From NCBI GenBank assembly GCA_022841375.1, contig JALHRQ010000009.1, positions 94,949 to 158,948 on the forward strand: DNA of 64,000 nt, in the 5' to 3' direction. Below the pieces are notes generated by a model. That model was not told the DNA's origin. It worked only from the letters and a program-made list of their open reading frames with translations, and did not search any database. Made by a program: the position numbers and the translations under genes. The DNA comes from Burkholderiales bacterium (GTDB taxonomy: Bacteria > Pseudomonadota > Gammaproteobacteria > Burkholderiales > SG8-41). Positions 1-64,000 of this stretch are shown here, piece after piece; position 1 is the stretch's first letter, and the number at the start of each line of letters is the position of its first letter.

Positions 1-1
1 G

Positions 2-205
2 CAGTTTGAATTCAATCGCTGCTGGGCGCGGCTGGTGACCGGGGATGCAGGTACGGTGGCGTTGCGTTCGCACGGCCGGGAAATCGCCATCGGGCGGTTT
101 TGCGGCGAGGAAAGCCGGCAGGCGCTGGCGCGCGAGTTGCGCAACCGCCTGGACGGTCATCGGCTTTATCGGATCAATCAGGTTACATCAGCGGGGGAAG
201 CATGA
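2..205 (+). CDS. DUF2244 domain protein, C-terminal part (5' truncated by window)
   Basis: An open frame enters from the left edge and gives 67 residues ending in TGA at 203-205. It reads ...CWARLVTGDAG, then a conserved-looking SHGREIAIGRF segment. This resembles the C-terminus of DUF2244 proteins, small membrane proteins often encoded just before coxB in betaproteobacteria. The stop overlaps the coxB start codon (ATGA), which suggests translational coupling. Function is unknown; a link to oxidase assembly is inferred from position only. Confidence 0.7.
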   Translation, partial: QFEFNRCWARLVTGDAGTVALRSHGREIAIGRFCGEESRQALARELRNRLDGHRLYRINQVTSAGEA

Positions 206-1341
206 GCATCAAGGGGATCAAGCGTTGGGCCGCAGCGGGCGCGCTGTTTTTCTGGTCATTCGCAGCGTGGGCGGAATACAAGCTCAATCTGCAGACGCCG
301 CATACGCTGCTGGGCGAGAAAATCTACGATCTGCACTCGATCATCACGGCGATCTGCTTTGTGGTTTTCGTTGGCGTGTTCGGATTCATGTTCTATGCCG
401 TGTTCAAGCACCGCAAGTCGGTCGGACACAAGGCGGCGCAGTTCCACGAAAACACCGCAGTCGAAGTGGCCTGGACCCTGATTCCGTTCGTGATTTTGAT
501 CGCGATGGCGGTACCGGCGACCGGAACGCTGATCACCATGCGTGACACCTCCGAACCCGATCTGACAATCAAGGCGACGGGCTATCAGTGGAAGTGGGGC
601 TACGACTACCTGAAAGGTGAAGGCGAAGGCATCAGCTTCTACAGCACGCTGTCCACCCCGCGCGCCCAGATTGAGGGCAGCGATGTTGCGGGTCGCAACG
701 CCAACCCGAATTACCTGCTGGAGACCGACAACCACGTGGTTGTCCCGGTCGGCAAAAAAATCCGCATTCTGACCACCGCAGCTGACGTAATCCACGCCTG
801 GTATGTACCGGCGCTGGCGGTCAAGCAGGATGCCATCCCCGGGTTCATTCGCGATACCTGGTTCAAAGCTGAAAAAGCCGGAATTTACCGCGGCCAGTGC
901 GCCGAGCTTTGCGGCAAGGATCACGGCTTCATGCCGATCGTTGTTGAGGTGATGGAGCCGGCGCAGTACACCGCCTGGGTAGCGACTCAGCAGGTCAAAG
1001 TGGCCGCCGCGAAAGTGGATCCGAACAAGACCTGGGCGCTGGATGAGTTGAAAGCCCACGGCGAGAAGGTTTACGCTCAAAACTGTGTGGCCTGCCATCA
1101 GGCGACCGGCATGGGCGTACCCGGCGCGTTCCCGGCTTTGGCCGGTTCAAAAGTTGTCAACGGTCCCAAGGCCGACCAGATCAAGCTGTTGCTGAACGGC
1201 AAGCAGGCCACCGCGATGGCGGCGTTCAAACACCTGTCCGACGCAGATCTGGCCGGTGTAATCACCTTTACCCGCAACAATTGGTCGAACAAGACCGGTG
1301 ACGCGGTGGCCCCGGCCGAAATCAAAGCCGCACGGAACTAA
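202..1341 (+). CDS. coxB: Cytochrome c oxidase subunit II with C-terminal heme c domain
   Basis: Subunit II of an aa3-type oxidase, which takes electrons from cytochrome c through the CuA centre in the periplasm. The 379-residue protein has a signal-like segment (about 8-24), two membrane helices (about 45-68 and 88-110) and a cupredoxin domain. CuA ligands are visible: H198 and the C233-x3-C237-x3-H241-x2-M244 block. A fused cytochrome c domain follows, with CVACH at 295-299. I chose the ATG at 202 because it overlaps the preceding stop and starts the signal segment; a longer frame from 100 adds no recognisable sequence. First of the coxB-coxA-coxC gene set. Confidence 0.95.
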   Translation: MSIKGIKRWAAAGALFFWSFAAWAEYKLNLQTPHTLLGEKIYDLHSIITAICFVVFVGVFGFMFYAVFKHRKSVGHKAAQFHENTAVEVAWTLIPFVILIAMAVPATGTLITMRDTSEPDLTIKATGYQWKWGYDYLKGEGEGISFYSTLSTPRAQIEGSDVAGRNANPNYLLETDNHVVVPVGKKIRILTTAADVIHAWYVPALAVKQDAIPGFIRDTWFKAEKAGIYRGQCAELCGKDHGFMPIVVEVMEPAQYTAWVATQQVKVAAAKVDPNKTWALDELKAHGEKVYAQNCVACHQATGMGVPGAFPALAGSKVVNGPKADQIKLLLNGKQATAMAAFKHLSDADLAGVITFTRNNWSNKTGDAVAPAEIKAARN

Positions 1342-1362
1342 TTCAGGCTCCAGGAGAACGCA

Positions 1363-2955
1363 ATGGACGCAGCACACGCACACACTCATGACCACGGCCA
1401 CGACGACCACGGGCACAAGCCCAGCGGGATCATGCGCTGGGTCAAGTCGACCAACCACAAGGACATCGGCACGATGTACCTGTGGTTCAGCTTTACCATG
1501 TTCATGGTCGGCGGCGTCATGGCCATGATCATTCGCGCAGAACTATTCCAGCCGGGACTGCAGATCGTTCGCCCCGATTTCTTCAACTCGATGACCACCT
1601 ATCATGGCCTGATCATGGTGTTCGGCGCGATCATGCCGGCGTTTGTGGGTTTCGCAAACTGGTTGATCCCGATGCAGATCGGCGCGCCCGACATGGCGTT
1701 CCCGCGGATGAACAACCTGTCGTTCTGGCTGTTGCCTCCCGCGGCAATGCTGCTGATCGCTGCCCAGTTCATGCCGGGCGGCGGCGCGGGCGTGGGTTGG
1801 ACGATGTATGCCCCTCTGTCGACTCAGGCTGGTCCGGCTATGGATCTGACGATTTTTGCGGTGCACATCCTCGGCATTTCGTCGATCATGGGTTCAATCA
1901 ACATCATCACCACCATCCTCAACATGCGCGCCCCCGGGATGTCGCTGATGAAGATGCCGCTGTTCTGCTGGACCTGGCTGATCACCGCTTACCTGCTGGT
2001 CGCAGTGATGCCGGTGCTCGCCGGCGCGGTCACGATGACGCTGACCGACCGCCACTTCGGCACCCACTTTTTTAACGCGGCCGGCGGCGGCGATCCGGTG
2101 CTTTACCAGCATATTTTCTGGTTCTTCGGTCATCCCGAGGTGTACATCATCGCCATTCCCGCGTTCGGCGTGGTGTCGCAAGTGATTCCTGCATTCTCCC
2201 GCAAGCCGCTGTTCGGCTACGCGTCGATGGTTTACGCCACGGCGTCTATCGCCATCCTCTCGTTCATGGTCTGGGCACATCACATGTACACCGCGGGCAT
2301 GCCGGTTGAGGCGCAACTCTACTTCATGTACGCAACGGCGCTGATTGCAGTGCCTACCGGCGTCAAGGTGTTTAACTGGGTGGCGACGATGTGGAAGGGT
2401 TCGCTGACATTCGAAACCCCGATGCTGTTTTCCCTTGGTTTCCTGTTCCTGTTCACTCTGGGCGGTTTCACCGGGCTGGTGCTGTCGATCACCCCGGTTG
2501 ACGTGCAACTGCATGACACCTATTACGTGGTGGCGCACTTCCATTACGTGATGGTTGCCGGCGCGCTGTTCTCCGCTTTTGCCGGAATTTACTTCTGGCT
2601 GCCGAAGTGGACTGGCAGGATGTACAACGAGACGCTGGGCAAGTGGCACTTCTGGCTGTCGCTGATTTTCTTCAATGTCACTTTCTTTGTGCAGCATTTT
2701 CTGGGCTTGGCCGGCATGCCGCGGCGGATCCCTGACTACGCGTTGCAGTTCGCTGAATTCAATGCCATTTCTTCGATCGGCGCCTTCGGTTTCGGTCTGT
2801 CGCAGTTGCTGTTCCTCTACATCGTGATCAAGTGCATCACCAGCGGCGATAAGGCCCCGGACAAGCCCTGGGAAGGCGCCGACAGCCTGGAGTGGACGCA
2901 TCTGCCCACTCCGGCACCATGGCACAGTTTCGAAACGCCGCCGGTCATCAAGTAA
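1363..2955 (+). CDS. coxA: Cytochrome c oxidase subunit I
   Basis: Catalytic heme-copper subunit that reduces oxygen and pumps protons. The 530-residue protein has about 12 membrane helices. The binuclear-centre motifs are present: HPEVY starting at H257, the CuB pair H306-H307, and HFHYV with H392 and H394 for the two hemes. A good Shine-Dalgarno (CAGGAGAA) precedes ATG 1363. The first 18 residues hold seven histidines (positions 5, 7, 9, 11, 13, 16, 18), an unusual soluble tail. It lies 21 bases after coxB and is probably co-transcribed. Confidence 0.97.
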   Translation: MDAAHAHTHDHGHDDHGHKPSGIMRWVKSTNHKDIGTMYLWFSFTMFMVGGVMAMIIRAELFQPGLQIVRPDFFNSMTTYHGLIMVFGAIMPAFVGFANWLIPMQIGAPDMAFPRMNNLSFWLLPPAAMLLIAAQFMPGGGAGVGWTMYAPLSTQAGPAMDLTIFAVHILGISSIMGSINIITTILNMRAPGMSLMKMPLFCWTWLITAYLLVAVMPVLAGAVTMTLTDRHFGTHFFNAAGGGDPVLYQHIFWFFGHPEVYIIAIPAFGVVSQVIPAFSRKPLFGYASMVYATASIAILSFMVWAHHMYTAGMPVEAQLYFMYATALIAVPTGVKVFNWVATMWKGSLTFETPMLFSLGFLFLFTLGGFTGLVLSITPVDVQLHDTYYVVAHFHYVMVAGALFSAFAGIYFWLPKWTGRMYNETLGKWHFWLSLIFFNVTFFVQHFLGLAGMPRRIPDYALQFAEFNAISSIGAFGFGLSQLLFLYIVIKCITSGDKAPDKPWEGADSLEWTHLPTPAPWHSFETPPVIK

Positions 2956-2961
2956 TCCGCG

Positions 2962-3075
2962 ATGACGCAGCTTGAAGTCAAACGCAACAACCGTCGCACA
3001 GCCACCGTGCTGTGGCTGATTGTTGCTGCGTTTTTCTTTGGCGTGATGATCAAGTATTACCTGCTGGCAAGATGA
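2962..3075 (+). CDS. Cytochrome oxidase small assembly protein
   Basis: A 37-residue ORF starting at ATG 2962 with a basic N-terminus (residues 7-12 KRNNRR) and one membrane helix (about 15-34). Small single-helix proteins of this kind sit between coxA and cox11 in many betaproteobacteria and are annotated as oxidase small assembly proteins. It ends one base before the cox11 start. The function is inferred from size, topology and position. Confidence 0.75.
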   Translation: MTQLEVKRNNRRTATVLWLIVAAFFFGVMIKYYLLAR

Positions 3076-3076
3076 A

Positions 3077-3634
3077 ATGAAAAGCGTGAAAAACGAACGT
3101 GCCAATCGCCGTTTGCTGACCCGGCTGTCAATTTTTGCCGTGGCGATGTTTGGCTTCGGATTCCTGCTGGTGCCGTTTTACGAAAAAATATGTGAAGTCA
3201 CCGGAATCAACAATCTGATCAAGCCCGCGGCTGCCATCGAGAACACGCAGGTCGACAAGACGCGCTGGGTGACGCTGGAATTTGATTCCAATGCCCACGG
3301 ACTTGAGTGGGATTTCAAGCCGGTTCAGCGCAGCGTTCGGGTGCATCCGGGCGAGATGGTCCAGATTGAATACCAAGTCCGCAACAACGGTGAAAAAGCC
3401 ATAGTCGGGCAGGCAATCCCGAGCTATGGTCCGAAACATGCAGCGCCGTATGTGAAAAAACTTGAATGTTTCTGCTTCAAGCAGCAGCCGCTGCAGGCGG
3501 GCGAAGGCAAAATAATGCCGGTTCAGTTTGTCATTGATTCGACGCTGCCGGCCGACCTGAATACGATTACGTTGTCCTACACTTTCTTTGAGGTCAAGGG
3601 CGCCGCACTGCCAAAGGCGGGTGGCCAGGGATGA
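3077..3634 (+). CDS. ctaG: Cytochrome c oxidase assembly protein CtaG/Cox11
   Basis: Copper chaperone that delivers copper to the CuB site of subunit I. The 185-residue protein has one N-terminal membrane helix (about 15-34) and a periplasmic immunoglobulin-like domain. The copper-binding CFCF motif is at 131-134 and a third conserved cysteine is at C39, near the end of the helix. Length is normal for the family. It follows the small assembly gene by one base, and its stop overlaps the next start. Confidence 0.95.
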   Translation: MKSVKNERANRRLLTRLSIFAVAMFGFGFLLVPFYEKICEVTGINNLIKPAAAIENTQVDKTRWVTLEFDSNAHGLEWDFKPVQRSVRVHPGEMVQIEYQVRNNGEKAIVGQAIPSYGPKHAAPYVKKLECFCFKQQPLQAGEGKIMPVQFVIDSTLPADLNTITLSYTFFEVKGAALPKAGGQG

Positions 3635-3840
3635 TGGATGCCGTGGTAAACGAAAAACCGCCCAAGGCCACGCTGTTGCAGGTGGTACGCATGCTGTTTT
3701 GGGCTTTCTTCGGTGTCCGTAAGCGAGTGGAACACGACAAGATCGAAGTGACGCCAGTGCAGGTAGTCATCTTCGGCATTGTTGCCGGAGCGGTTTTTGT
3801 GGGAACCCTCGTGACCGTGGTGATTTTGGTCACCCGATGA
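3631..3840 (+). CDS. DUF2970 domain protein
   Basis: A 69-residue protein with a soluble N-terminal half (LLQVVRMLFWAFFGVRK) and one C-terminal membrane helix (about 46-67). It matches the DUF2970 pattern, small proteins found inside cox clusters. The start overlaps the ctaG stop (ATGA at 3631-3634), so coupled translation is likely. The biochemical role is unknown; involvement in oxidase biogenesis is inferred from position. Confidence 0.8.
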   Translation: MMDAVVNEKPPKATLLQVVRMLFWAFFGVRKRVEHDKIEVTPVQVVIFGIVAGAVFVGTLVTVVILVTR

Positions 3841-3892
3841 TGGTTGCCGGTCAAATCAGTATCAAACGCAAGGATTCAGGGGAGAAGTGAAT

Positions 3893-4747
3893 ATGTCGAA
3901 TCAAGCATCAGGCAACTATTACCTGCCGCAGCCCTCGCACTGGCCGATCGTGGCCTCGGTCGCGCTCGGCTTTATCGGCTTCGGCGCATCGTTTACGGTC
4001 AATCACATGCCGCTGGGCTACGGCCTGCTCGGCATCGGTTTTCTGATCCTGTTTTTCATGTTTGCCGGCTGGTTCACCACCGTTGCCCATGAGTCCGAGG
4101 GCGGAAACTACAACAAGCAGGTCGATATTTCGTTCCGCTGGGGCATGAGCTGGTTCATCTTTTCCGAAGTCATGTTTTTTGCGGCCTTCTTCGGCGCGTT
4201 GTTCTACATGCGCAGCATTTCAGTGCCCGATCTGGGTTCGCTGGAACACCAGCAACTGCTGTGGCCCGGCTTCAAGCCCGACTGGCCTGCCACCGGACCT
4301 GGTATCAAGGAGACGTTTTCGCCGATGGGCGCCTGGGGCATTCCCGCCCTGAACACAGCCCTGTTGCTGACTTCCGGCGTCACGCTGACCTGGGCGCATT
4401 GGGGACTGCTGAAGAACAACCGCACGCACCTGATCTGGGGCCTCGTCCTGACCATCGCGCTGGGCATGGTCTTTCTTGGTTTTCAGATTTATGAGTATGC
4501 CCATGCCTACAACGATCTGAATCTCAAGCTGACGATGGGCGCCTATGGCGCGACCTTTTTCATGCTGACGGGTTTCCACGGATTCCATGTCACTGTCGGC
4601 ACCATCATGCTGTGGGTGATCCTGTTCCGCAGCGTCGCCGGTCACTTCAAGCCCGACAACCATTTCGGTTTCGAGGGCGTGGCCTGGTACTGGCACTTTG
4701 TGGACGTGGTCTGGCTGTTCTTGTTCGTGGTTGTTTACTGGCTGTAA
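3893..4747 (+). CDS. coxC: Cytochrome c oxidase subunit III
   Basis: Structural membrane subunit of the aa3 oxidase. The protein (284 residues from ATG 3893) has seven predicted helices and the family signatures WFIFSEVMFFAAFF and TGFHGFHV. A GTG at 3887 would add two residues, but it lies within the GGGGAGAAG Shine-Dalgarno (3879-3887), so ATG 3893 is preferred. It ends upstream of a strong terminator and closes the structural oxidase gene set. Confidence 0.95.
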   Translation: MSNQASGNYYLPQPSHWPIVASVALGFIGFGASFTVNHMPLGYGLLGIGFLILFFMFAGWFTTVAHESEGGNYNKQVDISFRWGMSWFIFSEVMFFAAFFGALFYMRSISVPDLGSLEHQQLLWPGFKPDWPATGPGIKETFSPMGAWGIPALNTALLLTSGVTLTWAHWGLLKNNRTHLIWGLVLTIALGMVFLGFQIYEYAHAYNDLNLKLTMGAYGATFFMLTGFHGFHVTVGTIMLWVILFRSVAGHFKPDNHFGFEGVAWYWHFVDVVWLFLFVVVYWL

Positions 4748-4841
4748 GGATTTAAGGCGGCGAGCCGCGCAGTCCGGCAGATTCAGGCCGGCAAAGTACG
4801 GTTCGCACGGGGAGGAGGTACCCCCGATACGGGGATTTGGA

Positions 4842-4868
4842 CGCCGCGGGAATCGCGGCGTTTTTTTT
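4842..4868 (+). terminator. Rho-independent terminator after coxC
   Basis: A 7-bp GC stem (CGCCGCG 4842-4848 with CGCGGCG 4854-4860) and a 5-base loop are followed by eight T residues. It lies 94 bases after the coxC stop and probably ends the coxB-coxC transcript. Confidence 0.88.
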
Positions 4869-4916
4869 GATGCAGTCCGGGGGATGACTGCTGGAACGAC
4901 TGTATGCCGGCCGTGT

Positions 4917-5111
4917 CTATAACCGCGTGGTGATCAGACCGAAATGAAAGCCCAGCATCAGCAGCAGGAACAGAACCACGGACAACGCAACCCGTAGCGT
5001 CAGGGCCTTTGCGGTACGCTCGGTCGTTCCATGGTCGCGGACCATATAAAACAGCGCCGAGCCCAGGCTGGCGATGATGACGATGATGAACAGTATGACA
5101 ATGATGCGCAT
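4917..5111 (-). CDS. Twin transmembrane protein (DUF2909-like)
   Basis: A 64-residue protein with two hydrophobic helices separated by a short charged loop (RDHGTTERTAK). It is encoded opposite to the cox genes and lies between coxC and the SURF1 gene, the usual place for DUF2909/twin-TM proteins in betaproteobacteria. I chose ATG 5111; the longer frame begins with TTG at 5138 and adds a non-hydrophobic leader. No strong Shine-Dalgarno is visible. Function unknown. Confidence 0.7.
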   Translation of the reverse strand: MRIIVILFIIVIIASLGSALFYMVRDHGTTERTAKALTLRVALSVVLFLLLMLGFHFGLITTRL

Positions 5112-5149
5112 GATGTTATGCGCCGCAGTGTAACCCAACCGGATATTCG

Positions 5150-5878
5150 ATGGCTGTAATCACCGTGGGCGAGTTTTCGTTCGAGCCCCGTCTGCTGACG
5201 ACGGTGGCAGCAGTCGCCGGTATTGTGCTGACTTTTTTTCTGGGCGAATGGCAGGTCGGCCGTGCCGATTACAAACGGGGCTTGCAGGACCGGCAGGATT
5301 CGATGGCACGAGAACCGGCGTTCCGTATCAGCGCCACGCCGCTGAAAGTGGATGATATTTTGCTGCGCAAGGTCGAAGTGCGCGGGGAGTTTGCGCCGAA
5401 ATTCACGGTGTTCGTTGATAATCGGTTATACCAACATCAGCCGGGCTATCACGTGGCCACGCCGCTGCGCATCGCCGGCTCACAACGTTATGTGCTGGTC
5501 AACCGCGGCTGGGTGCCGGCCAGCCGTGACCGCAGCATGCCGGTGATCGATACGCCTGCCGGTGAGCAGGTCGTCCGGGGAACGGCAGTAGGTTACAGCG
5601 AAAAATTCATGGAGCTGTCGACCAAGGTCGCCGAGGGCAATGTCTGGCAGAACCTGGTGTATGAGCGTTATCACCAGGCCACGGGCCTGGAGTTGCAGCC
5701 GTTTGTGATCCAGCAGGACAGCGCCGTCGACGACGGCATCAGGCGCGAATGGAAGCGCCCCGATCTCGGCCGTAATACGCATCTTGCCTACGCGTTCCAG
5801 TGGTACGCGATGAGCCTTGCAATACTCATTTATTATCTGGTGACCCATGTCAAACGACGTCCCGCCGCGCAGCCGTAA
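5150..5878 (+). CDS. SURF1 family cytochrome oxidase assembly protein
   Basis: Assembly factor for aa3 oxidase, thought to help insert heme a into subunit I. The 242-residue protein has the SURF1 layout: an N-terminal helix (about 13-32) followed by GEWQVGRADYK, a long periplasmic domain with NRGWVP near residue 119, and a C-terminal helix (about 215-233, HLAYAFQWYAMSLAILIYY). It overlaps the next gene by 32 bases in another frame. Confidence 0.92.
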   Translation: MAVITVGEFSFEPRLLTTVAAVAGIVLTFFLGEWQVGRADYKRGLQDRQDSMAREPAFRISATPLKVDDILLRKVEVRGEFAPKFTVFVDNRLYQHQPGYHVATPLRIAGSQRYVLVNRGWVPASRDRSMPVIDTPAGEQVVRGTAVGYSEKFMELSTKVAEGNVWQNLVYERYHQATGLELQPFVIQQDSAVDDGIRREWKRPDLGRNTHLAYAFQWYAMSLAILIYYLVTHVKRRPAAQP

Positions 5879-6422
5879 GACATTGTGGCTTGTTGCCGCA
5901 GTCTGCATCGCGCCTTTCATCGCTTCGTTTACCACCTATTATTTTTATCAGCCCGAGGGGCGGGTCAATTACGGGCAGTTGATGGACGCCAAGCAGTTGC
6001 CGCGCACGCCAATGACACTCACTGACGGCACGGCGTTTTCATTGCAGCAACTGGAAGGTAAGTGGCTGTTTGTCGTTGTCGACGATGCGGCGTGTGACGC
6101 CTATTGCGAGAAAAAACTCTGGCAGATCCGCCAGATCCGCAAGACCCAGGGCAAATATCCCGAACGCATCGAACGCGTGTGGCTGGTCACCGGGCAGGGC
6201 GAGCCGGCGCAGCGCCTGCGCAGCGAGTTTGACGGCACCTGGCTGGTCAGGGCTGGTGGCAGCAAGGTTCTCGCCGCACTGCCGTTCGAGTCAGCAGTCA
6301 CCGATCATATTTTCCTGGTCGATCCGCTGGGCAATCTGGTGCTGCGGTATCCGCGCGAAGCGGATCCGAGCCGCATCCGCAAGGATATAGAGCGGTTGCT
6401 CAAGGTGTCGCGGATCGGATAA
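5847..6422 (+). CDS. SCO-like thioredoxin-fold membrane protein of the cox cluster
   Basis: A 191-residue protein with an N-terminal membrane helix (about 12-32) and a thioredoxin-like periplasmic domain (WLFVVVDDAACDAYCEKKL, then DHIFLVDPLGNLVLRYP). The CDAYC spacing (C-x3-C) matches the SCO copper motif, but the usual flanks are missing. Similar ORFs lie between SURF1 and ctaA in betaproteobacteria. A role in copper or thiol chemistry during oxidase assembly is inference. Confidence 0.75.
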   Translation: MSNDVPPRSRKTLWLVAAVCIAPFIASFTTYYFYQPEGRVNYGQLMDAKQLPRTPMTLTDGTAFSLQQLEGKWLFVVVDDAACDAYCEKKLWQIRQIRKTQGKYPERIERVWLVTGQGEPAQRLRSEFDGTWLVRAGGSKVLAALPFESAVTDHIFLVDPLGNLVLRYPREADPSRIRKDIERLLKVSRIG

Positions 6423-6467
6423 AAACATCAGATGAAACGTAACCCGTTGTTATTGCTGAGTATTTAA

Positions 6468-7454
6468 ATGTTCCGGAAGCTGGTCTGGTTTGCGGTGATT
6501 TACACCTTTGTGGTCGTGCTGGTGGGCGCCTATGTGCGGCTGTCGGATGCCGGACTGGGTTGTCCTGACTGGCCCGGCTGTTACGGCGAACTGACGCCGC
6601 ACCACGCCCAGGATGACATCGCCAAGGCGGTCCAAGATCAGGGTGGCACCCATGGGCCGGTGTCACTGGGCAAGGCGTGGAAGGAAATGTTCCATCGTTA
6701 TATCGCGGGCGGACTGGGTGTGGTGATCCTCGCCATTGCCGTCACCGCCTGGTTGCGTCGCCGTGAACTGCAGCAGTCCCCGCTGTTGGCCGCCAGCCTG
6801 CTGGCACTGGTGGTGTTTCAGGCGGCGCTGGGCATGTGGACGGTGACTTTGCTGCTGAAGCCGGTGATTGTCACACTGCATTTGCTCGGCGGACTGGCGC
6901 TGCTGGCGTTACTGGTCTGGTTGGGCCTGCGCCAGGAAAAATTCCAGCCCGTCCCGGCTGCGTCGATGCGGTTGCGGCCGTGGGCCTTGCTGACCCTGCT
7001 GATTGTGATCGCGCAAATCATGCTTGGCGGGTGGGTATCCACCAATTACGCCGCGCTGGCCTGCGTCGACTTCCCGACCTGCCATGGCCAGTGGCTGCCG
7101 GAGATGGATTTCCGCCACGGTTTTCAACTGGTGCGCGAATTGGGCATGACGGCGGCCGGGACCCATTTGAGTTATGACGCGATTACCGCGATCCATTGGA
7201 CACATCGGGTCGGCGCGGCGGTGACCTTTCTGTACGTGGGCGGGTTTGCCCTGGCTTTATTACGGACGGCCGGGCTGGCGCGTTACGGTGCCGTGCTGCT
7301 GGCGGTTTTGCTGCTGCAGGTCGCGCTGGGCATCGCCAACGTGATTGCCGGGTTGCCGCTGGCGGTGGCAGCAGCGCATAACGCCGGTGCCGCAATTTTA
7401 TTGGTGACCGCGGTGGTGATAAACTTCGCCCTTCGCCGGAAGCCTGTCACCTGA
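6468..7454 (+). CDS. ctaA: Heme A synthase (COX15/CtaA)
   Basis: Oxidises the C8 methyl group of heme O to give heme A for the aa3 oxidase. The 328-residue protein has about eight membrane helices. It carries the family signatures [21 protein letters not shown] near the N-terminus, EMFHRYIAG (heme-ligand histidine) and IHWTHRVGA in the second half. The stop shares one base with the ctaB start (TGATG at 7452-7456), pointing to coupled expression. Confidence 0.96.
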
Positions 7455-8353
7455 TGTCCTCCACTGTCGCACCAACCTCGCTGTCATCCCGCATCCAGCA
7501 GTTCTACGCGCTGACCAAGCCGCGCGTGGTGTCGCTGATCGTCTTTACAGCGGTGATTGGCATGTTTCTGGCGACTCCGGGCATGGTGCCGCCGGTGATT
7601 CTGATCGCCGCCACGCTCGGCATCGCGCTGGTGGCTGGCGCGGCCGCCGCGGTCAACTGTCTGGTCGAGCAGAAAATCGACGCTCTGATGACGCGCACCA
7701 AATTCCGCCCGCTGCCGCGCGGCCAGATCACGCCGCTGGAAACGCTGATTTTTTCCGGCATCGTCGGCGGCATCGGCCTGGCGCTGCTGTATCACTGGGT
7801 CAATGTGCTGACGATGTGGCTGACACTGGCAACCTTTGTCGGTTACGCCGTCATCTACACGGTAATTCTGAAGCCGATGACTCCGCAGAACATTGTCATT
7901 GGCGGTGCATCGGGTGCGATGCCGCCGGTGCTGGGCTGGGCCGCCGTGACCGGAGACGTTACGCCGCAGGCGCTGACGCTGTTCCTGATCATTTTTGCAT
8001 GGACCCCGCCGCACTTCTGGGCGCTTGCGCTGTACCGCAAGCACGAATACGCAAAGGCCGGCGTGCCGATGCTGCCGGTCACTCATGGCGACAAGTTCAC
8101 CCGCCTGCACGTGCTGCTCTACACCATCGTGTTGCTGGCCTGCTCGGCGCTGCCGTTTGTCACCCGCCTTAGCGGGATGACGTACCTTATCGCGGCGATG
8201 GTGCTCGGCGCGGTATTCCTGTTTTATGCGGTGAAGATCTATACCGAATACAGCGATGCGCTGGCCCGGCGCACCTTCCGCTATTCAATTCTTTACCTGA
8301 CGCTTATTTTTGTCGCGCTGCTGGTCGATCATTACCTGCAGCTGCTTTTCTGA
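7454..8353 (+). CDS. ctaB: Protoheme IX farnesyltransferase (heme O synthase)
   Basis: Membrane prenyltransferase that adds a farnesyl group to heme B to make heme O, the substrate of CtaA. The 299-residue protein has the UbiA-type layout with about nine helices. The substrate loop with polar and basic residues is present ([20 protein letters not shown]), as is the second motif [11 protein letters not shown]. It starts on the last base of ctaA. Confidence 0.96.
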
Positions 8354-8358
8354 TTGCA

Positions 8359-8946
8359 ATGAGACCCTTTTTTGCGGCACTGCTCACCGGGCTGGCCATC
8401 ACGCTCGCCGGCTGCGGCGGGCAGGGTGAAAAGCCGGTGTTCAAGCTGACCGACGTCACCGGCGCATCGTTCGGTAAAACCCTAGAACTGACCGATCACA
8501 ACGGCCAGCGGCGCACGCTGGCCGATTTTAAGGGCAAGGTCGTCACGCTGTTTTTCGGATTTACCCATTGTCCTGACGTTTGTCCGACAACGCTGGTGGA
8601 AATGGCCAACGTGATGAAGGAATTGGGCGGTGATGCCGGGCGCGTGCAGGTGCTGTTCGTGTCGGTTGACCCGGAGCGCGATACCGTGGAAGTGCTCAAA
8701 CGTTATGTGCCGGCTTTTCACCCTTCGTTCCTGGGGTTGACGGGCAATGCTGACGAGATCGCCCGTGCGGCCAGGGAATTCAAGATTTTTTACCAGAAGC
8801 AGAAACTGCCGGGCGGCGGCTACACCATGGATCATTCCGCCGGCACGTATATTCTCGACAGTGAAGGCCGGCTGCGATTGTTCGCCCAGTACGGTGCCGG
8901 CGCGCCGACCCTGCTGCATGACATCCGGCAGTTGCTGAAACCATAA
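8359..8946 (+). CDS. SCO1/SenC copper chaperone lipoprotein
   Basis: Thioredoxin-fold copper chaperone for the CuA site of subunit II. The 195-residue protein has a lipoprotein signal with lipobox LAGC (C19) and the copper motif C71-P-D-V-C75 in FTHCPDVCPTTL. The third ligand H159 is in TMDHSAG. The last gene of the assembly block, it ends at a bidirectional terminator facing rpoH. Confidence 0.95.
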   Translation: MRPFFAALLTGLAITLAGCGGQGEKPVFKLTDVTGASFGKTLELTDHNGQRRTLADFKGKVVTLFFGFTHCPDVCPTTLVEMANVMKELGGDAGRVQVLFVSVDPERDTVEVLKRYVPAFHPSFLGLTGNADEIARAAREFKIFYQKQKLPGGGYTMDHSAGTYILDSEGRLRLFAQYGAGAPTLLHDIRQLLKP

Positions 8947-8980
8947 AAAAAGCCCCGGTTCCCCGGGGCTTCTTGTTTCG
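8944..8980. terminator. Bidirectional terminator between SCO1 and rpoH
   Basis: An 8-bp stem (AGCCCCGG 8951-8958 with CCGGGGCT 8963-8970) has a TTCC loop. A run of seven A precedes it and a T-rich tract (TTCTTGTTT) follows, so it can end transcripts from both converging genes. Confidence 0.88.
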
Positions 8981-8993
8981 GCATCAACCGTGT

Positions 8994-9839
8994 TCAGGCG
9001 GCAATCAGCGTTTTCATTTTTCCCAGCGCCTTGGCTTCGATCTGGCGGATGCGTTCGGCAGATACGCCGAACTCGGCGGCCAGATCATGCAGCGTGGCGG
9101 CGGCGTTTTCGGTCAGCCAGCGCGCTTCGATGATGCGACGGCTGCGCGGATCCAGGCTGGCCAGCGCTTTTTCCAGCCCTTCGCCGCGCAGGCGCGCGTT
9201 CTGTTCGGTTTCCAGCACGACATCGGGTGTGGCATGGTCCGCAGCGAGATACGAGATCGGTGCGAATTGCTCGCGTTCGTCGTCCCCCGCGGGTTCAAGC
9301 GCGAGGTCCTGCCCGCCAAGCCGGGTTTCCATTTCAACCACTTCTTCCGGTTTGACGCCGAGTTCGCGAGCGACTCTTTTCACGTCTTCGGCGCCCAGCG
9401 TGCCCAGGTTCTGCTTCATGCTGCGCAGATTGAAGAACAGCTTGCGCTGCGCCTTGGTGGTGGCGATTTTCACCAGCCGCCAGTTGCGCAGCACGAATTC
9501 ATGGATTTCAGCGCGGATCCAGTGCATCGCGAACGACACCAGCCGAACGCCGCGCTCCGGATCAAAGCGTTTGACCGCCTTCATCAGGCCGATGTTGCCT
9601 TCCTGGATCAGGTCGGCCTGGGGCAGGCCGTAGCCGACGTAGTTGCGGGCAATCGAGACCACCAGCCGCAAATGGGAGAGCACCAGGTGGCGCGCCGCCT
9701 CAAGGTCGCCGGTATCACGCAGACGGCGTGCATACTCGGTCTCCTGCTCCAAGGTAAGCAGCGGGAAACGGTTCACCGCCTGGATATACGTCTCCAGACT
9801 GCCGGTTGCCGAGGGGATGGGCAAAGACATGGTGTTCAT
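8994..9839 (-). CDS. rpoH: RNA polymerase heat-shock sigma factor sigma-32
   Basis: Directs RNA polymerase to heat-shock promoters. The 281-residue protein has region 2 with GYGLPQADLIQEGNIGLMKAV and region 2.4 with SFAMHWIRAEIHEFVLRNW. The RpoH box (TTKAQRKLFFNLR) and the C-terminal region 4 helix-turn-helix (FGVSAERIRQIEAKAL) follow. I chose ATG 9839 because AAGGAG lies six bases upstream; longer starts at 9854 and 9908 would place the coding region over the promoter. Expression is probably under HrcA control through the CIRCE element at 9865-9891, in addition to any sigma-32 feedback. Confidence 0.96.
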   Translation of the reverse strand: MNTMSLPIPSATGSLETYIQAVNRFPLLTLEQETEYARRLRDTGDLEAARHLVLSHLRLVVSIARNYVGYGLPQADLIQEGNIGLMKAVKRFDPERGVRLVSFAMHWIRAEIHEFVLRNWRLVKIATTKAQRKLFFNLRSMKQNLGTLGAEDVKRVARELGVKPEEVVEMETRLGGQDLALEPAGDDEREQFAPISYLAADHATPDVVLETEQNARLRGEGLEKALASLDPRSRRIIEARWLTENAAATLHDLAAEFGVSAERIRQIEAKALGKMKTLIAA

Positions 9840-9861
9840 CGTCAGCTCCTTCATGCGTTCA

Positions 9862-9891
9862 AGTTTAGCACTCTCTGCATATGAGTGCCAA
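9862..9891 (-). promoter_or_regulatory. Vegetative promoter of rpoH
   Basis: Read on the minus strand, TTGGCA (9886-9891) and TAAACT (9862-9867) are 18 bases apart. This is a good sigma-70 type promoter, with a predicted start near 9855 and a short leader of about 16 bases carrying AAGGAG before ATG 9839. Both hexamers overlap arms of the CIRCE repeat. Confidence 0.65.
9865..9891. promoter_or_regulatory. CIRCE element (HrcA operator) upstream of rpoH
   Basis: The plus strand reads TTAGCACTC, nine bases, then GAGTGCCAA. The CIRCE consensus is TTAGCACTC-N9-GAGTGCTAA, so 17 of 18 arm positions match and the spacer is exact. It covers the space between, and parts of, the -35 and -10 hexamers, so a bound HrcA repressor would block the promoter directly. 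Confidence 0.88.
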
Positions 9892-9908
9892 CGCGTGGCA
9901 GAGTTCAC

Positions 9909-10223
9909 TCGAGGGTCTGCAGAGCCATTTATAGTGTTGAAAACAACAAATTTATTGAAGTGAAAGGATTAGTAAGTTATTGAAAATAAGAGGATTATTA
10001 TAATAATGAATTAACCACAATCATATAATGGTTGACTGTCGTTTTCGTAAAACGTTGGCATTAGGGTTTGCAAGAACCCCTAAACCGCGTTTCTTCATTA
10101 CGCCCACCCCCCCCCACGTAAGCAATGAAGCAATCGATCTTGCTCCCAAGCGACTCCCAATCGGCCTAGTCAACCACAGGCATCAAAAGCAATGGAAAGA
10201 AGGGGTTAGCGCGAGTCGAAAAA
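9909..10223. other. AT-rich gene-free stretch at the left edge of the catabolic island
   Basis: About 315 bases with a sharp rise in A/T compared with the oxidase region. No convincing gene, tRNA remnant or integrase was found. It contains an imperfect hairpin near 10060-10084 (TTAGGGTT with AACCCCTAA) and a run of nine C at 10107-10115. It probably marks the junction between core chromosome and island. Confidence 0.5.
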
Positions 10224-11111
10224 TCAACGCAGTTTCATTGCTGAGCGGGCATTTTTAATAAAAGAAAGTAGTAATGGAGAAGGATTTTTGTGTCTCCATG
10301 CAATGGCAATTTCAGTCATAGGTAATGGGCCGGTAATTTTCTTGAACAAAACTCCACCACCGCTACCCCTCATTTGAACTGAGGAGGCAACAAGCGCAAT
10401 GCCGGCGCCTGAACGGACTAAACCCAACAATGTTTCAGGGTGTCTCGCTTCCTGAACAATCCGAGGCCTGAAACCCGCCTTATAGCAGGCACTCATAATC
10501 TGGCTATACAGCACTGATGGTCCTGGCGAGAACATCACGAAAGGTTCTTCTGCAAGTTCTTTAAGCTGCAATTGCTTCTTTGAACTGAACTTCCCATTTT
10601 CTGGAACCGCGGCAACAAAGGGTTCGCGCAACAACACTTCAGTTTCAATTGTTGAATAAGAAACCGGTGGCCGCAAGATCCCGACATCAATCTCGCCGCT
10701 TACTAATGCCTGTGGAACTTGCGTGAGTTCCATTTCCTGAAGAATGAGACGAACACCGGGACTTTGGGTCTGAAAGCGGTGAAGGATTTTGGGTAGTAAG
10801 GAATAAGTCGCGCCGATAAAGAAACCAACCGTGAGACGACCAATCTCGCCCCTTCCTGCGCGACGTGCGGCATTTGCAGCCTCATTGACCGAGGCCAGAA
10901 TCCCTCTGACTTCATCCAGAAATACCTGCCCTGCAGGGGTCAAAGAAACTTGACGCTTGGTGCGAAAAAGAAGTTTTACACCAAGCTCATGCTCCAGCTT
11001 TCCAAGCTGTCTGCTCAAAGGGGGTTGGGAGATATGCAGTCTTTTTGCCGCATGACCAAAATGCAATTCTTCGGCAAGTACCGAGAAGTATCGAAGCGCT
11101 TTGATATCCAT
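10224..11111 (-). CDS. LysR-family regulator, CatR/BenM-like
   Basis: A 295-residue transcription regulator with an N-terminal winged helix-turn-helix (HAAKRLHISQPPLSRQLGKLE, residues about 18-38) and a C-terminal effector domain. The N-terminus (MDIKALRYFSVLAEELHFGHA) resembles the CatR/BenM/CbnR branch, which senses aromatic or dicarboxylic intermediates. ATG 11111 is chosen because it begins the conserved domain; the longer frame runs through the operator region. It is divergent from the first Tct/CoA operon and probably controls it and itself. Confidence 0.9.
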   Translation of the reverse strand: MDIKALRYFSVLAEELHFGHAAKRLHISQPPLSRQLGKLEHELGVKLLFRTKRQVSLTPAGQVFLDEVRGILASVNEAANAARRAGRGEIGRLTVGFFIGATYSLLPKILHRFQTQSPGVRLILQEMELTQVPQALVSGEIDVGILRPPVSYSTIETEVLLREPFVAAVPENGKFSSKKQLQLKELAEEPFVMFSPGPSVLYSQIMSACYKAGFRPRIVQEARHPETLLGLVRSGAGIALVASSVQMRGSGGGVLFKKITGPLPMTEIAIAWRHKNPSPLLLSFIKNARSAMKLR

Positions 11112-11116
11112 GATTA

Positions 11117-11131
11117 ATACAATAAAAGTAT
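11117..11131. promoter_or_regulatory. LysR-type operator ATAC-N7-GTAT
   Basis: ATAC (11117-11120), seven bases, then GTAT (11128-11131): a perfect T-N11-A inverted repeat, and the same half-sites known for CatR/BenM-type regulators. It lies just upstream of the regulator start codon in the 91-base divergent gap, fitting autoregulation and control of the operon starting at 11203. Confidence 0.65.
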
Positions 11132-11202
11132 TATTGATAGTTAAATTATATATTGGACAGTAATTTGGTCCTCCCATAATTTGCAAAAAGGAGGAGCTTG
11201 AG

Positions 11203-12171
11203 GTGCGCAGATTATTGGCGATGATGATGTTTTGCGCCTGTTCTTATGCTGTGGCGCAGCAAACAACTGCAAACTACCCTTCGCGGCCCATAAGGATGGT
11301 CTCCCCCTTCGCGCCTGGTGGGGCTACGGAGCCACTTGCTCGCATGATCAATCAAGGGCTTACGGAGAAATGGGGGCAACCGGTCATACTGGATTTTCGT
11401 CCTGGTGCGGGAACAATGATCGGAACGAATATTGTTCGTGCAGCGGCACCTGACGGTTACACCATACTTATCGTCGCCGCATCATTCTCTATAAATCCGA
11501 GTCTATACAAAGATGTGAAGTACGAGCCTGTAAGAGATTTCGTACCATTAACGATGCAGGTCGAATTTCCATTTTTGTTGACTGTGCATCCCAACAGTCC
11601 AGCTGTTAATGTTCAGCAACTCATATCCCAAGCAAAAGCACAACCGGGACGCCTTACCTTCTCATCCAGCGGGATTGGAAACACAAACCACCTTGCTGGG
11701 GAACTTCTCAAGAATATGGCTGGAATAAGCCTCACCCATGTCCCCTACAAAGGTGGTGGGCCAGCACTGACGGCTGTATTGGGCGGGGAAGTATCGATGC
11801 TGTTTACAACGGTTCTTTCATCTTTGCCATTTGTGCAATCCGGGAGATTGAGGGCGCTCGCAATCAGCAGTTCTGAGCGATCCAGACACCTGCCTAACGT
11901 TCCTACAATCACTGAGGCTGCAGCGTTGCCCGGATTTTATGTCAAAGGTTGGTACGCACTTGTTGTGCACTCTGAAACCGCGCCTCAGATAGTTACAAAG
12001 CTCAATCAGGAGATTGTTGCCATCCTGAATAAAGAATCGGTAAAGCAAAAGATTATAGATTCGGGTGTCGAGCCATGGCCAACTTCCCCCGAGGTTGCGC
12101 GCAAATTCATCGGTGCTGAGTCGATTCGATGGAGAAAAGTTATTGCTCAGTTGGGTATCAAGCCCGAATAA
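11203..12171 (+). CDS. Tripartite tricarboxylate transporter substrate-binding protein (Bug/TctC family), copy 1
   Basis: Periplasmic solute receptor of 322 residues with a signal peptide ending about AVAQ (residue 19). The Bug hallmarks follow: YPSRPIRMVSPFAPGGATE near the mature N-terminus, GAGTMIGTN, the PDGYT motif and the later HVPYKGGGPA segment. It starts with GTG, preceded by a strong AAGGAGG. First gene of the LysR-controlled operon and the only receptor here with no adjacent membrane subunits. Ligands of this family are usually carboxylates; this one is unknown. Confidence 0.92.
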   Translation: MRRLLAMMMFCACSYAVAQQTTANYPSRPIRMVSPFAPGGATEPLARMINQGLTEKWGQPVILDFRPGAGTMIGTNIVRAAAPDGYTILIVAASFSINPSLYKDVKYEPVRDFVPLTMQVEFPFLLTVHPNSPAVNVQQLISQAKAQPGRLTFSSSGIGNTNHLAGELLKNMAGISLTHVPYKGGGPALTAVLGGEVSMLFTTVLSSLPFVQSGRLRALAISSSERSRHLPNVPTITEAAALPGFYVKGWYALVVHSETAPQIVTKLNQEIVAILNKESVKQKIIDSGVEPWPTSPEVARKFIGAESIRWRKVIAQLGIKPE

Positions 12172-12199
12172 GTGAGTTCGTTCAGGAGAGGAATTTAGA

Positions 12200-12637
12200 A
12201 TGACTAATGAAAAATCAGGAAACCCGATATGGGATAGCGTAAAAATCGGCGACCGTTTTGAAACTTACGAATATGTCATCACTCAAGAAATGCTTGATGA
12301 ATACAGAGACATTGTCGACAACCCGAACGCAGCATACCCAACAGTAGCGGGGCGCCACTCCCTTCGGGCGTGGACTAACTTTTATGGGCCCGCAAAGTTG
12401 ATGAATGTCGGCGCTGAAAGCGAATATTTCAATCCAGTTATTCCTGGAAAGCGAATACGTGTAGAAGCACAAGTAACGGATAAATACATAAGAAGAGAAA
12501 AGCCATACATCATCGTTGATTCGATTGCGATGGACGAGGACGGGCGCCTAATTGAAAAAAGTAGATTAATTGGCATGGCCGCTAAACAAGAAAAACCTCT
12601 TTTTGCCGAAGTATCTGGTAAGTGGGAGAACAAATGA
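12200..12637 (+). CDS. MaoC-like hotdog-fold dehydratase subunit (N-domain type), copy A
   Basis: A 145-residue protein resembling the N-terminal hotdog domain of MaoC/FAS1-like dehydratases (YPTVAGRHSLRAW, then FNPVIPGKRIRVEAQVTDKYIRREK). Such half-size subunits usually pair with a second hotdog subunit to hydrate or dehydrate an acyl-CoA. The next gene supplies that partner and overlaps by four bases (ATGA). It is clearly paralogous to the gene at 14761. The acyl-CoA substrate is not known. Confidence 0.8.
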   Translation: MTNEKSGNPIWDSVKIGDRFETYEYVITQEMLDEYRDIVDNPNAAYPTVAGRHSLRAWTNFYGPAKLMNVGAESEYFNPVIPGKRIRVEAQVTDKYIRREKPYIIVDSIAMDEDGRLIEKSRLIGMAAKQEKPLFAEVSGKWENK

Positions 12638-13035
12638 AAATCGGTGATGAACTAATTGGCAAAACTTTCAAAGTAACAGAGGAAAAGTTGGTTGCATTTG
12701 AGCGCGTAATTTGGCACCGCGTTGCCAATGTGCATAGCGACAAAGAGGTCGCCAAGAAAGTCGGGATGTCGAAGACAATCGCCTCCGGGCAAAACCAACT
12801 GGCGTTTTTGCATCATTTGATGGAAAGCAATTTTGGTGATGGCTGGGTTCGTGGCGGGAAAATCGCCGCGCGGTGGGTCTGTCCTGTTTACATTGGCGAT
12901 GAAATTACTCCATGCGCCAAGGTTAAAAATTTATCTGAACTTGACGGCAAGAGGGTCGCAGAGATGGAAATATGGTGCACCAATCAAGGGGGCGTCAAAA
13001 CTGCTCTTGGTATGGCACAGGCGTACATTCAATGA
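12634..13035 (+). CDS. MaoC-like hotdog-fold dehydratase subunit (C-domain type), copy A
   Basis: A 133-residue partner of the preceding hotdog subunit, with the MaoC-type HSDKEVAKKVGMSKTIASGQ segment and the histidine expected at the active site. The aspartate of the classical (R)-hydratase motif (SGD-x-N-P) is replaced here (HRVANVHSD), so chemistry may differ or need the partner. ATG 12634 overlaps the upstream stop, which rules out the 12622 start. Its stop overlaps the CoA-transferase start. Paralogue of 15186-15647. Confidence 0.78.
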   Translation: MKIGDELIGKTFKVTEEKLVAFERVIWHRVANVHSDKEVAKKVGMSKTIASGQNQLAFLHHLMESNFGDGWVRGGKIAARWVCPVYIGDEITPCAKVKNLSELDGKRVAEMEIWCTNQGGVKTALGMAQAYIQ

Positions 13036-14309
13036 AGACAAACGAAAATTCTGATTCGATGTCTGCGGGCCGCCTTCCGCTGTCGGGGATGCGTGTTATT
13101 GAGTTGACCCACGCGTGGGCGGGTCCTCTTTGCGGGATGATGCTTGCGGACATGGGAGCTGAAGTGATCAAGGTTGAGTCTCCGGCTCAGAAAACGGAAG
13201 CCCGGGGGGGGTCCCCCTATACCGGCGGGGAAAGCGTCATTTTCATGATGACGCATCGAAATAAAAAAAGCGTCACGCTTGACGTCAAATCACCACGGGG
13301 TAAGGAAATATTCTTTGATTTGGTGCGAACCGCCGATGCCCTTATTCAGAATATGCGTCCGGGCGCATTAAAAAAAATGGGGCTTTCGTACGAAGATCTA
13401 AAAAAGATTAATCCCCGACTAATTTATACCTCTGTTTCTGGATATGGCCGAACAGGCCCTGATGCAAACCGTGCTGGTGTTGATCAGGTGGCAATTGCTG
13501 CAACCGGACTCGCCGCAACCACTATGGGTGATTCAGTTGATACGCCCGTAGCACTTGGCACGCCGGTATGCGATTACATGGCAGCTATGTGGGCGTGTCA
13601 GGGAACACTATGTGCCTACATCGCTCGGGGTGCTACTGGTGAAGGGCAAAAAGTTGATGCTTCCTTACTGGAAGCCGGTTTGTCGCTGATGATTGGACCG
13701 ATAGCAATGCACTTTCATAACCCGTCATATACGGGTTATCAAACCTGGATCAATGGCCCGTCTGAATTTATCTTGGCAGGTGATAACCGATATGTATCGG
13801 TTTTCGCCAGTTATCCAGCGTTGTGGGACAGATTTATTGAGGCCATCCAGGTTCCCGAATTGACGGACGAACCAAAATTCAAATCAAGGGATGGGCGCAC
13901 AAAGAATGTCAAAGAGCTGCGAGCTGTTCTTCGGAAGATATTTTCCGAGAAGCCGGCCACTCACTGGGTGAAGTTACTCAGCGAAGCTGGGGTGCCAGTC
14001 TCACTCGTAAATACGATCGGGGAGGCCATCGATAATCCTCAGGTTAATGCCCTTGGTATGCTCAAAGAACAAAATCATCCCACTGCTGGCCCAATTCATG
14101 TCCTGGGAGTTCCGGTGACCCTATCTGAAACGCCGGGAACTATCAGAACTCCGGCACCTTTGCTTGGTGAGCATACATTTGAAGTTTTGTCGTCAGTAGG
14201 GTTAAAGGATTCTGAGTTGCAGGATCTGATAAAGCAGCGAGTGATCAGCACCGCTCAGATGCCCGAAGCGATGACAAACGCAGATCAATTAAAAGGAAAG
14301 GTGGCTTAG
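13032..14309 (+). CDS. Family III CoA-transferase (CaiB/BaiF type), copy A
   Basis: A 425-residue formyl-CoA-transferase-like enzyme that moves CoA between carboxylic acids. It shows the conserved N-terminal LTHAWAGPLCGMMLADMGAEVIK segment, SGYGRTGP near 136, and the nucleophilic aspartate expected at D181 (GTPVCDYMA). ATG 13032 overlaps the upstream MaoC stop (ATGA); a downstream ATG at 13059 is an alternative. It is strongly similar to 15669-16862, the second copy of the same module. The likely job is activation of a free acid for the MaoC pair. Confidence 0.9.
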   Translation: MKTNENSDSMSAGRLPLSGMRVIELTHAWAGPLCGMMLADMGAEVIKVESPAQKTEARGGSPYTGGESVIFMMTHRNKKSVTLDVKSPRGKEIFFDLVRTADALIQNMRPGALKKMGLSYEDLKKINPRLIYTSVSGYGRTGPDANRAGVDQVAIAATGLAATTMGDSVDTPVALGTPVCDYMAAMWACQGTLCAYIARGATGEGQKVDASLLEAGLSLMIGPIAMHFHNPSYTGYQTWINGPSEFILAGDNRYVSVFASYPALWDRFIEAIQVPELTDEPKFKSRDGRTKNVKELRAVLRKIFSEKPATHWVKLLSEAGVPVSLVNTIGEAIDNPQVNALGMLKEQNHPTAGPIHVLGVPVTLSETPGTIRTPAPLLGEHTFEVLSSVGLKDSELQDLIKQRVISTAQMPEAMTNADQLKGKVA

Positions 14310-14311
14310 AG

Positions 14312-14725
14312 ATGGGCCTTGATCGAATCAACATCGGATTGACTGGTGAGGTCAGTTGGAATGTGGACCGTAAATGGTGCACTCAGCGAGGGGATTACCA
14401 TATCTTTTCAACTCCAAGCATGGTTCAACTTGCAGAAAAGGCTGCTATTGAAGCATTGCTCCCAGTCTTAGATGAAGGGCAAATTAGCGTTGGAACACGC
14501 GTGGATATACGCCATCTCGCGCCCACCCTTGAAGGGATGAAAGTAAGGGCGGTGGCAAATTTAATTGAGAAAGAGGACGCCCGCCTAAATTTTAAAGTGG
14601 AGATCTTCGACGATTTAGTAAAAGTTGGCGAAGCACATCATGAGAGATTTGTTTTGGATCTTGACCGTTATGTTCGCCGTCTTGAAAAGAAACGCGCTGA
14701 AGTGAAGGCGCTGGAGCAGAAGTAA
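14312..14725 (+). CDS. FlK-like thioesterase (fluoroacetyl-CoA thioesterase family)
   Basis: A 137-residue hotdog thioesterase. The residues aligning with the FlK catalytic triad are T34 (STPSM), E42 (LAEKAA) and H68 (IRHLAP). The spacings, 8 and 26 residues, equal those of FlK T42-E50-H76. The GTRVDIRHLAPTLEGMKV stretch is typical of the family. It starts two bases after the CoA-transferase stop and separates the two MaoC-MaoC-CoA-transferase copies. It probably hydrolyses an inhibitory or dead-end acyl-CoA; nothing shows that the substrate is fluorinated. Confidence 0.8.
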   Translation: MGLDRINIGLTGEVSWNVDRKWCTQRGDYHIFSTPSMVQLAEKAAIEALLPVLDEGQISVGTRVDIRHLAPTLEGMKVRAVANLIEKEDARLNFKVEIFDDLVKVGEAHHERFVLDLDRYVRRLEKKRAEVKALEQK

Positions 14726-14760
14726 GTGCTATTAAAGAATTTGCTTTACTGGAGGAGTGC

Positions 14761-15198
14761 ATGAGTAACCCTGGGCAAGATAATTCGGTTTGGGAATCAA
14801 TCAAAGTCGGGGAAGACCTCGGTTCCCTGACCTATTTGTTTACCGAGGAGATGGTTGCGGACTATAGGCGAGTTGTTAATAACCCGAGAGCAGCATATCC
14901 CACCGTTGCAGGGAGACATCCTGCGCGACTTTTCTACAGAAAGTATGCAAGCGTAATGCGGGTGCCCAATATGGGCCAAGAGTCTCAGTACCATAACCCT
15001 CCATTACCTGGTAAGTCGATTACCATTTCGGCGCATATCGCAGATAAATATATCCGCCGTGAAAAAACATATTTGGTTATTGAGGCAAAAGCGACGGATG
15101 AAGATGGTCGCTTGATAGAGGTGAGCCGATTGATCGGTCTTGCAAGGCCTGTTGGCCAACCTGCCCTGGCGGAGGTTACAAAAAAATGGAGCAATTGA
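14761..15198 (+). CDS. MaoC-like hotdog-fold dehydratase subunit (N-domain type), copy B
   Basis: A 145-residue paralogue of the 12200-12637 product, of identical length. It shares YPTVAGRHPAR, NPPLPGKSITI and ADKYIRREKTYL. It begins the second copy of the three-gene module with a GGAGGAG-type ribosome site just before ATG 14761. Differences are spread along the protein, so the duplication is not recent. Confidence 0.8.
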   Translation: MSNPGQDNSVWESIKVGEDLGSLTYLFTEEMVADYRRVVNNPRAAYPTVAGRHPARLFYRKYASVMRVPNMGQESQYHNPPLPGKSITISAHIADKYIRREKTYLVIEAKATDEDGRLIEVSRLIGLARPVGQPALAEVTKKWSN

Positions 15199-15647
15199 AT
15201 TCAGGGGGGAAGAAGGAAAAGCGCCTCTTGAAGCTCGGTGATCAGCTCCATCCGATTACCCAGCCTGTTCTTCTTGAAAACATGATCGAATTCGAGAAGA
15301 TTGTTTGGGATCGAGGAGTTAACTCTCATACCGACACTGACGCCGCGAAGAAGGATGGGTTATCTAAACCGCTCGCTTCTGGTCAGAATCAAATGGCATT
15401 TGTTCACGAGCTCCTTGAAAAAAACTTTGGGGATGCTTGGGTTTATGGCGGACGAATTTCAATTCGTTACATTCATCCGGTATATGCGGGTGACAAAATC
15501 ACAGCCCGAGGGGCTGTTACGGAAATCTCGGATATAAACGGCAAGACGACACTCACTTTGATGATTTGGTGTGAGAACCAAGATGAGATTAAAACGGCCG
15601 CTGGTACTGCATTTGTTGGCCAGCCAGAAGTTTCATGCAGCTGGTAG
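15186..15647 (+). CDS. MaoC-like hotdog-fold dehydratase subunit (C-domain type), copy B
   Basis: A 153-residue paralogue of 12634-13035 with an extra 16-18 residues at the N-terminus. It shares KPLASGQNQMAFVHELLEKNFGDAW and VYAGDKI. As in copy A the usual catalytic aspartate is absent (WDRGVNSHTD) while the histidine remains. The start overlaps the upstream stop by 13 bases and is preceded by GGAGGTT. Probably forms a heterodimer with the 14761 product. Confidence 0.78.
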   Translation: MEQLNSGGKKEKRLLKLGDQLHPITQPVLLENMIEFEKIVWDRGVNSHTDTDAAKKDGLSKPLASGQNQMAFVHELLEKNFGDAWVYGGRISIRYIHPVYAGDKITARGAVTEISDINGKTTLTLMIWCENQDEIKTAAGTAFVGQPEVSCSW

Positions 15648-15668
15648 TACTGGAACAGGACACAGATC

Positions 15669-16862
15669 ATGAAAAATGCAGGGCCTCTGGAGGGTGTTCG
15701 TGTCATTGAGTTGACTCACGCATGGGCTGGGCCATTCTGCGGGATGATGCTGGGTGACATGGGCGCTGAAGTTATTAAGATTGAAAGCCCGAGACAAAAG
15801 ACCGAAGCCCGTGGTGGTTATCCCTATGTCGCGGGTGAAAGCGTCATTTTCATGATGATTCACCGTAACAAGAAAAGTCTTACCTTGGACTTAAAGCAAC
15901 CACAAGGAAAGAAGGTGTTTCTCGATCTTGTTCGTTCGGCTGATGTGTTGATCCAGAACTTCAGACCGGGATTAATGGAGAAACTGGGCTTGGGCTATGC
16001 TGAACTAAAGGAAATAAATCCCGCACTCGTGTATGCGAGTCTGTCGGGATATGGGAAATCAGGGCCTAAGGCTAACCACCCAGGCGTAAACATGATTGCC
16101 TTGGCGGAAAGTGGACTGGCATCCACGACAATTCATGATGATCAACCGCCAGTTCCTCTTGGATACGCGCTTTGTGACATCGTGGCTGGAATGTGGGCCA
16201 GTCATGGAATACTTTCCGCTTATATCCGTCGTCTTAAAACCGGTATGGGGCAAGAGGTGGATACCTCCTTGCTGGAGGCTGGAATTTCACTAATGGTTAG
16301 CCCGGTGGCCCAGCACTACCACGTACCAGGAAACTGGGTTGCGCAAACCGGACGAAATGACAACAACGCCCCGTCCGGATTTTTCCTCTGTTCGGACAAT
16401 ACTTATTTGACTGTGTTCGCCAGCTACCCAGCACTCTGGGATCGTTTCATTGAAACGATGGATCTGCAACATTTGAATACGGATCCGCGTTTTTCGACAC
16501 GCGATCAGCGTACGGTCAATGCCGGCGCTTTACATGAACTGTTAGCGAATATATATCGAACAAATACCACTGATCACTGGGTCAAAGTATTAGTCGATGC
16601 GGGTATCCCTGCTGCACCCGTAAATACTGTTGGACGGATGATTGATGACGCCCAGGTAATCGCACGTCAGATGATTGTGGAGCAAGCGCATCCAAAAGCA
16701 GGCCCCGTTCATGTCGTTGGCGTTCCTGTAAAGCTTTCCGACACGCCCGGTGGGGTCCACACCCCGGCACCCCTGCTCGGGGAGCACAATGAAGAAATAT
16801 TAAAAGGTTTAGGTTACGGCTCTGAAATTGAGGATTTGAAAAAAAATGGCGTTATTAATTAA
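15669..16862 (+). CDS. Family III CoA-transferase (CaiB/BaiF type), copy B
   Basis: A 397-residue paralogue of the 13032 enzyme with nearly the same N-terminal third (LTHAWAGPFCGMMLGDMGAEV). The expected catalytic aspartate is D170 (GYALCDIVAG). It lacks the short N-terminal extension and the C-terminal tail of copy A. It closes the second MaoC-MaoC-CoA-transferase module. Two diverged copies suggest two related substrates or two successive steps. Confidence 0.9.
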   Translation: MKNAGPLEGVRVIELTHAWAGPFCGMMLGDMGAEVIKIESPRQKTEARGGYPYVAGESVIFMMIHRNKKSLTLDLKQPQGKKVFLDLVRSADVLIQNFRPGLMEKLGLGYAELKEINPALVYASLSGYGKSGPKANHPGVNMIALAESGLASTTIHDDQPPVPLGYALCDIVAGMWASHGILSAYIRRLKTGMGQEVDTSLLEAGISLMVSPVAQHYHVPGNWVAQTGRNDNNAPSGFFLCSDNTYLTVFASYPALWDRFIETMDLQHLNTDPRFSTRDQRTVNAGALHELLANIYRTNTTDHWVKVLVDAGIPAAPVNTVGRMIDDAQVIARQMIVEQAHPKAGPVHVVGVPVKLSDTPGGVHTPAPLLGEHNEEILKGLGYGSEIEDLKKNGVIN

Positions 16863-16929
16863 GGCTGAGGGAGTAAAGATACTTTTTAACTTTAAAACTG
16901 ATTGAGTCTTAACGGAGATGGAGGAGATT

Positions 16930-17946
16930 ATGAAAACGATAAATAAAGCAGTTGCAACATCCCAGTTTAGTTTCTGCAAAATGTTTTTTAGTGCGGCAGC
17001 AAGCATCCTGCTGATCGCCGGATTTAACCAAACTTGGGCACAGGACGCCTACCCTACAAAAGATATCCAGTTGATCATCCCGTTTGCCCCGGGGGGTGGC
17101 GTTGACCAGTTCGGACGAACAGTGGCCCGAGTTCTTAATGATGAAAAGATCGTCAATAAGCCGATTCAAGTTGCGAACAAACCCGGGGCTGGTGGTGCCA
17201 ATGGAATGGCTGAAATGGTCAAGAGGAAAGGCGACCCCAACCTGTTGTTGGGTATCGCGACCCATGCTGTGGTGACCCCTTTGATGTTGGGTACTCCACA
17301 TTCATACAAGAACATGACTCCTATTGCCAAGATATTCTCTGAATATGTTTTACTTGTTGTCAGAACAGAATCCCCGATCAAGACACTTAAGGATCTCGAA
17401 GCGCTCATCCGCAAGGATGTTTCCAAAGTAAAGATTGGCGGTGCTTCAATTGGCAGTTCTGATCACATAACAATTGCGAAATTCGTTCGTGCGGTTGGAG
17501 CTGACGCATCAAAAATGACCTTCCTTGCCTATTCTGGTGGCGAGTCCAATGCCGCCATTCTTGGTGGGCATGTAGATGCTGGAATGGGTGGTCTTGATCT
17601 AATCGACCTTGTAACAGCTGGAAAAATGCGGGTTCTGGCGATCAGTTCCGCACAAAGGCTTGGGGGTGATTTCAAAGCAATACCTACCTTTGTTGAGCAA
17701 GGTTACGATGTGACTCATTCAACGTGGCGCGGTATCTTTGGCCCTCCTGAGATGCCCGCACCCGTGGTTCAGTTTTGGCGCGATTCATTGGCAAAAATGG
17801 TAAAAACCAATGCATGGAAAGCCGAGCTCACTAAAAATCAATGGGTAGATACTTTTGAGTCCTCGGATGCATTTCTTGCCTCACTTAACAAAGACCAAGA
17901 GTCCTACAGCGTCTTGCTACAGCAACTGGGTCTTGTGAAAAAATGA
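16930..17946 (+). CDS. Tripartite tricarboxylate transporter substrate-binding protein (Bug/TctC family), copy 2
   Basis: A 338-residue periplasmic receptor with a signal peptide ending near TWAQ (residue 37), then YPTKDIQLIIPFAPGGGVD and the GAGGANG motif. ATG 16930 is preferred to the in-frame ATG 16918 because GGAGG lies just before it. Its stop overlaps tctB (ATGA), so this receptor is most likely the dedicated partner of the TctA/TctB membrane complex that follows. Confidence 0.92.
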   Translation: MKTINKAVATSQFSFCKMFFSAAASILLIAGFNQTWAQDAYPTKDIQLIIPFAPGGGVDQFGRTVARVLNDEKIVNKPIQVANKPGAGGANGMAEMVKRKGDPNLLLGIATHAVVTPLMLGTPHSYKNMTPIAKIFSEYVLLVVRTESPIKTLKDLEALIRKDVSKVKIGGASIGSSDHITIAKFVRAVGADASKMTFLAYSGGESNAAILGGHVDAGMGGLDLIDLVTAGKMRVLAISSAQRLGGDFKAIPTFVEQGYDVTHSTWRGIFGPPEMPAPVVQFWRDSLAKMVKTNAWKAELTKNQWVDTFESSDAFLASLNKDQESYSVLLQQLGLVKK

Positions 17947-18473
17947 GCCAACCTCGCCGTTCAGTGCTTAATGTGCTGAAGGGCACGTGGGGGGAGGCAG
18001 CATTTACAGTAATGCTGCCTCTTTTCGCTGGGCTTTATATTTGGCAGGCGATGCAGGTGACTGAACCTCCCAGCAATATTTCTATTGGTCCCAGAACATT
18101 CCCGCTCTTGGTGGGCTGGGCGATGCTTGCAACATCCCTTCTTCTTTGCTGGAAACTCTTGGTAAAGATGCTTGGGGGGCAAGCGTCTCAGGATGCTTTT
18201 GTGCCTGCGGAGGATGAAGAAACCGCGATCCGAGATTGGCTGGCGGTAGCTGTTGTGGTCGGCGTGATTGCCTTTCTTTGTGCGGCCTTGGAGCCGATTG
18301 GCTTCGTCGTTTCGATATTTATATTTCTATCTGTACTTTCAAACTTTTTTTCACCAAGGCGGTGGATTACAAATACAGCAATTTCGATGTTATTCAGCGT
18401 GTTCTTTTATTGGCTATTTACTCGCGTCCTTGAGATTCCACTGCCCAACGGTATCCTAACCGGTTTATTTTAA
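17943..18473 (+). CDS. tctB: Tripartite tricarboxylate transporter small membrane subunit TctB
   Basis: A 176-residue protein with four membrane helices (about 17-35, 52-72, 98-117 and 121-160) and the family segment SNISIGPRTFPLLVGWAML. It is the small subunit of the secondary transporter that works with TctA and a periplasmic receptor. It overlaps the receptor gene by four bases and is followed nine bases later by tctA. Confidence 0.9.
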   Translation: MSQPRRSVLNVLKGTWGEAAFTVMLPLFAGLYIWQAMQVTEPPSNISIGPRTFPLLVGWAMLATSLLLCWKLLVKMLGGQASQDAFVPAEDEETAIRDWLAVAVVVGVIAFLCAALEPIGFVVSIFIFLSVLSNFFSPRRWITNTAISMLFSVFFYWLFTRVLEIPLPNGILTGLF

Positions 18474-18482
18474 GGGGCTTAT

Positions 18483-19979
18483 TTGGAAAGTTTTTCTGGG
18501 GTACTCACTGGATTTGCAATAGCGCTGCAGCCTATGAATCTCCTTTATGCACTGTTTGGTACAGTGCTGGGGACGGCAATTGGTGTTTTGCCAGGAATCG
18601 GCCCGTCTTTGGCTATATCCCTTCTTCTGCCATTTACCTACAAGCTCGTTGATCCCGTTGGCGCATTTATCTTATTTGGTGGAATCTTCTATGGCGCGAT
18701 GTATGGGGGCTCAACCACCACGATCCTGCTCAACACGCCTGGGGAAAGTTCCTCGGTAGTGACAGCAATTGATGGTTACCGGATGGCTCGGCGAGGACGC
18801 GCAGGAGCTGCTCTGGCCACTGCGGCTATTGGTTCATTTATCGCTGGGACCATCGCTACATTTCTTTTGATGATTCTTGCGCAACCCTTGGTGGAGTTTG
18901 CGCTTAAGTTTGGTCCATCCGAATATTTTGCATTAATGGTCCTTTCGTTATGTACCGTCACAGCAATCGGTGGAGGCGTGCCCGTCAAGGCCGCATTCTC
19001 GACCCTATTAGGATTGGCCATAGGCACGGTGGGAATCGAAAACACCAGTGGGCAACTGCGATTTACATTTGGGCAGGCTGCATTATTCGACGGCATCGGT
19101 GTTGTCGTCGCTGCAATCGGCTTATTCGCCGTAAGCGAAGTTCTATTCGGATTGGGAAATTTACGAAAGCAAACCAGTGCTCGGCTTATAGAAGCCGGTT
19201 CACTTTGGATGACCAAGGAAGAGTGGCGCAGATCCGTTTTTCCATGGTTACGAGGCTCAATGATCGGGTTCATTGTCGGCGTCCTTCCCGGAGCAGGAGC
19301 CACGATTGCGACGTTTATGTCATACGGTATAGAGCGCCGTGTATCCAGTCATAAAGATGAATTCGGCCATGGCGCCATTGAAGGTGTTGCTGGCCCTGAG
19401 GCTGCAAATAATGCTTCAGCTGGAGGGGCGCTTGTTCCTTTATTAACTTTGGGGATACCCGGGTCTGCGACCGCGGCAGTGATGCTTGCAGCATTTCAAG
19501 GTTACGGTATTAACACTGGGCCTTTGCTGCTGCAAAAACACCCGGACTTGGTGTGGGGACTGATTGCCAGCCTCTACATTGGGAACGTAATGCTCTTAAT
19601 TCTGAATCTTCCTTTAGTAGGATTGTGGGTAAAACTACTGAAAATTCCAGAGTCATTGTTGTATCCGATGATTCTTGCGTTCAGTACGTTGGGGGTATAC
19701 AGCCTGGGCAGGGAGATCGCAGATCTTTATTTGATGTTCGGGATCGGGATTCTGGGTTTTTTGCTGCGCAGATACTGCTTCCCCCTCGCGCCAGTCATAT
19801 TGGGGTTGGTTCTTGGTCCGATGCTCGAAACCGAGTTCAGACGTGCGCTTCTCGGTAGCCAGGGAAATTGGATGGTGTTGTTTGACCGGCCGATGGCAGC
19901 AAGCATACTGGTGCTTGCACTAATAATGGTTTTGTTTCCCTTTATTAGCAGGCTACTTGCAACAAAAAGCAGGTCATAA
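18483..19979 (+). CDS. tctA: Tripartite tricarboxylate transporter large membrane subunit TctA
   Basis: A 498-residue channel subunit with about 12 helices. The family signatures are visible: [22 protein letters not shown] near 38-59, [15 protein letters not shown] near 74-88, and [17 protein letters not shown] in the second half. A TTG start at 18483 is inferred; AAGGGG lies just upstream and the family N-terminus begins here. Last gene of the first operon, convergent with the second LysR gene. Confidence 0.92.
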
Positions 19980-19998
19980 CGGAAGGTCGAAAATAACC

Positions 19999-20928
19999 TT
20001 AAGCACCAGTACTAACTGGGGGGCTTTGAAGACTCGACTTGCTCCATGACGGCGAGCACATCTGGATAAAGTCATATACGTATTTCTGTAAATGACGTTT
20101 GCGATTAATAAGCAGGCTGGTAATTGAAGGCGCGAAAAGATGTTTTGCGGGAATTGCACGAAGGCCCGCATCTTTATTGGAGTTGAACGTGACTTCAGAC
20201 AGCACAGCGATCCCGAGTGATTGCTCAACGCAAGTTTTAATCACATCCGCATCAATCGCACTCACCGAAAGCGTGGGATTCAATCCCTCCTTTTCAAAGG
20301 CGCGGATTAATTCCCTGCGACCGGTGAATTGCGGTTCATAGGTAATCAAGGGATATTGCGCGATGCTTTTAAGGGTAAGCCGGGTTTGCTGCAACAGCTT
20401 GTGTCTTCGGGGAACGATGACAACCCGGTCAAATTGACGCCAGGGCACAACGATGACACTCCCTTTGTCGGGCGGGGCATCGGTTGTCACACCAATGTCA
20501 GCCTCTCCCGAAGCCACCATATTGGTAATTTGTTCCGGATTTCCATGACGGAGAATCAACTTTACTTTTGGGTGGTAATTCGCAAACAACTTCATGACCT
20601 CGGGTAGTACATACCGGGCCTGGGTATGAGTTGTTGCTATTACCAGCGTTCCTATATTGGGTTGCCGCCGCTCCCTGGCCACAGATTCAATATTCTGGAT
20701 TTCTTCCAGGACGCGACGTGCATAAGCAACTATTCTTTCCCCGTCGGCTGTAACCCCGGAAAGTCTGTTTCCGGCCCTTACAAAAATGTCGAGACCCAGT
20801 TCAATTTCCAGTATCCGAACCTGCTTGCTGATGCCCGGCTGCGAGGTATGAAGGGCTGCAGCAACTTTCGAAATGTTGAGATCGTTTTGCGCGATCTCGA
20901 CGATGTAGCGGCATTGACGAAGATTCAC
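19999..20928 (-). CDS. LysR-family regulator, CysB/Cbl-like
   Basis: A 309-residue regulator with an N-terminal helix-turn-helix (NISKVAAALHTSQPGISKQVRILE, residues about 18-41) and an effector domain containing TTHTQARYVLP. Both features resemble the CysB/Cbl branch, which often responds to sulfur or small anionic ligands. It starts with GTG at 20928 and is divergent from the second operon, with two inverted repeats between them. It may couple this operon to sulfur or selenium status; that is speculation. Confidence 0.9.
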   Translation of the reverse strand: MNLRQCRYIVEIAQNDLNISKVAAALHTSQPGISKQVRILEIELGLDIFVRAGNRLSGVTADGERIVAYARRVLEEIQNIESVARERRQPNIGTLVIATTHTQARYVLPEVMKLFANYHPKVKLILRHGNPEQITNMVASGEADIGVTTDAPPDKGSVIVVPWRQFDRVVIVPRRHKLLQQTRLTLKSIAQYPLITYEPQFTGRRELIRAFEKEGLNPTLSVSAIDADVIKTCVEQSLGIAVLSEVTFNSNKDAGLRAIPAKHLFAPSITSLLINRKRHLQKYVYDFIQMCSPSWSKSSLQSPPVSTGA

Positions 20929-20966
20929 GATAGACTATTCCATAAGGTTATGGCTTGTTCCATTTT

Positions 20967-20999
20967 ATTCTTATTAAGAATAGTTGGTGAATGCTATTC
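20967..20999. promoter_or_regulatory. Overlapping inverted repeats, probable LysR operator of the second operon
   Basis: A perfect palindrome ATTCTTA-T-TAAGAAT (20967-20981) fits T-N11-A. It overlaps a second perfect repeat GAATAG-N10-CTATTC (20978-20999). Both sit between the divergent lysR start (20928) and the crotonase start (21026), as expected for LysR recall and activation sites. Confidence 0.65.
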
Positions 21000-21025
21000 T
21001 TTTTAAATATTTCAAGGAGGAATCT

Positions 21026-21820
21026 GTGGATTATTCAAGCTATAAGCATCTCGACATTCAACGCAACGGCCGGATTCTGACTTTAAAAATAAATCGGCCT
21101 CCGATGAATCCGATCCACTTTGATCTCCATAACGAATTTTCGCGGATTTTCTACGATGTGCAGGTCGATCACGAATCCGATGTGATTGTTTTGACCGGCG
21201 CAGGAAATGTGTTTTCCGCGGGCGGTGACATTCCGATGATGCAGAGGCGCATTGATGATCCGGAGCTCTTTAATCGCAAGAATCTGGAGATGAAAAAAAT
21301 GATCTTCGGCTTGCTGGATCTTGAGAAGCCGATCATTGCCCGCGTCAACGGTGACTGCATTGGACTTGGGGCGACCCTGGCTTTGCTGTGCGACATCATC
21401 ATTTCAGTCGATGACGCCCGCTTTGGTGATCCACACGTGAAAATGGGATATGTGGCCGGCGATGGCGGAGCGGTGATTTGGCCGCAACTCGTGGGCTTCG
21501 CACGGGCAAAAGAGTATTTGCTGACTGGCGACATGCTTTCCGCGGTGGAGGCTGAGCGTATCGGGCTCATCAACCATGCAGTGCCGCGCGACAAATTTGA
21601 TGAGAAGGTAAACGCACTTACCGCCAAACTGGCTGCCGGATCCACCAAGGCCATCAAGTGGACCAAGACTTGCACAAACATCCCGCTTCGACAACTGGCC
21701 CACTCGATCATGGATGCTTCTCTTGCCTATGAGGCCATCACCAATATGGGTGCTGACCACCAGGAGGCCGTGACGGCTTTCCAGGAAAAGCGGAAACCTA
21801 AATTTACGGGCGGTTATTGA
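21026..21820 (+). CDS. Enoyl-CoA hydratase/isomerase family (crotonase fold) with atypical active site
   Basis: A 264-residue crotonase-fold protein starting at GTG 21026 after a strong AAGGAGG. The oxyanion-hole segments are present (FSAGGDIPMM; NGDCIGLGATLALLCD). The two catalytic glutamates of classical hydratases are not: their places read GATLALLCD and FGDPHVKMG. An aspartate in GDGG, next to the second site, is typical of a divergent branch. It may be an isomerase, hydrolase or decarboxylase instead of a hydratase. First gene of the second LysR-controlled operon. Confidence 0.87.
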   Translation: MDYSSYKHLDIQRNGRILTLKINRPPMNPIHFDLHNEFSRIFYDVQVDHESDVIVLTGAGNVFSAGGDIPMMQRRIDDPELFNRKNLEMKKMIFGLLDLEKPIIARVNGDCIGLGATLALLCDIIISVDDARFGDPHVKMGYVAGDGGAVIWPQLVGFARAKEYLLTGDMLSAVEAERIGLINHAVPRDKFDEKVNALTAKLAAGSTKAIKWTKTCTNIPLRQLAHSIMDASLAYEAITNMGADHQEAVTAFQEKRKPKFTGGY

Positions 21821-21875
21821 GCCGGGAATTGCCGTCTAAAAAACCCGAATAAAACCGATTTCAAGAAAAAAATTC

Positions 21876-23096
21876 ATGTCAAAAGCTCTCGAACACCTTC
21901 GCGTTCTCGATATGAGTCGCGTGCTTGCTGGCCCCTTTCTGGCGCAGAACCTCGCCGACTTTGGTGCTGACGTCATCAAGGTTGAGCGTCCTCATCACGG
22001 AGATGAGACGCGAACATTTCCTCCTTACCTCAAACGGGCCGACGGCACGCAAACGGAGGACTCGGCTTACTATATGTCGATTAATCGGGGAAAACGGTCG
22101 GTCACGATCGATATATCCAAACCCCTGGGGCAGGATTTGATCAAACAGCTGGCGGCCCAGTCGGATGTGCTGATCGAGAACTACAAGGTTGGAGATTTGA
22201 AACGCTATGGCCTTGATTACGAAAGCATCAAGGCCGTTAAACCCGACATCGTTTACTGCTCGATTACCGGCTTCGGGCAAACCGGCCCGTACCGCAACCG
22301 GCCGGGGTATGACTATATTTTCCAGGCCATGAGCGGGCTTATGAGCATTACCGGCGAGCGTGATGATTTGCCGGGTGGCGGCCCGGCCAAGGTCGGGCTC
22401 GCGATCTGTGATGTGATCACGGGAATATATTCAAGTTTCGCAGTGATGGCGGCCTTGGCGTATCGTGACAAGAGTGGCGAAGGTCAGCACATTGACATGT
22501 CTCTTCTTGATGTCGCCATCGCAACGATTTCCCACATCAACATGAACTATCTGGTTGGGGGCATCGTTCCAAAGCGTATGGGTACCGCGCATCCGAGCAT
22601 TGTTCCCTATCAGGTTTTTAATGCTGCTGACGGACAAATGGTTGTTGCGGTTGGAAACGATACCCAGTTTTCAAAGTTATGCCAGACCCTCGGATTGGTT
22701 GCGCTTCCTGCGGATGAGCGCTTCCGCACCAATGTGAGTCGCGTCAAGAATCGGGATGAACTGGTGCCGATTATTCAAGCGAAATTCCGGGAAAAACCTG
22801 TCGCTTACTGGATCGAAACGCTCACTGGAATTGGTGTTCCTTGCGGACCAATCAACAACATCAAGCAGGTCTTTGATGATCCGCACATAAAATACCGGGG
22901 CATGCGGGTTGAGGTTGACCATCCGCGAGGTGGAAAGGTTTCGATGCTTGCCAATCCAGCACGCTTGTCAGTGACCCCGGCTTCATACGATAGAGTCCCT
23001 CCGCAGCTTGGCGAGCACACGCATGAAGTGCTGCGTAGCGTATTGAATCTCGATGATCAGACGATCGAAGCGTTAACCTGCGCGGGAGTGATTTAG
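21876..23096 (+). CDS. Family III CoA-transferase (CaiB/BaiF type), third paralogue
   Basis: A 406-residue CoA-transferase more distant from copies A and B than those are from each other. Conserved parts include LAGPFLAQNLADFGADVIKVE, TGFGQTGPY and the expected nucleophilic aspartate D179 (GLAICDVITG). It lies between the crotonase and the selenoprotein gene and probably provides or recycles the CoA ester used by the crotonase. No clear Shine-Dalgarno precedes ATG 21876; the frame start matches the family N-terminus. Confidence 0.92.
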   Translation: MSKALEHLRVLDMSRVLAGPFLAQNLADFGADVIKVERPHHGDETRTFPPYLKRADGTQTEDSAYYMSINRGKRSVTIDISKPLGQDLIKQLAAQSDVLIENYKVGDLKRYGLDYESIKAVKPDIVYCSITGFGQTGPYRNRPGYDYIFQAMSGLMSITGERDDLPGGGPAKVGLAICDVITGIYSSFAVMAALAYRDKSGEGQHIDMSLLDVAIATISHINMNYLVGGIVPKRMGTAHPSIVPYQVFNAADGQMVVAVGNDTQFSKLCQTLGLVALPADERFRTNVSRVKNRDELVPIIQAKFREKPVAYWIETLTGIGVPCGPINNIKQVFDDPHIKYRGMRVEVDHPRGGKVSMLANPARLSVTPASYDRVPPQLGEHTHEVLRSVLNLDDQTIEALTCAGVI

Positions 23097-23263
23097 AGCG
23101 GTGAGGAGACTTGATTGAACACTTTTTACGGTTTCCATGCGGATATCGAAAAATATCCCCTTGTTTACTGAATAGCTTCCCTGGCTTTCCGAAGAGGATC
23201 CGGAGCCAGTGGTCGTGTTTTAAAAGAATATTTAGGTTGGCACTAACAGAAAAGGACATTCAA

Positions 23264-23806
23264 ATGAGCGATGAATTGTTACTGCTTGTTCCGGAGGCAC
23301 CTGCTGCAGAGCCGGAGGCCGTAAGTGCCGGACAGCGCAAGCCTGACGTAAATGCTTTGCGAATCGGCTTGCTGGATAACAGCAAGGCAAATGCCGATCA
23401 TCTGCTGCGGATGCTGTCCGAACATGTCGCTGATGAGATGAGAGTCAAGTCAGTCACTTCGCTCCGTAAGGGCAGTGTCGCCATCCCTGCAACGGCTCAA
23501 GTGCTTGACCAATTGGCGCACGAGTCGGATCTCGTCCTCAGCGCCATGGCCGATTGAGGGTCATGCACGTCGTGGAGTGTCCACGACATGTGTGAAATGC
23601 GTAAGCGCGGAGTTTCCGCAGCGGTTATTTGCTCGGAACCCTTCGTGAAGCTCGCAAAAACGCAGGCGAAAGTGTTTGGGGTGCCTGACCTCGCTTTAAT
23701 TGTCATACCGCATCCTCTGGGTGGATTGGACATTGAAGGGGTCAAGGCCCGCGTTGAAGTGGCTAATCCACAATTGCTGTCTTTGATCAGGCAGATTTCC
23801 AGATGA
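23264..23806 (+). CDS. UGSC-family selenoprotein (TGA at 23555-23557 read as selenocysteine)
   Basis: One reading frame of 180 residues, interrupted only by TGA at codon 98. With selenocysteine there, the sequence reads ADUGSCTSWSVHDM, the hallmark of the UGSC family, whose members carry U or C at this place. Homology-like sequence continues on both sides (LLDNSKANAD before; FGVPDLALIVIPHPLGG after). A hairpin typical of bacterial SECIS elements starts five bases after the TGA. ATG 23264 follows AAAAGGA. The stop overlaps the next start (ATGA). The family's reaction is not established to my knowledge; U98 and C101 could form a redox pair. Automatic annotation would split this into two short ORFs. 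Confidence 0.85.
23562..23594 (+). promoter_or_regulatory. Bacterial SECIS-like hairpin for selenocysteine insertion
   Basis: The upper stem is seven perfect pairs (GTCGTGG 23569-23575 with CCACGAC 23581-23587) closed by the loop AGTGT, which contains the GU expected for SelB binding. A single C/A mismatch separates it from six more pairs (23562-23567 with 23589-23594, two of them G-U). The loop starts 18 bases after the TGA, inside the known bacterial range of about 16-37. Confidence 0.8.
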
Positions 23807-24921
23807 ATTCACTTGAGGCTTGGATCGAGCAACCCGATACGACCGTTCGTTCCGGGAATGACATCAAGAAGGTCAACAGGTTGTTTCAGCAGCGCGGTTG
23901 GAGTGACGGTCTGCCCATTATTCCGCCAACCCCCGAACGGGTTCGGGAAATGCTGTCTTATTGCGATCGCCCCTGGGATCTTCCCGTCGGGAAAGTGGCG
24001 CCACGGTACGGTGAAGCCACGCCGATCCGGCTTGCAATCAATGCGGTGATGGCAGGATGTGAGCCCGAGTATTTTCCGGTGGTGATGGCTGCCGTCGATG
24101 CCATGTGCGATCCCGCCTTCAATCTCTATGCGCTACAGGCCACAACACATCCTTGCGCCCCTTTGCTGATTGTGAACGGTCCCATCGCGCGCGAATTGAA
24201 TATCAACGCCGGCATTAACGCATTTGGTCAGGGCAGGCAGGCAAATTCCACCATTGGACGTGCAATCCGGCTAACGCTAATGAATATCGGCGGGGGTTAT
24301 CCCGGAGCCGGAGATATGGCAACCCAGGGCGCCCCATCAAAGTTCAGCTATTGCGTTGCCGAGAACGAGGCCGAGAACCCGTGGACTTCCTTAAGCCTGG
24401 AACGCGGCTTTGACCAAAACACCAGCACGGTCACGGTTGTTGGTGCTGAACCCCCGCACAATGTTAATGATCACGCCAGCAGCACCGGCACAGGCATTCT
24501 GAAAATGGTTGCCGGAACAATGAGAACCACCGGCAACAATGACATTTATAACTATCAGGAAGGAACCTATCCGCAGCCACTGGTTATCTTTGGCCCGGAG
24601 CACGCGAAAACTGTTTATGCAGACGGATACGGCAAGGAAAAGATACGCGAATACCTGTTTGAGCACGCACGGGTGCCGATGGGGGAATTCTCACAGGAGA
24701 ACATAGACAGCAGATTTCGCCGCAAGTATGGCGATGCGCCTCTGGAATTGCTTATTCCGATCTTCAAGCGGCCGGAGGATTTATTGATCGCTGTCGTAGG
24801 TGGCCCCGGGAAACATTCGGTTGTCATCCCGACATTTGGGGCGACAAAAGCGATAACTCGAGCAATATCCCACGCGGACGGTCGCCCCGCACACTTGATC
24901 AGTGATTTGAAAGTTAATTAA
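23803..24921 (+). CDS. Conserved protein of unknown function coupled to the UGSC selenoprotein
   Basis: A 372-residue protein I cannot assign to a characterised family. It has no signal peptide or membrane helix, so it is probably cytoplasmic. Notable segments are RGWSDGLPIIPPTPERV (31-47), AVMAGCEPEYFPVV (81-94), TTHPCAPLLIVNGP (114-127) and NIGGGYPGAGDMATQGAPSK (161-180). Cysteines at 54, 86, 102, 118 and 184 could serve metal or thiol chemistry. Its ATG overlaps the selenoprotein stop, so the two are probably made together and may form one enzyme. A reductase role is speculation. Confidence 0.7.
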   Translation: MNSLEAWIEQPDTTVRSGNDIKKVNRLFQQRGWSDGLPIIPPTPERVREMLSYCDRPWDLPVGKVAPRYGEATPIRLAINAVMAGCEPEYFPVVMAAVDAMCDPAFNLYALQATTHPCAPLLIVNGPIARELNINAGINAFGQGRQANSTIGRAIRLTLMNIGGGYPGAGDMATQGAPSKFSYCVAENEAENPWTSLSLERGFDQNTSTVTVVGAEPPHNVNDHASSTGTGILKMVAGTMRTTGNNDIYNYQEGTYPQPLVIFGPEHAKTVYADGYGKEKIREYLFEHARVPMGEFSQENIDSRFRRKYGDAPLELLIPIFKRPEDLLIAVVGGPGKHSVVIPTFGATKAITRAISHADGRPAHLISDLKVN

Positions 24922-24951
24922 AAGATCCAAAAAACCAGCAAGGAGGAGCAT

Positions 24952-25929
24952 ATGAAACGGTTCAAAAAATCCCTGGTATTTGCATTTATTGGCTTAATTG
25001 CATTGCCTGTATTTGCACAGAACGCGGCCAAGGATTACCCAACAAAATCTGTGCGCTGGATAGTTACGTTCACACCCGGTGCATCCAACGATTTCGTGGC
25101 CCGATTAATGGCAGGCAAGCTGTCTGAACTGCTGGGGCAGCAATTCATTGTTGATAATCGGGGTGGTGCGGGCGGTCTGATCGGGGCCGAAACCGTTGCT
25201 ATCGCGCAACCCGATGGATATACGCTGCTGTTTACCAACCCGGCCCCGAACATCAATGCGCCTTTGATGGCAGCCAAGGCGCCCTACAGCCTTGATGATT
25301 TTTCTCCCATTATTTACTTCGGGTTCACACCACTAATTATTGCTGCACATCCCTCCTTTCCAGCCAAAAATCCCAAGGAATTAATCGCTTCGTTAAAAGC
25401 GAATCCGGGCAAATACACCTGGGGTTCATCCGGGAACGGAAGCAGCCTTCACATCGGTCTGGCCCTGTTTCAGGGTGCAACCGGCGTAAACGTGATTCAC
25501 GTCCCCTACAAGGGCACAGCCCCTGCGCTTTTGGATTTGGTTAGCGGCCAGATTCAGCTCATGCACACCACCAAGGTGTCTTCAGATGGCCAGGTTAAGT
25601 CCGGGCGCGTAAAAATTCTTGCGGTTGCAAGCGCAAAACGCAGTCAAGGGCTCCCGGATGTTCCGACTCTCTCTGAATATGGCATTAAGGACGCTGAAGC
25701 CGTAACTTGGTTTGGTATGGCCGCCCCTGCCAAAACGCCACGCGCTATTATCGACAAGCTCAATGCCGCTTCGAATAAGGTGCTTGCAATGCCTGATATA
25801 AAGAAGCGCCTTGAAGAAAATGACGTCGATATTCAAGGTGGAACACCCGAGGAATTCGGCCGTTTTATGAAAAAAGAAGCCGAGCGGCTTAATCAGCTCA
25901 TTAAAGCGGGTGTCATCAAAAAGGGCTAA
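24952..25929 (+). CDS. Tripartite tricarboxylate transporter substrate-binding protein (Bug/TctC family), copy 3
   Basis: A 325-residue periplasmic receptor with a signal peptide ending at VFAQ (residue 23), then YPTKSVRWIVTFTPGASND, GGAGGLIGAE, PDGYT and HVPYKGTAPA. A strong AAGGAGGAG precedes ATG 24952. No membrane subunits are adjacent; it may share TctA/TctB from the first operon or act as a sensor, as proposed for some orphan Bug proteins. Confidence 0.92.
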   Translation: MKRFKKSLVFAFIGLIALPVFAQNAAKDYPTKSVRWIVTFTPGASNDFVARLMAGKLSELLGQQFIVDNRGGAGGLIGAETVAIAQPDGYTLLFTNPAPNINAPLMAAKAPYSLDDFSPIIYFGFTPLIIAAHPSFPAKNPKELIASLKANPGKYTWGSSGNGSSLHIGLALFQGATGVNVIHVPYKGTAPALLDLVSGQIQLMHTTKVSSDGQVKSGRVKILAVASAKRSQGLPDVPTLSEYGIKDAEAVTWFGMAAPAKTPRAIIDKLNAASNKVLAMPDIKKRLEENDVDIQGGTPEEFGRFMKKEAERLNQLIKAGVIKKG

Positions 25930-25988
25930 ATTCATCCGTAATAATTGCCTCTTTTTTTGTTGGAGGTGATTTCAATGATGAGGGTGAT

Positions 25989-27362
25989 ATGAAATTCCAA
26001 AATGCCCGGGATGGACTGGCTTATTTTGTAAGCAGGACGACCTATAAAAAAGTCAGCCCGGAAGCCATACATGCCTCAAAGCGCTTTTTGCTGGATTCTC
26101 TGGCATGCATTGCGGGTGGATGGAACGAACCTTCCGCGAGGATCGCTCGAGAGGTTTCGGAGGATCTGGGCGGATCAAAAGATGCCCATGTGTTGCTGAC
26201 CACCAGGAAAACCTCCGTCGTAAATGCAACTCTCGCCAATGGCATTGCTTTGCGGGCATTGGACTTGATCGATATGTACCATTCTCTTGATCACGCCCAT
26301 CCCTGCGAAATGACCATCCCGCCGGCCCTGGCCGTCGGACAAAAAATGCATTCCAGCGGCAAAGACGTATTGACCGCCATCGTGCTTGGTTATGAGATCT
26401 GCATGAAATTTGCGGAAATCACCGGGAATACCAGGAAAGGGTGGGCTGGCACAGCAACATTAGGGCAATTCGCCACACCCCTTGTGGCTGGATATCTATT
26501 GCGGCTCAAGCAATCCCAGTTGGCCGAAGCGGTGTCAATTTCCGGCTCTCACAACGTTTCCCTTGCCATTGCTTACAACCTTCCCATAAGCATGACAAAG
26601 GATGCCTTGAATACCTTTGCGGCTCAAAGTGGCGTCATGGCCGCATTGTTGGCCAAAAGAGGATTTACCGGGCCTGCAGGAATTCTGGAGGCGCCCGGTG
26701 GCCTGTGGCCACAACTGGAATCGAATGCTACGGTCGAGACCCTGCTTGAGGGTCTTGGTAAACCGTTTCGAATCACCAAGTGCGGCCTAAAAGATCACAA
26801 GTTTGCTGCCATTGCCTGGTCACACCCAGCCATTGAGGCTTTACTTAAACTTCGCGCGGAGCATGGCTTAACGCCCAAGAACGTGAAGGAGATCAAGGTA
26901 CGAGCAACGCGTAAGGTGGCCACCCGCATTGGAGATAAGGCTGGGGCAAAGCTTAGCCCTCTGGATACTCAATTCAGTGGGCAGAATATTCTTGCAACAG
27001 CGTTGAAATACGGCGACCTTTTGCCGAAACGGCAGAAAATGTCCGCTGATGCCGATGTAAGGGCAATTTCGAAGATCGTCAGGATAGAGCACGACCCCGG
27101 TCTTGATCATCTTTATCCCGAGAAAATGCCTTCCATTGTCGAGGTGCTTACGGTGGATGGCAAACGACTCTCATGTCGCGTTGATTATCGCCGTGGCGAT
27201 CCCAACAACCCGTTGTCAGATAAAGATATTGAAGAGAAGTTTATGGCATTGACCGCCAAGCATTTGTCGAAAAGCACAGCCAAGAAAATATGCGGTTTGG
27301 TATGGGGGCTGGAGAACATGCGCGACATTAATGAGTTAACTACAAAATTTTCTAAGAATTAA
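25989..27362 (+). CDS. MmgE/PrpD family protein
   Basis: A 457-residue member of the family that includes 2-methylcitrate dehydratase and cis-aconitate decarboxylase. Visible hallmarks are RFLLDSLACIAGG near 30-43, the conserved DMYHSLDHAHPCEMTIPPALAVG block near 96-117, and KCGLKDHKFAA further on. Such enzymes act on branched di- or tricarboxylic acids without CoA. It lies between two TctC receptors, which fits catabolism of a tricarboxylate-like compound; the substrate is not known. Confidence 0.88.
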   Translation: MKFQNARDGLAYFVSRTTYKKVSPEAIHASKRFLLDSLACIAGGWNEPSARIAREVSEDLGGSKDAHVLLTTRKTSVVNATLANGIALRALDLIDMYHSLDHAHPCEMTIPPALAVGQKMHSSGKDVLTAIVLGYEICMKFAEITGNTRKGWAGTATLGQFATPLVAGYLLRLKQSQLAEAVSISGSHNVSLAIAYNLPISMTKDALNTFAAQSGVMAALLAKRGFTGPAGILEAPGGLWPQLESNATVETLLEGLGKPFRITKCGLKDHKFAAIAWSHPAIEALLKLRAEHGLTPKNVKEIKVRATRKVATRIGDKAGAKLSPLDTQFSGQNILATALKYGDLLPKRQKMSADADVRAISKIVRIEHDPGLDHLYPEKMPSIVEVLTVDGKRLSCRVDYRRGDPNNPLSDKDIEEKFMALTAKHLSKSTAKKICGLVWGLENMRDINELTTKFSKN

Positions 27363-27397
27363 ATCTTGCAAGTCAATCTTTCTCCGTGGAGGGAAGT

Positions 27398-28354
27398 GTG
27401 AAATTTCTTTTATTCGTAATTTCGTTTTTTGCATCGTACTCAGCGCTTGCGCAAAATTATCCAACACGCCCCGTCACTTTGGTCGTGCCGGCGCCAGCTG
27501 GTGGGCCAACGGATATTATTGGGCGACAGGCAGCCCATGTATTGACCGGCCAAATTTCTTACAACGTGATTGTTGAGAATCGCGGAGGTGCCGGTAACAC
27601 ACTGGGCACAGACTTTGTGGCTCGTGCCAAACCCGATGGATATACGCTGGTTGTAGGCAGTCCCAGTTCACATGCGATCGCCCCCAGCATTTATCCAAAG
27701 TTGCCCTATGATCCGGTCAAGGATTTCACGCCAATTATCATGTTAGTCACGGCGCCATTGGCACTGGTCACGCATCCATCAGTGCCGGCGAAAAACCTTA
27801 AGGAATTTATCGCTTTAGCCAAATCCAAACCCGGGCAATTGAATTTTGGTTCCGGTGGCAGTGGAACTACGTCCCATTTGACAGGTGAATACTTCAATCT
27901 GGCGGCTGGAACAAAGATAGTGCACGTTCCGTACAAGGGCAGTGGCCCCGCGACGACAGATCTGATGACGGGGCAGATTCAGATGATGTTTATTGGCGTT
28001 CATTCCTCTATCCCCTTGATGCAAGCTAAAAAGCTACGGGGATTGGGGGTAACCAGCACCAATCGCTCACCCCTGATTAAAGATCTGCCCACCATGGACG
28101 AAGCGGGCCTTAAAGGTTTTGTTGTCAACACCTGGTACGGAATCCTGGGGCCTGCCGGTCTCCCAAAAAATATTGTTACGACATTAAACGACGCCTTCAC
28201 AAAAGGCATGCGTGATCCGGCGATGCGCCAGCGATTTGCGGATCAGGGTTTTGATATTACGACTGGGACCCCGGAACAATTCGGTAAAGACCTGGCTCGC
28301 GAAGTCGAAACCTGGGGTAAGGTTGTTAAACAGGCTGGCGCAAAAGCGGACTAA
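27398..28354 (+). CDS. Tripartite tricarboxylate transporter substrate-binding protein (Bug/TctC family), copy 4
   Basis: A 318-residue receptor with signal peptide (KFLLFVISFFASYSALAQ) and the Bug motifs YPTRPVTLVVPAPAGGPTD, GGAGNTLGTD, PDGYT and HVPYKGSGPA. GTG 27398 is chosen because GGAGGG lies four bases before it; an in-frame GTG at 27386 would overlap that site. A second orphan receptor in this operon, different in sequence from the one at 24952. Confidence 0.92.
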   Translation: MKFLLFVISFFASYSALAQNYPTRPVTLVVPAPAGGPTDIIGRQAAHVLTGQISYNVIVENRGGAGNTLGTDFVARAKPDGYTLVVGSPSSHAIAPSIYPKLPYDPVKDFTPIIMLVTAPLALVTHPSVPAKNLKEFIALAKSKPGQLNFGSGGSGTTSHLTGEYFNLAAGTKIVHVPYKGSGPATTDLMTGQIQMMFIGVHSSIPLMQAKKLRGLGVTSTNRSPLIKDLPTMDEAGLKGFVVNTWYGILGPAGLPKNIVTTLNDAFTKGMRDPAMRQRFADQGFDITTGTPEQFGKDLAREVETWGKVVKQAGAKAD

Positions 28355-28384
28355 CAAGACAACCCGTCGATTATTGGTAAGCAT

Positions 28385-29515
28385 ATGAAAATTACTGAAG
28401 TCAAAGGCATCGCTCTTTCTTTCAAGCTGGAAAATGCTCCGCGTCGGGGCAGTGGACAACCGGTGAAGAAAGATATGGTTATTGTTCGGGTAAAGACGGA
28501 GGACGGAATAGTCGGATATGGGGAGGCGCATCATGCGCTTGCACCCACAGTTGTCGCGGACATCGTTAATTACAACCTGGCGCCGATAGTGGTCGGCCAG
28601 GACGCAATGGCGGTTGAGGAGATTTGGCAGAAGATTTACGTAAAGCAGGGCCAAACCCATGGACCCGGGTGGTCATTTTTCAAGGCCCTCTCCGGCGTTG
28701 ATATCGCGCTTTGGGATGCGCGCGGCAAGGCTTTGAACCAGCCTGTATACAGCCTGCTCGGCGGGGTTCGTAAAAAAATCCGCGCCTATGCCGGCGGTGT
28801 CTGCCTTGGGTATCAACCGCCACCCCAACTTTTGGAAGAAGCCCAGAAGTTTGTTGCTGCGGGCTGGACCGCTTTAAAGCTGCGGTTGGGGGATTCTGTC
28901 GAGCGGGATATCGAGAGAGTTAAATATATTCGCAAACATCTACCGGCCGCGATCGACATCATGGTTGATGTGAACACCCGCTACACGTATCTGGATGCGC
29001 AGCGCGTAATACCTACGCTGGAAGAGTGCGGAATTTTTTGGCTGGAGGAGCCATTTACACCGGATAATCTTGCCGATTATGCGCGCATCAATGCCTCGAC
29101 CCGGATTCCATTAGCCGGCGGTGAGAATCACTTTACCCGCTACCAGGCTCGGGAGTTACTGGAACGATCTGCAGTAGATATTGTGCAACCGGACCCCTGC
29201 AAATCCGGGGGCATCACGGAGTGCAAGAGAATCGCGGACCTTGCTTCGGCCTTCCGTCGCTCGTTTGCTCCGCATACCGGAATGAGTGGGATTGATGGCG
29301 CGGCTTGTTTGCACCTGCTTTGCTCCACATCCAACGCACTCGTCTATGAGAGCGACTGCGCCGCCTTAAATCCATTCCGGGACGAATTAGTACATGGAGG
29401 CCCGACTCTGGTGGATGGCTTTGTCGAACCCAACGAAAAACCGGGGTTGGGTGTAGAAGTTGACGAGTCACTGTTTTCTAAACTGCCGGGTGTTCCAGGT
29501 CCTTGCTACATTTGA
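28385..29515 (+). CDS. Mandelate racemase/muconate lactonizing enzyme-like member of the enolase superfamily
   Basis: A 376-residue enzyme with an N-terminal capping domain and a C-terminal barrel. Metal ligands are expected at D195 (MVDVN), E221 (WLEEPF) and E247 (GGENH). The second-half base is H297 (APHTGMSG) with D270 as partner. The K165-x-R167 pair (ALKLRLG) lies where mandelate racemase has K-x-K. The pattern suggests abstraction of a proton alpha to a carboxylate, for example in a hydroxy-acid dehydratase or racemase. Last gene of the second operon. Confidence 0.88.
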   Translation: MKITEVKGIALSFKLENAPRRGSGQPVKKDMVIVRVKTEDGIVGYGEAHHALAPTVVADIVNYNLAPIVVGQDAMAVEEIWQKIYVKQGQTHGPGWSFFKALSGVDIALWDARGKALNQPVYSLLGGVRKKIRAYAGGVCLGYQPPPQLLEEAQKFVAAGWTALKLRLGDSVERDIERVKYIRKHLPAAIDIMVDVNTRYTYLDAQRVIPTLEECGIFWLEEPFTPDNLADYARINASTRIPLAGGENHFTRYQARELLERSAVDIVQPDPCKSGGITECKRIADLASAFRRSFAPHTGMSGIDGAACLHLLCSTSNALVYESDCAALNPFRDELVHGGPTLVDGFVEPNEKPGLGVEVDESLFSKLPGVPGPCYI

Positions 29516-29598
29516 CCGTATTGCTGTGCGATCCCGGGCAATCAACCGGTTAAATCCGAATGCATGCATCCATCTAAAAATGATTTAAAAGCAATAGG

Positions 29599-30507
29599 TT
29601 ATACAAGATTGTGGGCGCTAAGATGGCGGCGCACGGAAAGCCAGGCACCGAACCAGCCCAGGCCGGCAGCGAACAGCAGGGCAAACAGGCTGTCGGCCCA
29701 GGCGAGGTGGGCCAGTTCCAGTGGAACGCCGTAGAGGCTGCTCAGCGGCCCTAACTGATTGTTGAAGACCAGCAGGGCGAGCGCGGTGAGCAGCCACGCG
29801 GCAATCCCGCCGGCCATGCCGATGAGTCCGCCGAAATAAAGAAATGGGCGCTGGATCCAGCCGTCGGTGGCGCCGATGAGTTTGGCGACTTCGATTTCGT
29901 CACGCTGGGTAAGGATCTGCAGGCGGATGGTGTTGAAGGTAATGGCCGCCAGCGCGAGTGCGAGTGCCGCCGCGAGCATCAGCACCGCATAACGGCCGAC
30001 CGCCAGCAGCCCGTCCAGCCGCCGTGCCCAGTCCGAATCGACATGCGCCTCCGCCACTTTGGGCCATGCGGCGAATTCCGCCCGCAGGGTTTCTAAAGCG
30101 GCGGCATCGCTGGCGCCGGCGATGACGACAAAAGCGTCGGGCAGCGGATTACCGGCAAGCCCGGCGGCGACATCGGCAAGGCCGGCGCGTGACTTCAGCT
30201 GTTCCAGTGCCTGTGCGCGCGGCACAAAACGGAAGCCCGCCAGGCCGGAACGCGACTTGAGCCGGAGTTCGATGATCCGTACCTCCGCAGCCGTCGCTTC
30301 GGGGGCGAGGAATATGCTGATTTCCGGCTGTGGCTTCAAATTGCGTGCCAGACCCTGCAAATTGGAGAGCACTACAAAAAACCCCAACGGCAGCGCGAGT
30401 GCAATGCCGATAACGGAGATGTTCAGCAGGTTAGCCAATGGTGACGCGGCCAGTCGCGCAAAAGCGCTGATAAAAGCCCGGCGGTGTGCGGAAGCCCAGG
30501 CTCTCAT
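29599..30507 (-). CDS. ftsX: Cell division protein FtsX
   Basis: Membrane partner of FtsE in the divisome, where the pair controls cell-wall hydrolases. The 302-residue protein has four helices (about 30-50, 170-195, 220-245 and 265-285) with a large periplasmic loop after the first. The start overlaps the ftsE stop (ATGA). It is the first core gene right of the catabolic island. Confidence 0.93.
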   Translation of the reverse strand: MRAWASAHRRAFISAFARLAASPLANLLNISVIGIALALPLGFFVVLSNLQGLARNLKPQPEISIFLAPEATAAEVRIIELRLKSRSGLAGFRFVPRAQALEQLKSRAGLADVAAGLAGNPLPDAFVVIAGASDAAALETLRAEFAAWPKVAEAHVDSDWARRLDGLLAVGRYAVLMLAAALALALAAITFNTIRLQILTQRDEIEVAKLIGATDGWIQRPFLYFGGLIGMAGGIAAWLLTALALLVFNNQLGPLSSLYGVPLELAHLAWADSLFALLFAAGLGWFGAWLSVRRHLSAHNLV

Positions 30508-31163
30508 GCGACGAGTCTTCCGCCGCGGATATTGATGATCCGGGGATTGAGTCTGGCGGCGAGCTGGGCATCATGGGTGGCCAGCACGACGGTGACGCCG
30601 ACCAGATTGAAATCGCTGAACAGCGTGGCGATTTCGGCGGCGTACTCCGCATCAAGATTACCGGTCGGTTCATCGGCCAGCAATACTGCAGGGCGATGCA
30701 CGATGGCCCGCGCGATGCACAGGCGTTGCTGCTCGCCGCCGGACAGCGTAATCGGACGCGCTTTCTCCTTGTGCAGCAACCCGACTTTGTCGAGTGCGGC
30801 GCGCGCGCGACGCGCGCCCTCGCGACGGTCAAAACCGGTGATGTCCAACGGCAGCATCACGTTCTCGAAGGCATTGCGATCGAAGAGCAGTTTGTGGTCC
30901 TGGAACACCAGCCCGAAATTGCGCCTGAGGAACGGGATGCCGCGGGCGCGCAGCGTGCCGATATTCTGGCCGTTGACGATGACCGACCCCGTAGTCGGAC
31001 GTTCGATGGCCGCCATCAGCTTCAGCAATGTGCTTTTGCCCGCGCCGGAGTGCCCGGTAATAAACACCAGTTCGCCGGTTTCAACGGTTAGCGTGATATT
31101 GGCCAGCGCATCATGCCCGCCGGGGTAACGCTTGCTGACGCTGCTAAGAACAATCTGGGTCAT
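30504..31163 (-). CDS. ftsE: Cell division ATP-binding protein FtsE
   Basis: A 219-residue ABC ATPase with Walker A GHSGAGKST (37-45), signature LSGGEQQR, Walker B VLLADEPTG and the switch histidine in ATHD. It works with FtsX. It overlaps ftsY and ftsX by four bases each, giving the usual ftsY-ftsE-ftsX operon. Confidence 0.96.
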   Translation of the reverse strand: MTQIVLSSVSKRYPGGHDALANITLTVETGELVFITGHSGAGKSTLLKLMAAIERPTTGSVIVNGQNIGTLRARGIPFLRRNFGLVFQDHKLLFDRNAFENVMLPLDITGFDRREGARRARAALDKVGLLHKEKARPITLSGGEQQRLCIARAIVHRPAVLLADEPTGNLDAEYAAEIATLFSDFNLVGVTVVLATHDAQLAARLNPRIINIRGGRLVA

Positions 31164-32128
31164 TTGTCGAGCAGTGCCGCGACAAAATCGTCGGCGACGA
31201 AGGGACGCAGATCATCCATGCCTTCGCCAATGCCGATGAAGCGCACCGGTACCGGTTTACCCCCGGCACGGCTGTGTGCGATACCGGCGATCACACCGCC
31301 CTTGGCGGTGCCATCAAGCTTGGTCAGCACCAGACCGGTGACGCCGACCGCGGCATCGAATGCCGCAAGCTGCGCCAGTGCGTTTTGCCCGGTGTTGGCG
31401 TCGAGCACCAGTAGCACTTCATGTGGCGCACCCGGCATCGCCTTGTCAATGACCCGCTTCACCTTGCGGATTTCTTCCATCAGGTTGAGCTGGGTGGGCA
31501 GGCGGCCGGCGGTGTCGGCGAGCACGATGTCGATGCCGCGGGCACGCGCCGCGTTGACGGCGTCGAAAATCACCGCGGCGGCGTCGCCCGATGCCTGGGC
31601 AATGACGGTTACGTTGTTGCGTTCACCCCACGCCGCGAGTTGCTCTCGCGCGGCCGCACGAAAGGTGTCGCCGGCCGCGAGCAACACGGATTTGCCCTGG
31701 GCCTGAAAATAATGTGCAAGTTTGCCGATGGAAGTGGTCTTGCCGGCACCATTCACGCCGGCGAGCATGATCACAAAGGGTTTTGCCGAGCGGGTTTCCA
31801 GGGGCTGCGCCACGGCGTTCAGCATGCTGACCATTTCTTCGCGCAGGCCGTCGCGCAGCTGCGCCGCCTCGGTGTAACGCCCCTGCCGCGTCCGGACGCG
31901 CAATGCTTCCAGCAGGTGCGTGGTCGCGGCGACGCCGACATCAGCGGTCAGCAGTATGGTTTCCAGTTCCTCATAGAAGGCTTCGTCGAGTTTGCGCCCC
32001 GCACCGAACAGGGAACCCAGGCTTGCACCCAGTTGAGCGCGTGTTTTGCCCAAGCCTTGCTGCAGGCGGGCCAGCCAGCCGGCCGCAGGCGTTTCTTCGG
32101 GATCGTTTTTTTTGCCGAAACCAAACAT
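31160..32128 (-). CDS. ftsY: Signal recognition particle receptor FtsY
   Basis: A GTPase that docks SRP-ribosome complexes at the membrane. The 322-residue protein has a short acidic N-terminus, the NG-domain P-loop GVNGAGKTTSIGKLA, the DTFRAAAREQL motif, DTAGR and TKLDGTAKGG. The long acidic A-domain of enteric FtsY is absent, as in many other bacteria. First gene of ftsYEX. Confidence 0.96.
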   Translation of the reverse strand: MFGFGKKNDPEETPAAGWLARLQQGLGKTRAQLGASLGSLFGAGRKLDEAFYEELETILLTADVGVAATTHLLEALRVRTRQGRYTEAAQLRDGLREEMVSMLNAVAQPLETRSAKPFVIMLAGVNGAGKTTSIGKLAHYFQAQGKSVLLAAGDTFRAAAREQLAAWGERNNVTVIAQASGDAAAVIFDAVNAARARGIDIVLADTAGRLPTQLNLMEEIRKVKRVIDKAMPGAPHEVLLVLDANTGQNALAQLAAFDAAVGVTGLVLTKLDGTAKGGVIAGIAHSRAGGKPVPVRFIGIGEGMDDLRPFVADDFVAALLDK

Positions 32129-32187
32129 GAATGTCGTGGTCAGATGGGGGCGGCGCGGATATGCGCCGATCCAGCAGGTTAATTGGC

Positions 32188-32220
32188 TACAATTCTAACA
32201 GGGCCTTGCCGCCGGCAAGG
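32188..32220 (+). promoter_or_regulatory. -10 element and 5' leader hairpin of the M16 peptidase operon
   Basis: TACAAT at 32188-32193 resembles a -10 box, without a clear -35. A perfect 7-bp hairpin follows (CCTTGCC 32204-32210, GGCAAGG 32214-32220). It would sit near the 5' end of the transcript and may protect the mRNA. The stem is not followed by a T-run, so it is not a terminator. Confidence 0.4.
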
Positions 32221-32239
32221 TTTCATAAGACGGGACAAC

Positions 32240-33634
32240 ATGACTGCATTGCCGAAATTTTTCGTCGTTTTGATACTGGCATTCGCCGGTTTGACAGTGA
32301 CATCCGCTGCAAGTGCGGCGATCGATGATGTGGCGGTGAAAGAACTGGCCAACGGTTTGCGCGTCATCGTCAAGCCGGATCGGCGTGCGCCGGTGGTGGT
32401 CAGCATGGTCTGGTACCGCATCGGCAGTGTCGACGAGCAGGGCGGCGTGACCGGCGTGGCGCATGTGCTTGAGCATATGATGTTCAAGGGCACGAAGGCG
32501 GTGCCCGCGGGCGAGTTTTCAAGGCTGATTGCCGGCGCAGGCGGACGCGACAATGCCTTCACCAGCCGGGACTACACCGGCTATTTCCAGACGCTGCACA
32601 AGTCCGCATTGCCGCTGTCGTTCCGGCTCGAAGCCGACCGCATGGCCAATCTGGTGTTGTCGCCGGAGGAATTTGCCAAGGAATTGAAAGTGGTCATGGA
32701 GGAGCGCCGTTGGCGCACTGATGACCGGCCGCAGTCGGTGATGTATGAGCGATTGATGGCGACTGCCCTGACCGCGCATCCCTATCGTAATCCGGTGATC
32801 GGCTGGATGAATGATCTGGAAAACCTGAGTATTGACGATACGCGCCGTTTTTATGAGCAATGGTACTCACCGAACAATGCCACCGTCGTGGTTGTCGGCG
32901 ATGTGGTACCGGCCGAGGTCTTTACGTTGGCTGAGCAATACTTCGGCGCAATACCGCGCAAGGCATTGCCGCCACGTAAACCGCAGGATGAACCGCAGCA
33001 GATTGGACTGAAGCGACTGACCGTGAAAGTGCCCGCCGAGCAGGCGCAGGTGCTGATGGCGTACCGTGCACCACGCCTGTCCAGGCCGGCGGAGGAATGG
33101 GAGCCTTATGCGCTGGACATGCTGGAGAGCGTATTGAGCGGTAATCCGGCGGCCCGCTTGCCGCAGCGTCTGGTTAAAACCGATCGGCTGGCGGCAGCGG
33201 CCGGCGCCAGTTATGAAGGGGTGGGCCGCGGCCCGGGATTTTTCTATCTGAGCGGCACTCCGGCGAATGGCCGCACGGCAGCGGAAATGGAACAGGGGCT
33301 GCGGCGCGAAGTGCTGCGGGTGATCGAAGATGGCGTGACCCAGGAAGAACTGGAACGTGTCAAGGCGCAGATGATTGCAGCGCAGGTCTATCAGCGCGAT
33401 TCGATGTTTTTCCAGGCACGCCAAATCGGCTGGCTGGAGACCATCGGGTTGTCCTATCGCGATGAAAGTTTGTTTATCGAGAAGCTGCAGCAGGTAACCG
33501 CCGACCAGGTGCGCGAGGTGGCGCGCAAGTATTTGATCGATGACACGCTGACAGTGGCCTATCTGGATCCGCAGCCGCTCAACGCCGCACCGGCGCGTAC
33601 AGCGCCGCCGGCGGGAGTTCGCCATGGCAACTAA
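32240..33634 (+). CDS. M16 family zinc metallopeptidase (active subunit)
   Basis: A 464-residue periplasmic peptidase with a signal peptide (to about SAASA, residue 26). The inverted zinc motif is H75-x2-E78-H79 (HVLEHMMFKG), with the downstream glutamate in KVVMEERR. ATG 32240 starts the signal peptide; a longer frame from 32183 would run through the leader hairpin. It overlaps the next M16 gene by 11 bases, forming an active/inactive pair common in bacteria. Confidence 0.9.
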   Translation: MTALPKFFVVLILAFAGLTVTSAASAAIDDVAVKELANGLRVIVKPDRRAPVVVSMVWYRIGSVDEQGGVTGVAHVLEHMMFKGTKAVPAGEFSRLIAGAGGRDNAFTSRDYTGYFQTLHKSALPLSFRLEADRMANLVLSPEEFAKELKVVMEERRWRTDDRPQSVMYERLMATALTAHPYRNPVIGWMNDLENLSIDDTRRFYEQWYSPNNATVVVVGDVVPAEVFTLAEQYFGAIPRKALPPRKPQDEPQQIGLKRLTVKVPAEQAQVLMAYRAPRLSRPAEEWEPYALDMLESVLSGNPAARLPQRLVKTDRLAAAAGASYEGVGRGPGFFYLSGTPANGRTAAEMEQGLRREVLRVIEDGVTQEELERVKAQMIAAQVYQRDSMFFQARQIGWLETIGLSYRDESLFIEKLQQVTADQVREVARKYLIDDTLTVAYLDPQPLNAAPARTAPPAGVRHGN

Positions 33635-34985
33635 TATGAACATGCAATGGATGTTCCGCGCGGCTTTCGCGCTGATGTTGTTGGCCGTGACACATTCGGC
33701 GCACGCGATTCTGCCGATTGAACACTGGCGCACTTCCGCCGGTGCAAAAGTCTATTTTGTCGCCAACCGCGGCTTGCCGATGCTTGATGTGTCCATCGAA
33801 ATGCCCGCCGGCTCGGCATTCGATACCAGCGAGAAATCAGGCCTGGCGGCAATGACCAATGGTCTGATGCGACTGGGCGCTGCGGGAATGAGCGAGGATG
33901 AAATCGCCCGCCGGCTGGCTGACGTCGGCGCCATATTGAGCAACCGGTTTGACAGTGACCGTGCCGGGCTGATGCTGCGCACGCTGTCCGACACCAAGCG
34001 GCGCAACCAGGCGCTGGAAGTCATGGCTGGTGTGCTGAGCGCGCCGGTGTTTTCCTCCGCGATCGTCGAGCGGGAGCGGTCGCGTTATGCAAGCGCCCTG
34101 AAAGAGGCGGATCTGACACCCGACACCCAAGTCAATCGCGAGTTTTACCGGCTGGTTTACGGCAAGCATCCGTATGCGCTGCGTTCCTCAGGTGAGGTTG
34201 ATACCGTGAGTAGGCTGCAAAGCGATGATCTGAAGGCGTTCTACCGCAAGCACTATGTTGCCGAGCAAGCCGTCGTTGCGATCATGGGAGATATTACGCG
34301 TCAGGAGGCCGAAGCGATGGCCGAGCAATTGACGCGCGCGTTGCCGCGAACCATCGGTCCTGCGCTGTCATTGCCCGAAGTGCAGTCATTGCCTGCAGCG
34401 GTGAACCGGATGATCGATCATCCGGCGAGCCAGAGTCATATCATGATCGGTGCGCCGGGTATCCGCCGCGATGATCCGGATTACTTCACCCTGTTTGTCG
34501 GCAACTACGTGCTTGGCGGCGGCGGCTTTGTATCGAGGATCACCGAGGAAGTCCGGCAGAAACGCGGACTGGCGTATTCAGCCTACAGTTATTTTTCTCC
34601 TTTGCAGGTTCGCGGCCCGTTCATCATCGGCATGCAGACGAGGCGGGATCAGGCGGAGCTGGCGCTCAGCGTGGTCAGGAACACATTGCGTGAATTCATC
34701 GATAAAGGACCCACTGAACAGGAAGTAATTGCTGCCAAGCAGAACATCGTTGGCGGTTTTCCGATGCGCATCGACAGCAACCGCAAGATTCATGATTATC
34801 TGGCGCTGATCGGCTACTACAATCTGCCGATCGATTATCTGGAGACTTTTGTCGCCAATATCGAACGCGTCACTGCCGCTGATATCAAAGCCGCGTTCGC
34901 CCGCCGCGTCGACCCTGACCGGCTGGTCACCGTGGTGGTTGGTGCCGATCAGAAGCAGACGGCAACTGCGGCGCCGGCGCGCTGA
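33624..34985 (+). CDS. M16 family peptidase-like protein (inactive partner)
   Basis: A 453-residue M16-fold protein with a signal peptide (to about SAHA, residue 27). The zinc motif is missing: the equivalent stretch reads GLAAMTNGLM. The C-terminal half keeps the substrate-binding RITEEVRQKRGLAYSAYS segment. It probably forms a heterodimer with the preceding active subunit. Its stop overlaps rsmD by one base. Confidence 0.88.
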   Translation: MATNMNMQWMFRAAFALMLLAVTHSAHAILPIEHWRTSAGAKVYFVANRGLPMLDVSIEMPAGSAFDTSEKSGLAAMTNGLMRLGAAGMSEDEIARRLADVGAILSNRFDSDRAGLMLRTLSDTKRRNQALEVMAGVLSAPVFSSAIVERERSRYASALKEADLTPDTQVNREFYRLVYGKHPYALRSSGEVDTVSRLQSDDLKAFYRKHYVAEQAVVAIMGDITRQEAEAMAEQLTRALPRTIGPALSLPEVQSLPAAVNRMIDHPASQSHIMIGAPGIRRDDPDYFTLFVGNYVLGGGGFVSRITEEVRQKRGLAYSAYSYFSPLQVRGPFIIGMQTRRDQAELALSVVRNTLREFIDKGPTEQEVIAAKQNIVGGFPMRIDSNRKIHDYLALIGYYNLPIDYLETFVANIERVTAADIKAAFARRVDPDRLVTVVVGADQKQTATAAPAR

Positions 34986-35551
34986 TGCCCGCTGCGGTTT
35001 CAAAAAATTGCAAAGTGCGCATCATTGGCGGCGTCTGGCGCAGCCGGCGCCTGCGTTTTGCCGACCGTCCGGGTTTGCGACCGACGCCCGATCGCGTGCG
35101 TGAAACGCTGTTCAACTGGCTGGGTCAGGATCTTGCAGGCCTGGACTGCCTCGACCTGTTTGCCGGCAGTGGTGCGCTGGGTTTTGAAGCGGCGTCCCGC
35201 GGCGCGCGCCGTGTGGTGCTGGTGGAGCGCGATGCAGCAGCAGTAAGCTCACTGCAGTCTAATCGCGATCTGCTGGCAGCCGATACGGTGGAAGTGGTGC
35301 GCGCTGATGCGCTAGAATTCATCAAGCATCATCGCAGCCGTTACGACGTGGTCTTTGTTGATCCGCCGTTTGCCGATGACTGCTGGCCGCAGCTGCTGGC
35401 GCTGTTGCCGCAATGCCTGAAGCCCGGCGCGCTGGTGTATTGTGAACGCGCCGAGGCACTTGAAGCCGTTCCGGGTTGGGACATCATCAAGTCCGGACGC
35501 GCCGGTCAGGTCAGCCATCAACTCCTGAAAAGGGCGGAACATGAACAATAA
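34985..35551 (+). CDS. rsmD: 16S rRNA (guanine(966)-N(2))-methyltransferase RsmD
   Basis: Methylates G966 of 16S rRNA. The 188-residue protein has the family N-terminus [14 protein letters not shown] and [15 protein letters not shown]. The AdoMet-binding [19 protein letters not shown] and the catalytic VDPPFADD follow. It is coupled to the upstream M16 gene (TGATG) and overlaps coaD by 11 bases. Confidence 0.95.
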
Positions 35552-36035
35552 AGCCGTCTATCCCGGCACCTTCGATCCGATGACTCTGGGCCACGAGGAT
35601 CTGGTACGCCGTGCTGCGCGACTGTTCGATCACGTAGTGCTGGCGGTCGCTGACAGCCGGACCAAACGCCCGCTGTTTTCGCTGGCCGAACGCATCGACA
35701 TGGCCCGGGATGCGCTTGCCGATGTCAGGAATGTCTCGGTGGAGGGGTTTTCAGGCCTGCTGATGAATTTTGTGCAGGAGCACGATGCGCGGGTGGTAAT
35801 GCGCGGCGTGCGCGCCGTTTCGGACTTTGACTACGAATTCCAGCTGGCCGGCATGAACCGCAAACTGTATCCCGATGTCGAGACCGTGTTCATGACGCCG
35901 GGCGAGGAACACATGTTCCTGTCTGCGACACTGGTGCGCGAGATTTCGGTCATGGGCGGTGACGTATCCAAGTTTGTGTCGCCGACGATCGCGGGGCGGC
36001 TCAAGACCAAGATCAAGGATCTCGGCGGCAAATGA
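35541..36035 (+). CDS. coaD: Phosphopantetheine adenylyltransferase
   Basis: Makes dephospho-CoA from 4'-phosphopantetheine and ATP. The 164-residue protein has the nucleotidyltransferase motif [15 protein letters not shown] (T/HxGH type), [20 protein letters not shown] and the LSATLVRE motif near the end. The rsmD-coaD pairing is conserved in many proteobacteria. Confidence 0.97.
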
Positions 36036-36045
36036 TAAAGGTTAA

Positions 36046-36306
<261 letters not shown>

Positions 36307-36324
36307 AGCACGGCGGCTGCGGAT

Positions 36325-37158
36325 TCAGCGGCGCTGACAGGACGGGCAGTAACAGGTCGCGCGTTGCGCCTGCTTTATCTCACGAATGATGGTTCCGCAC
36401 TGCGTGCAAGGTTCCCCGGCGCGCCCGTATACCAGAAAATGGTTCTGGAAATTGCCCGCCATGCCGTCGCTGCCGACGTAATCACGCAGGGAACTTCCTC
36501 CCGCATCAATCGCCGCCGCCAATGTTTTCTTGATTTCGAGAGCGAGCCGTTCGCAGCGTACGCGGCTGATGCGCCGGGCCGGTGTGCGCGGATCAATCCC
36601 GGCGTGGAACAGCGCTTCGTTGGCGTAAATGTTGCCGACGCCGGCGACCACATGGCTGTCCATGATCACCAGTTTGATCGCCGCGATGCGGGTGCGAGTT
36701 TCCCGGTGCAGCAACGCGCCGTCGAAATCTGCGGTCAGCGGTTCCGGTCCGATACCCGCGAGCAGGGGATGCGCCAGCGGGTCACCGGTTTGCCACAGCA
36801 CGAGGCCGAAACGCCGCGGGTCGCGCAGCCTGACCACGCGGCCATTGTTGATGACCAGGTCGAAGTGATCGTGTTTTTGCGGGGGCGTTACCTTGTCGAC
36901 CAGCCACAACCGTCCCGACATGCCGAGGTGCACAATCAGCGTGCCCGCTTTTGCTTCCACAGGCACGCAATTAAATAGCAGATATTTGCCGCGCCGGGAA
37001 AGCGATTCGATGCGCGCGCCAGCCAGCCGTTGTTCAAGACCGCGGGGCACCGGCTGTCGCATGCCGCGATGGCGCACGATGGCTTGTTCGATCTGCTGCC
37101 GTTCAACTGCATCCGCGAGCCCGCGCCGGGTGGTTTCGACTTCCGGGAGCTCAGGCAT
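36325..37158 (-). CDS. mutM: Formamidopyrimidine-DNA glycosylase
   Basis: Removes 8-oxoguanine and ring-opened purines from DNA. The 277-residue protein starts MPELPEVETTRRGL, which provides the catalytic proline after Met removal and the following glutamate. The beta-hairpin lysine (SRRGKYLLF), the helix-two-turn-helix region (VAGVGNIYANEALF) and a C-terminal zinc finger (CTQCG with CPSC) follow. Convergent with the ferredoxin gene. Confidence 0.96.
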   Translation of the reverse strand: MPELPEVETTRRGLADAVERQQIEQAIVRHRGMRQPVPRGLEQRLAGARIESLSRRGKYLLFNCVPVEAKAGTLIVHLGMSGRLWLVDKVTPPQKHDHFDLVINNGRVVRLRDPRRFGLVLWQTGDPLAHPLLAGIGPEPLTADFDGALLHRETRTRIAAIKLVIMDSHVVAGVGNIYANEALFHAGIDPRTPARRISRVRCERLALEIKKTLAAAIDAGGSSLRDYVGSDGMAGNFQNHFLVYGRAGEPCTQCGTIIREIKQAQRATCYCPSCQRR

Positions 37159-37172
37159 TTTAAGTATTTGTT

Positions 37173-38030
37173 TTATTTAACTTTTTCTGCGCCGGGGGCC
37201 GAGGCTCCCGGATTAGCCAGCAACGCCCGGGCTGCCCCCGCGAGAAAGGTGTATTGCAAACCGTTGTCGCGCCGCCATAACACCAGTTGCGGTTCCCGTT
37301 GCAGCACGCCGAGCGACAACGTCGCGCCGTCGGCCAGTGTGATGCGGATATCGCCGCGCGGCGCGCGATTGTCGTAGGATTCTGCGGCAGCTGCGGATGC
37401 CATGCGCCACTGATCGACGTAGCGCTGCAGTTCGTCGGCACCGGCTTCGCTTGTTGGCGGGGACAGCACCCACCGGCCGTTTTTTTTGCTGACCGAGAAT
37501 TCCGGCAGTGTCACCGCAACGGGTTGTTCGTTTTCCGCCAACAGCGCGCGGCGGATCAGCGCTTCGACATTCAGCGGCAGCGCCGCGCCATGGCGCAGTT
37601 CGACGGCGTGTACGGTGTCGCCGCGAAGCACGTATTGCTCTCGGGTTACGCTGTTGATGCCGCCAAAGGCATATTGCACGCCGTCGATGTCGAGGACTGC
37701 AGAGGGCAGGTCCAGCTCAAAACGCGCGAGTTCGGTGGCGGGCAGGGGTGCGGTCGTTTGCGCTTCGAGAATGGTCAGCATGCGCAGGATCTGGAATTCG
37801 TCGGCTCGCGCCTTGAGCGGCGCTGTAATCCACCATTGTTCACCGCGTCGTTCGATGGCTATCGGCGGGCGTTTGGGTCGGCTCAAAGTAATGCGTGAGA
37901 CCACTGCAGCCTTGACGTCGGACAGCGGTGCGCGCGCAGCCTCTTCGCGTGACGGTGTGCGCCAGGCCAGCCAGACCAGCAGTGCAATCGCGGCCATCAG
38001 TGCGACGTTGAGCATCCATCCGCGTTTCAT
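37173..38030 (-). CDS. DUF4340 domain protein of a GldA/F/G-like ABC system
   Basis: A 285-residue protein with one N-terminal helix (about 7-23) and a periplasmic DUF4340-type domain. ATG 38030 is chosen because it lies just before the helix and after the upstream stop; the frame from 38084 would overlap that gene. It follows the GldG-like gene in the same operon. Function unknown; it probably belongs to the ABC complex at the membrane. Confidence 0.8.
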   Translation of the reverse strand: MKRGWMLNVALMAAIALLVWLAWRTPSREEAARAPLSDVKAAVVSRITLSRPKRPPIAIERRGEQWWITAPLKARADEFQILRMLTILEAQTTAPLPATELARFELDLPSAVLDIDGVQYAFGGINSVTREQYVLRGDTVHAVELRHGAALPLNVEALIRRALLAENEQPVAVTLPEFSVSKKNGRWVLSPPTSEAGADELQRYVDQWRMASAAAAESYDNRAPRGDIRITLADGATLSLGVLQREPQLVLWRRDNGLQYTFLAGAARALLANPGASAPGAEKVK

Positions 38031-38049
38031 GATTGGTGTCCGTGCTTGA

Positions 38050-39411
38050 TCAGCGCGCGTTGCGCCGGCGCCACCAAACGGCAAAGCCGATGACGGCGAA
38101 CAGCAGCGGCAGTGCGAACAGCACCAGGAAAGCGATCAGGTAGAGCTGGGTGCTGTCGATTTCAATCTGCGTATCGGCAGCGGGACGCGCGTCGATGGTG
38201 ACCATCCCGTCTTCGCCGGCCAGCCAGTTGAGCATACTCACGCCCAAAGCCAGATTGCCGCCGTTGCCGAGGAAACTATTGGACAGGAAATGTCCGGTGC
38301 CAACGACGAGGGCGCGTTGTTCGCGGTCGCCGACCGTGCGCTCAAAGGCGCTGGCGACGTTGACGGGGCCTGGAAAATCGCGCGCCTTGTCGAACACGGG
38401 TTTGGCATCCAGCTTGCCGATTTCCACCCAGCCGCGTTGTGCGACGTCTATTAGCGGCGTCACCCTCCAGCCGGCACCGTCATCAGCGCCAATCTGGCGC
38501 GCATGCGGAAAAAGTGTGTTGTATTGCAGCGCGCCGACCACAGGATGGCGCGCGTAATTGGTGGCGACGGCAAACACCGGCGGTCCGCTGCGCGGTGCCA
38601 GCGCGGGGTCGACCACGGTGCCCGGCGTCAGCACCAGTCCGAGTTTTTCGGCGAGCGGTTGCAGGCCGCGCAGCGGCTCGGTGTCGATCAGCCACAGCAG
38701 GTTGCCGCCGCGGTCAACGTAGCGCAGCAGCTTGTCGATTTCAGTCGGCTGCAGTTCGACCTGCGGCTGGGTGATCACCAGCAACGCGGCATTTTCCGGA
38801 ACATCCTGGGCGATGGCCAGATTCAGATTGGAAATGTTGAAGCCTTTTTCGCGCAACCGGTGGCCGAAGGCGCCCAAATCGTGGTTGGCGAGTCCGTCAA
38901 GCTTGCGTTCGCCGTGGCCGTCAATCCACAGCACCAGGTCGTTGGCGCCGCGCGCGAGCCGCAGCAGTGCGTTGGCAAACGACTGTTCGCTGAATTCCGC
39001 CAGAGGGATCTGTTCGCTGCGCCGCTGGTATTCAAGGATCAATGCGTTGGGGGTGCGCAGGCTGGCTTCGGCAGCGAGCTTGGGCTGCTCGCGCGGGTCG
39101 ATCAGCTGCAATTGCAGGTCGGGCTTGACGCGCTGATAGGCGCGCACGCGCTCCTCGATCGCCTTGTGCACGTTGCTGCCGCTGCTGTCCTGGCGGAGGG
39201 CATAGGCTTTTACGCTGACCGGTCCCTGCAACTGCTTCAGCGCGCCGATGGTGGTGGCGGACAGCGTGTTGCGGGCGCCGCGCGTGAAGTCGTGTTCGAC
39301 CCGATACTCGCGCGCAAAATAGGCCAGCAGCGCGACCAGCAGCGCCAGCAGCAATACAAAGACGCCGCTTTGGGCGACAAGCTGCCAGCGCAGGCGGCGG
39401 GTGATCTGCAT
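38050..39411 (-). CDS. GldG-like ABC-type auxiliary protein
   Basis: A 453-residue protein with an N-terminal helix (about 15-33), a large periplasmic domain (FTRGARNTLSATT near 42-54; DGHGERKLDG) and a C-terminal helix (about 425-447). This layout matches GldG-type proteins that accompany an ABC-2 permease. In non-gliding bacteria the transported substrate is unknown. Confidence 0.85.
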   Translation of the reverse strand: MQITRRLRWQLVAQSGVFVLLLALLVALLAYFAREYRVEHDFTRGARNTLSATTIGALKQLQGPVSVKAYALRQDSSGSNVHKAIEERVRAYQRVKPDLQLQLIDPREQPKLAAEASLRTPNALILEYQRRSEQIPLAEFSEQSFANALLRLARGANDLVLWIDGHGERKLDGLANHDLGAFGHRLREKGFNISNLNLAIAQDVPENAALLVITQPQVELQPTEIDKLLRYVDRGGNLLWLIDTEPLRGLQPLAEKLGLVLTPGTVVDPALAPRSGPPVFAVATNYARHPVVGALQYNTLFPHARQIGADDGAGWRVTPLIDVAQRGWVEIGKLDAKPVFDKARDFPGPVNVASAFERTVGDREQRALVVGTGHFLSNSFLGNGGNLALGVSMLNWLAGEDGMVTIDARPAADTQIEIDSTQLYLIAFLVLFALPLLFAVIGFAVWWRRRNAR

Positions 39412-39414
39412 GGT

Positions 39415-40185
39415 TCAGCCGCGCAGCCGCCGCCCGTCGAGGCGGCGGATGGCGAGAATCAGGAAGGCCGCGGTGAGCAGCAGCGGGCAGATGATGGCGT
39501 ATGAGTCGAGCATGCCCTTGCCCAGTGGTTCGAAATTGCGCAGCGGCGAAAACACCTGGGCGAATGCAGCCGGGATCGGCCAGCCGCGGGCGCGCAGGCT
39601 GTCGCCGGCGGTTTCACCCATGAACAGCATCGCCAGCAGCAGACCAAAGGAGAGCAGCGCGGCGGCCATCGGCTGCGCGGTCAGGCTGGAAGCATAAAGG
39701 CTGACCGCGGCAAAACTGGCGGCGAGCAGCAGCAATGCCAGAGTCAGCGTTGCCAGCAGTCCGGTGTCGAGGCGGGTGCCGGCGGCCAGCGTCAGCGGCA
39801 TCGCCAGCACCACCAGGATGATCAGCAGCAGAAAAATCATCAATCCGATGAATTTGCCGATAATGATTTCGGTCATCGAGATTGGCGCCGACAGCAGCAG
39901 GGTCATGGTCTGGTTGCGACGCTCTTCCGCGATCATGCGCATGGCCAGCAGCGGCACGGCGAACAGCAATACTGCGGCTGCCGTGGCAAAGGTGGGCGCG
40001 GCAACAAGTTCGGTGACGCCGGGCGGGCTGGCGAGTTGCGCCAGCTGCGACTGGATTTGCAGGAAATCATCGAGGCGCTTGAGGAAACCGTAACCGAGGA
40101 TGATCTGCACCACGGTCAGCACCAGCCATGCCAGCGGCGAAGTGAACAGCGCGCGCAGTTCCTTGGCGGCGATGGTGAATATCAT
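39415..40185 (-). CDS. ABC-2 type permease (GldF/NosY-like)
   Basis: A 256-residue permease with about six helices and the conserved AEERRNQTMTLLLSAPIS segment typical of GldF/NosY-type exporters. Its start overlaps the ATPase stop (ATGA at 40182-40185). With the ATPase, GldG-like and DUF4340 genes it forms a four-gene operon. Confidence 0.88.
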   Translation of the reverse strand: MIFTIAAKELRALFTSPLAWLVLTVVQIILGYGFLKRLDDFLQIQSQLAQLASPPGVTELVAAPTFATAAAVLLFAVPLLAMRMIAEERRNQTMTLLLSAPISMTEIIIGKFIGLMIFLLLIILVVLAMPLTLAAGTRLDTGLLATLTLALLLLAASFAAVSLYASSLTAQPMAAALLSFGLLLAMLFMGETAGDSLRARGWPIPAAFAQVFSPLRNFEPLGKGMLDSYAIICPLLLTAAFLILAIRRLDGRRLRG

Positions 40186-41186
40186 GATCGGGGTTCCCCT
40201 GCAGGTGCGGTCGCGCCTTCACTCGAACTTTCGCCCGCACTTACGCCCGCATTTTCACCCCGGGTCAGATGCACAAACACGTCTTCCAGGCTGGTTTGCG
40301 CCGGGGTCAGCTGGTGCAGTCCCCAGTTTTCGGCACCGGCGCGGGCCACCAGCGCGGCAGTGGGATCGACATCGGGTGCGAAGCGGATGAGGAAGCGGCC
40401 ATCGCCCTCGTCTTCAACGGTCGAGACGCCGTCAATGGCGCGCAGCGTTTCGATGGCAGGTGGGCGGTGCAGACTGATGGTGACGGTGCGGCCGCGCTGA
40501 AACTCGCGCAGACCGGCGATGGTGTTGCTGAACACGACTTCGCCGTGATGCAGGATCTGCACACGGTCGCAGACCGCTTCGACCTCGGTGAGGATGTGCG
40601 TCGACAGGATCACGCTGTGCGCGCGGCCAAGTTCGCGGATCAGTGCGCGAATGTCGAGGATCTGGTTGGGATCGAGGCCGACGGTAGGCTCATCCAGAAT
40701 GATCAGATCGGGCTCGTGCACAATGGCCTGGGCAATGCCGACACGCTGCTGATAGCCCTTGGACAGTGCACCAATCAGTTTTCGCGCCACCTCTGCGAGG
40801 CCGCAGCGTTGCATGGCGCGCGCAACGGCATCTTCACAGCGTGCACGCGGCACACGGTGCAGCCGGGCGGCCAGCCGCAGATATTCGGCAACATTCAGTT
40901 CCCGGTACAACGGAGGGGTTTCCGGGAGATAGCCGATCCTGGCTTTGGCCGCTACCGGTTGATCCATCAGGTCGATGCCGCAGACGCGGATTTCACCGGC
41001 GGTTGGGGCGAGATTGCCGGTGAGCATCTGCATGGTGGTGGTTTTGCCGGCGCCGTTGGGCCCGAGCAGGCCCAGTACCTCCCCGTGGCGCACTTCCAGG
41101 TCAAGACCGCGGACGGCGGCGTGCTTGCCGTAGAGGCGTGAAATACCCTTGGCGCTTACAGTCAATTCAGAGGAGTGGGGAGTCAT
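40182..41186 (-). CDS. ABC transporter ATP-binding protein (GldA-like)
   Basis: A 334-residue ATPase with Walker A GPNGAGKTTT, signature LSKGYQQRVG, Walker B LIILDEPTVGLDPNQ and the switch histidine in STH. A C-terminal extension beyond the ATPase core follows. ATG 41186 is preferred; the upstream frame begins with TTG at 41225 and adds no conserved sequence. First gene of the operon. Confidence 0.9.
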   Translation of the reverse strand: MTPHSSELTVSAKGISRLYGKHAAVRGLDLEVRHGEVLGLLGPNGAGKTTTMQMLTGNLAPTAGEIRVCGIDLMDQPVAAKARIGYLPETPPLYRELNVAEYLRLAARLHRVPRARCEDAVARAMQRCGLAEVARKLIGALSKGYQQRVGIAQAIVHEPDLIILDEPTVGLDPNQILDIRALIRELGRAHSVILSTHILTEVEAVCDRVQILHHGEVVFSNTIAGLREFQRGRTVTISLHRPPAIETLRAIDGVSTVEDEGDGRFLIRFAPDVDPTAALVARAGAENWGLHQLTPAQTSLEDVFVHLTRGENAGVSAGESSSEGATAPAGEPRS

Positions 41187-41349
41187 CAACGGCGGGATTG
41201 CTGCGTGGTGTTGCCTTGTGGTCAAGCTGAAATATACCTAATATGTTGCGCATTATGAATGGCGCCGCAATACCGCGCTATAGACGTTTTTCCACGCGCT
41301 CATTCTGGCGCAAATCCACGCGAGTCAACGCGCTCAACCCGGCCCTCCA

Positions 41350-43119
41350 ATGAAACTGTTTCGAATCATCGTGCTGATCGCCAGCGTCGTTCTGGTCGCG
41401 TGTGCCCAGGTGCCCGTACAAACCGTGCCCGTCGCAGCGGAAGCCAAGCCCCTGCCCAAGGTGGTGGCGCAGAAACCGGCGCCGGTGCCGCGCGTTGCAC
41501 CGCTGCCCAATGTCGATTTGAGCGAAGACATCCTGTTCAAGCTGACACTTGCTGAAATCGCCTTGCAGCGCGGGCAGCCGCATGTCGCCGTTCCGGCATT
41601 TCTTGAAGTGGCGCGCGAGACTCGCGATCCGCGCCTCGCGCGGCGCGCCACCGAAGTCGCCTGGAGTGCTCGGTTCCTGCCGGCAGCGCTGGAGGCGGCG
41701 ACGTTGTGGCTGCAACTCGACCCGGATTCGGCGCGGGCGCGGCAGACGGTGATTGCGCTGCTGGTTAACCAGTCGCGTCTGGACGACGCATTGCCCCATC
41801 TGCAGAAATGGCTGGCCGCGGAACCGGAACGTGTGGGCGAGAATTTTCTGCAATTGTCTACGCTGGTGGCCAGCCATCAGGACAAGCCGGCGATTCTGCG
41901 TTTGCTGCGTACGCTGGCGGCAGCTTACCCGGCGGTGCCGGAAGCCAGCCTCGCCGTGGCCCAGGCGGCATCAAACGCTGACGATCAGGCAACCGCGCTG
42001 GCGTCTGCCCGCAAGGCGCTCGAGATGCGGCCCGGCTGGGAACTCGCTGCTTTGTTCCAGGCGCGCGCATTACAGCGCGATTCGGTGGATCAGGCGATCG
42101 TATTCCTCGAGGGATTCCTCAAGGCCAATCCCGGTGCCCGCGATGCGCGATTGAATCTGGCCCGGTTGCTGGTCTCCGCGCGACGTTATCCCGAGGCCCG
42201 CAAGCAGTTCGAAATTCTTGTCGGCGAAGCGCCGAACAATCCGGAAATTGCCATGGCGGTGGCCACACTGTCGCTGCAGGCCAAGGATTATGTGGCGGCG
42301 GAAGTTCAACTGCGACGGGCACTGGAGATCAATCCCAAGGATCCCGATCTGGTGCGGTTGTATCTCGGCCAGGTCAGTGAAGAATTGAAGCGCGATGATC
42401 AGGCGTTGAAATGGTATTCCAGCATTAACCAGGGCGAACAGTTCGTTCCTGCTCAGGCCCGTTATGCCGGCGTATTGGCGCGACAGGGCAAGATGGCGGA
42501 AGCACGCAAGTATTTGCAGGAGGTTGCCGCGGTTGACCCGCAACAGCGCCTGTTGCTGACGCTGGCCGAGGCCGGTCTGTTGCGCGAGGCGAATGCGTAT
42601 CAGGAAGCTTTTGAGTTCCTCGGCGCAGCCTTGGCGAAAACTCCGGATGTTCCCGACCTGATGTATGACTATGCGATGGCCGCCGAGAAGGTCAACCGCA
42701 TGGATGTACTCGAGGCAAATCTGCGACGGGTGATTGCGTTGCGGCCGACGCATGCGCATGCCTACAACGCCCTCGGTTACTCGCTGGCCGACCGCAATGA
42801 ACGCCTGGCCGAAGCGCGTACTCTGATTGAAACGGCGCACAAACTGGCGCCCGAGGATTTCTACATTCTCGACAGCCTTGGCTGGGTGCTGTTCCGCCAG
42901 GGTCAGTATCAGGAAGCGCTTGGACATCTGCAGCGCGCTCATCAAGCGCGGCCGGATGCGGAAATTTCAGCCCATCTTGGCGAAGTGCTGTGGGCGCTGG
43001 GCCGTCAGGCCGAAGCGCAGAAGGTGTGGGCGGAAGCGCTGCGCGGCCAGTCGAAAAATGAGGTGCTCCAGAGCACCATCAAGCGACTCGCGCCGGTGAT
43101 CCTGCAATCGGCGCAATGA
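41350..43119 (+). CDS. TPR-repeat lipoprotein
   Basis: A 589-residue protein with a lipoprotein signal (lipobox LVAC, C18) and a proline-rich linker. A long array of tetratricopeptide repeats follows, for example EVQLRRALEINPKDPDLVRLYLG and NALGYSLADRNERLAEA. It is probably anchored in the outer membrane facing the periplasm. Similar genes precede lolB and ispE in betaproteobacteria. Its stop overlaps lolB (ATGA), hinting at a role in envelope protein handling. Confidence 0.87.
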   Translation: MKLFRIIVLIASVVLVACAQVPVQTVPVAAEAKPLPKVVAQKPAPVPRVAPLPNVDLSEDILFKLTLAEIALQRGQPHVAVPAFLEVARETRDPRLARRATEVAWSARFLPAALEAATLWLQLDPDSARARQTVIALLVNQSRLDDALPHLQKWLAAEPERVGENFLQLSTLVASHQDKPAILRLLRTLAAAYPAVPEASLAVAQAASNADDQATALASARKALEMRPGWELAALFQARALQRDSVDQAIVFLEGFLKANPGARDARLNLARLLVSARRYPEARKQFEILVGEAPNNPEIAMAVATLSLQAKDYVAAEVQLRRALEINPKDPDLVRLYLGQVSEELKRDDQALKWYSSINQGEQFVPAQARYAGVLARQGKMAEARKYLQEVAAVDPQQRLLLTLAEAGLLREANAYQEAFEFLGAALAKTPDVPDLMYDYAMAAEKVNRMDVLEANLRRVIALRPTHAHAYNALGYSLADRNERLAEARTLIETAHKLAPEDFYILDSLGWVLFRQGQYQEALGHLQRAHQARPDAEISAHLGEVLWALGRQAEAQKVWAEALRGQSKNEVLQSTIKRLAPVILQSAQ

Positions 43120-43682
43120 GCGTTGTCCGCGTCTTCGCAGGGGCGTTTTCGACCGCGCTGCTGACGGCTTGCGTTACGGTTGCACCCGATCCGCAGTCTG
43201 TGCCTGCTGCTTTCGATGTGGTCGGCCGTGTGCTGATCAGCGGCGAAGGGCGGGCATTTTCATCCAATCTGCGCTGGCGTCATGAGGCGATTGAAGACGA
43301 GTTGTGGCTGATGTCGCCGGTGGGGCAAACCCTGGCGCATATCGTTGCTGATGCTGCAGGCGCAACGCTGACCACCCCGGATATGCAGGAATACCGGGCG
43401 CTATCGGTCGACAGCCTTACCCGGCGTGCGTTGGGCTGGGCCTTGCCTTTAAGCGGCTTGCGTTACTGGATACGCTCGAGGCCGGCGCCCGGTGAAAATG
43501 TCACAGCATCGAATCGCGACAGCGCGGGCCGCTTGTCCCTGATTGAGCAGGACGGCTGGAGCATCCGCTACAGCTATCCCGATACGCCATCGGCAGTTTT
43601 GCCGCGGCGTCTCGACCTGACCCGCAGCGGGCAGCAGATCCGGCTGGTGATAGATTCCTGGCGCGGCGAGGACCCGCCTTGA
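43116..43682 (+). CDS. lolB: Outer-membrane lipoprotein insertion protein LolB
   Basis: Accepts lipoproteins from LolA and inserts them in the outer membrane. The 188-residue protein has a lipobox LTAC (C19) and a LolB-type beta domain (FDVVGRVLISGEGRAFSSNLRW; RYWIRSRPAPG; QDGWSIRY). The position between the TPR lipoprotein and ispE is usual. Confidence 0.9.
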   Translation: MSVVRVFAGAFSTALLTACVTVAPDPQSVPAAFDVVGRVLISGEGRAFSSNLRWRHEAIEDELWLMSPVGQTLAHIVADAAGATLTTPDMQEYRALSVDSLTRRALGWALPLSGLRYWIRSRPAPGENVTASNRDSAGRLSLIEQDGWSIRYSYPDTPSAVLPRRLDLTRSGQQIRLVIDSWRGEDPP

Positions 43683-44527
43683 ACGGCATGATTGCGTTTC
43701 CGGCGCCGGCCAAACTCAATCTGATGCTGCGTGTGCTAGGTCGGCGCGCCGATGGTTATCACCTGCTGCAGACGGTATTCCGCTTTATCGGGCACGGGGA
43801 TGAAGTCCGGCTGCGGGTGCGCCATGACGGCGTGATTGCCCGCCTCCGATCGTTGCCGGAAGTGATCGAAGCCGATGATTTAACCGTACGCGCCGCAAGG
43901 GCGCTGCAGGCCGCAACCGGTACTCGTTTGGGGGCTGATATCGACCTTGAAAAGCGGTTGCCTATGGGCGGCGGGCTGGGCGGCGGCAGTTCCGATGCGG
44001 CAACGGTATTGCTGGCGTTGAATCACTTGTGGCAGACCGGCCTGTCACGCAAGCGCTTGCAGGTGCTGGCCTTGCCGCTGGGGGCTGACGTGCCGGTGTT
44101 TGTCTTTGGGCAGAGCGCGTTGGCCGAGGGGATCGGCGAAGAACTGACCCCGCTGGTATTGCCGCCGGCCTGGTATCTGGTGCTGTCCCCCCCCGTTTCC
44201 GTGCCTACGGCTGCAGTTTTCCGACACCCTGAATTGAAAAGGGACTCGGAAAAGGTTAAAATCCAAGGCTTTTCCGAGCCTCGGGGCAATGATCTGGAAC
44301 CCGTGGTTTGCCGGGAGTATCCCGAGGTAGCGCGGCATCTGGCGTGGCTCAACCAATATGGCGAGGCGCGGATGACGGGTTCAGGTGCCTGTGTATTTGC
44401 GGCGTTTGCGGATGAAACGTCAGCGCGGCGCGCGCTGGCGGCATGTCCGGCAGCAATGCGCGGATTTGTGGCCCGCGGGCTGGATGTACATCCGCTGCAC
44501 GGACTTGCGGAAGATTTTGACGGCTGA
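43679..44527 (+). CDS. ispE: 4-diphosphocytidyl-2-C-methyl-D-erythritol kinase
   Basis: GHMP kinase of the non-mevalonate isoprenoid pathway. The 282-residue protein has FPAPAKLNLMLRVLGRRADGYH at the N-terminus, the ATP loop PMGGGLGGGSSDAATVL and a C-terminal MTGSGACVFA. The start is uncertain: TTG 43679 overlaps the lolB stop (TTGA) and has GAGGA six bases before it, while ATG 43688 better matches the usual N-terminus but has no well-placed ribosome site. Confidence 0.95.
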   Translation: MNGMIAFPAPAKLNLMLRVLGRRADGYHLLQTVFRFIGHGDEVRLRVRHDGVIARLRSLPEVIEADDLTVRAARALQAATGTRLGADIDLEKRLPMGGGLGGGSSDAATVLLALNHLWQTGLSRKRLQVLALPLGADVPVFVFGQSALAEGIGEELTPLVLPPAWYLVLSPPVSVPTAAVFRHPELKRDSEKVKIQGFSEPRGNDLEPVVCREYPEVARHLAWLNQYGEARMTGSGACVFAAFADETSARRALAACPAAMRGFVARGLDVHPLHGLAEDFDG

Positions 44528-44562
44528 CGCGACAGCGGCGCCGGCGGTGTTGCAGCATCGGT

Positions 44563-44639
44563 TGGGGAGTCGCCAAGCTGGTTAAGGCACCGGATTTTGA
44601 TTCCGGCATGCGAAGGTTCGAATCCTTCCTCCCCAGCCA
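44563..44639 (+). tRNA. tRNA-Gln (anticodon UUG)
   Basis: A 77-base cloverleaf. Acceptor TGGGGAG pairs with CTCCCCA, followed by discriminator G and an encoded CCA. The anticodon stem CCGGA/TCCGG encloses TTTTGAT with anticodon TTG. The T-arm GAAGG-TTCGAAT-CCTTC is intact. It lies between ispE and prs, a common site in betaproteobacteria, and reads in the same direction. Confidence 0.97.
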
Positions 44640-44707
44640 CTTATATTCGGCAGTTCACCGGCTGTTTTCATCGGCCTTTCTCGACGCGATTCATCAGGGG
44701 GTGTGTG

Positions 44708-45658
44708 GTGGCACTGGACAGGATGATGGTATTCACCGGCAACGCCAATCCGCGCCTCGCGGAGGCGGTAGTCGGCCATCTTGACATCCACATCGGTCGC
44801 GCCAAAGTCGGTCGTTTCAGCGACGGCGAAGTGGCCATCGAGATCCTCGAAAACGTTCGCGGCAAGGACGTGTTCATCCTGCAGTCGATCTGTGCGCCCA
44901 CCAACGACAACCTGATGGAACTGCTGGTGATGGTCGATGCGCTGAAGCGCGCTTCGGCCGGACGGGTTACTGCGGCGATTCCGTATATGGGTTACGCCAG
45001 GCAGGATCGGCGTCCGAACTCGGCGCGGGTGCCGATCACGGCGAAAGTCGTGGCGAACATGATGAGCAGTGTCGGCGTTGACCGCGTGCTGACAATGGAT
45101 CTCCACTCCGAACAGATTCAGGGTTTTTTCGACATCCCGGTGGACAACATCTACTCCGGGCCGATCATGCTCGGTGACGTCTGGAAGCAGAATTTCAGCG
45201 AACTGGTGGTGGTATCACCGGACGTTGGCGGCGTGGTGCGCGCAAGAGCGCTGGCCAAACGGCTCGAAGCCGACCTCGCCATCATCGACAAGCGCCGCCC
45301 GAGACCCAATGTCGCGACGGTGATGAACATCATTGGCGAAGTCGCGGGGCGTACCTGCGTCATCGTCGACGATATGGTCGATACGGCCAACACGCTGTGC
45401 GAGGCCGCCGCCGCATTGAAAAAACAGGGAGCGCAAAAGGTCATTGCCTACTGCACGCACGCGGTGCTGTCCGGCCCGGCCCTTGAGCGCATCACCAATT
45501 CCGCGCTGGACTCGATCGTGGTGACCGACACCATTCCGCTGACCGAGGCCGGACGCAACTGCAGCAAGATTCGCGTATTGACCGTGGCCGGTCTGCTGGC
45601 GGAAACGATGCGCCGGATCAGTGCAGAGGACTCGGTCAGTTCGCTGTTTGTCGAATAG
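44708..45658 (+). CDS. prs: Ribose-phosphate pyrophosphokinase
   Basis: Makes PRPP from ribose 5-phosphate and ATP. The 316-residue protein has [14 protein letters not shown] at the N-terminus, MGYARQDRR, the [17 protein letters not shown] metal-binding segment and the PRPP loop [17 protein letters not shown] 44708 is chosen: CAGGGGG lies seven bases before it and family members begin about six residues before MMVFTG. The longer frame from 44597 runs over the tRNA. Confidence 0.95.
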
Positions 45659-45667
45659 ATTTTTAGC

Positions 45668-45697
45668 GGAAGCCGGCTTTTCGCCGGTTTCCTTTTT
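45668..45697 (+). terminator. Rho-independent terminator after prs
   Basis: A 10-bp stem (45668-45677 with 45683-45692, one G-T pair) with a five-base loop is followed by five T. It lies ten bases after the prs stop. Confidence 0.85.
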
Positions 45698-45744
45698 AAC
45701 GCGGGACAGTCTGGTCGCGGACCCCCGCATCACAGGAGAGCAAC

Positions 45745-46452
45745 ATGAAAATTGAAGTTACCGCGTTTCCGCGTACGAGCCAGGGCAAGGGTGCGAGCCG
45801 CCGCCTGCGTACGACGGGGCGTGTTCCGGGTGTCATTTATGGCGCCGGCGTGGACGCGCAAAGTGTCGAGTTCGACCACAAGGCCCTGTTGCGCCATCTC
45901 AAGCTCGAGGCCTTTCATTCCTCGATCCTTGACTTGACGGTCGAAGGCAAGAGGGATCGCGTATTGCTGCGCGATTTCCAGATGCATCCCTTCAAGGAAC
46001 AGGTGCAGCACGTCGATTTTCAGCGCATCGATCCGAAGAAGAAGATTCACATGGCGGTGCCGCTGCACTTCATGAACGCCGAGATCGCGCCGGGCGTGAA
46101 GCTCGGCAAGGGTGTGGTTCAGCACATCATCAACGAGCTGGAAATCCAGTGTCTTCCGGATCATCTGCCCGAGTTCATCGAGGTCGATCTGAAGGATCTC
46201 GAACTGGGCCACTCGATCCATGTGTCCGAACTGAAGCTGCCCGAAGGTGTGGAGCCGCTGCCCAAGGTGAAGGCGGATAACCCCTCCGTTGTCACGGTGC
46301 AAGTGCCGAGAGAAATTGCGGTGGAAGAAGAAGTTGCCGCGCCGGTTACCGAAATCACCGGCCAGACGCCGGAAGCTGCAGCCGCTGCTGCTGCTGCCGC
46401 GGCTGGTGGCGACAAGAAGGATGCCGAGAAAAAACCGGCCGAGAAGAAGTAA
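45745..46452 (+). CDS. rplY: 50S ribosomal protein L25/general stress protein Ctc
   Basis: Binds 5S rRNA. The 235-residue long form (CTC type) has the N-terminal L25 domain (GKGASRRLRTTGRVPGVIYG; LRDFQMHPFKEQVQHVDF) and a C-terminal beta domain. An Ala/Lys-rich tail with a run of eight alanines follows. CAGGAG precedes ATG 45745. The usual prs-rplY-pth-ychF order is kept. Confidence 0.95.
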   Translation: MKIEVTAFPRTSQGKGASRRLRTTGRVPGVIYGAGVDAQSVEFDHKALLRHLKLEAFHSSILDLTVEGKRDRVLLRDFQMHPFKEQVQHVDFQRIDPKKKIHMAVPLHFMNAEIAPGVKLGKGVVQHIINELEIQCLPDHLPEFIEVDLKDLELGHSIHVSELKLPEGVEPLPKVKADNPSVVTVQVPREIAVEEEVAAPVTEITGQTPEAAAAAAAAAAGGDKKDAEKKPAEKK

Positions 46453-46490
46453 GGTGGCGCGCCAGCCTTGCGGCTGGCGACCTCCCGAAG

Positions 46491-46530
46491 CGCCCGCCAG
46501 AACATGTCCGACTGGCGGGCGTTTTCTTTT
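46491..46530 (+). terminator. Rho-independent terminator after rplY
   Basis: A 10-bp GC-rich stem (CGCCCGCCAG 46491-46500 with CTGGCGGGCG 46512-46521) is followed by TTTTCTTTT. A second hairpin without a T-run (CGCCAGCC 46460-46467 with GGCTGGCG 46472-46479) precedes it. Confidence 0.88.
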
Positions 46531-46593
46531 CAGAAATTCAAATAAAAACAATCACTTATAATACGCGGCATTCTTCCACTTGCAATCAACGCC

Positions 46594-47205
46594 ATGAAAC
46601 TCGTTGTTGGTCTGGGTAATCCGGGCAGGAAATACGAAGCCACGCGCCATAACGCAGGCTTCTGGTGGATAGACGGCCTCGCGCGGTCGGCGGGGGCGGT
46701 TTGTCGCCATGAAGCGCGTTTTCATGGCGAGGTCGCCCGCGTTGCGACGCCTGCTGGTGATGTCTGGTTGCTGAAACCGGCGACGTACATGAACGAGTCG
46801 GGCCGCGCGGTCGGTGCGTTGGCGGATTTTTACAAGATTGCGCCGAAGGACATCCTGATCGTGCACGATGAACTCGATCTGCCGCCCGGCGGCATCAAGC
46901 TCAAATTCGGCGGCAGCGGCTCGGGCAACGGCGTGCGCAGCGTGATTTCGCGGCTAGGCACCCAGGAGTTCTGGCGCTTGCGCATCGGCATTGGTCACCC
47001 CCGCGAACTGGCGGCGAGCGAGCAGGAAGTAGTGGATTATGTGCTGCATGCGCCGCGTGCTGAAGAACAGCGGGCGATCGATGAAGCAATCGAACGTGGT
47101 TATGACGCGTGGCCGCTGATGGCTGTCAACGACATGCAGGCAGCGATGTTGCGCCTGCACACCAAATCCGGCGACAAGCCCTCCGGCGCGGCGCCCAAAC
47201 CCTAA
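46594..47205 (+). CDS. pth: Peptidyl-tRNA hydrolase
   Basis: Recycles peptidyl-tRNAs released from ribosomes. The 203-residue protein has [21 protein letters not shown] with the catalytic histidine, [13 protein letters not shown], and the conserved HDELDLPPG with its aspartate. A TATAAT hexamer lies at 46557-46562, suggesting its own promoter after the rplY terminator. Confidence 0.96.
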
Positions 47206-47230
47206 CGGTTTTTACTCAAGGTTATTCATC

Positions 47231-48325
47231 ATGTCATTGAAATGCGGCATCGTCGGCCTGCCCAACGTCGGCAAATCCACCCTGTTCAACGCGCTGACCA
47301 AGGCCGGCATCGCGGCGGAGAACTACCCCTTCTGCACCATCGAGCCCAATGTCGGCATTGTCGAAGTGCCGGATCCGCGTCTGAATACGCTGGCCGACTT
47401 GCAAAAGCCCGAGAAGGTGTTGCCGGCAACGGTGGAGTTCGTGGACATCGCCGGGTTGGTGGCGGGCGCGTCCAAGGGCGAAGGGTTGGGCAACCAGTTC
47501 CTTGCCAACATCCGTGAAACCGATGCTATCGCGCATGTGGTGCGCTGCTTTGAAGATGAAAACGTGGTGCATGTTGCCGGCCGCATCAATCCGCTGGATG
47601 ACATCGAAATCATCAACACCGAACTGGCCCTGGCCGACCTGACAGCGGTCGAGCGTCAACTCGCAAAATCGGTGAAGCTGGCCAAATCCGGCACGGACAA
47701 GGACGCCACCCGCATGGTGGCCGTGTTGGAAAAATGCCAGGCCACGCTCAACGAAGCGCGCCCAGTGCGGGCGCTGGACCTGTCGACGGAAGAGTGGGTG
47801 ATCTTGAAGCCGCTCTGCCTGATCACCGCCAAACCCACCATGTATGTGGCGAACGTGCGCGAAGGCGGTTTCGAGGGCAATCCGCACCTGGATGCTGTGG
47901 TGGCGCTGGCGACAAAGGAAAAAGCGCCGGTGGTGGCAGTGTGCGCGGCGATCGAGGCCGAAATCGGTGACATGAGCGATGAAGACAAGGCGATTTTCCT
48001 CGCCGACATGGGCATGAAAGAACCTGGCCTCAACCGCGTCATCAGCGCAGGTTATACCCTGCTCGGGCTGCAGACCTATTTCACCGTTGGCCCGAAAGAA
48101 GTGCGGGCCTGGACCATCCACCGCGGCGACACCGCGCCGCAGGCGGCGGGGGCAATCCATACCGATTTTGAAAAAGGCTTTATCCGCGCCGAAGTGATCG
48201 CTTACGATGATTACGTTGTCGCCAAAACCGAGCAGGCAGCCAAGGAGGCCGGCAAGATGCGCCTCGAGGGCAAGGATTACATCGTCAAGGATGGCGATGT
48301 GATGCATTTCCGCTTCAACGTCTAA
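47231..48325 (+). CDS. ychF: Redox-regulated ATPase YchF (Obg-like)
   Basis: A 364-residue P-loop protein of the Obg family that prefers ATP. It has the P-loop [17 protein letters not shown] (8-24), [32 protein letters not shown] and a C-terminal TGS domain ([22 protein letters not shown]). It follows pth by 25 bases, a conserved pairing. Confidence 0.96.
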
Positions 48326-48346
48326 ACCGGCGCCGCTACCGGTTTT
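48324..48346 (+). terminator. Probable terminator overlapping the ychF stop
   Basis: AAACCGG (48324-48330) pairs with CCGGTTT (48339-48345), with an eight-base loop. The stem ends in a run of four T. Its left arm includes the last two bases of the ychF stop codon. The T-run is short, so efficiency is uncertain. Confidence 0.55.
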
Positions 48347-48407
48347 GCAATCGAAAGTTAAGGTCTATACTCCCGTCATCGCGTGGTGGCCTACAAGGAG
48401 TCGGACT

Positions 48408-49190
48408 ATGAATAAACGATCTCTGTTACGTACCGCTTGCGGCTTTGTCGCCGTTCTTTTGGTTGCCGGTTGCGCCGGTATCGGGGGGAATCAGCGCGGC
48501 ATCGATGTCGATGCCATGCTCCATGCCATAACCCAGGACGATGTCGCCTATATTCAGGCCGCCGTTGGTCGCGGACTCAACGTCAACCAGAGCATCGAGG
48601 CCCCGGGCTATTCAGCCGGCGCGCCGATGATCACGCTGGCCGCACGCGCCGCTTCCATCCGCACTTTGCGTTATCTGATCTCCGCGGGGGCCGACGTCAA
48701 TGCCCGCACGCCGGTTAACGAAACCCCGTTGATGCTCGCAGCCTATTTCCGTGAGGAAGGTGAATCGTCGGCGGATCGCCATGACGAGGCGGTGCGGATT
48801 CTGCTCTCCGCAGGGGCCCATTTGGAGAACCCCTATAACTACACGCCGCTGGCTTATGCGGCATACAACGACCGTCAGCTTGCGATGCGTTATCTGATCG
48901 AGCGGGGCGCACGCGTGGATGCGGACGCGGTCAACCGGCTGATCTATGTCAATACGCCGTTGATGATGGCAACCATCCAGGGCCATCGCGATGCGGTACG
49001 CACACTGTTGCGTGCGGGTGCCGATCCGCTGGTGCGGGTACATGGCGGCAGCACGGCGCGAGAATTCGCAGTGAAATACCGGCATACCCACATTGAGCCG
49101 TTGCTGGCTTGCGCGGAAGCGCTTCCGGTCGGCGGCTCTTACATCGAACGCTGCGAAAACGCCCGCGTCGCCATTCCCGGCCGGTTCTGA
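48408..49190 (+). CDS. Ankyrin-repeat lipoprotein
   Basis: A 260-residue protein with a lipoprotein signal (lipobox VAGC, C22) followed by about five ankyrin repeats (LRYLISAGADVNARTPVNETPLMLAA; TPLAYAAYNDRQLAMRYLIERGARVDAD; TPLMMATIQGHRDAVRTLLRAGADP). AAGGAG lies seven bases before ATG 48408. It is probably a periplasmic protein-binding lipoprotein; the partner is unknown. It converges with the DMT transporter gene. Confidence 0.87.
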   Translation: MNKRSLLRTACGFVAVLLVAGCAGIGGNQRGIDVDAMLHAITQDDVAYIQAAVGRGLNVNQSIEAPGYSAGAPMITLAARAASIRTLRYLISAGADVNARTPVNETPLMLAAYFREEGESSADRHDEAVRILLSAGAHLENPYNYTPLAYAAYNDRQLAMRYLIERGARVDADAVNRLIYVNTPLMMATIQGHRDAVRTLLRAGADPLVRVHGGSTAREFAVKYRHTHIEPLLACAEALPVGGSYIERCENARVAIPGRF

Positions 49191-49202
49191 CCGGCGGGCG
49201 GA

Positions 49203-50123
49203 TCAGCTGTCCCCGGACCGGGGCCGCATGCTGATGAACACTATGCCGGTCAGTACCAGCGCGGCACCGCCGATCTGAACGGCGGTCATGTTCTCGCCGA
49301 GAAACATCCAGGCGAAAACCATTGTTGCCACCGGCCCGATGCAGCCGGTCAGTGCAACCTGACTGGCGCCGATGCGTTTGAGACCTTCGGCCATCAGCCA
49401 GAGCGGCAGCACCGTGGAAAATACCGCGAGTATGGTCACCAGCACGTAGACCCGGTCGTCGATCACCAGGGCCTGCAGCGGCCGGGTGGCGGAGAAGTGG
49501 GCAATCACGAAACCAGTGGCAATCAGCGAGGCATAAGCGGAGAAGCGCATCGAACCGAACTTGTGCACCAGCCGGCTGCCCGCCACGAGGTACACCGCGT
49601 AGGCCACCGCACTGCCGAACACCAGCAGTGTGCCCAGTGCGGTGAGCGTCAGATCATCGCCGAGACGCGCTTCGGCGCTGAATACCAGCGCGATACCGGC
49701 GTAGGACAGCGCCAGCGAGATCAACTGCCGCTCCCGCAGCGGTTGCCGCAAAAAAACCGCGGATAACAACAGCACCAGCGTCGGGTACAGATAGAGGATC
49801 AGTCGGCCGAAGCCAGCGGAAATATATTGCAGGCCCGCCAGATCAAGAAAACTGCCGAGGTAATAACCGAGGAATCCAAGCGCGGCCAGTGCGCCGATTT
49901 CGCGGCGCGTGACCGGCTCGGTCATGCGTCCCGCCCACCATGCCATCAGCAGGAACAGCGGCGCCGCGAACAGCATGCGCAACGTCAGCAGCGTGGTGGT
50001 GTCGACACCGTACTGATAAGCCGCTTTGACCAGTACCGGTTTGCCGGAAAAAGCGATCGAGCCGGCAAGCGCGCAGGCAATGCCCAGCCAGGCATTGCGG
50101 CGGGCCGCTGGCGACACCGACAC
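49203..50123 (-). CDS. EamA/DMT superfamily transporter
   Basis: A 306-residue inner-membrane protein with ten helices in two EamA repeats (GYYLGSFLDLAGLQYISAGFGRLILYLYPT in the first; GASQVALTGCIGPVATMVFAWMFLGE in the second). Substrates in this superfamily range from amino acids to metabolites and cannot be read from sequence. Its start shares one base with the end of the HerA-like gene (50123). Confidence 0.88.
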   Translation of the reverse strand: MSVSPAARRNAWLGIACALAGSIAFSGKPVLVKAAYQYGVDTTTLLTLRMLFAAPLFLLMAWWAGRMTEPVTRREIGALAALGFLGYYLGSFLDLAGLQYISAGFGRLILYLYPTLVLLLSAVFLRQPLRERQLISLALSYAGIALVFSAEARLGDDLTLTALGTLLVFGSAVAYAVYLVAGSRLVHKFGSMRFSAYASLIATGFVIAHFSATRPLQALVIDDRVYVLVTILAVFSTVLPLWLMAEGLKRIGASQVALTGCIGPVATMVFAWMFLGENMTAVQIGGAALVLTGIVFISMRPRSGDS

Positions 50124-51627
50124 TAGCGGCGACGTCCGCCGCCGAGGATTGATCCGAGCACACCGCGGATGATTTCGCGGCCGACCTGCGAGCCGATGGC
50201 GCGTGCCGCGCTTTTGGCGGCCATCTCGACCACGCCATCACGCCGTCCGCCGCGGGGTCCGGTGCTGCCGCCGAGCAGATCGCCCAGTGCGCCGAACATG
50301 CCGCCGCTTGCGGCAGCCGGTGCCGCCGCCGGTTGCTGCGCAGCGGTTTGTTCCTTCACGCGCTCGGTGAGTTTTTCGTAGGCCGACTCGCGGTCTTCCA
50401 TTTTTTCGTAGACCCCGGCAACCACGGAATTTTTGATCACTGCCGCGCGTTCTTCCGGCGTGACCGGGCCGAGGCGGCTGCCCGGCGGCAGCACAAAGGC
50501 GCGTTCGACGATACACGGCCGGCCTTTTTCGTCGAGCAGCGACACCAGCGCTTCGCCGACGCCCAGCTCGGTGATGGCGGCCTCGACATCGAGCTTGGGA
50601 TTGGCGCGCAACGTCGTTGCCGCGCTTTTGACCGCTTTTTGATCGCGCGGCGTGAACGCGCGCAAGGCATGCTGCACACGGTTGCCGAGCTGGCCGAGCA
50701 CGCTCTCCGGTATATCCAGGGGGTTCTGGGTGACGAAATAGACGCCGACCCCTTTGGAGCGGATCAGTCGCACCACCTGCTCGATTTTTTCCAGCAGCGC
50801 CTGCGGCGCGTCGTTGAACAGCAGATGGGCTTCGTCAAAGAAAAACACCAGCTTGGGTTTTTCCGGATCGCCGACTTCGGGCAGCTGTTCGAACAACTCG
50901 GACAGCAGCCATAGTAAAAACGTGGCGTAGAGCTTGGGTGCATGCATCAGCTTGTCGGCGGCGAGAATGTTGATCACGCCGCGCCCTGCGCATCGGTCTG
51001 GATCAGGTCCTGGATGTTCAGCGCCGGCTCGGCAAAAAAATTATCACCGCCCTGCTGTTCGATCTCGAGCAGACCGCGCTGGATGGCGCCGATCGAGGCG
51101 GCGGAGATGTTGCCGTACTGGGTGGTGAAATTTTTTGCGTTGTCACCGACGTACTGCAGCATTGCACGCAGATCCTTCAGGTCGAGCAGCAGCAATCCGT
51201 TGTCATCGGCGATCTTGAACACCAGCGTCAGTACGCCCTGCTGGGTATCGTTCAGGTTGAGCAGGCGTGCCAGCAGCAGCGGACCCATTTCGGATATGGT
51301 CGCCCGCACCGGATGGCCTTGTGTGCCGAAGGCGTCCCAGAACACTACCGGGTTGCCGGCATAGGTGAATCCGTCGATGCCGAGTTGCTTGATGCGTTCC
51401 TCGATTTTCGGCTTGGGCTCGCCCTTTTGCGAAATGCCGGCGAGATCGCCTTTGACGTCAGCCATGAATACCGGCACGCCGATTTTTGACAGGCTTTCAG
51501 CCAGACGCTGCAGCGTGACGGTTTTGCCGGTGCCGGTGGCGCCGGCGATCAGTCCGTGACGGTTGGCGAAACCCGGGAGCAGGTGCAGGTCGTGGTCGGA
51601 TTTGGCAATCAACATCGGTTCGGCCAT
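50123..51627 (-). pseudogene. HerA-like helicase/ATPase (DUF853), split by a one-base deletion
   Basis: Two frames together make one normal protein of about 500 residues. The first (51627-50974, 217 residues) has Walker [12 protein letters not shown] and ends TDAQGAA. The second (50977-50123, 284 residues) starts with GTG, continues [16 protein letters not shown], has Walker [13 protein letters not shown] and ends in a Gly/Arg-rich tail. Restoring one C after the codons for DAQG would give [11 protein letters not shown], the expected continuous sequence. The break is either a sequencing error, a true mutation or, less likely, programmed frameshifting. The intact protein is a hexameric DNA translocase-like ATPase of unclear role. 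Confidence 0.82.
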
Positions 51628-51702
51628 GGTGGATTCCTGAGGGTCTGTAGTGAGGGGGCTATGCTAAAATTTCAAACATTCTAACGGGTAAATCAAGCAA
51701 TC

Positions 51703-52434
51703 ATGGCCGGACATTCGAAGTGGGCGAACATTCAGCACCGCAAAGGGCGGCAGGACGCCAAGCGGGGCAAAATCTTCACGCGACTGATCAAGGAGATCAC
51801 GGTTGCCGCGCGCCTGGGCGGCGGCGATGCCGACAGCAATCCGCGCCTGCGCCTGGCGATGGACAAAGCTTACGACAACAACATGCCCAAGGACAACGTC
51901 GAGCGCGCGATCAAACGCGGCACCGGCGATCTTGAAGGCGTCAATTACGAGGAAATCCGCTACGAGGGTTACGGCATCGGCGGCGCCGCGGTAATGGTCG
52001 ACTGCATGACCGACAATCGCACGCGTACCGTGGCCGACGTGCGCCATGCCTTCACCAAATATGGGGGCAATCTCGGCACCGACGGTTCCGTGGCCTTCCT
52101 GTTCAAGCATTGCGGGCTCCTGCTGTTCGCGCCGGGCACTGACGAGGCCAAGTTGATGGACGCCGCCATTGAGGCGGGTGCGGAAGATGTGGTGACCCAC
52201 GACGACGGCAGCATCGAGGTCATTACCGGCCCCGCGGAATTTTCGGCGGTGCGTTCCGCGCTGGAAAAAAACGGCTTCAAATCCGAGCATGCCGAAGTCA
52301 CAATGAAACCGGGCACCGAAAATGCGCTGACCGGTGATGACGCCGTGCGCATGCATAAACTCCTGGACGCGCTCGAGGCTGTTGACGACGTGCAGGAGGT
52401 TTACACCACCGCGGTCATCGACGAGCCGGCTTGA
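51703..52434 (+). CDS. YebC/PmpR family protein (TACO1 family)
   Basis: A 243-residue protein starting [23 protein letters not shown], the family hallmark, followed by [28 protein letters not shown]. Family members act as transcription regulators or in translation of difficult sequences. It lies directly before ruvC, as in many proteobacteria, and its stop overlaps the ruvC start (TTGA). Confidence 0.95.
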
Positions 52435-52964
52435 GCGCGGTTACGACGCTCCGCATACTCGGCATCGACCCCGGCCTGCGGGTCACCGGCTTCGGTGTCA
52501 TCGAGCAGACCGGTCAGCAGCTCAATTACGTCGCCAGCGGCTGCGTACGCAGCGGCGAAGGCGAGTTGCCGGTTCGCCTGAAAGTGCTGCTGGACGGTCT
52601 GCAGGAGGTCATCACCACCTATCATCCCGACTGTGCCGCGGTCGAGCAGGTCTTTGTCAACGTCAATCCGAAATCCACGCTGTTGCTCGGTCAGGCCCGC
52701 GGTGCCGCCATCTGCGCGGCGGTATTGCATGCGCTGCCGGTGGCCGAATACACGGCTCTTCAGGTGAAACAGGCGGTGGTAGGCGCCGGCAAGGCGCACA
52801 AGACCCAGGTGCAGATGATGGTGCGCAAACTCCTGCGGCTGCCCGGCGATCCGAGTCCGGATGCGGCTGACGCGCTGGCCTGTGCGATCTGTCATGCCCA
52901 CGGCGGCCTGGGCTACGGCGGCGTCGGCAAGGGTCAGCGTCGCCGGCGTGGTCGCCTGGGATGA
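52431..52964 (+). CDS. ruvC: Holliday junction resolvase RuvC
   Basis: Endonuclease that cuts Holliday junctions. The 177-residue protein has [18 protein letters not shown] with the first catalytic aspartate, the glutamate in [23 protein letters not shown], and [16 protein letters not shown] with the C-terminal acidic residues. A TTG start overlapping the yebC stop is inferred; no other in-frame start precedes the core. Confidence 0.95.
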
Positions 52965-54166
52965 GCCGGATTCTTCTGGCGTGGGAGCTTGGCGCCGGCT
53001 TCGGCCATCTCGGCCCTTTCCTCACGCTAGCGACAGACCTGCTTAAACGCGGTCATGAATTGCACATCGCCGCGCGGGAAGTGGCGGGAGCCGTTGCCGC
53101 CGTGGGCGACTTGCCCATTACCGTGCATCAGGCGCCCTTATGTCTCAATACCTATGGCGGGTTGCAGGATCCCCCCTTGAATTACGCCGAAATCCTGATG
53201 CGTTACGGTTATCTGGAGCCAGTGATGTTGCACGGTTTGCTCAGCGCGTAGCGAAGCTTGATGCGTGCCGTACGTGCCGATATCGTTTTGGCCGATCATG
53301 CACCAACTGCATTGCTCGCGGCGAGAGACCTTGGCCTGCCGCGCGCAGTCATCGGCAGTCCGTTTAACGTGCCGCCGGCGGTGGCGCCGACGCAAAACAT
53401 GCGGGACTGGCAGGCCGTGCCGGCCGAGCGGCTTGCCGACAGCGATGCGCGGGTGCTGAAGGTGATTAATGCCGTCAGATCCGATACGAAACCCCTGGCT
53501 GCGCTGCATTGCATTTTCGAAGGCGCCGCCCGTTTTCTGTCAGGTATTCCCGAACTCGATCCTTACGGCGCGCGTCCGGCGGATGATTATCTCGGTATGC
53601 GGGCGGTGTCTGCCGGCAGTGCCGAGCCGCTCTGGCCGGAGGGTGAGGGCCGGCGGGTTTTCGCCTATTTGCATGCGCCATACCCGCATCTGGAGCGGGC
53701 GTTGCTGGCCCTGGCTTTAAGCGGTGCAATGGTATTAATACCTCTGCTGGGCGGCAATCCCGCGCTGATGCGGAAATATGAAAGCGGGCGCATGCGCTTC
53801 GCGCCGCAACTGCTCGATTTCAACAAAGTTGTTTCCGCTTGTGAACTGTGCGTTTGCCATGGCAATGTCGGAACCACGCTGGGCATGTTGCAGGCTGGAC
53901 GGCCGCTTCTGATACTGCCGGTGCATCTTGAACATTTTTTGCTCGGCCGTTCCGTGGCACAGACCGGTGCCGGAGAGTTTGTGCATCCGGATGCGGCCGA
54001 GCCTGATATCGCGGGGGCTCTGACCCGAATGCTTGCCGATCCGCAATACCGGAAAGCGGCCGAAGGGCTCGCCGCGCGCGAATCCGCTACTTCTGTTGGT
54101 ACAATCGCCAATCGGGCGATTGCCCGCATTGAGGCGCTTGCCGCGCAAGCCAAGGACCACACATGA
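52961..54166 (+). pseudogene. Glycosyltransferase-like gene (UGT/MGT type) interrupted by an in-frame amber codon
   Basis: A reading frame of 402 codons is interrupted once by TAG at 53249-53251 (LLSA-stop-RSLMRAVRADIVLADHAP). The frame is the same on both sides, so this is a substitution, not an indel; a Trp (TGG) or Gln (CAG) codon is likely in the ancestor. The N-part reads LLAWELGAGFGHLGPFLTLATDL, like nucleotide-sugar glycosyltransferases that act on hydrophobic acceptors; the C-part has CHGNVGTTLGMLQAGRPLLILP. It overlaps ruvC and ruvA by four bases each, so it remains in the operon. Most likely inactive, unless amber is suppressed. Confidence 0.8.
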
Positions 54167-54741
54167 TCGGGCGTATCGCAGGACGTCTGCTGGTCAAGCA
54201 GCCGCCGCAAATCATCGTCGATGTCAACGGCGTCGGTTATGAAATCGACGTACCGATGAGCACGCTGTACCAGTTGCCCGCCACCGGTGAGCCGGTGACA
54301 CTGTTTACCCACCTTGCCGTGCGCGAAGATGCGCACCAGCTGTTCGGATTCGCCACCGAAGCCGAGCGCGCCCTGTTCCGGCAGTTGATCAGGATCTCCG
54401 GCATTGGCGCGCGTACCGCGCTGTCTGTGCTTTCGGGCATGTCGGTCGCGGAACTGCATGAGGCCGTCAGCGCCAGGGACGGCGGACGCCTGACCAGGAT
54501 TCCGGGGATCGGCAAAAAAACCGCAGAGCGCCTGCTGCTCGAGTTGCGCGACCGCTTGCCCAAGGGCGTGGTGCAGGCCGGCAGCGCGGCAGCATCCACG
54601 GAAGGCAGCGACATCGCGAATGCGCTCAGCGCGCTTGGCTACAATGACAAGGAAGTGACGTGGGTGGTCAGCCAGTTGCCGGCCGGATTGACGGTGACCG
54701 ACGGCATCCGCCAGGCGCTGAAACTGCTGTCCAAATCCTGA
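54163..54741 (+). CDS. ruvA: Holliday junction DNA helicase subunit RuvA
   Basis: Binds Holliday junctions and loads RuvB. The 192-residue protein starts [10 protein letters not shown] and has [17 protein letters not shown]. The helix-hairpin-helix motifs [15 protein letters not shown] and [16 protein letters not shown] and a C-terminal RuvB-binding domain follow. The start overlaps the stop of the preceding glycosyltransferase remnant. Confidence 0.97.
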
Positions 54742-54772
54742 TCAAGCTTACGAATAAGTGTAAAACAGACTC

Positions 54773-55813
54773 ATGATTGAAACCGACCGCCTGATTTCCG
54801 CAGCACCCGCCTCCGTGCAGGAGGAGGTGATCGAGCGCGCGCTGCGACCGAAGGCGCTGGATGAATACGTCGGGCAGGAAAAGGTGCGCGGCCAGCTGTC
54901 GATCTTTATCGAGGCGGCGCGCAAGCGCAAGGAAGCGCTGGATCACGTGCTGCTGTTCGGTCCGCCTGGCCTCGGCAAGACCACATTGGCACACATCATC
55001 GCCCGCGAAATGGGCGTCAATCTGCGCCATACCTCGGGCCCGGTGATCGAGCGTCCCGGCGACCTCGCGGCGATGCTGACCAATCTCGAACCGAACGACG
55101 TGCTGTTCATCGACGAAATCCACCGCCTGTCGCCGGTGGTGGAGGAGATTCTTTATCCTGCGCTGGAAGATTTCCAGATCGACATCATGATCGGCGAGGG
55201 TCCCGCTGCACGCTCGGTCAAACTTGATCTGCCGCCATTCACGCTGGTCGGCGCGACCACGCGCGCCGGCATGCTCACCAATCCGCTGCGCGATCGTTTC
55301 GGCATTGTCGCGCGGCTGGAGTTTTATAACACTGATGAACTGACGCGTATTGTTGAACGCTCGGCACGGCTGCTCGAAGTGAGTGTCGATGCGGCGGGCG
55401 CGCGTGAGGTGGCGGCGCGGTCGCGCGGCACACCGCGCATCTCCAACCGTCTGCTGCGCCGCGTGCGCGATTTCGCCGAAGTGCGCGCCGACGGCAAGGT
55501 CTCAAAAGCTGTTGCTGATGAGGCGCTGAAGATGCTTGATGTCGATCCGGTCGGGTTCGATGTGATGGATCGAAAGCTGCTGCACGCGGTGATCAACAAG
55601 TTTGGCGGCGGTCCGGTCGGCGTCGACAACCTTGCTGCAGCTATCGGCGAAGAGCGCGACACCATTGAAGACGTGCTGGAGCCGTACCTGATCCAGCAGG
55701 GTTATCTGCAGCGCACGCTGCGCGGACGCATCGCCACCGCGCTGGCCTACCGGCATTTTGGTTTGCCCGAGCCCAAGGGTGACGGACCACGTGATCTTTG
55801 GGATGGTGGTTAG
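54773..55813 (+). CDS. ruvB: Holliday junction branch migration ATPase RuvB
   Basis: A 346-residue AAA+ motor. It has [18 protein letters not shown], Walker [16 protein letters not shown], Walker [10 protein letters not shown], the sensor segment [20 protein letters not shown] and a C-terminal winged-helix domain. It follows ruvA by 31 bases. Confidence 0.97.
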
Positions 55814-55845
55814 TCTACGCAATAGCATATAAATATTTGTTTTAA

Positions 55846-56304
55846 TTGAATAATTTAAATAAATCTCCAGCCAGCGCTGCTGCAACCGCCCATGCAGCCA
55901 CGCAACCCTTTTCCTGGCCGGTGCGCGTTTATTACGAAGACACCGACGCCGGGGGCGTGGTGTTTTACGCGAACTACCTGAGTTTCATGGAGCGTGCCCG
56001 TACAGAATGGCTGCGTGCGTTGGGTTTCGAACAACCGGCTTTGGCTTCACAACATGGCGTGCTGTTTGTGGTGCGCGCGGTGAACATTGATTACCTCAAA
56101 CCGTCGCGGTTTAACGACATCTTGCAGGTCACAGTGGAAGCCGTTAACGTCGGCGGCAGCCGCATCCGGTTTTTGCAGCGCGTGCTGCGCGGGGACGAGG
56201 AGATCGTGCGGGCTGATGTCGATGTCGTGTGCGTCAATACCGACACCTTCAGGCCGGCGCGCATTCCCCTGGAAATGCGCACAACAATAGGAACGCAAGA
56301 GTGA
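55846..56304 (+). CDS. ybgC: Tol-Pal associated acyl-CoA thioesterase
   Basis: A hotdog thioesterase of 152 residues with the signature VYYEDTDAGGVVFYANYLSFMERARTEWL, including the catalytic aspartate. The start is uncertain: the frame opens at TTG 55846 in an AT-rich stretch without a Shine-Dalgarno, and a GTG near 55920 is an alternative. First gene of the tol-pal cluster; its stop overlaps the tolQ GTG. Confidence 0.92.
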   Translation: MNNLNKSPASAAATAHAATQPFSWPVRVYYEDTDAGGVVFYANYLSFMERARTEWLRALGFEQPALASQHGVLFVVRAVNIDYLKPSRFNDILQVTVEAVNVGGSRIRFLQRVLRGDEEIVRADVDVVCVNTDTFRPARIPLEMRTTIGTQE

Positions 56305-56984
56305 ATGCAACATTGACCCATGACATGTCGGTGCTCAGTCTGATCACCGGTGCGAGCATTCCGGTACAGCTGGTGATGGCCCTGCTGCTGCTGGCTTCGA
56401 TGTTTTCCTGGTATTACATTTTTCTGAAGGCATTCACGTTGCGCCGCACTGCGCAGCAGACGGCGGAGTTCGAGCGCCAGTTCTGGAGCGGCGCCGACTT
56501 GAACGAGCTTTATCAACGCGCGGTCAATGCACGTGAATCCGCCGGCAGCCTTGAACGCATTTTCGAAGCAGGCTTCCGCGAATTCACCAAACACCGGCGC
56601 GAACCCGGCGCCGATGTCGGCGCGCTGATGGACAGCACGCGGCGCGCGATGCGCGCGACCTATCAGCGCGAGATGGACAAGCTCGAATCCTCGCTGTCGT
56701 TCCTCGCCTCGGTGGGTTCCGTCAGCCCTTATGTCGGCCTGCTGGGTACGGTGTGGGGCATCATGAATTCCTTTCGCGGTCTCGCCAACGTCGGACAGGC
56801 GACGCTGAGCCACGTCGCGCCGGGCATCGCGGAGGCGCTGATCGCCACTGCCATCGGCCTGTTCGCGGCGATTCCGGCGGTGGTGGCGTACAACCGCTTT
56901 GCCGGCGACGTCAACCAGCTGGCGATCCGTTTCGAATCGTTTACCGAAGAATTTTCCAACATTCTGCAGCGACAGCTGCATTGA
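56301..56984 (+). CDS. tolQ: Tol-Pal system inner-membrane protein TolQ
   Basis: Proton-channel subunit that energises TolA with TolR. The protein (227 residues from GTG 56301) has three membrane helices (first about 15-40; second and third in SVGSVSPYVGLLGTVWGIMNSF and the AEALIATAIGLFAAIPAVVAYN region). GTG 56301 overlaps the ybgC stop (GTGA); ATG 56325 is a possible shorter start. Confidence 0.94.
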   Translation: MNATLTHDMSVLSLITGASIPVQLVMALLLLASMFSWYYIFLKAFTLRRTAQQTAEFERQFWSGADLNELYQRAVNARESAGSLERIFEAGFREFTKHRREPGADVGALMDSTRRAMRATYQREMDKLESSLSFLASVGSVSPYVGLLGTVWGIMNSFRGLANVGQATLSHVAPGIAEALIATAIGLFAAIPAVVAYNRFAGDVNQLAIRFESFTEEFSNILQRQLH

Positions 56985-56994
56985 AGCTTCCGAG

Positions 56995-57414
56995 ATGCTG
57001 ATCGAAAAGCGCAGCGGCCGCCGTTTGATGAACCAAATCAACGTCGTGCCGTACATCGACGTGATGCTGGTGCTGCTGGTGATTTTCATGGTTACCGCCC
57101 CGATGATGAATCCGAGCAAGGTTGATCTGCCGTCGGTGGGCAAGTCATCCGAGATCAAAACTCCGCCGCTGCAGATTGTTGTCGATAAAAAAGGCGATCT
57201 GACTTTTCGCGACCAGGACGGCAAGGCGGAACGCAAAGTGAAATGGGACGAAGTGATTGCCATCATCAAGGAGCGGCAGTCGAAAAATCCTGAACAGGCG
57301 GTGGTGATCGCGGCGGACAAGGATGTGCTTTACGAAAAAGTGGTCGAAGTGATGAATACGCTGCAACGGAACAATGTGCAGCGGGTGGGATTGCTGGTGC
57401 GCTCCGGAAACTAG
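56995..57414 (+). CDS. tolR: Tol-Pal system protein TolR
   Basis: A 139-residue ExbD/TolR-type protein with one N-terminal helix. It carries the proton-path aspartate in VVPYIDVMLVLLVIFMVTAP and a periplasmic domain ending VQRVGLLV. ATG 56995 begins the family N-terminus; the longer frame overlaps tolQ without conserved sequence. Confidence 0.95.
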   Translation: MLIEKRSGRRLMNQINVVPYIDVMLVLLVIFMVTAPMMNPSKVDLPSVGKSSEIKTPPLQIVVDKKGDLTFRDQDGKAERKVKWDEVIAIIKERQSKNPEQAVVIAADKDVLYEKVVEVMNTLQRNNVQRVGLLVRSGN

Positions 57415-57429
57415 ATGACGGCCGCCTGA

Positions 57430-58236
57430 ATGACAGCCACCGCGTTCCACTCCCGCGATGAGGCCCTGGCCGGCGGGCTGGCTTTCGCGATGCATGTGCT
57501 GTTCCTGATCCTGCTGGTGTTCGGCGTCAGCTGGCAGCACAAGCCGATAGAAACCGCGGCCGTGGTGGACCTGTGGCGCGATCTGCCAACGGTTGCGCCG
57601 CCCAAAACCGAAGTAGAGCCCCCCGCGCCGGTCAAACCCGAACCGCCGCCGCCCCAGCCCAGAGTCGAGGCCAAACCACCGCCCAAACCGGAGCCCGCAC
57701 CCGCAGTGAAACCTGACATCGCGCTCAAGGAAAAGCTGGATAAGGAGCGCAAGCTCAAGGAACAGGCCGTTGCCGAAAACAAAAAACGCGTGGAGGAAAA
57801 AACGCGCGAAGCCGAGATCGACAAGAAAAAACGCGCTGAAGCGGAAGCGCTGAAAAAAAAGCAGGCGGCTGAGGCCGACGCCAAACGCGTTGCCAGTGAA
57901 GAGGCGAAGGCACGTGATGCGCTGGCCAACCAGCAGGCGGCGGCAAGTGCCAAGGTGGTCGATGAATACAAGCGGCGCATCATCGAAAAAGTGAGGCGTT
58001 TTATCGTTCTGCCGCCCAACGTCAGTGACAGCGCGCAAGTCGAATTCGATGTAGTTGTGCTGCCCGGCGGCGAAGTGCTGGGCGCAAAACTGAAAAAGTC
58101 CAGCAACAGCATTCCTGCTTATGACGCCGCGGTGGAGCGCGCGATCCTCAAGGCGCAGCCGTTGCCGCTGCCCTCCGATCCTGCATTGATGCGCCAGTTC
58201 AGGGAACTTAATCTGGTATTCCGGCCCAAAGAGTAA
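57430..58236 (+). CDS. tolA: Cell envelope integrity protein TolA
   Basis: A 268-residue periplasm-spanning protein. It has an N-terminal membrane helix (about 15-35), a proline-rich stretch (about 55-95) and a charged Lys/Glu/Ala coiled-coil segment (about 96-178). The C-terminal TonB-like domain (YKRRIIEKVRRFIVLPPNV; FDVVVLPGGEVLGAKLKKSS) contacts TolB and Pal. Shorter than enteric TolA, which has a longer helix. Confidence 0.93.
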   Translation: MTATAFHSRDEALAGGLAFAMHVLFLILLVFGVSWQHKPIETAAVVDLWRDLPTVAPPKTEVEPPAPVKPEPPPPQPRVEAKPPPKPEPAPAVKPDIALKEKLDKERKLKEQAVAENKKRVEEKTREAEIDKKKRAEAEALKKKQAAEADAKRVASEEAKARDALANQQAAASAKVVDEYKRRIIEKVRRFIVLPPNVSDSAQVEFDVVVLPGGEVLGAKLKKSSNSIPAYDAAVERAILKAQPLPLPSDPALMRQFRELNLVFRPKE

Positions 58237-58290
58237 TCCTGCGAAGTGATCACACCAATGCAATATAAAACCGAGAACCTGCACGCGACC

Positions 58291-59571
58291 ATGCTGAATC
58301 TGCTGCGCGCCCTGATAGTGTCGCTGCTGTTCGCTGCCGGCAGTGCCGGCGCGGCGATGACCATCGAGATCGTCGGCGCCGGCGCCAACCAGATTCCGGT
58401 GGCCATTGTGCCCTTCCGCGCCGAGGACGGACTGGCGCAGAAACTGACGCCGGTAGTCTCTGCAGATCTGGCACGCAGCGGATTGTTCCGCATGGTTGAT
58501 CCCGGCGGCATGAATCCGGTGCCGTACGAACCCGAGCAGCTTAATTACGCACAATGGAAAGCACGCGGCGCCGAAGCGGTGGTGATCGGATCCGTGTCCA
58601 AGGCGGCGGACGGCCGTTACGAAATCCGCTTCCGCGTGATGGATGCGGTCAAGCAGACGCAGATCGCCGGGTTTGTTTATTTCGCCACTGAAAGCCAGCT
58701 GCGCCTGACCGCGCACAAGATCGCCGACGTCATTTACGAAAAACTCACCGGCGACACCGGCGTGTTTGCAACGCGTATCACTTATGTGGTCAAACGGGGC
58801 CGGAACTACGAACTGCACGTCGCCGACGCCGACGGTTTCGGCGCGCAAAGCGTGCTCTCTTCCAACGAGCCGATCATTTCACCGGCGTGGTCGCCGGACG
58901 GCACGCGGCTGGCCTATGTTTCCTTCGAGCAGAAAAAACCCGTGGTTTACGTGCAGTCACTGGTCACCGGCGCGCGTCAGCCTGTTGCCCAGTTCCGTGG
59001 CAGCAACAGCGCGCCGGCATGGTCTCCCGACGGCAAACGTCTGGTGGTGACGCTGACCCGCGACGGCGGTTCGCAGTTGTTCACGATCAATGCCGACGGC
59101 AGCGGCGCGCCGGTGCGATTGACGCAGAGTTCGGCAATCGACACCGAAGCCAATTTTTCACCGGACGGCCAGTCCATCCTGTTTACTTCCGACCGCGGTG
59201 GCGGTCCGCAGATCTATCGTATTTCCGCTGCTGGCGGCGCTGCGCAGCGGGTGACCTTCGAAGGCACGTATAACGTGTCGCCGCGGCACAGTCCCGACGG
59301 CAAGAGCTTCACTTTCATCCAGCGTAATGGCGGCCGCTTCAATGTCGCCGTACAGGATTTTGCGTCGCGCCAGGTACAGGTGCTGACCGACGGCGGCATC
59401 GATGAATCACCGAGTTTTGCACCCAACGGCAAGATCATCCTCTACGCAACCGAGATAGGGGGGCGTGGTATATTGGCCGCAGTGTCCAGCGACGGCCGCA
59501 TCAAGCAGCGTTTCACTGCCGATGTCGGGGATGCGCGTGAACCTGCGTGGAGTCCCGTGGTCAATAAATAA
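58291..59571 (+). CDS. tolB: Tol-Pal system beta-propeller protein TolB
   Basis: Periplasmic protein of 426 residues from ATG 58291, which begins a normal signal peptide (LNLLRALIVSLLFAAGSAGAA). An N-terminal domain and a WD-like six-bladed propeller with repeated SPDG motifs follow. Upstream in-frame starts at 58246 (GTG) and 58258 (ATG) would lengthen the N-terminus by 15 or 11 residues; no clear ribosome site decides. Confidence 0.94.
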   Translation: MLNLLRALIVSLLFAAGSAGAAMTIEIVGAGANQIPVAIVPFRAEDGLAQKLTPVVSADLARSGLFRMVDPGGMNPVPYEPEQLNYAQWKARGAEAVVIGSVSKAADGRYEIRFRVMDAVKQTQIAGFVYFATESQLRLTAHKIADVIYEKLTGDTGVFATRITYVVKRGRNYELHVADADGFGAQSVLSSNEPIISPAWSPDGTRLAYVSFEQKKPVVYVQSLVTGARQPVAQFRGSNSAPAWSPDGKRLVVTLTRDGGSQLFTINADGSGAPVRLTQSSAIDTEANFSPDGQSILFTSDRGGGPQIYRISAAGGAAQRVTFEGTYNVSPRHSPDGKSFTFIQRNGGRFNVAVQDFASRQVQVLTDGGIDESPSFAPNGKIILYATEIGGRGILAAVSSDGRIKQRFTADVGDAREPAWSPVVNK

Positions 59572-59638
59572 TAGAAAAACAGAAATAGTATCCAGAATAC
59601 TACTCAGCAAACCACTTCAGTCGACAAGGAGTCCTAAC

Positions 59639-60199
59639 ATGAAACGATTAATTCTCGCATTTGCGGCCGCGGCGATACTCGCCGCCTGCAGCAGCACGCC
59701 GACCATGGAACAGGAGGGCGCCGCAGTTGAAGACCGCAATGCCGCTGCGGCCGCGGCCGCGCAGCAGAAGCCGCCGACCCAGACCCAGACCACCGGCCCG
59801 ACCTCCAAACCACTGGAATCTTCGAGCATGTCGGGCAATGCTCTGAAAGACCCGTCCAATATTCTGTCCAAACGCACCATCTATTTCGAACTCGACAGCA
59901 ATGTTGTCAAGGAAGAATTCAAACCGGTAGTGGCGGCGCACGCGCGTTATCTGCAGCAGAACCGTGGCGTGAAAATGACGGTGCAGGGCAACGCCGATGA
60001 GCGCGGCAGCCGCGAATACAACCTGGCTCTCGGCCAGCGTCGTGCCGATGCGGTGAAACAGGCGATGCAGCTGCTCGGCGCGCAGCCCGACCAGATTGAA
60101 TCCGTCAGTTTCGGCGAGGAAAAGCCCAAAGCCACCGGACATGACGAGAAGAGCTGGGCGGAAAACCGCCGTGCCGATCTCGCTTATCCGAACGACTGA
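59639..60199 (+). CDS. pal: Peptidoglycan-associated lipoprotein Pal
   Basis: A 186-residue outer-membrane lipoprotein with lipobox LAAC (C18) and an Ala/Gln-rich linker. The OmpA-like domain follows (IYFELDSNVVKEEF; VQGNADERGSREYNLALGQRRADAV) and binds peptidoglycan. CAAGGAG precedes ATG 59639, which excludes the longer frame from 59465 inside tolB. Confidence 0.96.
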   Translation: MKRLILAFAAAAILAACSSTPTMEQEGAAVEDRNAAAAAAAQQKPPTQTQTTGPTSKPLESSSMSGNALKDPSNILSKRTIYFELDSNVVKEEFKPVVAAHARYLQQNRGVKMTVQGNADERGSREYNLALGQRRADAVKQAMQLLGAQPDQIESVSFGEEKPKATGHDEKSWAENRRADLAYPND

Positions 60200-60208
60200 T
60201 TCCCGACC

Positions 60209-61051
60209 ATGAAGTATTGCAGCATGCGCACTGCGGCCGCGGCGCTTGCCTTATGCGCCGGTCTTTTTGCCCCCAGTCCGGCCACCGCCGGACTGTTTGA
60301 CGACGAAATCGCACGCAAGCAGATCGCCGAACAGCAGAAGCGCGTCGACGAACTGCGCCAGCAAGGTGATGGCATGGCCGGCCGGCTGGCCAAACTCGAA
60401 GAAGATGCCAAAGCGCAGCCGGTGCTGGCGCTGGTCGCGGAAATCGAGAAGCTGCGCGAGGAAATCCGCAACCTGCGCGGCCAGGTCGAAACGCTGGGCA
60501 ACAATATAGAAGGTGTCGCCAAGCGGCAGCGCGATATGTATGTCGATCTTGACCAGCGTCTGCGGCGTTTTGAGCAATCCGGAGCAGCGGTTGCACCGGC
60601 GGCGGGAGCTGCAGCGCCTGCTGCGGGCGCTGTAGTGGCCGAAGCGCCAAAACCGGCGCCGACCGGCAACATCAGCGTTGAAGAAAACGAAACCTATGAA
60701 CGCGCGCAGGGGCAGCGCCGTATCGGCAATTACCAGGGCGCGATCACCGCGTTTCAGGCCTTTATTACCAAATACCCGAAAAGCACTTTGGCGCCGCGCG
60801 CCCAGTACTGGATCGGTGATTCGTATTTCAATCTGCGCGATTACAAGAATGCGATCGCCAGCCAGCAGAAACTGGTGGCGGCTTATCCCGACAGCCCGTC
60901 GGTGCCGGACTCACTGCTTAACATGGCCAGCGCGCAGCTCGAGGCGGGTGACAATCCCGCCGCGCGCAAGACCATGGACGGCCTGATCGCGCGTTATCCG
61001 TCCTCCGAAGCCGCGGAAAAAGCGCGCCGGCGCGTCGCCAATTTGCGCTGA
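60209..61051 (+). CDS. cpoB: Cell division coordinator CpoB (YbgF)
   Basis: A 280-residue periplasmic protein with a signal peptide (to about ATA, residue 28), an N-terminal coiled coil (about 30-120) and an Ala/Pro-rich linker. Three TPR-type repeats follow (YERAQGQRRIGNYQGAITAFQAFI; YWIGDSYFNLRDYKNAI). It links cell-wall synthesis with Tol-Pal in enteric bacteria. Last gene of tol-pal. Confidence 0.93.
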   Translation: MKYCSMRTAAAALALCAGLFAPSPATAGLFDDEIARKQIAEQQKRVDELRQQGDGMAGRLAKLEEDAKAQPVLALVAEIEKLREEIRNLRGQVETLGNNIEGVAKRQRDMYVDLDQRLRRFEQSGAAVAPAAGAAAPAAGAVVAEAPKPAPTGNISVEENETYERAQGQRRIGNYQGAITAFQAFITKYPKSTLAPRAQYWIGDSYFNLRDYKNAIASQQKLVAAYPDSPSVPDSLLNMASAQLEAGDNPAARKTMDGLIARYPSSEAAEKARRRVANLR

Positions 61052-61092
61052 GTTGCTGCGGCTTTGCGCCGCATCCCGGTAGAATCACTGCC

Positions 61093-61776
61093 GTGAATAC
61101 CACCGTGACCGAAAAATCCGCCGCCGTTTCCGCCGCGACCACGCTGCGCGTGACGGAAATTTTTCATTCGCTGCAGGGTGAAACCAGCCGCACCGGACTG
61201 CCCACGGTGTTTGTGCGGCTGACTGGATGTCCGCTGCGCTGCGGCTATTGCGACACTGCGTATGCCTTCCACGGTGGTGAGTCGCTGACGCTCGATCAAA
61301 TCCTCGGTCGCGTCGCCGCACATGGCGCGCACTACGTGACGCTCACCGGCGGCGAGCCGCTGGCGCAGAAACAGGCGCCGCTGTTGCTGCAGCGCCTGGC
61401 TGATGCCGGTTATTCGGTCTCGCTGGAAACCAGCGGTGCGCTGGACGTGTCGGCTGTTGATCCGCGTATTTCAAAAATTATTGATCTGAAAACGCCCGGC
61501 TCCGGGGAGTGCGAACGCAATTTATGGTCCAACCTTGCGCATCTGACGCGGAATGACGAAATCAAGTTCGTGTTGTGCGACGAGGCCGATTACCGGTGGG
61601 CATGCGAACAAATCAGCCAGCACCGCCTGGATGCGTCATGCCCGGTGCTGATGTCGCCGGTGCACGGCAAACTTGAACCGCGTCAGCTTGCCGAATGGAT
61701 ATTGCGCGACCGTCTGCCGGTGCGCATGCAGGTGCAGCTGCACAAGCTGTTGTGGGGCGAAAAGCCTGGACACTGA
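61093..61776 (+). CDS. queE: 7-carboxy-7-deazaguanine synthase
   Basis: Radical-SAM enzyme of the queuosine pathway. The 227-residue protein has the cluster motif C46-x3-C50-x2-C53 (GCPLRCGYCDT), a SLQGETSRTGLPTVF N-terminus and TLTGGEPL. It starts with GTG 61093. Its stop lies inside the first unit of a 12-bp tandem repeat leading to queC. Confidence 0.95.
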   Translation: MNTTVTEKSAAVSAATTLRVTEIFHSLQGETSRTGLPTVFVRLTGCPLRCGYCDTAYAFHGGESLTLDQILGRVAAHGAHYVTLTGGEPLAQKQAPLLLQRLADAGYSVSLETSGALDVSAVDPRISKIIDLKTPGSGECERNLWSNLAHLTRNDEIKFVLCDEADYRWACEQISQHRLDASCPVLMSPVHGKLEPRQLAEWILRDRLPVRMQVQLHKLLWGEKPGH

Positions 61777-61815
61777 GTGGGTCACTGAGCCGGACACTGA
61801 ACTGGATACTGAGTA
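61768..61815 (+). repeat. Four 12-bp tandem repeats between queE and queC
   Basis: Units are GGACACTGAGTG, GGTCACTGAGCC, GGACACTGAACT and GGATACTGAGTA. All four keep GG-x-x-ACTGA. The first unit holds the queE stop codon and the last ends directly at the queC ATG (61816), so copy number sets the distance between the two genes. Confidence 0.9.
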
Positions 61816-62490
61816 ATGAACTCTCCCGCAGTCGTGCTGCTCTCCGGCGGGCTGGATTCCGCCACCACGCTGGCGATGGCCCGTGCAGTCGGCCATGACT
61901 GTCATTGCCTGTCAATCGACTATGGCCAGCGCCACCGCTCCGAGCTGGATGCTGCGGCACGGGTCGCGCAGGCTTTGGGCGCGGTCGCGCACAAGGTCGT
62001 GCGCATCGACCTCGGCGCAGTTGGCGGCTCCGCACTGACTGATCTGGCAATCCCGGTGCCGGTGGATGGCGTGCAGCCGGGCATACCCGTGACCTATGTA
62101 CCGGCACGCAACACCATCATGCTCGCGCTGGCACTGGCGGAAGCCGAAGTCACCGGCGCCGCCGATATCTGGTTTGGCGCCAACGCGGTCGATTATTCGG
62201 GTTATCCGGATTGCCGGCCCGAATACATGCGTGCGTTCGAAACGTTGGCGAATCTGGCGACCAAGGCTGCGGTCGAAGGGCGCCGGCTGCATTTGCATAC
62301 GCCCATCATCACACTGAGCAAGGCCGACATCATTCGCCGAGGCATCGCGCTGGGTGTGGATTACGCGCTGACGGTGTCGTGTTATCAGGCGGATGCCGCG
62401 GGGCGTGCCTGCGGTGTTTGTGACTCCTGCCGCTTGCGCCGTGCCGGTTTTGAAGGCGCCGGCGTTGCCGATCCAACCCGTTATAAATAA
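61816..62490 (+). CDS. queC: 7-cyano-7-deazaguanine synthase
   Basis: Converts 7-carboxy-7-deazaguanine to preQ0 with ATP and ammonia. The 224-residue protein has the PP-loop [40 protein letters not shown] and the zinc-binding cysteines near the C-terminus ([16 protein letters not shown]). No normal Shine-Dalgarno precedes the ATG; the tandem repeat lies there instead. Confidence 0.96.
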
Positions 62491-62599
62491 ATCATTAAAA
62501 ACAAATACTTACAGTAATTTATCGGGTGCGCAGTAAACTGCCGCCGATTAAGCACGCGCAACGTTGCCCTCCGGCAGCGACGCGCATCGGGAGTCGCTG

Positions 62600-63727
62600 A
62601 TGGAATTCAATGTGCATTACCAGGTGCTGGGCGCGGTGTTTGTGATTGCCGCGGTGTTTGGCGCCATCGTCAACAAGACCAGCTTCTGTACCATGGGTGC
62701 GGTATCCGACTGGGTCAACATGGGCGACCATGGCCGCATGCGTGCGTGGCTGCTGGCAATGGCCGTGGCGATGGGCGGTGTTGCAGTGCTGGAGTCCGCG
62801 GGCGTTATCAGCCTCGGTACGGAAACGTTTCCGCCTTACCGCACCGCCAACTTCAGTTGGCTGCGCTATCTCGTCGGTGGTGCCCTGTTCGGCATCGGCA
62901 TGACGCTGGCCAGCGGTTGTGGCAACAAGACACTGGTGCGTGTCGGCACCGGCAATCTTAAATCCCTGGTTGTGCTGGTGATTGCCGCAGTGATGTCTTA
63001 TTTGATGCTGTGGACGCCGTTTTACGAACAGCTGTTCCATCCCTGGGTGTCGGCGACGACCATCGATCTCGCTCAGCGAGGTGTCCCGTCGCAGGAACTC
63101 GGTGCGCTGATCGCCGGACTGTCGGGTCTGCGGCCCTCTCGCGGTTTTAACGCAGCCGTCGGCGGCGTCATTGCCGTCGTCCTGCTGATTCATGTGTTCC
63201 GTTCAGCGGAGTTTCGTCACAGCGTTGACAATCTGCTGGGCGGTATATCGGTCGGTGTTGCAGTCCTTGCCGGCTGGTACATTACCGGCAGTTCGTTCGG
63301 GCAGTCATGGAAGGAATACGCCGAATTTGCAACCGTCGTACCCAGCCGCGTGCAGGTGCAGTCTTACAACTTCATCAGTCCGATGGGCGACGCTACGCGT
63401 TATCTGCTGAGTCCGGGTGATTTTTCGCTGGTCAATTTTGGCGTTGCAGCACTGGCCGGCGTGATTGCCGGTTCATTCCTTTACGCGCTGGCCTCGCGCA
63501 GTTTTCGTATTGAGTGGTTTGTTTCAATCCGGGATTTCGTCAATCACGCCATCGGCGGCGTGCTGATGGGTGTGGGCGGCGTGCTGGCGATGGGTTGCAC
63601 CGTGGGGCAAGCCATTACCGGCATGTCCACAGTCGCGCTGGGGGCCATATTGACCTTCATCGCCATCGTCGCCGGCGCGGCAGGTACCATGAAATATCAG
63701 TATTGGCGGATGCTGCAGGAGGATTGA
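62600..63727 (+). CDS. YeeE/YedE family transporter
   Basis: A 375-residue membrane protein with about nine helices and two pseudo-repeats. The family cysteine segments are FCTMGAVSDW, ASGCGNKTLVRVG and MGCTVGQAITG. Members carry thiosulfate or other sulfur species. GGGAG lies six bases before ATG 62600. No sulfur-relay (TusA-like) partner is seen within the window. Confidence 0.88.
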   Translation: MEFNVHYQVLGAVFVIAAVFGAIVNKTSFCTMGAVSDWVNMGDHGRMRAWLLAMAVAMGGVAVLESAGVISLGTETFPPYRTANFSWLRYLVGGALFGIGMTLASGCGNKTLVRVGTGNLKSLVVLVIAAVMSYLMLWTPFYEQLFHPWVSATTIDLAQRGVPSQELGALIAGLSGLRPSRGFNAAVGGVIAVVLLIHVFRSAEFRHSVDNLLGGISVGVAVLAGWYITGSSFGQSWKEYAEFATVVPSRVQVQSYNFISPMGDATRYLLSPGDFSLVNFGVAALAGVIAGSFLYALASRSFRIEWFVSIRDFVNHAIGGVLMGVGGVLAMGCTVGQAITGMSTVALGAILTFIAIVAGAAGTMKYQYWRMLQED

Positions 63728-63893
63728 GCGTGTCCGGCGGGTCCGGTGCCACTGCATGATGTCTGCCATGACCCGCAGGTAAAACAGTCCACTTTTAATC
63801 TGACAATTCCTACGCTCTATCAATAGCTTATGTCGGGAGTGTAGAAAATTCGCCTAATCGAAATTTTGCCAACGTCCGCAGTCGGCTGCGGAT

Positions 63894-64000
63894 TCAACCG
63901 ATCGACGCAACAGATTGTCGATATCGTTCGGCGGGTGTTTCGTAGTGTAGTGTTTTCCTTGGGCGGTCATTTAATTTCCTCGCCACTGCATTTAGCTTGG
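63894..64000 (-). mobile_element. IS30-family transposase, C-terminal end (runs off the window)
   Basis: On the minus strand a frame enters from the right edge and ends with TGA at 63896-63894. It encodes about 34 residues including LNDRPRKTLHYETPAERY, the typical C-terminus of IS30-type integrases. A 7-bp hairpin (TCCGCAG 63875-63881, CTGCGGA 63886-63892) lies just past the stop. The terminal inverted repeat and target duplication cannot be placed because the other end is not in view. Confidence 0.78.

Follow-up and report, generated by a model that had tools for sequence, protein, structure and literature searches.

Does an in-frame TGA in a presumed catabolic operon of a Burkholderiales bacterium mark a selenocysteine (Sec) codon, and, if so, what might the encoded protein do? 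Within the 64,000-nucleotide stretch of DNA that we analyzed (the window, to which all coordinates without a contig or locus prefix refer), a forward-strand reading frame (23264..23806; 180 codons plus stop) starts with an ATG at 23264, meets a TGA at 23555–23557, continues in frame for 82 more residues, and ends at a TGA (23804–23806) overlapping the ATG at 23803 of the following gene. When the internal TGA is read through as residue 98, the residues around it are ADUGSCTSW, and the protein matches PF24696 (E value of 6.6e-45; 153.8 bits against a cut-off of 25) across residues 8 to 175, i.e., on both sides of the TGA, as well as NF041046, the model for the UGSC family of (seleno)proteins (138.5 bits against a cut-off of 125). 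An earlier note on this DNA, made from the sequence alone, had proposed that the TGA divides a single UGSC frame with 82 family-like residues behind it and that a gene finder would return pieces of 97 and 72 residues. The translation and the family matches on either side bear out the former, and the standard open reading frame (ORF) list bears out the latter, containing only fragments at 23111–23557 (from a TTG start; 97 codons when the ATG at 23264 is taken as the beginning) and 23588–23806 (72 amino acids [aa]). The description of the gene as unannotated is only partly fair, because NCBI already has a UGSC (seleno)protein model. Fragments alone in a standard ORF search would also be expected if the TGA were a nonsense mutation or a sequencing error and the gene were dead, and this reading has to be weighed against the conservation of the codon, the RNA around it, and the gene content of the host.

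With regard to the codon, the host genome contains 11 UGSC matches; all of them exceed the cut-off, and a single in-frame TGA occurs in every one. Eight of these copies are 24 to 56% identical to the window protein (in an alignment that omits the two fused copies), and for 10 of the 11, the nearest row in a tree of 161 rows belongs to another genome (own copies appear twice in the tree, and duplicates were skipped when taking nearest rows), making them old paralogues. The GTDB species genomes contain 341 stretches coding for a relative, and TGA occupies the Sec codon in 80 of the best 80 of these 341 (68 parsed by script and 12, with a UGAC or UGGC motif, read by eye). The TGC or TGT codons that the earlier note had suggested looking for in relatives are thus not seen in this set; Cys forms were not selected against, because one of the two search patterns had Cys at the codon. 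Relatives with Cys do exist, namely, P0003 and P0007 (Cys in the database translations) and the fusion clade of P0132. Fourteen of the 80 records, all metagenome-assembled genomes (MAGs; L095, L111, L112, L118, and ten others), are titled “Bordetella parapertussis,” which looks like a wrong automatic name, similar loci being titled only Betaproteobacteria or Burkholderiales.

Across 399 genomes of the order (with at most eight candidates scored per genome), a UGSC match was present in 44 and exceeded the cut-off in 41, and every UGSC row among the matches listed contains one TGA; judging from the E values and the tally, the three genomes below the cut-off appear to be G053, G177, and G235. Eight genomes, picked for their many UGSC candidates and scored fully, yielded 58, 18, 18, 26, 24, 17, 19, and 9 matches (189 in all); among the matches listed for these genomes, one lacks a stop (a Cys form), one has a TGA plus a TAG, and the rest have one TGA. 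The genome with 58 matches is a related MAG (G293; completeness of 98 and contamination of 2), in which all 45 of the 45 matches listed have TGA (counted by eye). The residue at position +3 relative to Sec is Cys in 120 of 121 TGA copies. A gene cluster in another genome, G140, encodes a UGSC-family copy with UGSS, which has no second Cys and keeps its TGA (L174:10566), and a Cys fusion with CGTS (L174:6802).

The host genome (4.08 Mb in 66 contigs; 99% complete) carries the machinery for Sec insertion. The earlier note had named selA, selB, selC, and selD as a check, and all four are present: a tRNA-Sec scoring 75.9 bits (Rfam gathering threshold of 47), selA on the same contig at a distance of 3.8 kb, selB between these two, and selD (L019, C15:11228–12157), a 419-bit match containing one in-frame TGA. 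This selD is itself a predicted selenoprotein gene. In a survey of 80 genomes of the order under stricter filters, tRNA-Sec was detected in 37 of the 41 genomes with an over-cut-off UGSC match versus 10 of 36 other genomes and is, therefore, commoner with UGSC yet not exclusive to it. The UGSC genomes without a tRNA-Sec match (G052, G059, G329, and G357) are drafts that are 83 to 97% complete; of the three genomes apparently below the UGSC cut-off, tRNA-Sec is present in G235 and was not found in G053 or G177. A comparison of coordinates places tRNA-Sec no more than 5 kb from a UGSC gene in five related genomes (G131:C47, where the gap is 71 bases, G267:C22, G211:C88, G240:C56, and G103:C54), and the two genes perhaps travel together in related genomes.

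A SECIS-type hairpin had been claimed to begin five bases downstream of the TGA. A predicted bacterial SECIS hairpin does fold on the forward strand at 23561..23595 (core stem of 23569–23576 with 23580–23587; loop of 23577–23579), its first pair falling at the fourth base after the TGA, near the claimed five. Its folding energy is −20.4 kcal/mol (z of −2.84), with none of 200 dinucleotide shuffles as stable, and when shuffling preserves the codons, z is −2.65 and 2 of 200 are as stable. Codon-preserving shuffles of 121 single-TGA sequences give a median z of −2.0 (for 78 of the 121, 10 or fewer of 200 shuffles are as stable), compared with +0.38 for a segment lying farther downstream in these genes; the sequences are not independent of one another, because most are close relatives of the window gene. 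Synonymous codons are locked within the stem and loop (AGT in 109 of 109, TCG in 104 of 109, GTC in 98 of 101, and ACG in 105 of 114), and the top shares listed for degenerate codons on either side (offsets −25 to −1 and +14 to +39) are mostly 0.34 to 0.77, three being higher (Asp at −1, 0.85; Arg at +17, 0.86; Gln at +36, 0.93). Pairing is seen in 93% of core-stem cells across 98 distinct sequences, versus 16 to 46% when the partner column is slid. Double changes occur in six of the eight core-stem pairs of these 98 sequences, but the pairing fraction is the stronger argument because the slid versions also show three to six. Rfam has no match for the window hairpin. Among the other copies of the host genome, L043 has no stable hairpin (z of +1.99), and six further copies have z values of −0.8 to −1.5 with codon-preserving shuffles. 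By these sequence comparisons, the hairpin directly 3′ of the TGA is under selection, and it is weak or absent in some paralogues of the same genome, not in the window copy.

A nonsense mutation or sequencing error is effectively excluded by the TGA common to all 11 own copies and to the best 80 of 341 named relatives, by the locked codon choice after it, and by the Sec machinery of the genome; we regard a dead gene as extremely improbable. Together with the family matches, the same evidence, including the constraint at the RNA level, supports the earlier identification of a UGSC-family selenoprotein gene, and 23264..23806 is almost certainly such a gene, with Sec predicted at residue 98.

As a protein, the product is an ordinary member of an established family, resembling the described UGSC selenoproteins (PF24696, NF041046, PMC2398784) in profile, Sec motif, and length. 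With 255 genes, UGSC was one of the five most frequent selenoprotein families of the Global Ocean Sampling data (PMC2398784), and a 2026 review lists it with selenoproteins whose functions “remain largely uncharacterized” (PMC13188914). In the sections drawn on here, PMC13188914, PMC2398784, PMC9312934, and PMC5029168 give neither a function nor a partner for UGSC. The 2008 study (PMC2398784) did note UGSC fused to a conserved domain, “Unknown_1,” that may be the partner described below. The companion subunit and the radiation of copies were not found in the literature searched: the UGSC accounts, in the sections drawn on, are without a many-copy radiation, whereas there are 11 copies in the host genome and 58 in its relative. 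The largest bacterial selenoprotein gene sets number 57 and, recently, 63 (PMC13188914), such that the 58 matches in one genome put a single family near the bacterial maximum; the selenoprotein-rich groups named in the consulted part of that review do not include betaproteobacteria.

The gene overlapping the UGSC stop (23803..24921, forward strand; 372 aa) belongs to an unnamed family, and its co-occurrence with UGSC makes it a predicted second subunit, which we refer to as the partner. It matches nothing in Pfam or NCBIfam, and where the matches listed for its relatives (120 rows; 7,078 relatives scored) give a product name, that name is “hypothetical protein.” For 118 of 122 UGSC domains (11 from the host, 80 named, 28 from G293, and 3 from G140), a partner lies within 1 kb on the same strand or is fused, 111 of them downstream and 7 upstream; the four domains without a nearby partner are L103, L153, L165, and L171. 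Coordinate comparison shows that 11 of the 13 partner copies in the host genome adjoin, or are fused to, the 11 UGSC genes, with natural fusions at L038:7465–9165 and L043:8010–9737 and others elsewhere. Two extra copies (C3:156260–157231 and C21:45575–46561) are not paired with UGSC. Of the 399 genomes of the order, 42 encode the partner, and these are the 41 with over-cut-off UGSC matches plus G235, whose UGSC match is weak (E value of 6.9e-4). UGSC and its partner very probably act together. In an alignment of 142 partner sequences (locus hits longer than 270 residues and a quarter of the long fusion hits), D35, R153, N161, E187, and W194 are invariant, and Cys86 is kept in 98.6%. The partner matches none of the known folds clearly; its weak matches, with TM scores of about 0.2 and none reaching an E value of 1e-3, are to fumarate hydratase and cyanuric acid hydrolase.

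The earlier note had also viewed the surrounding operon as a metabolic context for UGSC. On the forward strand, the UGSC gene is preceded by genes for an enoyl-CoA hydratase/isomerase family protein (crotonase; 20984..21820; PF00378, 2.4e-50) and a family III CoA-transferase (21876..23096; PF02515, 2.8e-130), from which a gene for a LysR-type regulator diverges on the reverse strand (19999..20928; PF03466 and PF00126). The partner is followed by a TctC-type periplasmic receptor (24952..25929; PF03401, 2.3e-73) and then, as context, by an MmgE/PrpD family protein (25989..27362; PF03972 and PF19305), a second TctC receptor (27386–28354; PF03401), and an enolase-superfamily protein (28385–29515; PF13378 and PF02746), all on the forward strand. 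In four orthologous loci, some cut by contig ends and with UGSC proteins that are 65 to 79% identical, the order UGSC–partner–TctC is always kept, the CoA-transferase lies upstream in three (L094 has an amidohydrolase in its place), the crotonase is present in two, and the LysR-type regulator is found in L100; neither the MmgE/PrpD nor the enolase-superfamily gene has a match in the four. The TctC receptors are, moreover, a weaker clue than claimed because they abound in the host genome (at least 150, all of those scored among 216 candidates). Other UGSC modules neighbor genes for an FMN-dependent dehydrogenase, a ketopantoate reductase-like protein, a 2-hydroxyacid dehydrogenase, a thiolase, a TPP-enzyme, and MmgE/PrpD, a variety that is consistent with varied organic-acid substrates. 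Directly adjoining one module is a beta-propeller (LVIVD) protein (L036:5821–7131) with a weak match to the selenium-binding protein SBP56 (35.1 bits against a cut-off of 34). Elsewhere in the window, a neighboring CoA-transferase/MaoC cluster includes an FlK-type protein of the fluoroacetyl-CoA thioesterase family (14312–14725; PF22636, 2.7e-30); its presence near a GrdB-like enzyme is suggestive, although this may be a broad family.

The closest known arrangement is that of glycine reductase (GrdE/GrdB) and D-proline reductase (PrdA/PrdB), in which a small Sec subunit likewise stands beside a larger partner. The earlier note had raised neither this possible link nor the companion role of the following gene or the radiation of paralogues. 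GrdB/PrdB and UGSC share a UG[ST]C-type motif located 82 to 90 residues from the C terminus: the distance is 82 for the window protein and, as computed from PMC3091704 for C. sticklandii, 86 for GrdB, 88 for GrdH, and 90 for PrdB. GrdB motifs have been given as STUG (PMC10838667) and UxxCxxC (PMC13188914), and three of the 11 own copies (L036, L037, and L040) read UGSC[TS]xC, with Trp instead of Cys at the final position in the window copy. When a UGSC profile (161 rows) is aligned with nine GRDB-like proteins of the same order, the alignment spans 74 columns, Sec column on Sec column, and scores 29.8, the highest of 100 column shuffles reaching 21.2; this is a weak match (E value of 8.7e-4 for one comparison; hhalign probability of 23%). 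We do not file UGSC as a GRDB member, because none of nine UGSC proteins matches Pfam GRDB (PF07355) at an E value of ≤10 and no Grd or Prd family is among the Pfam matches of 38 partner proteins at the same threshold. The GRDB profile finds nothing in the host genome; in a set of 200 genomes from the order, 15 have a match. Some related genomes (L076, L077, L079, L080, L081, L083, L087, L091, and L092) encode a GRDB-like predicted selenoprotein with UPxCTC that is cut short in ordinary ORFs.

The systems differ in that GrdE and PrdA are pyruvoyl proproteins, whereas none was recognized among the UGSC partners, which fall into no Pfam family. Cloacibacillus FarB/FarE, assigned to fluoroacetate reduction, also pairs a GrdB-like selenoprotein with a protein other than a pyruvoyl proprotein (PMC10838667). 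FarB/FarE resembles the UGSC system in having a transporter in the same operon and in the several substrate-specific GrdB copies of one genome; it differs in consisting of clear Grd homologues, in belonging to an anaerobe, and in having a radical-SAM protein and an antiporter rather than TctC and a CoA-transferase.

By analogy with GrdB/PrdB, we propose as the likeliest function, at a probability of about 0.5, that UGSC and its partner form a two-subunit catabolic enzyme in which Sec would serve as the nucleophile on a carboxylate-type substrate, similar odds applying to a reductive, GrdB-like cleavage by this route. The TctC receptor would deliver an organic acid whose CoA thioester the CoA-transferase and crotonase would handle, and the UGSC/partner pair would perform a reductive bond cleavage. 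In the chemistry proposed for PrdB (PMC3091704), Sec attacks the alpha-carbon of a partner-held substrate to give a selenoether that Cys resolves. Correspondingly, with the substrate bound to the partner, Sec98 would expel a leaving group, forming a selenoether; Cys101 would resolve it, leaving a selenide-sulphide from which the pair would be restored by a thioredoxin-type donor. The paralogues would represent substrate-specific versions. The link to GrdB/PrdB is weak because of the low hhalign probability, the lack of a Pfam GRDB match, and the generic (Rossmann-like) fold matches of UGSC, and the Cys101 step does not explain the UGSS copy or the Cys copy without a second Cys.

The UxxC motif itself, with Cys at +3 in all but one of the TGA copies, would also suit a selenol/thiol oxidoreductase, in which Sec98 and Cys101 cycle between selenide-sulphide and selenol-thiol forms, protecting or regenerating a partner that is the actual catabolic enzyme. 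The near-invariant Cys86 of the partner and the thioredoxin-like fold suggested for UGSC in PMC2398784 point the same way, but a Cys fusion modeled with AlphaFold2 shows strands alternating with helices and appears Rossmann-like rather than thioredoxin-like, the two copies without the second Cys depart from the pattern, and a general redox helper would need no dedicated copy in each operon; we consider this role somewhat unlikely. No electron donor was found in the window operon, and no donor gene is conserved beside the UGSC modules examined. This would suit a non-reductive enzyme (a lyase, hydrolase, or isomerase) whose substrate is an acid or a CoA thioester, with Sec as a covalent nucleophile or base and with no electrons consumed, as would the CoA-transferase and crotonase of the operon and the partner's resemblance to fumarate hydratase and cyanuric acid hydrolase. 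That resemblance is, however, at the low scores given above, and the Cys at +3 is what a redox pair would have, such that a non-reductive enzyme is, in our estimate, unlikely.

The reductive, GrdB-like reading can be extended to the family as a whole. More tentatively than for the window pair alone, we suggest that UGSC and its partner may constitute a large, unrecognized class of selenoenzymes, built from two subunits, for the reductive cleavage of bonds adjacent to carboxylates, with GrdB/PrdB chemistry rebuilt in betaproteobacteria in dozens of substrate-specific copies and up to 58 per genome. Because standard gene finding splits UGSC genes and leaves the partner as a “hypothetical protein,” what appears to be a whole catabolic system has been hidden. 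The UGSC reaction becomes directly testable now that a companion, natural fusions, and an operon that is conserved have been identified. If the broader suggestion is true, selenium would be a bulk catalyst for the degradation of environmental organic acids in these bacteria.
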